From a virus, in IMG/VR virus record IMGVR_UViG_3300043425_001058, positions 1 to 35,606 of that record: a stretch of DNA of 35,606 nt. One strand, given 5' to 3'. Position 1 is the stretch's first letter; each line of letters begins with the position of its first letter. The notes under the pieces were generated by a model, which made no database searches, was not told the origin of the DNA, and was given only the letters and a program-made list of their open reading frames with translations. Shown one piece after another: positions 1-35,606 of the stretch. The position numbers were made by a program, and so were the translations under genes.

Positions 1-569
1 TGATGCTGCTCGACTGGGCCAATCGCGGCATCAACATGTGGACGATGGAAGAGCGCACCAAGGTTGTCGATCAGGGCGTCGGCGAGTACCAGCTCGATGC
101 CGACATCGTCGACATCATCGAGCAGGTCATCCAAATCCCCAACCAGACGCAGACGACGCGCTACACCGTGAGCCGCGTCTCGGTCTCGACTTTTGCCACC
201 CGCACCAACCCGACCATCCAGTCGCGCCCGACCCAGATTTACATTGAGCGCCTGAACGAAGGCCCGAAAATCCACCTGTGGCCGCTGCCCAACATTGAGG
301 GCTATACGCTGGTCTACTGGGTGCTGAAGCGCATCGAAGACGCCGGGGCCTACTCAAACACCGGTGACTTCCCGTTCCGTTTCCTGCCCGTGTTCATCTC
401 GGGCTTGGCTTACTACCTTGCCGAGAAAAAGGTGACAGCCAACCCCGAACTCATCATGCGCCTCAAGGCGCGGTACGAGGAAGATTGGCAGAACGCCGCG
501 GAAGAAGATCGTGAAAAGGCCACGCTGAGCATCGTGCCGCGTGGGGCGAGCTATCGGATCGGGGCATGA
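1..569 (+). CDS. Head-tail connector/adaptor-like protein (5' truncated)
   Basis: Frame 3 is open from the window edge to a TGA at 567-569. It begins inside a segment of the type L-x-W-A-N-R-G-I-N-x-W-T. In the environmental-phage homologues I recall, about 35-40 residues precede this, so the ATG at position 3 is probably internal and the true start lies outside the window. The body shows the family pattern: YQLDADIVDIIE, then VSVSTFATRTNP, a WPLP segment, YWVLKRIEDAG and RFLPVFISGLAYYLAEK, with a charged C-terminus. Such proteins sit between portal/capsid genes and tail genes and probably join head to tail. The 3' end overlaps the next gene by 4 nt (ATGA), so the two are translationally coupled. 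The family role is inferred from recall of similar phage proteins, not from a search. Confidence 0.7.
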   Translation, partial: MLLDWANRGINMWTMEERTKVVDQGVGEYQLDADIVDIIEQVIQIPNQTQTTRYTVSRVSVSTFATRTNPTIQSRPTQIYIERLNEGPKIHLWPLPNIEGYTLVYWVLKRIEDAGAYSNTGDFPFRFLPVFISGLAYYLAEKKVTANPELIMRLKARYEEDWQNAAEEDREKATLSIVPRGASYRIGA

Positions 570-904
570 CCTACGGCGGCGGAGCGACAGCGAAGTTTGC
601 ATCGAACCCCAAGGCGCTTGCGCTTTGTGATCGCTGCGGTTTTTCTTATCGCCTCAATCAGCTTCATACTGAGTTTTACGATCTTCGCCCCAATGGGCTG
701 AAGGTCTGCTCGACCTGCCTCGACAAGGACCATCCTCAGCTCCAGCTTGGGCGCGTCCGGGTCTACGACCCGATTGCCCTTTACAACCCGCGCCCGGATC
801 AGCGCCAGCCGTCGACGACCTACTTCGGTTGGAACCCGATTGGCAATTACATCACGGGCACGATATACTGCTACGTAGGTGACCTGACGGTCTCGATCAC
901 TTGA
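566..904 (+). CDS. Small zinc-ribbon virion protein
   Basis: This 112-aa protein has two CxxC knuckles, C21-x2-C24 (CDRCGFSYRL) and C48-x2-C51 (CSTCLDKDHPQL), spaced as in a treble-clef or ribbon zinc site. Proteins with this CDRCGF...C..C..KHPQLE layout are common next to connector genes in environmental and alphaproteobacterial phages and are usually annotated only as hypothetical structural proteins. It starts in the ATGA overlap with the connector gene. The half after the ribbon is rich in Tyr, Asn and Thr and resembles a beta-structured virion surface domain. A role in the neck or tail is inferred from position. A regulatory role for the zinc ribbon is possible but less likely here. Confidence 0.75.
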   Translation: MTYGGGATAKFASNPKALALCDRCGFSYRLNQLHTEFYDLRPNGLKVCSTCLDKDHPQLQLGRVRVYDPIALYNPRPDQRQPSTTYFGWNPIGNYITGTIYCYVGDLTVSIT

Positions 905-915
905 GAGGACGACCC

Positions 916-1041
916 ATGAAGAACATGGTCAAAGTGAAGCCCGCTAAGATGTCGGGCGGTGCTGCTGGCGCTCTTGGGCGTCTGGAAAAAACTGCCGTGG
1001 CTCCGGCCAAGGGCAAGAACGCGAAGGACCTGAAGAAATGA
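916..1041 (+). CDS. 41-aa basic protein, unknown
   Basis: ATG at 916 is preceded by an AGAGGA ribosome-binding site at about 904-909 and encodes 41 residues ending at the TGA at 1039-1041. The product is very basic (MKNMVKVKPAKMSGG at the start, KGKNAKDLKK at the end) with a Gly-Ala centre. The next gene's ATG overlaps this stop (ATGA), which supports it being translated. I recognise no family. Short Lys-rich proteins at this place in related phages may be minor virion or DNA-contacting components, but that is speculation. Confidence 0.6.
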   Translation: MKNMVKVKPAKMSGGAAGALGRLEKTAVAPAKGKNAKDLKK

Positions 1042-1307
1042 GGGACGGGTTTCACCGCTACGGCCCCGACGGCGGCCCCGGTCTCACCGGCGGCGTGAAC
1101 GTGGGTATGCGCCCTGATGCGCCGGTTCGTCGCCCGCTGCCGATGCCGCCGGAACAGATGCGCCAGCCGCGGGGCATGCGCTCGATGGTTCCCGGTTCAG
1201 CCGTCATGCCGTATGGCCGCGCCTTCAAGAAGGGCGGAATGGTCGGCTGCGACTGGTCGCCTAAGAGTTCCAAGACCATGCGCGGTGCCGCGCGAAAGGG
1301 TAAATGA
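1038..1307 (+). CDS. 89-aa Gly/Pro/Met-rich small virion protein, unknown
   Basis: The protein is rich in Gly, Pro, Arg and Met and probably largely disordered, ending with a basic tail (AFKKGGMVGCDW..., then RGAARKGK). The KKGGMV segment resembles the GG-[MA]-V motifs in the large virion proteins at 14075 and 18728. It starts inside the ATGA overlap with the 41-aa gene and ends 1 nt before the next ATG. It has one cysteine and no domain I can name. A minor structural role is inferred only from its place between connector and adaptor genes. Confidence 0.6.
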   Translation: MRDGFHRYGPDGGPGLTGGVNVGMRPDAPVRRPLPMPPEQMRQPRGMRSMVPGSAVMPYGRAFKKGGMVGCDWSPKSSKTMRGAARKGK

Positions 1308-1308
1308 A

Positions 1309-1470
1309 ATGATGCAGTCCCGTGGCCGGGGAGCCATGAAGCCCCTCGTCAAGCGCCCTGTGGTTGACCGCTATTGCATGTCGCCCCAGATCGCGCCTCC
1401 GTACTTCAACGCCGCGCAGAAGGCGAAGTTCGCCTCTGAGGACGATTATCACGAAGGCAAGAAGAAGTAA
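1309..1470 (+). CDS. 53-aa small protein, unknown
   Basis: The ATG at 1309 directly follows the preceding stop, with GAAAGGG about ten bases upstream as a possible ribosome-binding site. A longer reading in the same frame from 1117 overlaps the previous gene for 190 bases and looks like out-of-frame shadow sequence, so I chose 1309. The product is basic in the first half and charged at the end (FASEDDYHEGKKK). Its TAA shares one base with the ATG of the adaptor gene. No family recognised. Confidence 0.6.
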   Translation: MMQSRGRGAMKPLVKRPVVDRYCMSPQIAPPYFNAAQKAKFASEDDYHEGKKK

Positions 1471-2138
1471 TGGTCTACACGCTGGCCGATCTCGAAGCGG
1501 ACGTGCAGTCGTATACCCAGTACGACGACCCGGATTTCGTCGCCATGATCCCGTCCTTCATCCGCGAGGCTGAAGAGCGCATTTGGTATTTCGTCCAGCT
1601 TCCCTTTTTCAAACGAAACGTGATTGGCGCGTTCGATCCCGCCAGTCAGTACCTTCAATTGCCCGCGGACTTTCTCGCGCCTGCGTCTCTCGCGGTCATC
1701 GTCGACAACGAGTACACGTACCTGCTCAACAAGGACGTGAACTTCATGCGTGAGGTCTACCCTAGCGCCACGGTGCAAGGCGTTCCCCGCTACTACGCCC
1801 TGTTCAGCGCCAGCGCCAGCGACACAACCATCATCGTGGCCCCGACGCCCGCCCAAAGCTACGGCGCGGAACTCCACTATTTTTACAAGCCCGCCTCGCT
1901 GACGGCTGGCGCGCCCTCTGGCACGACGTGGCTCAGCGAGAACGCCTACGACACGCTGCTCTACGGCACGCTTGAGGAGGCGGCGAACTGGATGAAGCGC
2001 ACCTCCGGCATCGATGGCATGGCCTCAACCTATGGCGAGCGCTTCCTGATCGGCCTTCAGGGCCTTAAAAACCTCGGCGAAGCGCGCGACCGCAAGGACG
2101 TGTACCGCGGCGGCGAAAAGCGTACCCCGGAGCAATAA
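1470..2138 (+). CDS. Phage adaptor protein (SU10-adaptor-like)
   Basis: This 222-aa protein begins VYTLADLEADVQSYTQ and continues with an acidic helix (FIREAEERIWYFVQLPFF), then alternating short strands (YLQLPADFLAPASLAV, YTYLLNKDVNFMREVY, YYALFSAS). It ends with a helical region (LSENAYDTLLYGTLEEAANWM...). This is the layout I associate with adaptor proteins that form the ring between portal and nozzle in short-tailed phages such as SU10. A small ring protein of about 200-230 residues fits. It shares one base with the preceding stop and is followed at once by the next gene, so it lies within the neck operon. Family assignment is from memory and moderately firm. Confidence 0.7.
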   Translation: MVYTLADLEADVQSYTQYDDPDFVAMIPSFIREAEERIWYFVQLPFFKRNVIGAFDPASQYLQLPADFLAPASLAVIVDNEYTYLLNKDVNFMREVYPSATVQGVPRYYALFSASASDTTIIVAPTPAQSYGAELHYFYKPASLTAGAPSGTTWLSENAYDTLLYGTLEEAANWMKRTSGIDGMASTYGERFLIGLQGLKNLGEARDRKDVYRGGEKRTPEQ

Positions 2139-2429
2139 TTGTTTTCACTTGAAGGTGGCGGCAAACTCGGCACGGTTCAGTCGGTGGTCACATCAGGCCG
2201 CGGGCTCAACGCCGATGAGATTACCGAGATGGCGCTTAACAAGCTGCTGCACGTGGCTGACACTGCCCCGCCCGCGATCCGCGAACAGGCCGTCGCTTTC
2301 AAAGAGCGGATGCGCGTGGTAGTGAAACACTACGTTGAACAGGCCCAGCGCTCTGAGCGCACGACTGTCTACAACATCTTGGCTCAAGCGGGTCAGCACG
2401 ACGCCGCCGAACTCGTGAGGAAACTCTGA
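2139..2429 (+). CDS. Small helical structural protein, unknown
   Basis: This is a 96-aa protein starting with TTG directly after the adaptor stop, with a GGAG ribosome-binding site within the upstream gene at about 2129-2132. Starting here keeps the N-terminal VTSGRGLNADEITEMAL segment that similar phage proteins carry. The rest is helical: DTAPPAIREQAVAFKERMRVVVKHYVEQ, then SERTTVYNILAQAGQHDAAELVRKL at the C-terminus. The family is frequent in environmental podovirus-like genomes near the adaptor but has no known function. It ends in the TGATG overlap with the next gene. Confidence 0.7.
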   Translation: MFSLEGGGKLGTVQSVVTSGRGLNADEITEMALNKLLHVADTAPPAIREQAVAFKERMRVVVKHYVEQAQRSERTTVYNILAQAGQHDAAELVRKL

Positions 2430-2875
2430 TGGCAATTTCGCAGGCGATGTGCACCAGCTTCAAGCAGGAGCTGCTGACCGCGACCCACAATTTCACCAAT
2501 ACCACCGGCGACGTGTTCAAGCTGGCGCTTTTCCGGGCGCAGGCGTCGATTGTCGGCTCCTTCGGTGCGGGCACGACCAACTATTCCAACATGGGTGCGG
2601 ATCAGGCTAGCGGCACCAATTACACCGCTGGCGGTAGCGCGCTGACCAATGTGACCCCGACTACTTCCGGCACTACGGCGCTCACGGATTTTGCGGACCT
2701 GACCTTCGTCAACGTGACGCTGACGACCTCTGGCTGCCTGATCTACAACAGCTCGAAGTCGGACAAGGCTGTGGGCGTGTTCAACTTCGGCGGCGACAAG
2801 ACCGCCACGGCGGGTGATTTGACTATCATCTTCCCGACCCCGGATGCTTCCAACGCCGTCATTCGTCTGGCGTAA
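2429..2875 (+). CDS. Beta-rich phage structural protein (fibre or decoration type)
   Basis: The 148-aa protein opens with MAISQAMCTSFKQELLTATHNF, then a short beta-strand (FKLALFRAQASI), Ser/Thr/Gly-rich strands and a closing segment with IFPTPDASNAVIRLA. This order is typical of a widespread small virion protein in tailed phages that sits at the start of fibre gene blocks. It starts at the ATG overlapping the previous TGA, with GAGGAAA as ribosome-binding site. It probably forms part of a fibre base or an external decoration. The exact site in the virion cannot be read from sequence. Confidence 0.7.
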   Translation: MAISQAMCTSFKQELLTATHNFTNTTGDVFKLALFRAQASIVGSFGAGTTNYSNMGADQASGTNYTAGGSALTNVTPTTSGTTALTDFADLTFVNVTLTTSGCLIYNSSKSDKAVGVFNFGGDKTATAGDLTIIFPTPDASNAVIRLA

Positions 2876-2890
2876 CAGAAAAGGTGAGCC

Positions 2891-3559
2891 ATGCCACAGT
2901 TCCTTAATGGCTCGGTCTTTGTAGCAGCCTCCGCGGGCACAGGTTCGTTTGTCGTGTCTTCAGCGGTGCTGGGGTGGCAGACGCCTGCCAGCGCCGGTGC
3001 AGTTGACGGCGCGCAGTACCGTTACCGCGCCTACTCGTCGGACTGGTCCGAATGGGAAATCGGGACGGGGACGTATACTTCCAGTACGACTACCCTTACC
3101 CGGGGCAGCATCGTCGCCAGCTCGAATGGCGGTAGCGCGGTTAATTTCACCACTCCGCCCGCAGTGTCCATCACGGTTCTTGCCGCGGACCTCGATAACA
3201 CGCGCGTCATCGGATATGGCATCGATGGCGGCGGCGTGGCGATCACGACGGGTGTTGCGGGATCAGGTGTGAGCGTACCGTTCGATTGCACGATCCAGTC
3301 AGTTACCTTGCAGGCAAACCTTACCGGGTCGATTGTGATCGACATCTGGAAGGACAGTTACGCCAACTACCCGCCCACGGTCGCGGACAGCATCTGCGCG
3401 TCGGCCAAACCGACTATCACGGCTTCTAACAAATACACAGACAGCACGCTGACGGGGTGGACCAAGACCATCACGGCAGGCGACATCCTGTACTTCAACG
3501 TCGACAGTTGCTCGACGATCACCAATGTCACGCTAACTCTTAAGGCTTCCCGGGGATGA
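2891..3559 (+). CDS. Tail-fibre-like protein with C-terminal IDGGG beta domain
   Basis: The protein has 222 residues in two parts. Residues 1-100 resemble a tail-fibre attachment domain, with the segment YRYRAYSSDWSEWEIGTG, Thr-rich strands (TLTRGSIVASSNGG) and VSITVLAAD. Residues 106-222 form a beta-sandwich-like domain starting GYGIDGGGVAITTG and continuing with GSIVIDIWKDSYANYPP, SAKPTIT, WTKTITAGDILYFNVDS and VTLTLKASRG. The same domain closes the 414-aa fibre at 7839-9083, so this phage has two fibre proteins with one shared head. An AAGGTGA ribosome-binding site precedes the ATG. It is followed by the small accessory gene at 3556 in an ATGA overlap. A receptor-facing role is inferred. 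Confidence 0.75.
   Translation: MPQFLNGSVFVAASAGTGSFVVSSAVLGWQTPASAGAVDGAQYRYRAYSSDWSEWEIGTGTYTSSTTTLTRGSIVASSNGGSAVNFTTPPAVSITVLAADLDNTRVIGYGIDGGGVAITTGVAGSGVSVPFDCTIQSVTLQANLTGSIVIDIWKDSYANYPPTVADSICASAKPTITASNKYTDSTLTGWTKTITAGDILYFNVDSCSTITNVTLTLKASRG
3206..3556 (+). repeat. IDGGG domain, copy 1 (paired with 8739-9080)
   Basis: This segment encodes residues 106-222 of the first fibre. Its partner at 8739-9080 encodes residues 301-414 of the second fibre. Shared landmarks in the same order are IDGGG, ITTG, a Phe-x-Cys-Thr segment, GSIVxD, a Tyr-x-x-x-Pro-P/T segment, KPTxxx, W-T-x-x-I-x-AGDIL, FNVDS and VTL-x-L. This is a diverged intragenomic domain duplication. Confidence 0.75.
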
Positions 3560-3855
3560 GCGACACTGCGCTGCGCTACGCCGTTCTGGATGAGAACGGG
3601 GTTAAAGTTAACGGTATTTTGGTCAACGACCCGTACCCGCAGGACTACTGGCCGGGCTATGGCCGGTACATCACGTGCGAGTATGGCGAGCCGAACCCGA
3701 CGCCGCCTGCCGATCAGGTCATCAAGCAGCCGCCGCGCGAGTTTACCTATCTGACGGTTCGTCCTCAGGCACGGATGAACATCGGCGACAGCATGGACCT
3801 TGCCACTGGAGCGGTTACGCCTGCACCGCAGCCCGATCCTGAGCCCACCGAATGA
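3556..3855 (+). CDS. Small fibre-accessory protein, copy 1
   Basis: This 99-aa protein starts in an ATGA overlap with the fibre gene. The N-terminal pattern (YAVLDENGVKVNGILVNDP) and the C-terminal ATGAVTPAPQPDPEPTE match in layout the 61-aa protein at 9083 (AAVVDILTNIVINIIVANP ... PATGTFTDPNAPTE), which also follows an IDGGG fibre. Proteins of this kind (a hydrophobic V-N-x-I-V strand and a W-x-Y/A-T-G-x-F/V-T closing segment) often follow fibre genes in phages. They may be small fibre-tip or fibre-assembly proteins. The role is inferred from position and paralogy only. Confidence 0.65.
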   Translation: MSDTALRYAVLDENGVKVNGILVNDPYPQDYWPGYGRYITCEYGEPNPTPPADQVIKQPPREFTYLTVRPQARMNIGDSMDLATGAVTPAPQPDPEPTE

Positions 3856-4757
3856 GCCAGAACGTCCAGATTTTCACATCTGGTTCTGGTAGTTGGACCA
3901 AACCCTCATGGGCAAAGCTCGTGAGGGTTGTCTGCGTTGGTGGCGGTGGCGGAGGCGGCGGGGGCGACACGGCGGCTTCGGGTACGGCGGTTTCAGGCGG
4001 TGGCGGTGGTGGCGGGGCCTCACGCGCTGAGACGTGGTTTCAGGCTTCTGATCTTGGCAGCACCGAGCCCTATTCGGTTGCGTCTGCTGGCACTGCTGGC
4101 ACTGCTGGTACTGGCACGGGCGGCGGCAACGGCGGACAGGGTGGGAACTCCACCTTTGGCAGCGGCAACACGCTTGTTACCGGATATGGTGGTGGTGGCG
4201 GGTCTGGTGGGTCAACGGCAAATTCGGCGGGCGGCGGCGGCGGCGGTTTGTCAGGCGTTGGGGGAACCGCGTCCGGTGCGACTAATGGCACCGCTGGGGT
4301 AAATGGCGGCAATTCCGGCGGCGGTTCAGGCGGAGCGGGAGCAAACTCAAATCTAGGCGGGGCAGGCGGCAGCGGCTCAAGCACCAGTGGCGGTTCCGGC
4401 GCTGGCGGAGCGGCCATTTCTGGCGGCGGTGGGGGTGGCTCAGGCGGGGCAAAAACAACTGTTCCTGCATATTCTGTAGGCGGGGTCGGGGGGCAAAATC
4501 GCACGTCTATCGAAGACGCGGCGGCTGCGGGGTCAAATTCCGGCGTTGTGAACGGCTATACCGGGGGCTCAGGCAATCTCGGCTTTGCCGGTGGCGGCGG
4601 CGGAGGAGGCGGAGCTAACGCAACAACGGCAGGAACCGGCGGCGCAGGCGGCTTCCCGGGCGGCGGAGCGGGCGGAGGAGGCGCGTCCATTACCGGCGGT
4701 GCAGCCGGTGCCGGTGGCGCTGGCGGCGCTGGTATCGTGATCGTGTGGAGCTACTGA
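3852..4757 (+). CDS. Glycine-rich adhesin-like protein, type A copy 1
   Basis: This 301-aa protein opens with a beta segment (VQIFTSGSGSWTKPSWAKLVRVV) and then becomes one long array of Gly-rich runs divided by short strands. Known markers include the GGGG stretches, ASDLGSTEPYSV and GGNGGQGGNSTF. It ends GGAGGAGIVIVWSY, so the last strand closes on the first. The pattern matches the glycine-rich domain found in phage fibre tips, where poly-Gly type II helices can pack into a receptor-binding sandwich. It is most similar to the gene at 5700. The start overlaps the previous stop (ATGA). It is probably a distal adhesin, though a virion surface fibre of other function is possible. Confidence 0.75.
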   Translation: MSQNVQIFTSGSGSWTKPSWAKLVRVVCVGGGGGGGGGDTAASGTAVSGGGGGGGASRAETWFQASDLGSTEPYSVASAGTAGTAGTGTGGGNGGQGGNSTFGSGNTLVTGYGGGGGSGGSTANSAGGGGGGLSGVGGTASGATNGTAGVNGGNSGGGSGGAGANSNLGGAGGSGSSTSGGSGAGGAAISGGGGGGSGGAKTTVPAYSVGGVGGQNRTSIEDAAAAGSNSGVVNGYTGGSGNLGFAGGGGGGGGANATTAGTGGAGGFPGGGAGGGGASITGGAAGAGGAGGAGIVIVWSY

Positions 4758-4758
4758 C

Positions 4759-5700
4759 ATGGCCCCCGTCTCTCAGGTCAAAGTTGAGAAGTTCACCTCG
4801 GGTTCCGGTACGTGGACCAAAGAGCCGTGGGCCAACTATATCCGCCTTGTGCTCATCGGGGGCGGCGGTGCGGGGGGAACTGGTCGTCTTACCACGACAT
4901 TAGGTTCTGGTGGGGCTGGTGGCGGTGGCGGCGGGGTTCTGGACATCACGCTCGCGGCATCTCAGTTTGGTTCGTCTGAAAGCTATTCGGTTGCTGCCAG
5001 CGTGTCCGCCCCGACAGCGGCCAGCACTGGCGGCTCCCAAGGGAACACAACCACTTTCACACTTGGTTCTGGGGCAACAACGCTATCCGCGTATGGCGGC
5101 GGTGGCGGAGGTGCAGGCGGGGGCAACAACCCCGGAGGCGGAGGCGGCGCTGGTTTGTCTGGCTCTGGCGGAAACGGCACTGTATCGGCTGCTGGTGCTG
5201 CTGGGGCGAATAACGGCTCTGCCGGAGCCACAACGGCAAATGCAGTTAACAGCACGTCCATTCAAGGTGGAGGCGCTGGCGGGGGTGGTAGTGTTTATGG
5301 TTTCGGGGGGACTAATGCTGGTTCTGCTCCTTTCGGCAGCGGCGGCGGTGGCGGCGGCGCTGGGTATGACAGTACAAAAGCCGCGACGGACGCCGGGGCT
5401 GGCGGGGCATCTCGTTACATTCCGGGCGGCACGTCTGGTATCGGCAGCGGAACGGTAGCAGGCGGAAACGGACAGAACAGCAATTGCGCTGGCCCCGGTT
5501 CTGGTGGTGGTGGGGGTGCAAGCTCTGCCACGGCATCGGGCAAGGGCGGGAACGGCGGAACGCCGGGCGGCGGCGGGGGCGGCGGCGGCGCTGTTTTGAA
5601 CACGGGGACGCTTGGCGCTGGCGGCGACGGCGCTCGTGGCGAAATCTGGGTGATCTCGTTCCAGTCCATGCCCAATCGAGCTACAGGGTGGGTCGCCTGA
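4759..5700 (+). CDS. Glycine-rich adhesin-like protein, type B copy 1
   Basis: The protein has 313 residues, starting 1 nt after the previous stop with GGAG at about 4744-4747. The head segment (QVKVEKFTSGSGTWTKEPWANYIRLVLIGGG) is like type A, but the following part differs: GGGVLDITLAASQFGSSESYSVAAS, then TLSAYGGGGG and INSTSIQGGGAGGGG-like blocks. The C-terminus is GARGEIWVISFQS plus a short unique tail. The gene at 6614 is its closest relative in the window. A receptor-binding fibre tip is the likeliest role. G-rich sequence makes its coding strand very asymmetric. Confidence 0.75.
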   Translation: MAPVSQVKVEKFTSGSGTWTKEPWANYIRLVLIGGGGAGGTGRLTTTLGSGGAGGGGGGVLDITLAASQFGSSESYSVAASVSAPTAASTGGSQGNTTTFTLGSGATTLSAYGGGGGGAGGGNNPGGGGGAGLSGSGGNGTVSAAGAAGANNGSAGATTANAVNSTSIQGGGAGGGGSVYGFGGTNAGSAPFGSGGGGGGAGYDSTKAATDAGAGGASRYIPGGTSGIGSGTVAGGNGQNSNCAGPGSGGGGGASSATASGKGGNGGTPGGGGGGGGAVLNTGTLGAGGDGARGEIWVISFQSMPNRATGWVA

Positions 5701-6614
5701 TGCCTATGGACGTTCAGATTTTCACTTCCGGTTCCGGTAACTGGACTAAGCCTAGCTGGGCAAGCGTTGTCGAGGTTATCTGCATCGGGGGCGGCGGGGG
5801 CGGAGGTGGTGGCGACACGGCTGCGTCTACGACGTTGGTTACTGGCGGCGGCGGCGGCGGAGGTGCTTCGCGCTCGTATCGGCTTTATCGCGCGTCTGAT
5901 CTGGGCAGCACGGAGCCCTATTCGGTAGGAGCGGCTGGAACCAGCGGTTCCGCTGGCACCGGTTCTGGTGGCGGCACTGGCGGGCAAGGTGGAAACAGCA
6001 CATTCCGTTCCGGCACCAATATCCAGACGGGATACGGCGGTGGTGGTGGGTCGGGCGGCGCGGCTTCTACGGCATCGGCTGGAGGGGGTGGCGCAGGTTT
6101 GTCTGGCGCAGGTGGCAATGCCTCGGGCGTAACTGCTGGTTCCGCTGGAGCAAATGGTGGAGCAGCCGGAAGCACAAACGGTGGCGTCCCCACAGCACAA
6201 TCTAACCTCGGCGGAGGGGGCGGAAGTGGGACTGCTTCATCATCAGCAAGTGGTGCTGGCGGAGCCCCTTCAATTCTAGGCGGCGGAGGTGGCGGGTGTG
6301 GGGCCGGTAAAACTGCTGCCCCCGGTTATGTCGCTGGCATCCCCGGCGGACAGTCTCGTGCCACCATGCTTGATGCTTCTGCGGGCGGAGCAAACACTGG
6401 CGTTGTAAATGGTTATGCCGGAGGAACTGCACCTCTTGGCTTCGCAGGCAGCGGTGGCGGCGGTGGCGGTGCTAACGCAACAACTGCGGGCGTAGGCGGC
6501 AACGGCGGCTTTCCCGGCGGCGGCGCTGGCGGAGGCGGTGCTTCCATCACGGGCGGCACGGCAGGCGCAGGCGGTACAGGAGGCGGCGGCGTGGTCGTCG
6601 TGATTTCGCAGTAA
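5700..6614 (+). CDS. Glycine-rich adhesin-like protein, type A copy 2
   Basis: ATG at 5700 shares one base with the previous TGA and gives 304 residues. A longer reading from 5484 runs through the preceding gene and is not credible. An ATG at 5706 is also possible. The protein repeats the type A landmarks almost in register with the gene at 3852: VQIFTSGSGNWTKPSW, a GGDTAAS segment, ASDLGSTEPYSV, GGTGGQGGNSTF and GYGGGGGSGG, closing with GGGVVVVISQ. The differences sit mainly in the loops between Gly runs, which fits diversification of a receptor-binding surface after duplication. Confidence 0.75.
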   Translation: MPMDVQIFTSGSGNWTKPSWASVVEVICIGGGGGGGGGDTAASTTLVTGGGGGGGASRSYRLYRASDLGSTEPYSVGAAGTSGSAGTGSGGGTGGQGGNSTFRSGTNIQTGYGGGGGSGGAASTASAGGGGAGLSGAGGNASGVTAGSAGANGGAAGSTNGGVPTAQSNLGGGGGSGTASSSASGAGGAPSILGGGGGGCGAGKTAAPGYVAGIPGGQSRATMLDASAGGANTGVVNGYAGGTAPLGFAGSGGGGGGANATTAGVGGNGGFPGGGAGGGGASITGGTAGAGGTGGGGVVVVISQ

Positions 6615-7570
6615 TGGTCGCTTCTCAGGTCAAAGTTACGGTTCTGACTTCCGGGTCGAGCAGCTTCTCCAAGCAGTCGTGGACGCAGTGGGTGCGGCTG
6701 GTGCTCATTGGTGGTGGCGGTAGTGGTGGTGCTGGCATATCTAACGCTTCTGGAACTGCAAATAGCGGTGGGTCCGGTGGAGGCGGCGGCGGTGTTCTCG
6801 ATATCACGCTGGCAGCATCCCAACTCGGCGCGTCAGAAAATTATTCAGTTGCAGCGTCTGTTTCCGGCGGAACTGGTTCTGGCGGAAATGGCGCAGGGGG
6901 TAATAATACAACTTTCAATATCGGTTCCAACACAACCACTTTAACGGCTTACGGTGGTGGCGGCGGTGCGTCTGGAAAGACCAATAGCAACTCCGGGGCT
7001 GGCGGAGGAGCCGGGCTTTCTGGCGCTGGTGGTAGCGCGACAACAGGGACTGCCGGAGTGGCGGGCGCGAATAACGGTGCGACAGGAAACGTCGCCTCTG
7101 TTTCCATCCAAGGCGGCGGCGGTGGCGGAGCGCAAGGCTCAAACGGGTCATCTCCTTTGCTTGGTCTAGGCGGGTCTTCTCCATTCGGCGCAGCCGGTGG
7201 TGGAGGCGGCGGCGGGGTATCTGCTGCTGCTGCGTATTTTAATGGTGTCTCTGGCGGTGCATCCCGAGACATAGCAGGCGGCGCAGCAGGTACGACTGCC
7301 GGAACAAAAGCAGGAACGGCAGGAACCGCGAGTGGATGCGCGGCACCCGGCTCAGGAGGTGGCGGCGGTGCGTCTGATGCGACCGCTGCTGGCGCTGGAG
7401 GCGCTGGCGGTACACCGGGAGCTGGTGGCGGAGGAGGCGGATCGACCATTACAGGCGGAACCGTTGGAAACGGCGGGTCCGGTGCCCGTGGCGAAATCTG
7501 GATCATTGAATACGAGAACGACCCGGGCGCTGTCATCGGTGGCGTTGGTTATGGTATAATGGCCGGGTGA
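6614..7570 (+). CDS. Glycine-rich adhesin-like protein, type B copy 2
   Basis: This 318-aa protein has its ATG overlapping the previous TAA. It shares the type B signature with 4759-5700: SQVKV...TSGS, WVRLVLIGGGG, GGGVLDITLAASQLGASENYSVAAS, TLTAYGGGGG, VSIQGGGGGG and a GARGEIWIIEYEND ending. An extra C-terminal stretch (PGAVIGGVGYGIMAG) is hydrophobic. With the three preceding genes it completes an A-B-A'-B' row. It is probably part of the same adhesin or fibre tip, or an alternative version of it. Confidence 0.75.
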   Translation: MVASQVKVTVLTSGSSSFSKQSWTQWVRLVLIGGGGSGGAGISNASGTANSGGSGGGGGGVLDITLAASQLGASENYSVAASVSGGTGSGGNGAGGNNTTFNIGSNTTTLTAYGGGGGASGKTNSNSGAGGGAGLSGAGGSATTGTAGVAGANNGATGNVASVSIQGGGGGGAQGSNGSSPLLGLGGSSPFGAAGGGGGGGVSAAAAYFNGVSGGASRDIAGGAAGTTAGTKAGTAGTASGCAAPGSGGGGGASDATAAGAGGAGGTPGAGGGGGGSTITGGTVGNGGSGARGEIWIIEYENDPGAVIGGVGYGIMAG

Positions 7571-7589
7571 TCCTCTTCGGGAGATATAA

Positions 7590-7829
7590 ATGTTTGCGCT
7601 CGGGCCTCTCAATCTCCCGATTACGGCCAACTACCAAAACCTCGCCCAGACTGCCAGCGTCAGCCTGACGGGCTTTTCCGTAACGACTTCCATTAATTCC
7701 CTGACGGTGTACCTGCTCACAACGGTCTCCCTGAACGGGTTGTCAGCACAGGCTGACGTCGGTAGTATCTTGGTTTGGGGCCTGATCCCGCCCGGACCGA
7801 GTGGTAATTGGACACAGGTTGTGACGTAA
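7590..7829 (+). CDS. 79-aa beta-rich protein, unknown
   Basis: ATG at 7590 has a GGGAG ribosome-binding site seven bases upstream and opens a 79-residue product rich in Ser, Thr, Val and Leu (VSLTGFSVTTSINSLTVYL). It ends VWGLIPPGPSGNWTQVV. The alternating V-S-L-T-G-x-S-V-T-T pattern resembles single units of phage fibre repeats of the VxLTGxSAT type. Position between the glycine-rich block and the long fibre supports a fibre-associated role. I cannot name a family. Confidence 0.6.
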   Translation: MFALGPLNLPITANYQNLAQTASVSLTGFSVTTSINSLTVYLLTTVSLNGLSAQADVGSILVWGLIPPGPSGNWTQVVT

Positions 7830-7838
7830 GGAAACAGA

Positions 7839-9083
7839 ATGGCGAGCACAGCTTCACCGTCCCTCAAGCTCGAACTCATGGGCACCGGCGATCAGTCGGG
7901 AACGTGGGGTGTAACCACCAACACCAATCTCGGCACCCTGCTTGAGCAGGCCATCACCGGCTATCAGGCCATCGCCAAAGTCGGCACCGGCGACTACACG
8001 CTCAGCAATACTGACTACGCGGTCAACGAGAACCGCAACGCCATTATCGAGTTTACCGGCACGCCGGGCGGCGCGTTCAACGTGGTTGTGCCGAACGCCG
8101 AAAAGCTGTGGGTTTTCAAGAACTCCACCAATGGCGCTATGACTATCAAGACCTCCGGCGGCGTGACCACGGTGACGGTTGCCACGTCTACATCTCGGTG
8201 GGTGTTCTGCGATGGCGCGGGCGCTATTTATGACGTTCTGACGGGCACGCTTGCCACGCAGACCGCCTCCAACGTGGCGATTACGGGCGGCACGATTACC
8301 GGGCTGACCAGCCTTACACTTGCCTCCGGCGCGGCCACGCCCGCGACGAACGACGCGGCGGCGCTCGGCACAACGTCGTTGATGTGGTCGGACCTGTTCC
8401 TCGCCTCGGGCGCGGTCATTAATTTCAACAATGGCGACGTGACAATCACGCATAGCGCCAACGCACTGGCCTTCGCAGGCGCATCGAGCGGTTACACCTT
8501 CGACGCTCTTGTCAGCCCGGCGTCCAATGACGGCGCGGCGCTTGGCACCGGAACGGTGTCATGGTCCGACCTGTTCCTTGCCTCGGGCGGTGTTATCAAC
8601 TTCGCCAACGGCGATGTGCTGGTCACGCATTCGTCCAACACGCTCGCCTTCACCGGCGCGTCGAGTGGCTACACCTTCGACGCCAACGTGGCGACCACCG
8701 GCACGTTCACCAAAAACGGCAACGATGTCACAGTCGGCACTGTCACCTATGTGATCGACGGCGGCGGTTCGACCATCACGACCGGCTCTAAGGGCTTCCT
8801 GCAAATCCCGTTCGCCTGCACGGTGAACAACTGGACGATTGTCGCCGACCAGAGCGGCAGCATCGTGGTCGACGTGAAGCGCTCGACCTACTCCGGTTTC
8901 CCCACCACTTCCAGCATCGCCGGGTCGGAAAAACCGACCCTGTCGTCGGTGCAGAAGAACCAAGACCTCAGCCTGTCCACGTGGACAACGAGCATCGCGG
9001 CGGGCGACATCTTGGAGTTCAATGTTGACAGCGTCACCACCGTGCAGCGCGTGACGCTGGCACTTCAGGTAACGAGGGCATAA
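7839..9083 (+). CDS. Long tail-fibre protein with tandem repeats and IDGGG head
   Basis: The protein has 414 residues. Residues 1-150 form an N-terminal domain common in phage fibres (LKLELMGTGDQSGTWG, LEQAITGY, then VVVPNAEKLWVFKNSTNG and RWVFCDGAGAIYDV), probably the part that attaches to the particle. Residues 167-282 are two 57-residue repeats of the type SDLFLASGxVINF-NGDV-THS. Residues 301-414 are the IDGGG domain shared with the first fibre. This attachment-shaft-head order is classic for a fibre. The gene ends overlapping the ATG of a small accessory gene (TAATG). Confidence 0.8.
   Translation: MASTASPSLKLELMGTGDQSGTWGVTTNTNLGTLLEQAITGYQAIAKVGTGDYTLSNTDYAVNENRNAIIEFTGTPGGAFNVVVPNAEKLWVFKNSTNGAMTIKTSGGVTTVTVATSTSRWVFCDGAGAIYDVLTGTLATQTASNVAITGGTITGLTSLTLASGAATPATNDAAALGTTSLMWSDLFLASGAVINFNNGDVTITHSANALAFAGASSGYTFDALVSPASNDGAALGTGTVSWSDLFLASGGVINFANGDVLVTHSSNTLAFTGASSGYTFDANVATTGTFTKNGNDVTVGTVTYVIDGGGSTITTGSKGFLQIPFACTVNNWTIVADQSGSIVVDVKRSTYSGFPTTSSIAGSEKPTLSSVQKNQDLSLSTWTTSIAAGDILEFNVDSVTTVQRVTLALQVTRA
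8337..8684 (+). repeat. Two 57-residue fibre-shaft repeats
   Basis: Unit 1 is 8337-8507 (residues 167-223, TPATNDAAALGTTSLMWSDL...). Unit 2 is 8514-8684 (residues 226-282, SPASNDGAALGTGTVSWSDL...), separated by two codons. Both end in SSGYTFDA. DNA identity is high, so the number of units could change by recombination between copies. Confidence 0.85.
8739..9080 (+). repeat. IDGGG domain, copy 2 (paired with 3206-3556)
   Basis: This encodes residues 301-414 of the long fibre. Compared with copy 1 it keeps IDGGG, GSIVVD, KPTL, WTTSIAAGDILEFNVDS and VTLALQVTRA in order, with differences concentrated between these segments. Confidence 0.75.
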
Positions 9084-9268
9084 TGCGAGCTGCTGTAGTC
9101 GATATTCTGACTAACATCGTCATCAACATCATCGTCGCCAATCCGGCTGTCGACCCCGCGCCGGAAGGCACGCTGCTGGTCGACGTGACCAACACCCCGT
9201 GCGACATCGGCTGGGTCTACGACCCCGCCACCGGCACGTTTACCGATCCGAACGCACCCACCGAATAA
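9083..9268 (+). CDS. Small fibre-accessory protein, copy 2
   Basis: This is a 61-aa protein whose ATG shares a base with the fibre gene's TAA. It has a hydrophobic N-terminal strand (VVDILTNIVINIIVANP) and a C-terminal IGWVYDPATGTFTDPNAPTE segment. It is the shorter counterpart of the 99-aa protein at 3556, which likewise follows an IDGGG fibre and ends in PTE. The context suggests it works with the fibre, for instance as a small capping or assembly protein. No direct evidence of function is visible. Confidence 0.65.
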   Translation: MRAAVVDILTNIVINIIVANPAVDPAPEGTLLVDVTNTPCDIGWVYDPATGTFTDPNAPTE

Positions 9269-9280
9269 GCCGGAGCACCC

Positions 9281-11803
9281 ATGCCCGTCATCATCCTCAC
9301 CGGCGGTACGTCTTGGACGGTTCCGGCTGACTGGAACTCGGCTGATAACAGCATCGTCGCCATTGGCGGCGGCGGCGGGGGTGGCGGCGCTACCAACACA
9401 AGCTCCTCTTCTGGCGGCGGTGGAGGCGGCGCGGCGTCAATTGTAACCAATCTGGCGCTCACACCGGGAGCGTCTATTACCTATGCTGTTGGCGCGGCAG
9501 GAACCGCTGGGTCGTCTTCGCCCAGCGCTGGCGGCACCGGCGGCGATACTTATTTTAATGGTGCAAGCCTCGCGGCCTCGTCGGTCGGTGCTAAAGGCGG
9601 CACCGGTGGCGGTAGCGCATCCAGCGGTAACGCCGGAACGGCGGGCTCAGGCGGTGCATCCGCTTCTGGTGTTGGCACGACCAAATACAGCGGCGGTAAC
9701 GGTCTCGCCGGTACAAGCGGAACACGCGGTGGCTCGGGCGGCGGCGCGGCTGGCCGCAGCGGCGCAGGCGGAAACGGCACCACAACTACCGGCGGAACGG
9801 CGGATGCCGGTACAGTGGCTGGCGGCGCGGTTAACACCGCGGGCACGGCGGGGGCCTATTTCACATACACCAATTCCTATAGCGGAACGTATAACAACGC
9901 TAGCGCTCGCGCAGGGTCGGGAAGCGGCGCGGGTGCTTCGACAACACCTAACGTCGCTGGAAAAGCCGGTGGGGCTTATGGCGGCGGCGGTTCCGGCACG
10001 CGTCTTGACAGCCCCGGGAACATTGCGGGCGGTGCTGGCGCGCAGGGTGTAATCATCATCACCTACGCTCCCGCGTCTAAGACCGTAGTTCTTACGAGCG
10101 GCACAACGTGGCTGGTCCCGGCGGATTGGAATTCGTCGAACAACACGATCACGACAATTGGCGGCGGCGGAGGCGGTGGGTCAGGTAATATCCCTGACGG
10201 CGGCGCGGGCGGCGGCGGTGGTGCAGCATCTACGATCACCAATCTGTCGCTCACTCCCGGCGCGACAGTTACCTACGCCATCGGTTCTGGTGGCACCGCG
10301 GGAGCTGCCAGCAATGGCGGCACCGGCGGAAGCACTTATTTTAACGGTGCAAGTCTTGGAGCTTCCTCCGTCGGCGCAGTGGGCGGCGGCGGGGGTATTA
10401 TTGCCGGGAGCGGTGGGACCGGCGGCGCTTCGGCGTCCGGTGTAGGCACTACGAAGTTCTCAGGCGGAAACGGCCAAGCTCAATTTAACACGGCAGGCGC
10501 GCCCGGCGGCGGCGCAGCCGGGCGAACCGGCGCGGGCGGGAACGCAAATACGACGACCAGCGGTTCCGCCGACGGCGGGCTGGTCAGCGGGGTTGCAAAC
10601 CAGACGGCGGGCATCTCCGGCAGCTACATTCAGGCGCTGAACGGCTACACCTCAACCGGCTACTCTAATGTCTCGCGCGGTGTAGGCTCCGGTTCTGGCG
10701 CGGGCGGTAACACGTCCTCTACTCAGACAGCGGGGCAATACGGCGGGGGAGGCTGCGGCGGTCGTAGCGGTGGCGTCACTGGCGGCGTCGGCGCTCAGGG
10801 CGCGATCATCATTACCTACACACCCACGCAGAAAACCATCCTTCTTGAAAGCGGCACGACGTGGACGACGCCGCAAGATATGACCGCTAATAACACCATC
10901 ATCGCCATCGGCGGCGGCGGCGGAGCAGCGAGAGCTACAGACGGGGGTAGCGCCGCGCGCGGCGCGGGCGGTGGCGCACTTTCGGCCAACAGTAATTTTA
11001 TTTTTGGCAAGGGAACAACTGTCTATTATTCCGTCGGCGCGAGCGGGGCTGGCGCGACGGCCGCTAACACTAACGGAACCGCGGGTGGCGACACGTGGCT
11101 GAACTGGAATACCAGCACTAACACGTCGACCAACACTGCGCCGACATCTGACACGACGGGTGTACTTGCAAAGGGCGGAGGCGCTAGCACTACTGCTGCC
11201 ATAGGATCAGGCGGTGCTTCGGCCAGCGGTTTCGGCGCTACAAAGTACTCTGGCGGAAGCGGAGGCAATAGCGCTGGGACAGACGATGGCGGTGCTGGCG
11301 GCGGTTCTGCCGCAACTGCCTCGGCCAATGGATATAATGGTGGCACGGCTACCGGCCTTGGCGGCGGCGGCGGCGGGGGTATTGCAGGCGTTGGCGCGTC
11401 TGTTACGAGCACATCCGGCGGCGCTGGCGGGCTCAACGCTATCGGAACGCAAGCTGCGGGTCCCGCTTCGGGCGCAGCCGGTAATAACGGTATCCTTGGC
11501 GGCGGCGGCAGCGGCGCTGGGTCTTCGAGTAGAGATGGCGGTGCCGGGGGCAGCGGTCAGTACTACATTCTGCCGACAGGCATTGCCGTTGGCCCCGGCG
11601 GCGCTGGCGGCGGCGGCTCAGGCACCACAGACAGCGGTAACACTGGTGGGTTTGGCGGAAACGGCGGTATTTACGGGGGCGCGGGCGCAGGTGGCGGCGG
11701 TGGCGGTACAACGGGCAACGGCGGTTATGGCGCACAGGGCGCAATCCTTGTAATATACACGCCGTCGAGCGGAGCCGGTAATCAAGGCTACGTCATCATC
11801 TAG
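9281..11803 (+). CDS. 840-aa triple glycine-rich domain protein (adhesin-like)
   Basis: Three glycine-rich domains occur in tandem. Domain 1 (about 1-266) opens VIILTGGTSWTVPADWNSADN. Domain 2 (267-517) opens TVVLTSGTTWLVPADWNSSNN. Domain 3 (518-840) opens TILLESGTTWTTPQDMTANN. Each opens with a Trp-containing strand, runs through Gly-rich arrays with conserved blocks (YFNGASL, GGASASGVGTTKxSGGNG) and closes with GAQG-[VA]-I-x-I-x-Y-x-P. The closing strand of one domain leads straight into the next. Domains 1 and 2 are more alike than either is to 3. The ribosome-binding site is CGGAG before the ATG. It probably forms a trimer-like or single-chain receptor-binding tip. This is inference from family. 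Confidence 0.75.
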   Translation: MPVIILTGGTSWTVPADWNSADNSIVAIGGGGGGGGATNTSSSSGGGGGGAASIVTNLALTPGASITYAVGAAGTAGSSSPSAGGTGGDTYFNGASLAASSVGAKGGTGGGSASSGNAGTAGSGGASASGVGTTKYSGGNGLAGTSGTRGGSGGGAAGRSGAGGNGTTTTGGTADAGTVAGGAVNTAGTAGAYFTYTNSYSGTYNNASARAGSGSGAGASTTPNVAGKAGGAYGGGGSGTRLDSPGNIAGGAGAQGVIIITYAPASKTVVLTSGTTWLVPADWNSSNNTITTIGGGGGGGSGNIPDGGAGGGGGAASTITNLSLTPGATVTYAIGSGGTAGAASNGGTGGSTYFNGASLGASSVGAVGGGGGIIAGSGGTGGASASGVGTTKFSGGNGQAQFNTAGAPGGGAAGRTGAGGNANTTTSGSADGGLVSGVANQTAGISGSYIQALNGYTSTGYSNVSRGVGSGSGAGGNTSSTQTAGQYGGGGCGGRSGGVTGGVGAQGAIIITYTPTQKTILLESGTTWTTPQDMTANNTIIAIGGGGGAARATDGGSAARGAGGGALSANSNFIFGKGTTVYYSVGASGAGATAANTNGTAGGDTWLNWNTSTNTSTNTAPTSDTTGVLAKGGGASTTAAIGSGGASASGFGATKYSGGSGGNSAGTDDGGAGGGSAATASANGYNGGTATGLGGGGGGGIAGVGASVTSTSGGAGGLNAIGTQAAGPASGAAGNNGILGGGGSGAGSSSRDGGAGGSGQYYILPTGIAVGPGGAGGGGSGTTDSGNTGGFGGNGGIYGGAGAGGGGGGTTGNGGYGAQGAILVIYTPSSGAGNQGYVII

Positions 11804-11812
11804 GAGCCCGAC

Positions 11813-13756
11813 ATGGCCGATGGTCAGCAGCCTGCACCGGACCCGATCAAAATCACTTTCCGGCCCGGCATTAACCGGGAGACGACCAACTACGGCAACA
11901 CGGGCGGTTGGTACGATTGCAATCTCGTGCGCTGGCGCTCAGGCACGCCCGAGAGCATGGGCGGCTGGCAAAAGTTCACCAGTGATCCTGCTCAGGGTAC
12001 ATGGCGGAGCATCTTTCCGTTCGCTACCCTGAGCAATCTTGAGCTGTACGCGGGCGGCACGAACCTCAAATATTACATCATCCGCGGTAGCCAGCTCGTC
12101 GACATCACCCCGCTTAGGGACACGGTTACCCTCACAAACCCGTTCACCACGGCGGCCGCGACTTCGGTGACGAGCCACACGATCACTGTGACCGATACGG
12201 CACACGGTTGTCGCGTGGGCGACTTCGTGACCTTCGATCTCGCCTCGACCGCGGGCACGCTCGGCAACATCCCTCTCGCCGACTTCGAGGGCGAGTTTCA
12301 GGTCACCGAAGTTGTCGATGTCGACACCTATAGGTTCGTCCTGACCACGGCATCCCCGACCACAACGACCGTAGCGACGGGCGGCGGCACGGTGACCGCC
12401 GAGTACCAGATCAACGTGGGTTATGCGACGGCGGTCAACGGCGATGGCTGGGGCACCGGTACATGGGGCGGACCCGTGGGCTGGGGCCTTGGCACTGGCG
12501 ATCCCGTGGTCACTGAAGGTCTTCGGCTTTGGTTTGAAGACAGTTTCGGCGAAGACCTGCTTTTCAACGTCTACAATGGCGGCATCTATTACAAGGCGAC
12601 TGCGACTATCTCAGGCCGCGGCGTGACGCTGCGCTCGACCGCGGCCAGCAGCATCCAGTCTTATGTGCCGGTTGTCGCGTCACAGGTGCTGGTCAGCGAT
12701 AATAGCCGTCACGTTATCTGCTTCGGGACGAACCCGCTCGACAGTGACACGCAGGATCGTATGCTGATCCGCTGGTCGACCAGCGAAGACAAGACCGTTT
12801 GGCTCCCCGAAACCACCAACAGCGCAGGCGAGCTTCGTATCGGCGTCGGGTCCAAGATCATGCGGGCCGTCGAGACGACGACTGAAATTCTCGTCTTCAC
12901 CGATGTGAGCCTGCACAGCTTCAAGTATGTTGGACCGCCCTACACCTTTGGCGAGACGCGTATCGGTACGAATATTCACCTGATTGGGCCGAATGCGGTT
13001 GTCAGCACCGGGTCCATGACCTTCTGGATGGCGAATGGCGTGTTCCAGATGTACAATGGCGTGATCACCGACATGCCCTGCGGCATCCGCCAGTACGTCT
13101 TCTCGATCCTGAACTTCGCGCAGGCCGATAAAATCTACGCGGGCGTCGACCGGCAGTTCAAGGAAGTCGTCTGGCACATGCCGGTGAACGGTGCGTCAGA
13201 GTGCAATTTCTATGTGGTCTGCAACTACGAAGACCCGAACAACCTGATCTGGTACTATGGCAGCTACAACAATGTCGGACGCACCACGTGGCTCGACGCG
13301 TGGTACGAAGACGTGCCGCTCGCGGCGTCGACGGACGGCTACATCTACCGGCAAGATACCGGGGCTCTGGACGGGCAAAACGCTAACGCCGCGCTGGACG
13401 CCTATCTGACCTCGTCGGTCTTTGAAATCGGGAACGGCATGGACTTCATGCTCGTTAGCCGCGTCATCCCCGACGTGAATTTTTACGGCTCCAGCGCGAC
13501 GAACCCCCGGATCAAAATGGAGTTCAACAAGCGCGATTATCCCGGTTCGGCCTTCCAGACAGGCCCCGACCCGACGGTCACGCGCACGGCGGCAGGCACG
13601 ATTTTGTTGCCGGTCGAGCAGTACACAGCCAAGCTGGATCGGCGGTTCCGCGCCCGGTCGGTTGATTTCACCATCGCTACCGACACGACCGTGCCGGGCA
13701 CAGCGTGGCAGCTTGGCGTGCCGCGTCTCTACGCAAGCCCGGATGGTCAGAGATGA
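11813..13756 (+). CDS. Tail nozzle/hub-like virion protein
   Basis: The protein has 647 residues, with a GGAG ribosome-binding site eight bases before the ATG. The N-terminal motif FRPGINRETTNYGNTGGWYDCNLVRW..GTPESMGGWQ is the hallmark of a large podovirus-type protein that I relate to the tail nozzle/needle-base group (roles like P22 gp10 or T7 gp12). The middle contains an inserted Ig-like beta region (residues about 100-200, HTITVTDTAHGCRVGDFVTF). After it the beta-propeller-like part continues with repeated Trp and Tyr strands (DRMLIRWSTSEDKTVW; EILVFTDVSLHSFKYVG; MTFWMANGVFQMYNGVI). It overlaps the next gene by 4 nt. Functional class is inferred from pattern; fairly sure it is a structural tail protein. 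Confidence 0.75.
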   Translation: MADGQQPAPDPIKITFRPGINRETTNYGNTGGWYDCNLVRWRSGTPESMGGWQKFTSDPAQGTWRSIFPFATLSNLELYAGGTNLKYYIIRGSQLVDITPLRDTVTLTNPFTTAAATSVTSHTITVTDTAHGCRVGDFVTFDLASTAGTLGNIPLADFEGEFQVTEVVDVDTYRFVLTTASPTTTTVATGGGTVTAEYQINVGYATAVNGDGWGTGTWGGPVGWGLGTGDPVVTEGLRLWFEDSFGEDLLFNVYNGGIYYKATATISGRGVTLRSTAASSIQSYVPVVASQVLVSDNSRHVICFGTNPLDSDTQDRMLIRWSTSEDKTVWLPETTNSAGELRIGVGSKIMRAVETTTEILVFTDVSLHSFKYVGPPYTFGETRIGTNIHLIGPNAVVSTGSMTFWMANGVFQMYNGVITDMPCGIRQYVFSILNFAQADKIYAGVDRQFKEVVWHMPVNGASECNFYVVCNYEDPNNLIWYYGSYNNVGRTTWLDAWYEDVPLAASTDGYIYRQDTGALDGQNANAALDAYLTSSVFEIGNGMDFMLVSRVIPDVNFYGSSATNPRIKMEFNKRDYPGSAFQTGPDPTVTRTAAGTILLPVEQYTAKLDRRFRARSVDFTIATDTTVPGTAWQLGVPRLYASPDGQR

Positions 13757-14064
13757 GCACAGACCCGCTCAAATCAACAGCGACAATCGTTCCGGCACCG
13801 CCGCGCTCCCCGCAAAGCTGGTCGCCGGACTGGGCGGAACAGCTCAACCGCTGGCTCATCAACTACATCCGTCTTGCCAACTTCCCGGCGGTCCTGCGTG
13901 GGGGACGGCTTTACCTGCCCAGCTTGCCCGCGAGCGGCTATGGCCTTATTGTTGGTGAAGTTTACCGCGACGGAAACGTCCTGAAAGTTGTCCTTGAGGG
14001 CAACGGGTACATGGGTAGTGTCGCAGCTACTGGTTTTGTTGGTACGCTGACCGTTACGGTCTAG
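13753..14064 (+). CDS. 103-aa small virion protein, unknown
   Basis: The ATG at 13753 overlaps the nozzle gene's TGA and gives 103 residues (MSTDPLKSTATIVPAPPRSP...). A reading from 13705 is in frame but lies within the nozzle gene and is not needed. The first third is proline-rich and the second contains a helical WAEQLNRWLINYIRLANF. The last is beta-rich with YGLIVGEVYRDGNVLKVV and ends GTLTVTV. Position between nozzle and internal-protein genes suggests a virion component. No family recognised. Confidence 0.6.
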   Translation: MSTDPLKSTATIVPAPPRSPQSWSPDWAEQLNRWLINYIRLANFPAVLRGGRLYLPSLPASGYGLIVGEVYRDGNVLKVVLEGNGYMGSVAATGFVGTLTVTV

Positions 14065-14074
14065 GAGATTTGAT

Positions 14075-17000
14075 ATGGCTGGCACCGGCGGCACGACCAC
14101 CTACAACCCGATGAGCGTGCTCACCGGCACCACCTTGTTGCCGAAAACCACGGCTGCGGTGGTAAAGCCTGCGGCTACAACACAGCCCGCCACCAGCACC
14201 AAAAAGACAACCACTACGCTCAGCGAAATGATGGGCGGTTCTCCATCTGGTTCCGCAACCAAGACGACATCGAAGCCCGCCGCGCCTAAAGCCGCTGCGC
14301 CGACGCTTACCCAGATGATGGGCGGCTCATCCGCGTCTGCCGCCAAGGCCGCCCCCAAGGCCCCGACGCCCACTCAAAAGCAGGCTATCAATTCGCTCGC
14401 TGGCCTGAACTTGGCTGCTCCGACTGCTCCCGCCGCGCCGCAGCAGCAGTCGAAGGCCGCTATCGCGAATGCCTTCATGCAGGCCATGGCGGCCGCTGCG
14501 CCGAAGGGCCTCGGCGTGCCTGACCCGAAGGGCCTGACCGCCGACGAAGCCAACAAGTACCGGTCACAGTTCTACACGAACTATTACGCCGGGAAGCCGG
14601 TCGAGCAGATCGTGGAGCCGATGGATATGGCGCAGGCTTCTTTGGCCTACGACATCAACAAGCGGATGGACCCGGCGCTTGAGGCGTCTCTAAACGATCC
14701 GTTCGGCAACCGCCCCGCCCCAACTTACCCGCCCGCGTGGGGCCTTCTCGGAGCCGACCGGCCCCAGTCGCTCGGCCCTGTTGCCCCGTCTTATGGGCCG
14801 GGCGTCAACACTATTGGCATGCCGCAGATGCAGTACGTCGCCCCCGGAACCGATCCGTATGGGCGCGGGATCGATGCCATTGGCATGCCGCAGATGAACT
14901 ATGTCGCGCCGGGCAACCAGCGCGTCACATTCACGCCGCAGGCCGTGCGCCCCGGCGTACCGGCCGGTATGCCTGCCGCGCCCGCGCCTGCCGCTCCGGC
15001 TGGCGGCGGCTACGACACTGACATGCTCAACGCCAAGGGCATCGCGCGCTACCTGCTGCAGGACATGATGGGGCGGCAGCAGCCCGCCACGGTCATTACG
15101 GCGCGGCAGCAGGCCCCCGGCTTCGACCCGATGAGCCTGCTCATCGGGCAGGCCAAGGCCGATGAGTTTAACCCGGCCATGGTCAACGATACGTCGATGG
15201 AAGACGCGCTGATCCGTCAGGGAATTGTTCCCGGCATTCCGATGGCGGAACAGAAACTCGCTCCTGTTCCGTATCCGCGTCCGGTCACCAGCGCTGAAAC
15301 CACGATGCCGTTGACCGATGTCTACGATGCAATGAACAGGAGTATATCGCCGTTTGATCGCATCGGCGCTGGCATCGCGGGCATAAAAATTCCCGGCTCC
15401 CCTACTGAGCTAAACGACGTCATCCAACAGCAGCTCGCTGGCCTCGGCACTTATGACCCGAACACCGGGCGGGTCGTTATTCCTAACGCGACGTCGCGCG
15501 AAGCGCAGGCGGCTCTCGCAGCCATGCAAGCGCAGCCGAAGATGGGCGACATCCTGCAGCCCTATATCGACGCTGCGGTCCGTACCCGCACGCCGGTTCC
15601 GACTGATCGCGCGGTTCCTCTTGATATGACCCGACCGGTCCCTGCCACGGTGCCGACGCGTCCTGCCGCGCCCAGCGTTCCCGTAGCAGAAGTTCCGTCC
15701 TACGTCAGCGGCCCCGGTGCCACCAAGGCCAACGCTGATTACGCGGCGCAGCAGCGCGCGGGCATCGATGCGCTTCTCGCTGGTGGTCAGGCTGCTGCCG
15801 ATACGGCAGTCCCGGCTAACCGGCAGGGGCAGTATGGCGCGCTCGACGACCTCCTTTCTGGTCGGCAGTTCCAGCAGTGGACAGCCGAGGGCGAAGCTCA
15901 GAAAGCCAAGCGGTTGGCCGAAGGCGTCGATCCGACGAACCTTTACGACAACCTGCTGTGGAGCATGGGTTTGTATCAGCCGACCAAGGGCGCGCCTTCA
16001 CCGGTTCCGCCCGCTCCTGCGCCCGTTCGTGTCGGAAACGAAGAACGGTTGTCGCCCGGTCAACCGCTTGAATTCAAAGACCCGAACGCCGTCGCGCAAA
16101 TGGACCCCATCGGGGTGGCTCCGTCGTTTGCTGACGTGCTCAGCAAAGCGGGCATCACCAAGACTGGCAGCGCCGCGAACCCGACCTATTGGAACAGCGT
16201 AGGCGACGTCATCAATACCGGTACGGGGCTTTCGGCTTCGTCCGGCGAAACGATGGTAGGCGCAGGCCCGGAAGGCGACGGCTCCTACATGAGCACGGCG
16301 GATACAAGCCCTGCTCCGACAGCGGCCTCGTCTGGCGTGAGCGACGTCACCAAGTATGGCAAGACCACCAGCGGGGCCGACAAGTTCGTCGTGCCGCAGG
16401 GCCAGATTTTGGGCACCAATGGCTATCTCTACGAAGTGACCGGCACGGACGCGCAGGGCAAGCCGACCTACAAGCAGGTCGGCAAGGTTCCCGGCTACAC
16501 TGACGCCCAGCTCTACAAGGCTGCTAACCGCGGCGCGTTCCGCGATCCCAACAACGTCGCCGAAGGCGGCACGACGCCGAAGCCGCCCAGCGCGATCCGC
16601 ACTTGGGCCCGGGCGCAGCTCGACAAGTACAATGCCGAAGTAGCCAAGAACAAGGCAGCGGCCGAAGCCAAGGGCGAGACCTACAATCCGGTCTCCTTCA
16701 TGGACTACCTGTCGCTGGCCGGTAGCGCCGCGACCGGAAACGTCGCTGGCCTGCTGATGAAGGGCGGCCAGATGATGTATCCGCAGATCATCGAGTGGCT
16801 GGCCAGCGGCCCGTCCTCGACCGGTGACAGCGACGGCACGATGATGGACGGCTCGCCGTCGTCTTCGTCGTCGTCGAAAAAGAGCAAGAAGAAAAAGGAC
16901 GACGAGGACGAAGACACGGATGGCGGCACCGGCGGCACTGGCGGTACAGGGACCGGCACTGGCCCGACCGGCGGCAGCCTGCAGACCGGCTACACCATGT

Positions 17001-17362
17001 CGAACTTCCCCTATCTGCGTCCGTACCTGACACCGGTCTTCCCGGGCGCGGGCTATCGCCCCGGCATCGACACGGAATGGAACTACTATCCGGGCTCTGA
17101 GCGCGCGTATGCCGCTGGCGGCGCGGTCGAGGTTCCGCGCTATGTGGTCGGGCCCGGCGGCCCCAAGGACGACAAAATCCCGGCGCGCATCGACGGCGTG
17201 CACGAGGCCCGTCTGTCGAACGGCGAGTTCGTGATCACGGCCGAAGCGGTCAAGGGTCTCGGCGGCGGCGATCCGGTCAAGGGCGCTGAAGAGCTGACCA
17301 AACTCAACAACATGTTCTCGTCGCGGCCGACGCCGCGCGTCAACGTGGAGAAGGTTCGGTGA
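14075..17362 (+). CDS. 1095-aa putative internal/ejected virion protein
   Basis: GGAG precedes the ATG. Residues 1-110 are low-complexity Thr/Ala/Lys with the opening MAGTGGTTTYNPMSVLTGTT and two copies of a T-L-x-x-M-M-G-G-S motif. A similar opening is found on the metallopeptidase-like protein at 33283-34542. The centre is Ala/Pro-rich with a 22-residue repeat (IGMPQMxYVAPG). Around residues 925-970 lies a Ser-Lys-Asp-Glu-Gly low-complexity linker. The C-terminus (VGPGGPKDDKIPARIDGVHE, then ARLSNGEFVITAEAV) matches a widespread C-terminal motif of large phage virion proteins. No enzymatic motif was seen. By size and location among structural genes it may be packed in the head or tail and delivered with DNA. 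That is inference. Confidence 0.65.
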   Translation: MAGTGGTTTYNPMSVLTGTTLLPKTTAAVVKPAATTQPATSTKKTTTTLSEMMGGSPSGSATKTTSKPAAPKAAAPTLTQMMGGSSASAAKAAPKAPTPTQKQAINSLAGLNLAAPTAPAAPQQQSKAAIANAFMQAMAAAAPKGLGVPDPKGLTADEANKYRSQFYTNYYAGKPVEQIVEPMDMAQASLAYDINKRMDPALEASLNDPFGNRPAPTYPPAWGLLGADRPQSLGPVAPSYGPGVNTIGMPQMQYVAPGTDPYGRGIDAIGMPQMNYVAPGNQRVTFTPQAVRPGVPAGMPAAPAPAAPAGGGYDTDMLNAKGIARYLLQDMMGRQQPATVITARQQAPGFDPMSLLIGQAKADEFNPAMVNDTSMEDALIRQGIVPGIPMAEQKLAPVPYPRPVTSAETTMPLTDVYDAMNRSISPFDRIGAGIAGIKIPGSPTELNDVIQQQLAGLGTYDPNTGRVVIPNATSREAQAALAAMQAQPKMGDILQPYIDAAVRTRTPVPTDRAVPLDMTRPVPATVPTRPAAPSVPVAEVPSYVSGPGATKANADYAAQQRAGIDALLAGGQAAADTAVPANRQGQYGALDDLLSGRQFQQWTAEGEAQKAKRLAEGVDPTNLYDNLLWSMGLYQPTKGAPSPVPPAPAPVRVGNEERLSPGQPLEFKDPNAVAQMDPIGVAPSFADVLSKAGITKTGSAANPTYWNSVGDVINTGTGLSASSGETMVGAGPEGDGSYMSTADTSPAPTAASSGVSDVTKYGKTTSGADKFVVPQGQILGTNGYLYEVTGTDAQGKPTYKQVGKVPGYTDAQLYKAANRGAFRDPNNVAEGGTTPKPPSAIRTWARAQLDKYNAEVAKNKAAAEAKGETYNPVSFMDYLSLAGSAATGNVAGLLMKGGQMMYPQIIEWLASGPSSTGDSDGTMMDGSPSSSSSSKKSKKKKDDEDEDTDGGTGGTGGTGTGTGPTGGSLQTGYTMSNFPYLRPYLTPVFPGAGYRPGIDTEWNYYPGSERAYAAGGAVEVPRYVVGPGGPKDDKIPARIDGVHEARLSNGEFVITAEAVKGLGGGDPVKGAEELTKLNNMFSSRPTPRVNVEKVR
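14813..14896 (+). repeat. 18-bp direct repeat within the 1095-aa protein gene
   Basis: ATTGGCATGCCGCAGATG occurs at 14813-14830 and again at 14879-14896. It is the core of a 22-codon repeat giving IGMPQMQYVAPG and IGMPQMNYVAPG. Confidence 0.9.
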
Positions 17363-17796
17363 ACTGGTCGGCGGGTATCGTCGCCGACCACGAAGTCGAT
17401 CTGATCTGGGGCTTGGCGCTACCGTTGCTGCAACCGGGCATCGACCGCAGCGGCGGTCGCATCTCGGCAGAGACGGTGCTCGAAGCCGTGCACAACAAGA
17501 CGAACTTACTCTGGTTGATCAGCAACGAGAGTGAGATAGCGGCGGCGTTCACTACCCGGGTCGCCAAATACCCGCTCAAGTCCATGCTCGTCGTCGAATG
17601 CCTCGGCGGCGACCGGATGCAGGAGTGGGTGGAGCCGGTAAACGAGACGCTGCTGCGTTTCGCCAAGGACTGCGGCCTCTCCGGGGTCGAGATGTATGGC
17701 CGCGAAGGCTGGACGAAAGCGCTGGCACCCTATGGATGGAAACGCTCAATGGTGCTATGTGAAGTAGGATTAGAGCAGGAGACGGCGGATGTCTAA
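17359..17796 (+). CDS. Small GNAT-like protein in the virion gene block
   Basis: The start is a GTG in a GTGA overlap with the previous stop; 145 residues. The order of segments (LLWLISNESEIAAAFTTRV, then YPLKSMLVVECLGG, WVEPVNETLLRFAKDCGLSGVEMYGREGW and YGWKRSMVLCEVGL) follows the strand-helix pattern of GNAT-fold proteins, with a GREGW segment typical of their C-terminal half. The usual Q/R-x-x-G-x-G/A acetyl-CoA loop is not evident, so catalysis is uncertain. Similar proteins occur in environmental phages at the same place, next to the internal-protein genes. It could modify a virion protein, act after ejection, or be a non-catalytic scaffold. Confidence 0.55.
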   Translation: MNWSAGIVADHEVDLIWGLALPLLQPGIDRSGGRISAETVLEAVHNKTNLLWLISNESEIAAAFTTRVAKYPLKSMLVVECLGGDRMQEWVEPVNETLLRFAKDCGLSGVEMYGREGWTKALAPYGWKRSMVLCEVGLEQETADV

Positions 17797-18715
17797 AGGC
17801 GCGGACACCTCGACCACCACAAATTCGGCCCAGCTTCCCGACTACATCAAGCCGTATGTCGAGCGGTTCCTCCCCAAGGCGGAGGCTATCTCTACCCAGC
17901 CGTACCAGCCGTATGGCGGGCAGCGGCTCGCTGACTTCTCGCCGGATACGCAGGCCGCGTTCGGTATGGTGCGCCAGAACGCCGCCGATCCGCTTACTGG
18001 TCTGACGCAGGCGCAGCAGACCGCGGGCGGGCTTGCGAACTATCAGGCCGGGAACATCGGGACGACTGACTGGACCGGCGCGAATGTTCAGGGCTACATG
18101 AACCCCTACATCCAGAATGTGCTGGATGTGCAAAAGCAGCGCGCGAACCAGAATTTTCAGGAACAGCAGGCCGCGCGCGATGCCGCGGCCATTCAGGCTG
18201 GTGCCTTTGGCGGCAGCCGCCGATTTGTTCAGGACATGGCGGCGCAGCGCGACACCAACCAGCAGCTTCAGGCCATGGAGGCCGAAGGGCTCGCCAACGC
18301 CTACCAGCAGGCGCAGAACATGTTTACGTCCGATCAGGGCCGCATGCTTCAGGCGCAGATGGCGAATGAAGAGGCGCGGCGTCTGGGTTCGGCTTTCGGG
18401 CTCGATGCGGCCAGAACGCAGGCCGACCTTACCCAGAAGGGCTATGACCTTCGCAATGCTCAGGCTGAGGCGCTGTCGAGCGTCGGGGCCAAGGAGCAGC
18501 AGCGTCAGCAGGCCGGTCTCGATCTGGCGTATCAGGACTATATCCGCCAGCAGGAATACCCCTACACGCAGCTCCAGCGGTATCAGTCGCTGCTTGGCGG
18601 CGGCCCGGCCCCGTCGAGCCAGACGACCACCACGTCCACTCCGCCCCCGGATTTCCTGTCGCAGCTTATCGGCCTCGGTGTCACCGGTGCCGGTATCTGG
18701 GACATGTTCAATTAA
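17789..18715 (+). CDS. Putative internal virion/ejection protein
   Basis: The protein has 308 residues and starts 8 nt before the previous gene ends, with a GGAG ribosome-binding site. A Pro/Tyr-rich opening (QLPDYIKPYVERFLPKAE, then QPYQPYGGQRLADFSP) leads into YMNPYIQNVLDVQKQR and the GAFGGSRR motif. A long Gln/Ala-rich helical region follows (about residues 125-270), and the C-terminus is hydrophobic (FLSQLIGLGVTGAGIWDMF). This layout is common in short-tailed environmental phages, in the place of DNA-ejection proteins. The helical body and hydrophobic end could assemble into part of a trans-envelope channel. Function is inferred. Confidence 0.65.
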   Translation: MSKGADTSTTTNSAQLPDYIKPYVERFLPKAEAISTQPYQPYGGQRLADFSPDTQAAFGMVRQNAADPLTGLTQAQQTAGGLANYQAGNIGTTDWTGANVQGYMNPYIQNVLDVQKQRANQNFQEQQAARDAAAIQAGAFGGSRRFVQDMAAQRDTNQQLQAMEAEGLANAYQQAQNMFTSDQGRMLQAQMANEEARRLGSAFGLDAARTQADLTQKGYDLRNAQAEALSSVGAKEQQRQQAGLDLAYQDYIRQQEYPYTQLQRYQSLLGGGPAPSSQTTTTSTPPPDFLSQLIGLGVTGAGIWDMFN

Positions 18716-18727
18716 GAGCCCGACATC

Positions 18728-20410
18728 ATGGCCATGAACCTCGTAGAGCAGCAAAAAGTCCTCCGCGACCTGACCGACGACATGCTTCAGCAGGCGATGC
18801 AGGGCGGCATGGCTCCGCCCTACATGGTGCTGGCCGAGATCAACCGGCGCAAGGACGCTCGCGAGCGCTACACGGCCCAGAAAGCCAAGTACGACGCCAA
18901 TCAGGCGACCGTGGCGCAGGACATCATGCAGCAGATGGCGCAGGCCACGCAGGCGGCACAGGCACCGGCCCCGACCATGGGTGGCCTCGACAGCGCCATG
19001 GGCGCGCCGATGGGCGTGGAGCCGCCGGTTTCTGGCGGGCTCGACGCCGCGGCCCCGGCCTTTGCCGATGGCGGCATGGTGCAGAAGTTCCAGTCGGGCG
19101 GGATGTCGCTGGCCAATCCGTCAATTATCCAGTCGCTGATGGGCGGATCATCCGCCCCCGCACCTATGTCGACCGGCAATCCGGCGACGATGGCTGGCTT
19201 GCTCTCGTCTGTTAAAAACGACGTGAACCCGTTTCAGTTCGCGTACCCTGAGTACAAGAACCCCTACGGTTCGTTGGTTGACCTCTATACCAGCCAGATC
19301 GAAGGGCTGAACAAGGAGCGTGAGAACGCTCGCGCCATGGCTCTGATTGCGGCCGGTACGGGCATGATGCAGGGCGGTCAGAACACGCTCAAGAACATCG
19401 GCGCGGCCTTCGGTCCGGCCATGGCTGGATATCAGACCCAGATCGGCAGCATCAATCAGGCCGAACGCGATATGCTGAGCGGGAAGGTCAACGCTCAGAT
19501 CGCGGGGACGGAGGCCGAGAAAGCTGCGCGCCGCGAGTTTGAAGACAGCCCACAGGGTCGTGCCCAGTTGGCAAAGTCTCTCGGCTACGAGCCGGGCACC
19601 ACTGAGTACGAACAGCTTGTCGTCAACGGCACGATCCCGACGAGTTCGGGCGGGAGCTTCACTAGCGTTCCGGGCCGCGATAAGGCCGGGCAGCTCATCA
19701 CGGCTCAGTACAACCGCAGGACGGGTAAGTACACGGACAGTGCGGGGAACGAGCTTCCCGGCTTCACTGAGCTGAGCGATGCTGAACTCGCCCAACTGAA
19801 GAAGACAGCGATGGGGATGCCAACGGAACAGCAGTTCCGCGGCGAACTCGGCGCTATGGACGTCAACATCGATAACGCCCAGTTCCAAAAAGGGTCTGTT
19901 CAAAAAGCTATCGATTTTGTGTCCAACCCGAATAACAAGGTCGGCGGGCTGGCCGATCTGCTTTCGGGCATCGGTGGAACAGACGCCAACCGCCTCAAGT
20001 CGCTTGTCTCCACGGTCAAGGCAAACACTGCTTTTGGTCAGCTCGACGAACTTCGTCGGCTCGCGGCCGCGACGGGCGCAGTGGGCAGCGGTCTCGGTCA
20101 GGTCACGCAGAACGAAATGCGGCTTTTGGAAGACGCGGTGGCCACGGTCGAAACTTCGAACAAGCGCGAAGACATCTACAACGCGCTGCTCACCGTTCGG
20201 GATAAATACGACAGCATCATCGAAAAGATTAAGCGCATGACCGCGCTCGTGTACCAAGACTACATGGGAAAGGTCGAGCCGGGCTCTTTTGAAGAGCAGA
20301 TCATCCAGCGTCACGGGCTGGACAATCTGGACTTCAGCAAAAGCATCACCGACGCGGCGTCGGGCCCGGCCGCGGGTAGCGACATACCTGATCCGCTTGG
20401 CATGCGGTAA
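18728..20410 (+). CDS. Putative internal virion protein
   Basis: The protein has 560 residues. The N-terminus (LVEQQKVLRDLTDDMLQQAM, then GGMAPPYMVLAEINRRKDAR) is a recurring opening of large phage internal proteins. A segment ADGGMVQKFQSGGM at about residues 114-127 recalls motifs in the 14075 and 1038 products, and PSIIQSLMGGSS nearby resembles the T-L-x-x-M-M-G-G-S motif of the 1095-aa protein. The rest is mainly helical, with ENARAMALIAAGTGMMQGG around residue 200 as a Gly/Ala/Met-rich, possibly membrane-active stretch. An ATG two codons downstream is an equal start choice. Placed in the ejection-protein block. Confidence 0.65.
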   Translation: MAMNLVEQQKVLRDLTDDMLQQAMQGGMAPPYMVLAEINRRKDARERYTAQKAKYDANQATVAQDIMQQMAQATQAAQAPAPTMGGLDSAMGAPMGVEPPVSGGLDAAAPAFADGGMVQKFQSGGMSLANPSIIQSLMGGSSAPAPMSTGNPATMAGLLSSVKNDVNPFQFAYPEYKNPYGSLVDLYTSQIEGLNKERENARAMALIAAGTGMMQGGQNTLKNIGAAFGPAMAGYQTQIGSINQAERDMLSGKVNAQIAGTEAEKAARREFEDSPQGRAQLAKSLGYEPGTTEYEQLVVNGTIPTSSGGSFTSVPGRDKAGQLITAQYNRRTGKYTDSAGNELPGFTELSDAELAQLKKTAMGMPTEQQFRGELGAMDVNIDNAQFQKGSVQKAIDFVSNPNNKVGGLADLLSGIGGTDANRLKSLVSTVKANTAFGQLDELRRLAAATGAVGSGLGQVTQNEMRLLEDAVATVETSNKREDIYNALLTVRDKYDSIIEKIKRMTALVYQDYMGKVEPGSFEEQIIQRHGLDNLDFSKSITDAASGPAAGSDIPDPLGMR

Positions 20411-20427
20411 ACAACGAGGCGCATATC

Positions 20428-22377
20428 ATGGCCGGACTTCAGCAGCTTCAGGAACTCAAGGCGCAGTCCCCTAATGCGAAGGGGATGAGCGACATCGAGT
20501 TCGCGCTGGCCTTGCACAAGCACTATTATTCCGACATGCCGCTCACGGATTTCTTGACCAAGAATGGTCTTGATCCGGCGCAGGCGCGCGGCGCGGTAGC
20601 CGAAGACAGCCCTTACTCAAAGTACCTTCAGGAAGAAGACACACGGCAGCAGATGGCGCGCCGCAGTCAGATGCCGACGGGGAAAGAAGACGTCGGGAAC
20701 CTTGAAGGCATTGCGCGCAGCGTCGGTCAGGGAGTGACCCTCGGTTTCGGTGACGAGCTTATGGGGGCGGCGAAAGCGCTGACCAGCGACATCGGTAGCC
20801 CGGATTACTGGGCCAACCTTGGGCAGCGCTATGCTGAGGCGCAGGCCGAAGAACAGCGTCGGTTGAAGGCCTACGAACAGAAAGAGCCGGGGTTCGCCGG
20901 AGTATCAGAGTTCGTTGGCAGCGTTCTGCCGGGGGTAGTCGCAGCGCCTTTCACAGGCGGAGCTTCTCTCGCCCCGTCACTTGGTCGCGCTGCGCTCTTG
21001 GCCGGTGTTTCTGGCGGTATCTACGGGTACGGCAAAGCTGAAGACCCGAATGACCCCGGCGCGCTTATTAGCGGGAAGCGTCTTGAGGCGGCCATTCCGA
21101 CCGCCGCGCTGTCTGCCCTTGGCGGGGCGGCTGGCGCGAAGGTTGCGTCCATGGTCCGCCCGGTCAAGGTCAACCCGGCCAATCAGGCTGCCGCTGACGT
21201 TCTTGAAAGCGCAGGTGTCAAATCGCTGACGGCGGGGCAGAAGACTGGCTCCGAAGCGGTACAGATGCTGGAGAGCCGCGCGGGCAAGAAGATTGCAAAC
21301 CTTTTGGAGAACCAGAAGGAAGAGTTTGCAAACGCCATCTGGAAGGACCTCGGCGTTGAGCGCATCGCGCGCCTTTCTGGTAACAGGACATCGCGCGGCG
21401 TCTTTAACAAGGCCGACGACGCGGCCATGCAGACCGCGAGCAAAATCTACACCGAGGCGTACGAGAAGCTCGAAAGCTTCCCGATGCTCATCGACCGGCA
21501 GCTTGGCGCTGACCTCAGCAACATCGCGGCCGCGTATCGGAAGTACACGCCGGGAGCCAGCTTTGGGCTGTCAGAGATCAGCCCGACAGTTCGGGAAATG
21601 ATCCTGAAGATCAAGACGGCCGCGCGTCGGGGCGCGGTTGCAGCGGATGGAACGCTCTACAACGACATCTATAAGAAGCTGGGGGAAGAGATCGCTGACC
21701 CCGCCACAAGCGCGGCGTCCAAAAAGGCTCTTGGAGAAATTCAGGACGCTTTGAGCGAGGCGATGCGCCGCGGCATTCAGGCCAGCGGCGGCGGCCGTAA
21801 GGCTGAAGCATTGCTGGATGAGCTGCGCGGCTCGTTCCAGAAATACATGGCCGTTCGCAATGCATCCGTGTCGAAGATCGACGGCAAATACTTTGACCCC
21901 GCCGCTCTTCTTTCTGCGGTGAAAACGATTGACGACGATGCGCTCAAATTCGGTACCGGTAGGTTGGCCAACATGGCAAATCTGTCGAAGGCCGCTGACA
22001 CTGTTGGGTTCGCGCTGAAGGAAGCGCCAAAAGACCAGCGGTTCGCGCTCCGTTATACCGTACCGGGTCTCGCGGGTATGGCAGCCCCCTCGCTCTTCGG
22101 CGTTACGGGGACGCTCGCAGCTCCCGCTGCCGGGTTGGCCGGGCTTCTCGGCTACGGAACTGCTCGCCTTGGCGAGAAGGCATTCCGCGGCGCGGAAGCC
22201 GGTCTTGCTGCGTCGAAACTCGGGCAGTCGGTTCTCTCCAACCAAGCGGGGCCGGGGATCACATCTTTGGTCAGGGGAACCGGAGAGGGTATTTCGGCGG
22301 CCGCGCCTTATGCGGGCCAAGCCATCAGCGACACGTTTGGTCTTGGCAATCTTTCGGAAGCTTCGCTGCCGTTCTGA
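20428..22377 (+). CDS. Putative ejection protein with membrane-active segments
   Basis: The protein has 649 residues, with GAGG before the ATG. After a helical N-terminus (LQQLQELKAQSPNAKGMSDIEFALALHKHY), residues about 90-110 carry SVGQGVTLGFGDELMGAAKA, a motif I recall from phage internal proteins. Gly/Ala-rich hydrophobic parts lie near residues 160-195 (VSEFVGSVLPGVVAAPFTGG) and 540-575 (VPGLAGMAAPSLFGVTGT), with a long charged helical core between. Such alternation suits a protein that is unfolded for ejection and inserts in the inner membrane. It is the last gene of the structural operon, and its TGA directly abuts the stop of the opposing lysis operon. Confidence 0.65.
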   Translation: MAGLQQLQELKAQSPNAKGMSDIEFALALHKHYYSDMPLTDFLTKNGLDPAQARGAVAEDSPYSKYLQEEDTRQQMARRSQMPTGKEDVGNLEGIARSVGQGVTLGFGDELMGAAKALTSDIGSPDYWANLGQRYAEAQAEEQRRLKAYEQKEPGFAGVSEFVGSVLPGVVAAPFTGGASLAPSLGRAALLAGVSGGIYGYGKAEDPNDPGALISGKRLEAAIPTAALSALGGAAGAKVASMVRPVKVNPANQAAADVLESAGVKSLTAGQKTGSEAVQMLESRAGKKIANLLENQKEEFANAIWKDLGVERIARLSGNRTSRGVFNKADDAAMQTASKIYTEAYEKLESFPMLIDRQLGADLSNIAAAYRKYTPGASFGLSEISPTVREMILKIKTAARRGAVAADGTLYNDIYKKLGEEIADPATSAASKKALGEIQDALSEAMRRGIQASGGGRKAEALLDELRGSFQKYMAVRNASVSKIDGKYFDPAALLSAVKTIDDDALKFGTGRLANMANLSKAADTVGFALKEAPKDQRFALRYTVPGLAGMAAPSLFGVTGTLAAPAAGLAGLLGYGTARLGEKAFRGAEAGLAASKLGQSVLSNQAGPGITSLVRGTGEGISAAAPYAGQAISDTFGLGNLSEASLPF

Positions 22378-22479
22378 TCAGCCCATCAGGCCCGCGTTCT
22401 CAAGCCACGCAAGCAGGAAGAAGTAGGCCCACGCCACCGCCAGCATCCAGAACCATGGCAGGCGCGGGCCTTCATTCAT
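22378..22479 (-). CDS. 33-aa single-span membrane protein of the lysis cassette
   Basis: Read on the minus strand, ATG at 22477-22479 overlaps the preceding holin-like gene's TGA (ATGA) and encodes 33 residues: a short polar start (MNEGPRLP), one strongly hydrophobic Trp/Phe-rich span (about residues 8-26, WFWMLAVAWAYFFLLAW) and ENAGLMG. The reading ends with a TGA that forms the palindrome TGATCA with the facing structural gene's stop. Coupling to a lysis gene and the clear membrane span argue for a real gene. It may be an antiholin, a holin partner or a minimal lysis regulator. No family is known to me, and a chance reading cannot be excluded. Confidence 0.6.
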   Translation of the reverse strand: MNEGPRLPWFWMLAVAWAYFFLLAWLENAGLMG

Positions 22480-22784
22480 TTCTCGCCCCGCAGGGACTTT
22501 ATCATTGCGGCGAGCTTGCCGGGTTCTGTGGCGATCTGGAGCAGCCATCTGACAATCCCTTCACCGGTCAACGCGATCAGGGCAGCAAGAGCCGCCTTGT
22601 ACGTTTCCGGGTCCATGTTCAGATAGTCTAGCACAGGCCCCGTAAAAACAATCGCGCAGAACAACGCGGCCACGACAGAGATGGTTCCTTTCCAGAAGCC
22701 CATCCATGGGCTCAGAAGGATTTTCAGCATCGCGGAACCGAAGGCGGCGAACCAAAAGGCTATGTCGTGGCCGAAGACGTTCAT
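22476..22784 (-). CDS. Holin-like protein with three membrane spans
   Basis: The protein has 102 residues with likely spans at about 7-24 (DIAFWFAAFGSAMLKILL), 34-55 (TISVVAALFCAIVFTG) and 64-84 (AALAALIALTGEGIVRWLL), and a basic C-terminus (KSLRGEK). Length, span number and location after endolysin fit a holin, resembling LydA-type holins of phages. It starts 2 nt after the previous holin-like gene and shares its stop with the ATG of the 33-aa gene. With a second holin-like gene beside it, one of the two may be the regulator (antiholin) rather than the pore. Confidence 0.7.
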   Translation of the reverse strand: MNVFGHDIAFWFAAFGSAMLKILLSPWMGFWKGTISVVAALFCAIVFTGPVLDYLNMDPETYKAALAALIALTGEGIVRWLLQIATEPGKLAAMIKSLRGEK

Positions 22785-22786
22785 GG

Positions 22787-23020
22787 TTAACCGTTCTCGC
22801 CTTTGAACTCATCGGGCGCGTTGCCGATGGCTTCCTTGGTGTCGAGCCGCAGGTAGATATTGCAGACGTTCACGACGAGCGTGAGGCCCAGCATCCACCA
22901 GAACAGCGCGTAGTCAGGCAGACCGAGAAGGGTCAGGTTGGCGAGAGCCAAGGTTGCGAGGGTGGTGACAATCGATGCGATGTTCAACCAGAGGGTTCGG
23001 CTTTGGGTCCACCGTTTCAT
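22787..23020 (-). CDS. Holin-like protein with two membrane spans
   Basis: ATG at 23018-23020 overlaps the endolysin stop (ATGA) and follows GGAAGAG, giving 77 residues. A GTG at 23029 would add three residues. Spans lie at about 10-33 ([24 protein letters not shown]) and 37-57 ([21 protein letters not shown]). The short charged tail contains LRLDTKEAI, a motif typical of a small two-span membrane family often called holin in phages of Proteobacteria. The context between endolysin and the three-span protein supports a role in lysis timing. Confidence 0.7.
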
Positions 23021-23736
23021 CTCTTCCACATCCGTTTCAGCGCCGCCCCAATCAGCGAGATCGCGATACGCAACTTAAACCAGAAAGACAGTTTCGGTAA
23101 AGGCAGCGAAGGCAGCTTCGGTGTCTTAATTTTGGACGGAATGTTGAGCGGCGGCACGGGCTTGGGCGCGGTCTTCGCGGTCAGCGCCTTCTCGAATTGC
23201 ATCGCCAAGATGGCAATCTGGTCGGCCTTGTCGAGCCCGTTAATGACTACGCGGCTTGATTTGTAGTCGCATTGGTCAGCGGTGATGTAGTTTCCGAGCT
23301 TGCGCCCGGTGAACCAGCCCTCCATGCACCCAGTGATCAGGATGCGGGCCGAGGCTTCCGGCATCAGGGCGAGGTCCGGCTCTTTGACGAGGTCGAGGCC
23401 AATCGCCTTGCCTGCCTTATTGTAGTTTCGACGACCGGTTATCTGGACGTAGCCGCGGCCACGGTACTTGAAGCCATCGCCGGGCATCGTGTTGCCCAGC
23501 ATCTTGCCGATCTTGGTGTCGGGTTCGTACTTATCGAAGTAGTTCTTTTTGCCGCGCTCGAAGACCGGCTGCATGGTGTAGCCGGTTTCCCATGCCGTGG
23601 TCCCAAGGAGGTAGGCGAGCTTGCGCCGGTCACCGTCTCCGTGTCGCCCCCACATCTCGATGATGTGGTTGATGCCGTCGACCTGCGCTTGGCTCAGCTT
23701 GCCCCCGAACAGAGGGCGGATGACGTCAAAGTCCAT
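23017..23736 (-). CDS. GH19-type endolysin with cationic hydrophobic tail
   Basis: The protein has 239 residues, with GGAG before the ATG. Residues 1-185 form a glycoside hydrolase 19 (chitinase-like) lysozyme domain. E50 in TAWETG and E60 in PVFER are at the spacing of the catalytic glutamates in phage GH19 endolysins, followed by [20 protein letters not shown] (85-104), the family's most conserved stretch. The enzyme cuts the glycan of peptidoglycan at the end of infection. A proline/lysine linker (190-215) leads to an unusual C-terminal segment (216-239) of aromatic, hydrophobic and basic residues ([20 protein letters not shown]). No signal peptide was seen, so release depends on the holins. 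Confidence 0.9.
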
Positions 23737-23745
23737 GCGAAACTC

Positions 23746-26136
23746 CTACCGCTTGGGGAAGCTCACGACGGACCCTCCCGTTTGCACCTGACGCGAGATG
23801 GGGCCGTTCAGCAAGATGTCGGCCAGCATCAGCGCCTCATTCTCATAGACCTTAAAGTCTCGCCGTTCCAGCAGCCGTGCGAAGCGATACTTGCCCTCGT
23901 ACATCACCCGGTCGAGCCCATCCACAATAGACCGCGTGCGGCGAGTGAAGATGCGGTCGATGGACTTGCGCCACTCATCAGGTGGCTCGATGCTGTGATC
24001 GGCGATGTAGTCCTCAAGCGCGATCAGAAGCTGGTCACGGACCAGCAGCGGGCCCTTCATGTTGGCGAAGATGTGGTTCACGGCCTTGTCGAGGACGCTC
24101 TCACCGGCATCGACCATGTCGTGCTTGGCGTGGGTCATCGGCGGCGGCGCATACGGCTTGTAGTCGCCGACATTGTACTCCAGAAACCACTGGCGCAGCG
24201 CCCCGATGTTCTCGGGCTTCTTGCGCCATGCGTGGACCATCTCCCAATAGGCCGGATCACTGACCGTGCCGTTCTCAAGGATGGCGAAGCGACGGTCGCC
24301 CTTGGGCAGGATTACGCTGTCCATGTGGTTGGTCATCACGAGGATCGAGGCGTAGGTCTTGCCCTGATAGTTCCCGAGACCCTTGCGCTTGATGTAGACG
24401 TCGTGGTGACCGGGGTCGACGATATTCTTGAGGTGCTCGTAGGCGTTCTGGCGGTTCTGCCACTTGCTGCCGGTCGAGCCTACTTCCTGCGCTTCGTTGA
24501 CCGCGACCAGCACGGCATCGGACAGCCATTCATTGTACTGGCCCTGCGTGCCCTTGCCGGTAAGCGTGTCGAAATCGACGATGCGCGTCAGGTGGGGCGC
24601 GAACATGTCCTTGATGATCTCGACCAGCGTGCCGCGGCCGGTGCCGAAGGTGTCGTTGGCGACCATGATGATGCCGGGGCCGCGCGTCTCCGGGTGCTGG
24701 ACCTTATAGGCCATCCACTGCTTGAAATAGTCGCGCTCGCTTTCGATGGGCAGCAGCGCGTCGAGCAGGCCGAGCCCGACCGATGCATCACCGTTCACCG
24801 GCAGATCGTGCGGCCGGTAGGTGTTGAAATACTTGACGCCGTCCTCCTCGAAGAAGGGGTACGGCATGTCGGGCCGCATGGCGAAGGTCTTGACGTTGTT
24901 GCGCCGCGGCTCGCGCATCCAGATGTCGTAGAGCGTCGTGATCTGAACGCCGCCGCGCTGGCCCGCATTCGATTGGTAATACTGGGCGATGGCGTTCTTG
25001 AAATGCGTGGCCGACGTGTCCGGCTTGTTGGTCACCGCGTCGGCGATGGTGTCGTATTCGAGCACGTAGGCATAGCGCTTCAGCGCGGCCTCAAGGTTGT
25101 CATCGAAGCCGAAGCTGGGGTGCATCTCCATCCCGGCGAGCGGGTCGGTGCTGGGCTCTACCGGCGGCGCTTCCTGCCTCTGAAAGATGGCCGCCGGAGC
25201 GGCCCCGAACTTCTCCAGAAGGGCCTTGCCAAGAGCATTCGCGACGAGGTCGTCGGCGAGTTCCTCATAGAAATGCGTGGTGTAGCTGCCGTGGTCCGAC
25301 ACGCAGACATCACCTTGTTCGGTGATGGAGATCATCCCGGCCCACGAACCAGATGTGCCCGGGCGCAGCGTCTCGACGCGGCAGCGCAGCACGGTCTCAG
25401 GCGGCGCTTTCCGCAGGTAGGCTTCGATCTCGCTGAGCGGCAGGACGCCCATGTCCTTCACATCGAAGGTCATCTCGGGCGTCAGATCGCGAAGGGTAGT
25501 GTAACCGTCCTCGGCCCCGGCCTCGCTCGACTTGCGAACCAGCCCTTCGGCCTCGAAGATTTCGACTGCCTTCGTCTTGATGGCTTCTACCTGCGCCATC
25601 GTGATCTCGGGCAGGTCCATGTACTTGTGGTCGAACAGATCAAGCTTCGGCCACGTGTACCACGTCTCCGGGTCGCGCATGCCGTAGGCAGCGATCTGGC
25701 AGCCACGACCAAGGATTTCGACCTGATGCGGCTTGAAGCCTTCCTCAGCATCCTTGGGCGCGAAGAAGCCGGTGGTGCGCTTGCCGATCTTCTCGTGAGT
25801 GCGGAAAATCCACATCTCGCGCGGCGCTTTGCCGACACGGACGAAATCGCTGCGCGGGATAATCCCGGCCGCGACGATGCCGTCCATGACCGCGGTCAGC
25901 AGTGCCGCGTCGTTGATGTCCCAGTCGATGGCGATGATATCACCGCAGCGCAGGCCGGTGTCGCGGCGCTGCGCCGACCGGTTCCACTCGCGCGACTGGA
26001 TCAGCTCCGGCGTGATCTCCAGCGTGTTCCAGCCGGGGAGCAGACACATCTTGTTCTTGTTCGGGAGCGGCGTGTAGCCGTTCTCGTAGAGGCGGAGCCG
26101 CAGCTCCATGCATTGCTTGCGCGGGTCCTCGATCAT
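23746..26136 (-). CDS. Primase-helicase with prim-pol-like N-terminus and DUF5906-like ATPase
   Basis: The protein has 796 residues. The N-terminus resembles archaeo-eukaryotic prim-pol enzymes: two acids in AIDWDI (D71, D73), then HQVEILGRGCQIAAYG (137-152) and DPETWYTWP. The C-terminal half is a superfamily-3-like helicase (DUF5906 type), with a P-loop-like VANDTFGTGRGTL in which the usual Lys is Arg (R501), and a Walker-B-like VLVAVNEAQE. The enzyme would prime and unwind at the replication fork. It starts in an ATGA overlap with the deaminase gene and ends 9 nt before the endolysin start, so replication and lysis are co-transcribed. Confidence 0.8.
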   Translation of the reverse strand: MIEDPRKQCMELRLRLYENGYTPLPNKNKMCLLPGWNTLEITPELIQSREWNRSAQRRDTGLRCGDIIAIDWDINDAALLTAVMDGIVAAGIIPRSDFVRVGKAPREMWIFRTHEKIGKRTTGFFAPKDAEEGFKPHQVEILGRGCQIAAYGMRDPETWYTWPKLDLFDHKYMDLPEITMAQVEAIKTKAVEIFEAEGLVRKSSEAGAEDGYTTLRDLTPEMTFDVKDMGVLPLSEIEAYLRKAPPETVLRCRVETLRPGTSGSWAGMISITEQGDVCVSDHGSYTTHFYEELADDLVANALGKALLEKFGAAPAAIFQRQEAPPVEPSTDPLAGMEMHPSFGFDDNLEAALKRYAYVLEYDTIADAVTNKPDTSATHFKNAIAQYYQSNAGQRGGVQITTLYDIWMREPRRNNVKTFAMRPDMPYPFFEEDGVKYFNTYRPHDLPVNGDASVGLGLLDALLPIESERDYFKQWMAYKVQHPETRGPGIIMVANDTFGTGRGTLVEIIKDMFAPHLTRIVDFDTLTGKGTQGQYNEWLSDAVLVAVNEAQEVGSTGSKWQNRQNAYEHLKNIVDPGHHDVYIKRKGLGNYQGKTYASILVMTNHMDSVILPKGDRRFAILENGTVSDPAYWEMVHAWRKKPENIGALRQWFLEYNVGDYKPYAPPPMTHAKHDMVDAGESVLDKAVNHIFANMKGPLLVRDQLLIALEDYIADHSIEPPDEWRKSIDRIFTRRTRSIVDGLDRVMYEGKYRFARLLERRDFKVYENEALMLADILLNGPISRQVQTGGSVVSFPKR

Positions 26137-26573
26137 TCCGCGGCCCTCTCAACAAGCACGCCAGCCTCGACGAACATGTCGGCTGAGGCGTTGAACTCGG
26201 CCTCGGGCATATTGGTGACGCCGGGCCCGACGATGACATGGGTCACGCCCGACTGGATAAGCGACCGGGCACAGGCCGAGCAAGGATAGTGGGTGACGAA
26301 GACCGTGCAGCCCTTGGTGCGGATGCCCTCGCGCGCCGCAAAGGCGACGAGGTTCTGCTCCGCATGGCTGGCGAACAGGTACTTGGTCGGGCGGGTGCGC
26401 CGGGCTTCATTGTCCTCGACGCCGCGCGGCGGGCCATTGTAGGCGGTCAGGCGAACTTCGAGATCGGGCCCGACCAGAACAGCGCCGACCTGAGTGCTGT
26501 CCTTGGACTTGGTCGCGGCGTACTGCGCGAAGCCCATGAGATAGGTGTGCCATGAGTTGGACATATCGGTCAT
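26133..26573 (-). CDS. dCMP/cytidine deaminase family protein
   Basis: The protein has 146 residues and shows the zinc-dependent deaminase signature: H70-A-E72 (SHAEQNLV) and P97-C98-x-x-C101 (HYPCSACAR), the zinc ligands and catalytic glutamate. The segment TKSKDSTQVGAVLVGPD is typical of dCMP deaminases (ComEB type), which turn dCMP into dUMP to feed dTTP synthesis. Neighbours are replication genes, so a nucleotide-pool role is likely. There is no obvious thymidylate synthase in the window. An ATG three codons in (MSNSWHTYL) is an alternative start. The ribosome-binding site is AAGGAA. Confidence 0.85.
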   Translation of the reverse strand: MTDMSNSWHTYLMGFAQYAATKSKDSTQVGAVLVGPDLEVRLTAYNGPPRGVEDNEARRTRPTKYLFASHAEQNLVAFAAREGIRTKGCTVFVTHYPCSACARSLIQSGVTHVIVGPGVTNMPEAEFNASADMFVEAGVLVERAAE

Positions 26574-26598
26574 TTTGGTTCCTTGGTAGGTAGAATTA

Positions 26599-28710
26599 TT
26601 ATTTGTGGTAGTACCAATCCGACATGACTTCGGCGGCGAGAGGCAGCCCCGGCGTCCAGTCGAACCCTTCCACCATAATCTCTTCGAGCTTCGTCTTAAA
26701 GCCCTCAGCGCGATCTTTGTCGACCTCGGTGATCACTTCGTCATGCGTGTGCCCGACGACCGTGCAGTCGGGTTCTTTCTCCAATCGGCGCAGGGTCGAC
26801 CGGAGGATCGACGCGGCGGTGCCTTGCGTGGCGTTTTCGATCTGCAAGCCGTTCCAGAGCGACCGGCGGCCTTCGCCGTTGAGGTAGGTGATGGCCTCGG
26901 AGATGCGGTCGAACTTCTCGACCTCTTCGATCTTGGCCATCGGGTAGGACAAATAGCGCCCATCTGGCAGTCGGCATAGCAGCGTGCCGCCGAGCAACCG
27001 GGGCACGTAGACATAGGTCAGGCGACCGGCGACGTACTCAGTCTCCGGCATGACCATGGCCGACATCGCGGCCTCTTCGCACTTGATGCCGAAGCGCCGG
27101 GCCCAGCTATTACGCATGCGCCAGCCGTCGACGATCTTCTTGGCTTCCTCGTTGCTGAGCTTCATGCCGTAGCCGCGAGCCATCGCCTTGAGCGCGCCGA
27201 CGCCGCCCAGAAACCCCAAAGCCAGAACGGCGACTTTGCCTGCCTGTCGCATGTTCTTGGCTTCGCTATCGCCTGCCTTGACGCGCTCCAGAAGCTCGTC
27301 GGCCGGGATATCGAAGATGGCCTCGGCGTTGAGGATGTAGAGATCGTGGCCCTCATAGAAGGGCTTGAGCACGGCCTCGTGGGCATCGCGGCCACCTGCC
27401 AGCCACGGCGCGACACGCGCCTCGATGGCAGCCCAGTCGCCCCAGACGTAGAGCTTGTCCTTGGGCGTAATGAAGGTTGGGCGGATCAGCTTGGCCAGCG
27501 TCGAACTGACCGGGCCGTATTCGCGCAGCATCCAGATCGGGGCCTGCTTTGCCACCAGATCGAGGATGTCGAGTTCGCGCTTGGGATCGGCCTTGGTGTT
27601 CATGGACGAGCGCGGCAGGTTGTGCACCTGCACCCCGCGCGACGAGAAGCGCCCGGTCTGGCCCGCGCCGTTGAAGACGTAGCTGCCGGTCAGGCGACCG
27701 TTAACCGCTTGGTTCAGGATTTTCTCGAACTTCACCGCCGACGACGACCGCCCGAACTGGATGAGCTCCAGCACCTCGGTGACGTTGTCTTCTGGCGGCG
27801 CGTCGGACTGCTTGATCTCTTCCAGCAGGCGACCGACGACCTCCTTCGAGAGCGACATGCGGGTCGGATCACCGTCGGTGTTGCGTTCCTTGACCACCAG
27901 TTCCTGAAGATCGTGCGTCAGCCTCGGGTACATCCACGCGTTGAGCCGGAGCGTCATCGTGGTGCGCGGCACTTCATTGTTGGTGAGGCGCGCGATCTCG
28001 GCCTTGTTGTAGGCCTCGTCTTCCTCGCGGTACTTTAGCGCTCCGCGGCAGACTTCCAGATCGGCGAGCATGCCGCGATCATTGATCTCCTCGCTGATCC
28101 AGTACTCTTCCCACTCGGTCGCGTCGAGCTGGCGCGTCACCCGGAAGATGTCGCGCAGAAGCTCCGTGTCCTTTGCCGAATAGGTGAGGTACAGGCCCCA
28201 ATCCTTGATCGTACCGGGCATCGGTTCCGATGCCTCAGCGAACTGCTTCATCACGTTCTTGCCGCCCTCGGTCTTGCCGCCGATGCCAAGGACGCGACCG
28301 GCGCGGTCGAGCTGGCCCGGCAGGTTCGACGCGGCCGCCTGCGCCATGGCGTCAAGCGTCCGGTTGGTCGGCATAGGGGGAAACCCAAATTTGGGGGTGG
28401 CGATGTTTTGGGTGATATGGCGGTCAAAGGCCATGTTCCACGCGACCCAATAGTTGCCTTCACCGGCCGCGAAATCGTGCAGCTCCTGCGGGAACGGTCC
28501 CCATGCGTCGACGCGCGACTTGATGTACTCCCACGTCTCTGCCGGGACCTCGGCGCTCACATCCGGGCACCAGAGCTTCACCGGGCCATCATCAATGGCC
28601 CACGACAGCAGGAGCGGAATGGTGGAGGGATCGAGCGCGTACTTGAGCCCACCGACCTTTGGCAGGTCGGCGAGGCTGCGCGTTTCCCAGTCCATGAAAC
28701 AGAATGACAT
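26599..28710 (-). CDS. Family A DNA polymerase with 3'-5' exonuclease domain
   Basis: The protein has 703 residues from the chosen ATG (28708-28710), which has GAGG five bases upstream and places MSFCFMDWETRS at the N-terminus, as expected for a DnaQ-like exonuclease (D7, E9). A start at 28749 would add 13 residues but lies inside a strong hairpin. Polymerase motif A is GDWAAIEARV (D425), motif B is within RQAGKVAVLALGFLGG, and motif C is HTHDE (H656, D657, E658). It replicates the phage genome together with the adjacent primase-helicase and nucleases. Motif A has WAA in place of the more usual YSQ or YSA. Confidence 0.92.
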   Translation of the reverse strand: MSFCFMDWETRSLADLPKVGGLKYALDPSTIPLLLSWAIDDGPVKLWCPDVSAEVPAETWEYIKSRVDAWGPFPQELHDFAAGEGNYWVAWNMAFDRHITQNIATPKFGFPPMPTNRTLDAMAQAAASNLPGQLDRAGRVLGIGGKTEGGKNVMKQFAEASEPMPGTIKDWGLYLTYSAKDTELLRDIFRVTRQLDATEWEEYWISEEINDRGMLADLEVCRGALKYREEDEAYNKAEIARLTNNEVPRTTMTLRLNAWMYPRLTHDLQELVVKERNTDGDPTRMSLSKEVVGRLLEEIKQSDAPPEDNVTEVLELIQFGRSSSAVKFEKILNQAVNGRLTGSYVFNGAGQTGRFSSRGVQVHNLPRSSMNTKADPKRELDILDLVAKQAPIWMLREYGPVSSTLAKLIRPTFITPKDKLYVWGDWAAIEARVAPWLAGGRDAHEAVLKPFYEGHDLYILNAEAIFDIPADELLERVKAGDSEAKNMRQAGKVAVLALGFLGGVGALKAMARGYGMKLSNEEAKKIVDGWRMRNSWARRFGIKCEEAAMSAMVMPETEYVAGRLTYVYVPRLLGGTLLCRLPDGRYLSYPMAKIEEVEKFDRISEAITYLNGEGRRSLWNGLQIENATQGTAASILRSTLRRLEKEPDCTVVGHTHDEVITEVDKDRAEGFKTKLEEIMVEGFDWTPGLPLAAEVMSDWYYHK

Positions 28711-28732
28711 GATGGCCTCGTGGTAGAGAGGT

Positions 28733-28774
28733 GCGCCCCCATCCGCCACCGCCGGGTGATACGGATGGGGGCGC
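28733..28774 (-). other. Perfect 13-bp hairpin between the GapR-like and polymerase genes
   Basis: GCGCCCCCATCCG (28733-28745) and its exact reverse complement (28762-28774) flank a 16-nt loop that can itself pair (CACC/GGTG around GCCG). It lies 7 bp past the GapR-like stop and just upstream of the polymerase ribosome-binding site. No T-run follows on either strand, so a standard intrinsic terminator is unlikely. RNA processing, attenuation or a protein-binding site are possible. Confidence 0.8.
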
Positions 28775-28781
28775 GATCCCG

Positions 28782-29084
28782 TCAGTCAGACGACGAAGTG
28801 GGTTCTTCGTCGGCTTCGTCAGGGATAGGCTCGCCAAGCGAGCGGGCATAGGTGGCGACCAGAGCATCCTGCTCTTCCCGCTCAGCCCGGTCCATAGCCC
28901 GGCGCTTGATCAGGATACGCATGATCTTGGGGTCGAAACCGTTGCCCTTGGCTTCGGCGTAGACATCGCGAATGTCCCTCGCGATGTCCTTTTTCTCTTC
29001 TTCAAGGCGCTCCACCCGTTCGATGAAGCCTTTGAGAACCGCCCCGGAATTACCGGGGCGGGGCGTCCACGCAGCGCCGCTCAT
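28782..29084 (-). CDS. GapR/DUF2312-family nucleoid protein
   Basis: The protein has 100 residues. The core LKGFIERVERLEEEKKDIARDIRDVYAEAKGNGFDPKIMR, RRAMDRAEREEQDALVATYARSLG (about 17-85) is a clear DUF2312 (GapR) signature: two helices of a coiled coil and a basic helical part. GapR of Caulobacter binds overtwisted, AT-rich DNA ahead of replication and transcription forks and helps topoisomerases. A phage copy between ssDNA-binding and polymerase genes probably serves phage replication or modulates host GapR. It overlaps the upstream gene's stop by one base (TAATG). The family is mostly alphaproteobacterial, which points to the host. An acidic tail (DEADEEPTSSSD) is present. Confidence 0.9.
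   Translation of the reverse strand: MSGAAWTPRPGNSGAVLKGFIERVERLEEEKKDIARDIRDVYAEAKGNGFDPKIMRILIKRRAMDRAEREEQDALVATYARSLGEPIPDEADEEPTSSSD
29039..29061 (-). other. Perfect 9-bp inverted repeat inside the start of the GapR-like gene
   Basis: CCGCCCCGG (29039-29047) and CCGGGGCGG (29053-29061) are exact reverse complements around a 5-nt loop (AATTA). On the mRNA this hairpin lies about 24 nt after the start codon, in codons for RPGNSGAV. It could slow initiation or serve as a binding site. It could also be a chance product of GC-rich codons. Confidence 0.65.
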
Positions 29085-29818
29085 TACGCGGACCGGTCAC
29101 GACGACGCGGGGCGTCGGCCGACTTGGCCTCCGCGGCGGCTTCGGCGTATTCCTGCGCCAGAGCCTCTTCCTCGTCCACTTCTTCAGTGGCCGGGGCAGA
29201 CGTGTCGGTCATCGTGCGCCATTCGACGATCTTGAAGATCGGGTTGGTGACGCGGCCCCACTTGTCATGCTTGTAGCTCTCGTTGGTGAGCTGCACGATG
29301 GGGACGATGGCATCCGAGCCCGCGTTGATCTGGGCAAGGATCGCGTCGGTCAGCGCCTTGTACAGCTTCATCGCGCCGAAGGACGACTGCTTGTACTCGC
29401 ACATGACCCCGACATCGCTGTCGGAGCCCTTGGCATCAGGGTCGGAGATGCAGACGAGCTGCACCGAACGCTGCTGCTTGTACGGGGCGTGGTTCGGAAC
29501 CGGGGGCAGGCTCGTCACAGACGGCAGCGGCTGCGAGACAGACACCATGTGCTCCTGAAGCGGCGGGCCGCCGGTCGCGGTGTCCCACGAAATCCAGCCG
29601 TGCTGGAACGAGTGCGGGTTCACGGCCCAGAGCGAGTTGGTCGAGACAAGCGTCTCTTCCTGCCCGTAGAGCCACTCGCCGTTGCCCTTGTCCATCTTCA
29701 AATACTGGAAGTCGCCGCCAACGGCGGGCATCGACATCGCAGCATTGTTGAGGGATTTCGCGAGAGTGTCGCGGGTCATAAGGCCGGTGGAACCACCGAA
29801 AGTCAGATCATTAGCCAT
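29084..29818 (-). CDS. Putative ssDNA-binding protein (DUF2815 position)
   Basis: The protein has 244 residues. It starts ANDLTFGGSTGLMTRDTLAKSL, then has a beta-rich middle (LYGQEETLVSTNSLWAVNP, HMVSVSQPLPSVTSLP, RSVQLVCISDPDAKGSDSDVGVM) and a helical part. It ends with a long acidic stretch (EEVDEEEALAQEYAEAAAEA) and a short basic end (RRRDRS). Gene order, between a DUF2800 nuclease and polymerase, is where many phages carry a DUF2815 ssDNA-binding protein. The acidic tail is like those of SSBs. I do not recognise the domain directly, so the role is inferred from location and composition. AAGGA precedes the ATG. Confidence 0.6.
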   Translation of the reverse strand: MANDLTFGGSTGLMTRDTLAKSLNNAAMSMPAVGGDFQYLKMDKGNGEWLYGQEETLVSTNSLWAVNPHSFQHGWISWDTATGGPPLQEHMVSVSQPLPSVTSLPPVPNHAPYKQQRSVQLVCISDPDAKGSDSDVGVMCEYKQSSFGAMKLYKALTDAILAQINAGSDAIVPIVQLTNESYKHDKWGRVTNPIFKIVEWRTMTDTSAPATEEVDEEEALAQEYAEAAAEAKSADAPRRRDRSA

Positions 29819-29852
29819 AACTTTTCCTTTCTGGCTTTTGCTTCTTGCTTCT

Positions 29853-31028
29853 TCACATTGCAGCCAGCCGGTCGGCCAACTGCTTCAAGGCATCGGGGGC
29901 GACGGTGAGCGCAGGGCGCTTGTCGCTTTCCGGTGCCAAGGTCGTGCCGCTCGACTTCTTGTCGATCAGCTCATCAGGTATGGCAGCAGCACTGATGGTC
30001 TTCAATGCCTTTTCTGCCTGCGTGGGTGTGATCACCTTCTTGACAAAGCGGACGTCCTCGGGGAGCCCGGCCTGTTCAAGAAACGCAACCGCGCGATCTT
30101 CATCAGCCCAGCTACGGGTCGCGCGCTTTTGCACAAGTTTGTAGCCGGGAACCGTGCCACCCTGTTCAAGAAGCGCGTGCGCCGCGTTCTTCACGTGCTC
30201 GCCCCACTCGATCATCAAATCGGCGTAAGGCAGCCAGCGGGCGATCTCGGCTTCCGTATCCGCCCGGGTCATGCCGTTGACCGTCTGCACGATGCCGTTG
30301 AACTCGGGGCAGCCGGTCTTGCCCTGACAGAACTTGCACCACGAGCCCATCTTGAACGGGGCGTCCGGCATCTCGCTGATCTCGACCGCCTTCTTCAGCT
30401 CAAGCGCAAAGGCTTCGAGCTGCAGCCACGACGTCGTCCAGCGGGTGAACTTCTCGCCATTGTTCACCATCGGCTGGCAGATGAACAGCTCGATGGGCTT
30501 ATTGCGGTCGAAAAACTGATCAGTCGGGTACGTGTGAGCGGCCGCGTAGGCGTAGTACATGAGCTGCTCGTTCTCTTCGGCAGTCACGGCCACGCCGCGC
30601 CCGAACTTCCAGTCCCAGACCACCGACCGGTCCTTGGAGGAGCCGACGATGTCGACCGTGCCGTAGGCCCCATCGATACCGGGGAAGGTCACGCGCTTCT
30701 CGTTGAAGTACGTAATGCCGCCGAGTTCCTTGTCGAGTTCGTCCCACATGGCGAGGGCCGGGGCGATGGCCTCTTCGAACAGCTCCTCGGTGATGAGGTG
30801 GTTGTTGAAGGTCAGGCCGATGACCTCGCGGTCCTCTTTGGTCTTGCCCTGAAAGATCAGGTCGATGGCTTCGTGCAGCGCCGTGCCCATCTCCGCGAAG
30901 GGCGAAGAGGTGTTCGGATACTTGGCGCAGAGGTTCACCGAGCCGGGGCAGTTCATCACGCGCTTGGCGGTCGAGCCGCCGACGGCGCTGTGCGCGCGGC
31001 TGGCGTGGGCGATATCGAGCTGGGTCAT
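29853..31028 (-). CDS. DUF2800 / Cas4-like PD-(D/E)XK nuclease
   Basis: The protein has 391 residues. It opens with the DUF2800 signature HSAVGGSTAKRVMNCPGS. Nuclease residues are visible: H52 (LHE), D126 in AYGTVDIVG, D139-W-K141 (VVWDWKFG) and Q155-L-x-x-Y159, as in RecB/Cas4 nucleases. Four cysteines (C27, C231, C234, C240) are placed as in Cas4/AddB enzymes that bind an Fe-S cluster. It is probably a recombination exonuclease that works with the ssDNA-binding protein and the helicase in genome replication or repair. ATGA overlap with the 74-aa gene; AAGGA ribosome-binding site. Confidence 0.85.
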   Translation of the reverse strand: MTQLDIAHASRAHSAVGGSTAKRVMNCPGSVNLCAKYPNTSSPFAEMGTALHEAIDLIFQGKTKEDREVIGLTFNNHLITEELFEEAIAPALAMWDELDKELGGITYFNEKRVTFPGIDGAYGTVDIVGSSKDRSVVWDWKFGRGVAVTAEENEQLMYYAYAAAHTYPTDQFFDRNKPIELFICQPMVNNGEKFTRWTTSWLQLEAFALELKKAVEISEMPDAPFKMGSWCKFCQGKTGCPEFNGIVQTVNGMTRADTEAEIARWLPYADLMIEWGEHVKNAAHALLEQGGTVPGYKLVQKRATRSWADEDRAVAFLEQAGLPEDVRFVKKVITPTQAEKALKTISAAAIPDELIDKKSSGTTLAPESDKRPALTVAPDALKQLADRLAAM

Positions 31029-31249
31029 ACCGGATTTCCTTCCACGTCATATTCATGCGCGCCGTGCGGGTAACCGTCGTCGAGCGGCAACGGCTGGCTC
31101 ATCTCAACCAGCATCTCGCCGGTCATCAGGTCGTAGCTGAAGTAGACCACATCGCCGATGGTGGTCACCGGGTAGCGGTGGATTTCCAGCCACTCGCGAA
31201 GGGCATCCTTCACTTCAGCTTCAGTCATTGTCACGTGGTAGCGAGACAT
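31025..31249 (-). CDS. 74-aa protein, unknown
   Basis: The ATG at 31247-31249 has an AAGGAA ribosome-binding site and lies within the end of the RHH gene (29-nt overlap). An ATG seven codons downstream would shorten the overlap. The product (YHVTMTEAEVKDALREWLE...) is a small alpha/beta protein with helix DALREWLEIHRY and strands VVYFSYDLMTGEMLVEM. It ends acidic. No family recognised. It is coupled to the nuclease gene by an ATGA overlap and is most likely an early accessory protein. Confidence 0.65.
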   Translation of the reverse strand: MSRYHVTMTEAEVKDALREWLEIHRYPVTTIGDVVYFSYDLMTGEMLVEMSQPLPLDDGYPHGAHEYDVEGNPV

Positions 31250-31412
31250 CGGTCTTTTCCTTGTGGGTGTTTTCGTAGTCTTCCAGAAGCTGAGCCATGA
31301 CCGCCGCCCGGCTGATCACGTATTCGCTGGCGATCCGGTCGAGGATGGCGAGGTGCTTTTCCTCAAGCCAGATGTGGACATCAATCTTGGCGGTTTTCTT
31401 CACGAACGGCAT
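31221..31412 (-). CDS. Ribbon-helix-helix-like DNA-binding protein
   Basis: ATG at 31410-31412 has a GGAG ribosome-binding site at 31421-31424 and encodes 63 residues. A longer reading crosses the promoter region and is rejected. The core (KKTAKIDVHIWLEEKHLAILDRIA, then ISRAAVMAQLLEDY) gives one strand and two helices, like a ribbon-helix-helix (MetJ/Arc) fold. RHH proteins bind DNA as dimers and often regulate their own promoters. As the first gene of the long minus operon, it is the natural candidate to control the divergent promoters at 31432-31463. Confidence 0.75.
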   Translation of the reverse strand: MPFVKKTAKIDVHIWLEEKHLAILDRIASEYVISRAAVMAQLLEDYENTHKEKTDVSLPRDND

Positions 31413-31431
31413 GTCAGTCTCCTTTCTGCCC

Positions 31432-31460
31432 TTGACCATAGGGGTGATTTGGACTAGCGT
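31432..31460 (+). promoter_or_regulatory. Predicted sigma70-type promoter for the VRR-NUC/helicase genes
   Basis: TTGACC (31432-31437) and TAGCGT (31455-31460) are separated by 17 bp. The -10 match is weaker than the opposite promoter's. The two promoters overlap face to face, so each -35 lies in the other's -10. Only one could be occupied at a time. TTGAC/GTCAA also form a 5-bp inverted repeat, a possible operator. Confidence 0.45.
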
Positions 31461-31463
31461 CAA
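31435..31463 (-). promoter_or_regulatory. Predicted sigma70-type promoter for the minus (replication-lysis) operon
   Basis: On the minus strand, TTGACG (31458-31463) and TATGGT (31435-31440) are spaced by exactly 17 bp, close to the bacterial consensus. The RHH gene starts about 20 bp downstream with a GGAG ribosome-binding site, giving a short leader. Confidence 0.6.
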
Positions 31464-31485
31464 TCCTGTTTTTTGGAGTGACCAC

Positions 31486-31782
31486 ATGCCCAAACTGGAA
31501 CTTGAGAGCAGCCTCGAAGAACGGTGCGTCCAGATCGTGGAGCGCCTCGGCGGGATGGCCCTCAAACTCCAGATACCGGGCGTGAGAGGCTTCCCCGACC
31601 GAACGATCCTGATCCCCGGCAAGCGCGTCTGGTTCGCCGAGTTCAAGAGGATCAAGAGCGGTCGCGTCTCGTCCCAGCAGTTGCGCTGGATCGAACGCCT
31701 TGGGCGGGCCGGGTTCGCGGCCTATGTGATCGACAACGAAGACGATTTTGAGAAGGCACTGAGGAAAGAGACCGATGCGTAA
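31486..31782 (+). CDS. VRR-NUC domain nuclease
   Basis: ATG at 31486 has GGAG eight bases upstream and gives 98 residues. A longer in-frame reading from 31297 crosses the promoter and is not credible. Motifs are GVRGFPDRTILIPGKRVWFAE: the catalytic D38 in FPDR, E52-x-K54 in AEFKR and Q64 in SSQQLRW. Stand-alone phage VRR-NUC proteins are structure-specific nucleases, often next to an SNF2 helicase, as here (8-nt overlap). The likely role is in replication fork or recombination intermediate processing. Confidence 0.9.
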   Translation: MPKLELESSLEERCVQIVERLGGMALKLQIPGVRGFPDRTILIPGKRVWFAEFKRIKSGRVSSQQLRWIERLGRAGFAAYVIDNEDDFEKALRKETDA

Positions 31783-33286
31783 GAAAAGCGACCTCCACGA
31801 ATACCAGCAGCAGGCCATCGACTGGCTCTATGAGCACAACGCCGCGCTGGCCCTGCTGCCGGTGGGCGCGGGCAAGAGCGTGATCGGTTGGACGACCGCG
31901 CAGGAACTGATGCGCGCCGGGCACGTGAAGCGGCCGCTGGTGTTCGCCCCGATGCGCGTGGCGCAGCTTGTGTGGCCCGCTGAGCGCAAGGAATGGGAGC
32001 ATCTTCAGCATGAGCCCATAGTGGCGTGGGGCGGCGAGCCGTCGGCGTGGGAGGATGGCCTCTGGAAAGAGAGCCGTATCCTCTGGGGCAAGATCAACTC
32101 GCTGGCCAGCCGCCTGCCGAAGATCAAGGACACGATCAAGCTGCGCGAGCAGCAGGCCAAGCTCAGGGACCTGCAGGCGCAGGCCAGCATCGTCAACCGG
32201 GCGATCCGGGCGACCGCGCCGCCTGACTGCCTGCATGTCACGTCGTATGAGAACCTGATGTGGCTCTGCGAGCTTTATGAGCCGGGGCGGTCGCCGTTCG
32301 ACCTCTGGATTTTCGACGAGATCGGCAAGCTCAAGAACCCGAAGTCGCCGCGCTACAAGGAAGTAAAGAAGCACACGGCGCTGGCCAAGATTGTCTGGGG
32401 CCTGAACGCCACGCCCGCGCCGGAAGGGTTTGAAGACCTCTACACGCAGGTGACGATCTGCGACGGCGGCAAGCTGTGGGGCAAGAGCTTCTACCAGTGG
32501 CGGCAGAAGTGGTTCGCGCCGGTCGACTATCAGGGCTACAAGTGGCGGCTTCAGTACGGCTCAAAAGAGAAGCTGCTGGGCGACCTGAACACGCTTGCCT
32601 TCAAGGTGGACGAGAGCCAGCTCAGCTACCAGCGCAGCATGGCCCACAGCCAAATCAAGGTGGTGCTGCCGCCCAAGGCCCGCGGGCTCTATGACCAGAT
32701 GGAGAAGGAAATGTTCGCGGCGGTGCCCGATGCCGACATCACCGCCTTCTCGGCCGCTGCCGCGTCGATGAAGCTGCGCCAGATCACGCAGGGCTTCATC
32801 TATGACGAAGAGGGCGGCGCGCACATCATCCACGAAGAGAAGATGCATGCGCTGGCGGACCTGATCGACGACCTGAACGGCGAGCCGCTGCTCGTGGCCT
32901 ACGAGTTCACCGAAGACCTCGAAGCCATCCGCAAGGTCTGGAAGAACGTTCCGTATCTCGGGCAGGGCATCTCGGCCGCCAAGGCTGAGGACCACGTCAC
33001 CCGCTGGAACAAGCGCGAACTGCCGGTGCTGGCGCTGCACCCGTTCTCGGCCGGGCACGGCCTCAACCTGCAGAAGGGCGGCAGTCACATCGCGTGGTAC
33101 GCACTGCCGTGGCCGCTGGAGAGCTTCATCCAGACCAACGGTCGGATCGACCGGCAGGGTCAGACGCGCGCCTGCTTCGCCCACCACATCGTCGCCCAGA
33201 ACTCAATGGACGAGCGGGTGAGCGAGGCGCTCCAGCGCAAGGATGCTGATCAGGAGGCCATCATCAAGGCGATCCGTCGCGTTTAG
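31775..33286 (+). CDS. SNF2-family helicase/ATPase
   Basis: The protein has 503 residues. Motif I is LLPVGAGKS (K34), motif II is FDEIGKLKNPKS (D181, E182), and motif VI at the end is QTNGRIDRQGQ. A helical, charged insertion of about 60 residues (100-150, rich in KLREQQAKLRDLQAQ) separates motif Ia and motif II and looks like a coiled coil. It is probably a DNA translocase or fork-remodelling helicase acting with the VRR-NUC nuclease encoded upstream. The stop overlaps the opposing stop of the metallopeptidase-like gene (TTAG, 33283-33286). Confidence 0.9.
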   Translation: MRKKSDLHEYQQQAIDWLYEHNAALALLPVGAGKSVIGWTTAQELMRAGHVKRPLVFAPMRVAQLVWPAERKEWEHLQHEPIVAWGGEPSAWEDGLWKESRILWGKINSLASRLPKIKDTIKLREQQAKLRDLQAQASIVNRAIRATAPPDCLHVTSYENLMWLCELYEPGRSPFDLWIFDEIGKLKNPKSPRYKEVKKHTALAKIVWGLNATPAPEGFEDLYTQVTICDGGKLWGKSFYQWRQKWFAPVDYQGYKWRLQYGSKEKLLGDLNTLAFKVDESQLSYQRSMAHSQIKVVLPPKARGLYDQMEKEMFAAVPDADITAFSAAAASMKLRQITQGFIYDEEGGAHIIHEEKMHALADLIDDLNGEPLLVAYEFTEDLEAIRKVWKNVPYLGQGISAAKAEDHVTRWNKRELPVLALHPFSAGHGLNLQKGGSHIAWYALPWPLESFIQTNGRIDRQGQTRACFAHHIVAQNSMDERVSEALQRKDADQEAIIKAIRRV

Positions 33287-34542
33287 GGGAGCCACGGAAC
33301 AGAGCCAACCAAAGGGTCACCGGGTTTCGGGGCCTCGCCTACCTTGGCTAGCTTGGGCTCAAACTCAAGCTGGTCCAGCATACGGCTGTAGGAAAGCGGC
33401 ATAAAGGTAAGCTGGTTTGGCGAAACTTTTTGACGCATCTCAGAAAGGCGAGCATCGCCTTCTCCGACCGTAGTCAGATACTGGCGGTTGGTTATGCCGT
33501 TCCCCGGGGCGCTGCCGCCGGGTCGGTTGAAACCATACTGCATCCCGTGCTCACCTTCGTGAAACAGGACGTTCATCAACTCATCGAGGGACAAGTTCGG
33601 GTTAATGAGCATATAATTCCCGGCAGGCGAGTATGCGCCCGTGTACTTGATCGGCGTTTTTGCGGGCATCATGGCAACGCGCATGTCGGCGATAGGGCCT
33701 TTCGCCGCGTTCTGCCCCGCGGCAAACAGCTCCGGGTAGTCAAAGAACGACTTGAGCGGAACCGACGAAGCATGGGACGCGCCAGCTTTTGGGACCGGCG
33801 GCAGTTTCGAGAGATCAACTCCCGCATTGTATGCGCCCGGAATTTCGAAGACTGTTCCGCCGTACTGCTGCGGACGATATTCCAGCCCGTAGCGGGTCCA
33901 TATTTCATCCGGGGTGAGCGGCATACCCTTGCTGGCGTAATAGTCGATGTCGTTTCTGGCTGCCTGATCCGCTGCCTTGTTAAACAAGGGTGACAGTTCG
34001 TTGCCAAAGATGCCAAGCGACCCGGCCGGGCGCGGCACGACCGAGCCTGCGCCCGCAAAGTTGCCGGTGAAGTTCAGCGCGTCGGCGATGCCGCCAGCCG
34101 TGGCGTAGCCCGGCGTGAAATTCTGGTTCCGGCCGGAGAGAACGTCACCGGGCAGCTTGAAGGCATCGATGGCCGACTGCATGAAACCCGGCATGGCAAG
34201 GCGGCGCTCGCCGGTGATGGTGTTCTTCTGGATCGGCAGAAGCGCGCCGGTTTCCCACGCGTTCGCGACCTTCTGCGCTTGCTGTGCCGGGGCCACACGG
34301 CGCTGCGCCATGAACTGATCGAGGCCTCCAGCCGGTACGGCAGCAGCGGCAGGCTTCTTGGTTGCGGTAGAACTGGGGCTACCGCTCGATGACATGATCG
34401 ACGACAGGGTGACAGGTTTTGCCGCCGTGAGGGTTGTCGACTTGGCAACGGCGGGCTTGGCGACCGGCTTCGGCGCAAGCAGCGTCGTGCCCGTGAGCAT
34501 GCTGATGGGTGAGTAGCTGCTGGTGCCGCCGGTCGATGCCAT
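33283..34542 (-). CDS. Putative HExxH zinc metallopeptidase with virion-protein-like N-terminus
   Basis: The protein has 419 residues, with a GGAG ribosome-binding site in the end of the preceding gene. Residues 1-22 (MASTGGTSSYSPISMLTGTT then LL) match the start of the 1095-aa virion protein at 14075 in 16 of 22 positions. Residues 23-110 are Thr/Ala/Pro/Lys-rich and probably disordered. Later comes VLFHEGEHGMQYGFN with H328-E329-x-x-H332, and YLTTVGEGDARL (E361 a possible third ligand). The layout resembles metallopeptidase domains of polyvalent phage/plasmid proteins (LHExxHAxQ ... GExEAR). I infer an injected or virion-carried protease. A structural role, with the motif inactive, is the main alternative. 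Confidence 0.65.
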   Translation of the reverse strand: MASTGGTSSYSPISMLTGTTLLAPKPVAKPAVAKSTTLTAAKPVTLSSIMSSSGSPSSTATKKPAAAAVPAGGLDQFMAQRRVAPAQQAQKVANAWETGALLPIQKNTITGERRLAMPGFMQSAIDAFKLPGDVLSGRNQNFTPGYATAGGIADALNFTGNFAGAGSVVPRPAGSLGIFGNELSPLFNKAADQAARNDIDYYASKGMPLTPDEIWTRYGLEYRPQQYGGTVFEIPGAYNAGVDLSKLPPVPKAGASHASSVPLKSFFDYPELFAAGQNAAKGPIADMRVAMMPAKTPIKYTGAYSPAGNYMLINPNLSLDELMNVLFHEGEHGMQYGFNRPGGSAPGNGITNRQYLTTVGEGDARLSEMRQKVSPNQLTFMPLSYSRMLDQLEFEPKLAKVGEAPKPGDPLVGSVPWLP

Positions 34543-34728
34543 TTACTTCACTCCGGGGCCACGCCGCTGGTGGCGCTTGGCATCAGGCTTCGCCTTCTTC
34601 GGCGGCTTGGCCTTACCGGCCGTGTTGAGCGCGATGGCGATGGCCTGCTTCTGCGGACGGCCGGTATCCATCAGCTCCCTGATATTGGCACTGATGGTCT
34701 TTTGGGACTTGCCCTTCTTGAGCGGCAT
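34543..34728 (-). CDS. Small basic protein (DUF6496-like)
   Basis: The protein has 61 residues with a strong GGAGG ribosome-binding site. The N-terminal half (MPLKKGKSQKTISANIRELM, then GRPQKQAIAIALNTAGKA) is a known small-protein pattern in phages and Proteobacteria. The C-terminus is Lys/Arg/Pro-rich (KRHQRRGPGVK). It probably binds nucleic acid through charge, but no function is established. The stop (TAA) directly abuts the ATG of the metallopeptidase-like gene, so the two are coupled. Confidence 0.75.
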   Translation of the reverse strand: MPLKKGKSQKTISANIRELMDTGRPQKQAIAIALNTAGKAKPPKKAKPDAKRHQRRGPGVK

Positions 34729-34767
34729 GACGCGCCTCCGTGAGATGGCGCATCATGCCATAAGCGC

Positions 34768-35208
34768 TCAGGTATCGGAAGGCTTGTCGTCGTCGAACAG
34801 GGCATCGCGGAAGTTTTCGTCGTCGGGCCAGATCGACAGGGGCCGCACCTCATGCCAGCCGCCGGTCGGCTCGAACAACTCGTCGAGCACCCGGCCAGCC
34901 GCCTCGAACTCGTCCATCTCGTGCTGCGCGGCTTCCCACGCGATGGCCATGTACGCCGCGCCGTCGATGTAGTTGTCGCGCTTCGGCTTCGGGCCGGTGA
35001 TGATCCGACCGATCTTGGTCAGCACCATGTCGAGCGCCTCAATCTCGGCGGTCGACAGGTCGCGCACCATGTGGCGGCGCATCGTGGCCTTGAGATCACC
35101 AGAGGCCGCGAGGTTCACGACCGGCGGGCCATAGTCGGCATTGCGGTCGCCATTGGTCAGGCGGGCAGCCTCTTCAAGGACGAGGACGCGATTGGGCTTG
35201 TCGGTCAA
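34768..35208 (-). CDS. DUF6378-like (MazG-like) protein
   Basis: This 146-aa protein starts with TTG in a TTGA overlap with the upstream stop, with GGAG before it. The opening VLEEAARLTNGDRNADYGPP and the following ALDMVLTKIGRIITGPKPKRDNYIDGAAYMAIAWEAA match a phage family of all-helical proteins with MazG-type organisation (DUF6378), which may hydrolyse or bind nucleotides. The central RDNYID-A segment is the conserved core. The Glu-rich metal site of true MazG is not obvious to me. The C-terminus is acidic. An early metabolic role is inferred. Confidence 0.7.
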   Translation of the reverse strand: MTDKPNRVLVLEEAARLTNGDRNADYGPPVVNLAASGDLKATMRRHMVRDLSTAEIEALDMVLTKIGRIITGPKPKRDNYIDGAAYMAIAWEAAQHEMDEFEAAGRVLDELFEPTGGWHEVRPLSIWPDDENFRDALFDDDKPSDT

Positions 35209-35579
35209 TTGGCGGCTCCAACGATGTTGGTGACCGTGGTCTTCGAAGGATCGCGGTCGAACAGGTTCATGCGCAGCATGTCGATGACGAGCGCCGCGTA
35301 AGCATAGTAGCTCTCGCTGTCCGCCTCATCGTCGCGCGCTGCTGCCTTGGCGAAGGACGAGATCATGGTGCTGAGCGCGCCGCAGGTTGCGTCGAGCACA
35401 TTCCCGACGTCCGTCTCGGGGACCTTCTTCCCGATGGTGTTCAGGAAAATCTCGAAGGCGATTACGGTGTCCGCGACGTGCGCCGTGGTCTGATGCGAGA
35501 GGTTTTCGGAGTTCTGCATCTCTCCATAAAAGTCGCGCACTTTGGCGATGAAAGCTTCGAAGTCGGCATCTGAGGCCAC
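35205..35579 (-). CDS. 124-aa helical protein, unknown
   Basis: This is a GTG start (35577-35579) with AGGA upstream; 124 residues. It is rich in helices with mixed charge (FEAFIAKVRDFYGEMQN, VADTVIAFEIFLNTIGKKVP, TMISSFAKAAARDDEADSE, YYAYAALVIDMLRMNLFD). I recognise no family. The gene overlaps the TTG start of the DUF6378-like gene, which suggests one operon running left from outside the window. The remaining 27 bases to the window edge hold its ribosome-binding site and nothing else I can identify. Confidence 0.65.
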   Translation of the reverse strand: MASDADFEAFIAKVRDFYGEMQNSENLSHQTTAHVADTVIAFEIFLNTIGKKVPETDVGNVLDATCGALSTMISSFAKAAARDDEADSESYYAYAALVIDMLRMNLFDRDPSKTTVTNIVGAAN

Positions 35580-35606
35580 GATTTGGTCCTAGGGTTCTTG
35601 TCAATG

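Follow-up and report, generated by a model that had tools for sequence, protein, structure and literature searches.

Why does a metallopeptidase-like protein of a phage begin with the N-terminus of an otherwise unrelated, likely virion protein encoded in the same genome? Polyvalent-type zinc proteases are thought to be injected into cells by phages and, to our knowledge, the way in which proteins are selected for particle entry and ejection is poorly known outside T4, P1, T7, N4 and P22. A natural fusion points to the residues that carry a candidate loading signal, and here the candidate is 22 residues long. The DNA analysed (the window, taken over its full length) comprises the 35,606 bases of an IMG/VR record from an uncultured bacterial virus. 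None of its genes was recognised as a terminase, portal or major head gene, and the window is therefore probably a fragment. The locus comprises the following features.

33283..34542, minus strand: chimeric protein of 419 residues with an ATG start, made up of a virion-type leader, a linker and an LPD23-like/metallopeptidase core
34477..34542, minus strand: its leader, residues 1-22 (MASTGGTSSYSPISMLTGTTLL)
34258..34476, minus strand: Thr/Ala/Lys/Pro-rich linker, residues 23-95, with TLSSIM (45-50) and ATKKPA (60-65)
34018..34257, minus strand: core module, residues 96-175 (LLPIQKN..TGERRLAMPGF..AF.LPGDVLSG), where homology with stand-alone phage metallopeptidases starts
33823..34023, minus strand: divergent LPD23-like region, residues 174-240, aligned with the LPD23 of relatives
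33391..33771, minus strand: zincin-like metallopeptidase domain, residues 258-384
33547..33561, minus strand: HEGEH motif, residues 328-332 (H328, E329, H332)
33448..33465, minus strand: GEGDAR, residues 360-365, with E361 as the predicted third zinc ligand
34543..34728, minus strand: gene of 61 residues (phrog_2423), its stop codon directly adjoining the ATG of the chimeric gene

The stop codon of the 419-residue gene overlaps that of a convergent helicase gene (31775-33286), and GGAG stands eight bases upstream of the start of the ORF. The gene belongs to a leftward operon that adjoins a DUF6378 gene and lies behind a divergent HTH gene; it is likely to share one transcript with the 61-residue phrog_2423 gene. 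As the first-pass annotation had pointed out, it is remote from the structural genes, which lie on the other strand. Contig L003 is the same phage: it is 99.8% identical to the window over 12.3 kb, and its 25 differences include one in the 419-residue gene and none in the leader. In another locus with a related protease (G021, L205), a similar-looking small gene stands three genes upstream of the protease, in a region that leads on to terminase genes. Elsewhere in the window (3852-4757, 4759-5700, 5484-6614, 6614-7570 and 9281-11803, plus strand) are Gly-rich paralogues in tandem, which share the start TSGSGxWTKPxWA... followed by a VxxIGGGGGGG run and are probably variable tail-fibre-type proteins; contig L067 has the same kind of tandem Gly-rich proteins.

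The catalytic motifs are present where they had been described, FHEGEH with H328, E329 and H332 and, downstream, GEGDAR with E361. H328, E329, H332, Q335 and G343 are invariant among 30 aligned proteins, HExxH occurs in all 29 aligned relatives, and 28 of the 29 have Glu at the column of E361. Profiles built without the window protein, from seeds that were gathered with it as the confirming query, matched the metallopeptidase domain at E=5e-13 (4525 ORFs) and, with a second profile, at 4e-11, and matched the module of residues 96-175 at E=2e-9. Pfam LPD23 (PF18838) has no match in the 419-residue protein, and a family profile of the LPD23-like region gave 9.6 bits, which is not significant; the region aligns in position. 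The protein also deviates from its family at near-invariant positions (H269Y, Y276G, P277Q, D236G). No significant family was found for it in Pfam, PHROGs or NCBIfam, the match to PF20573 (DUF6782) reaching E=0.005 only, below its cut-off. Searches for close relatives of the whole protein gave none in GenBank phages at E<=0.01, none in genome contigs and, in viral contigs, the same phage only.

An AF2 model of residues 96-419, built with 30 sequences, reached pLDDT 74 and pTM 0.66, with pLDDT of ~79-90 over the LPD23-like region (174-240) and ~87-95 over most of residues 255-345, up to the HExxH helix. The order of elements in the model (helix, three strands, HExxH helix, Glu helix) is that of zincins. 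The full-length 419-residue protein gave a poor model (pLDDT 55). In BFVD, a library of viral structures, there were 12 matches at E<=1e-3 (best E=2e-11), six of them named large polyvalent protein associated domain proteins. A search of PDB structures returned nothing below E=0.07, and the weak top matches (E>=0.07) are mostly zincins, namely IrrE, selecase and deuterolysin. The protease core is predicted to adopt a zincin fold. The earlier reading as a polyvalent-type metallopeptidase is upheld by sequence profiles, the conservation of catalytic residues, the predicted fold and the viral structure matches, and assignment of the putative catalytic part as a divergent member of the known polyvalent-protein zincin metallopeptidases is well supported. 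The accompanying suggestion of an undescribed protease must be dropped, since the class is known: Iyer et al. 2017 (PMC5512222) described zincin metallopeptidases within polyvalent proteins. The 419-residue protein has one recognisable catalytic domain; with this single domain and its small stand-alone form it is a member of the metallopeptidase family and not strictly a polyvalent protein.

A loose-threshold tblastn search led to giant proteins of Pseudomonas phage 8P (named 'structural protein') and phage ctsTn925, in both of which the matching HExxH region directly follows a Pfam LPD23 domain. Scanning viral contigs with alignments yielded ~45 loci with relatives, some duplicated, which comprise giant polyvalent proteins and many stand-alone proteins, the latter mostly of ~320-1000 residues. 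Most of the stand-alone relatives checked carry Pfam LPD23. The N-termini of these related proteases are their own, short and variable: 11 stand-alone relatives begin to match the window protein at residues 96-101 and none covers residues 1-95. The counterpart of the likely virion protein in a second phage, contig L010, matches residues 1-94 and nothing else, and residues 1 to ~65 (alignable to ~94) match only the 1095-residue protein of the window and this orthologue. The sharp boundary at 94-101 indicates that a fusion swapped the N-terminus of the metallopeptidase for that of a likely virion protein; the 419-residue protein is a clean two-module chimera. This architecture is established, as is the kinship of the core, with its intact HExxH...E set, to polyvalent-type metallopeptidases.

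Among 44 scanned proteins that neighbour the relatives, one terminase large-subunit family accounts for nine and one portal family for six; further neighbours gave portal, terminase, major head and scaffold matches. In L157 (5860-7692) a stand-alone relative of 611 residues, in which LPD23 and the metallopeptidase region are joined by an ART-PolyVal domain at the C-terminus, is encoded between terminase and portal. The neighbours and this domain fusion agree with a head-associated or delivered role for the relatives, and the terminase, portal and head neighbours add evidence that stand-alone LPD23 metallopeptidases work at the virion.

Within its own genome the 419-residue protein has one other match, between its residues 1-102 and the N-terminus of the ORF at 14075-17362 (E=1.7e-6). 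The features of this second locus are as follows.

14075..17362, plus strand: likely virion (ejection-module) protein of 1095 residues with the same leader
14075..14140, plus strand: its leader, residues 1-22 (MAGTGGTTTYNPMSVLTGTTLL)
17359..17796, plus strand: GNAT-like protein (recognised by eye), between the 1095-residue protein and the ejection protein and in the same position in L010 and L067
17789..18715, plus strand: homologue of the DNA ejection protein family phrog_4287 (E=1.1e-24), by which the 1095-residue protein was placed

Alignment bears out the observation that 16 of the 22 leader residues are identical between the two proteins. The Thr/Ala/Lys/Pro tail with its TLxx[MI]M motif is likewise found in both, as TLSSIM in the 419-residue protein and as TLSEMM and TLTQMM in the 1095-residue protein, and past the leader the two also have an ATK..KPA-type stretch in common. 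The local BLOSUM62 score of their first 40 residues is 96, whereas 5000 shuffles of both 40-residue segments gave scores of 60 or less. Among 75,405 same-locus N-terminus pairs from 146 loci, 20 score at least 60, and the higher-scoring pairs are mostly tail-fibre-type proteins or tandem paralogues. The shuffles and these background pairs rule out a chance match from low-complexity sequence. A recent intragenomic duplication of the 5' end is also out: the leader DNA of the two genes is identical at 47 of 66 positions, half of the conserved residues have different codons (8 codons identical, 8 synonymous, 6 non-synonymous) and the regions upstream are unrelated. A Sec signal peptide was set aside, the first 24 residues as read from the sequence containing neither Lys nor Arg.

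The first-pass annotation assumed that the 1095-residue protein is a virion protein, and synteny supports this as likely: the gene lies directly upstream of the GNAT-like gene and the phrog_4287 homologue. The order of the gene in this slot, the GNAT-like gene and the ejection protein is kept in L010 and L067. The L010 orthologue has 969 residues, begins MAGTGGTTTYSPISLLTGTTLLPP and sits in the same gene order. It is 47% identical to the window protein over the whole protein, and of all well-filled 25-column blocks the leader is the best conserved (0.87). That the leader is conserved between the likely virion proteins of two phages is established. After L010, the contig most closely related by its ejection protein (63% identical to that of the window) is L067, and its protein in the 1095-residue slot has no leader. 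There, at L067:6659-9574, a SleB-type cell-wall hydrolase at the N-terminus and an internal LysM stand where the leader would be. The C-terminus is kept, the last 87 residues being 63% identical to the 1095-residue protein, and the more distant relatives L099 and L109 have LysM at the N-terminus. A hydrolase and LysM are what is expected for an entry apparatus, and the comparison supports the 1095-residue protein as a putative virion protein of that apparatus with a variable N-terminal slot.

Two further observations concern this region. A widespread C-terminal motif, GPGGPKDDKIPA..LSNGEFVI..AV, is encoded at 17100-17360 of the window and in many loci (L005, L068-L142), in the gene upstream of the ejection protein; in some phages a similar-looking motif, GRGxDxxLVHMTPxEVxGLxxLA, is found at the N-terminus. 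In place of the 649-residue gene of the window (20428), L010 has at 15519-20057 a gene of more than twice the length, with an HETIH region. This extension is missing from the window phage, whose leader-bearing protease is encoded separately, and a swap in trans is therefore conceivable.

How far is the leader shared? An alignment-based scan of viral contigs found it only in the same phage and in L010, and a further leader alignment scan found only L010. A DNA pattern for YxPxxxLTGTTL picked out 34 stretches, among which the only leaders were those of the same phage's contig and L010. An alignment of the three leaders gave no match in genome contigs covering one genome per bacterial and archaeal species. 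The 27-kb contig of L010, a fragment, holds no second copy, and no leader sharing was seen in 26 contigs around related proteases and phages, most of which are fragments. The best score for N-terminus sharing (first-40 segments) in other phages with related proteases was 47, against 96 here, and this rules out such sharing as a general feature of these phages. The expectation that a second protein would bear the leader thus holds for this phage, in two near-identical contigs, and was not borne out in the other phages, where the absence weighs little as most contigs are fragments.

The leader shows signs of constraint, with fewer changes than neutral drift predicts. Between the protease and the 1095-residue protein there are 6 amino-acid changes against 11.3 expected under neutrality (P=0.0009, simulation), and the other two leader pairs have 3 changes against 9.8 and 4 against 10.4. 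The protease leader is identical to the L010 leader at 18 of 22 residues and to that of its own genome at 16; since it is nearer to the former, selection may have acted in a donor gene before the fusion.

We propose that the natural N-terminus of a phage LPD23-type zincin metallopeptidase was replaced by the leader and flexible linker of an ejection-module protein, some 65-95 residues. The 22-residue leader would dock the 1095-residue protein and, by imitation, the protease at the same assembly site, which may be the portal/core or the ejection complex. The protease would then be carried in the virion, leave with the ejection proteins into the host and there cleave host or phage proteins. To this reading, of a chimeric LPD23-type protease that docks through its leader, travels in the virion and exits together with the ejection proteins, we give an even chance. 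The presence of the 1095-residue protein in the virion, the docking role of the leader, and the packaging, delivery and activity of the protease are inferred. Delivery is favoured by the position of relatives beside terminase, portal, scaffold and head genes or inside giant structural or polyvalent proteins (8P). Several points count against this reading: the protease gene lies outside the structural cluster, the leader is shared between proteins in one phage only, L067 is without it, and the constraint on the leader could have acted in a donor phage and not on the protease. The idea of an address tag, raised by the first-pass annotation, survives in that the leader is real, conserved in L010 and apparently constrained; its packaging role is plausible, and a second carrier occurs in this phage only. 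More tentative, and somewhat short of probable, is the general claim that a portable 'load and eject' tag, MAxTGGTxxYxPxSxLTGTTLL, has been moved in nature to a metallopeptidase to give a virion-delivered protease. If true, such phages would have in this pattern a portable signal for loading cargo into their ejection machinery.

The main rival to a delivered protease is an assembly protease at the same site. The leader would recruit it to where the 1095-residue protein is assembled, it would cleave structural or ejection proteins of the phage during maturation, and delivery would be unneeded. The genes of relatives lie between those for terminase, portal, scaffold and major head proteins, the usual place of head-assembly functions, the 419-residue protein has no other effector domain to release, and processing before packaging has been discussed by Iyer et al. 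for polyvalent metallopeptidases such as that of P1 DdrB (PMC5512222). Yet giant polyvalent proteins and one ADP-ribosyltransferase fusion among the relatives suit delivery, and the gene's location outside the structural cluster of this phage weighs here too; we judge an assembly protease to be unlikely, though a serious contender.

It is also rather improbable, in our view, that the chimera is a by-product of recombination, in which the 5' end of a relative's virion gene was fused to the protease and provides a start region or solubility only and no address. A single instance in all the collections scanned would fit such an accident, the greater closeness of the protease leader to that of L010 could mean a recent import, and short, variable N-termini are seen in related proteases. 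The leader and its LTGTTLL core have nevertheless stayed intact although the protease core is very divergent from its relatives, and amino-acid changes in the leader are fewer than neutral. The upstream region is not shared, so expression signals are not what was copied. The same leader on both proteins, and a protease gene in a separate, possibly early operon, could finally mean that the leader serves as an interaction peptide of another kind, through which the protease competes with or regulates either the 1095-residue protein or a partner of both inside the infected cell. Shared N-termini of phages are more familiar as virion-docking elements, as in fibres and internal proteins, and this last explanation appears very improbable.

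The delivered chimeric protease that we favour can be set against four known systems. The closest is the LPD23-linked metallopeptidases of polyvalent proteins, for which self-processing and an effector action on host proteins have both been discussed (PMC5512222). The window protein resembles them in HExxH with a downstream Glu and in the described order of strands and helices; the region directly upstream is a candidate LPD23-like one, and its relatives are embedded in giant proteins (8P, ctsTn925) or stand alone beside head genes. It differs in being stand-alone with a single catalytic domain and an LPD23 that Pfam does not detect, and, unlike its relatives, it bears the N-terminus of a likely virion protein. 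Tail fibres and spikes with N-terminal docking domains also combine a common N-terminus with different remainders. Their genes are adjacent, whereas in the present pair the protease is encoded in a different operon. Neighbouring genes with a common 40-residue N-terminus and different remainders were seen in L137 (14376-14867 and 15976-17613) and L115 (10278-10826 and 10828-12711), and these are typical adhesin-docking N-termini.

Recurrence of the leader on several proteins in related phages was not found, L010 (a 27-kb fragment) having it on the likely virion protein only. In P1 DarB, a large virion-carried protein, the N-terminal 30 residues are sufficient to package a reporter (PMC9024508). 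The signal is of comparable length to the leader, and the two are likened by position and length, not by sequence comparison. In T4, the CTS of internal proteins, a short N-terminal sequence on otherwise different phage proteins, drives encapsidation into the scaffolding core (PMC3012670). The present leader is known from sequence sharing alone, and one of its two carriers is a large ejection-module protein. Like a virion targeting sequence, it is a short N-terminal sequence on two otherwise unrelated proteins of one phage.
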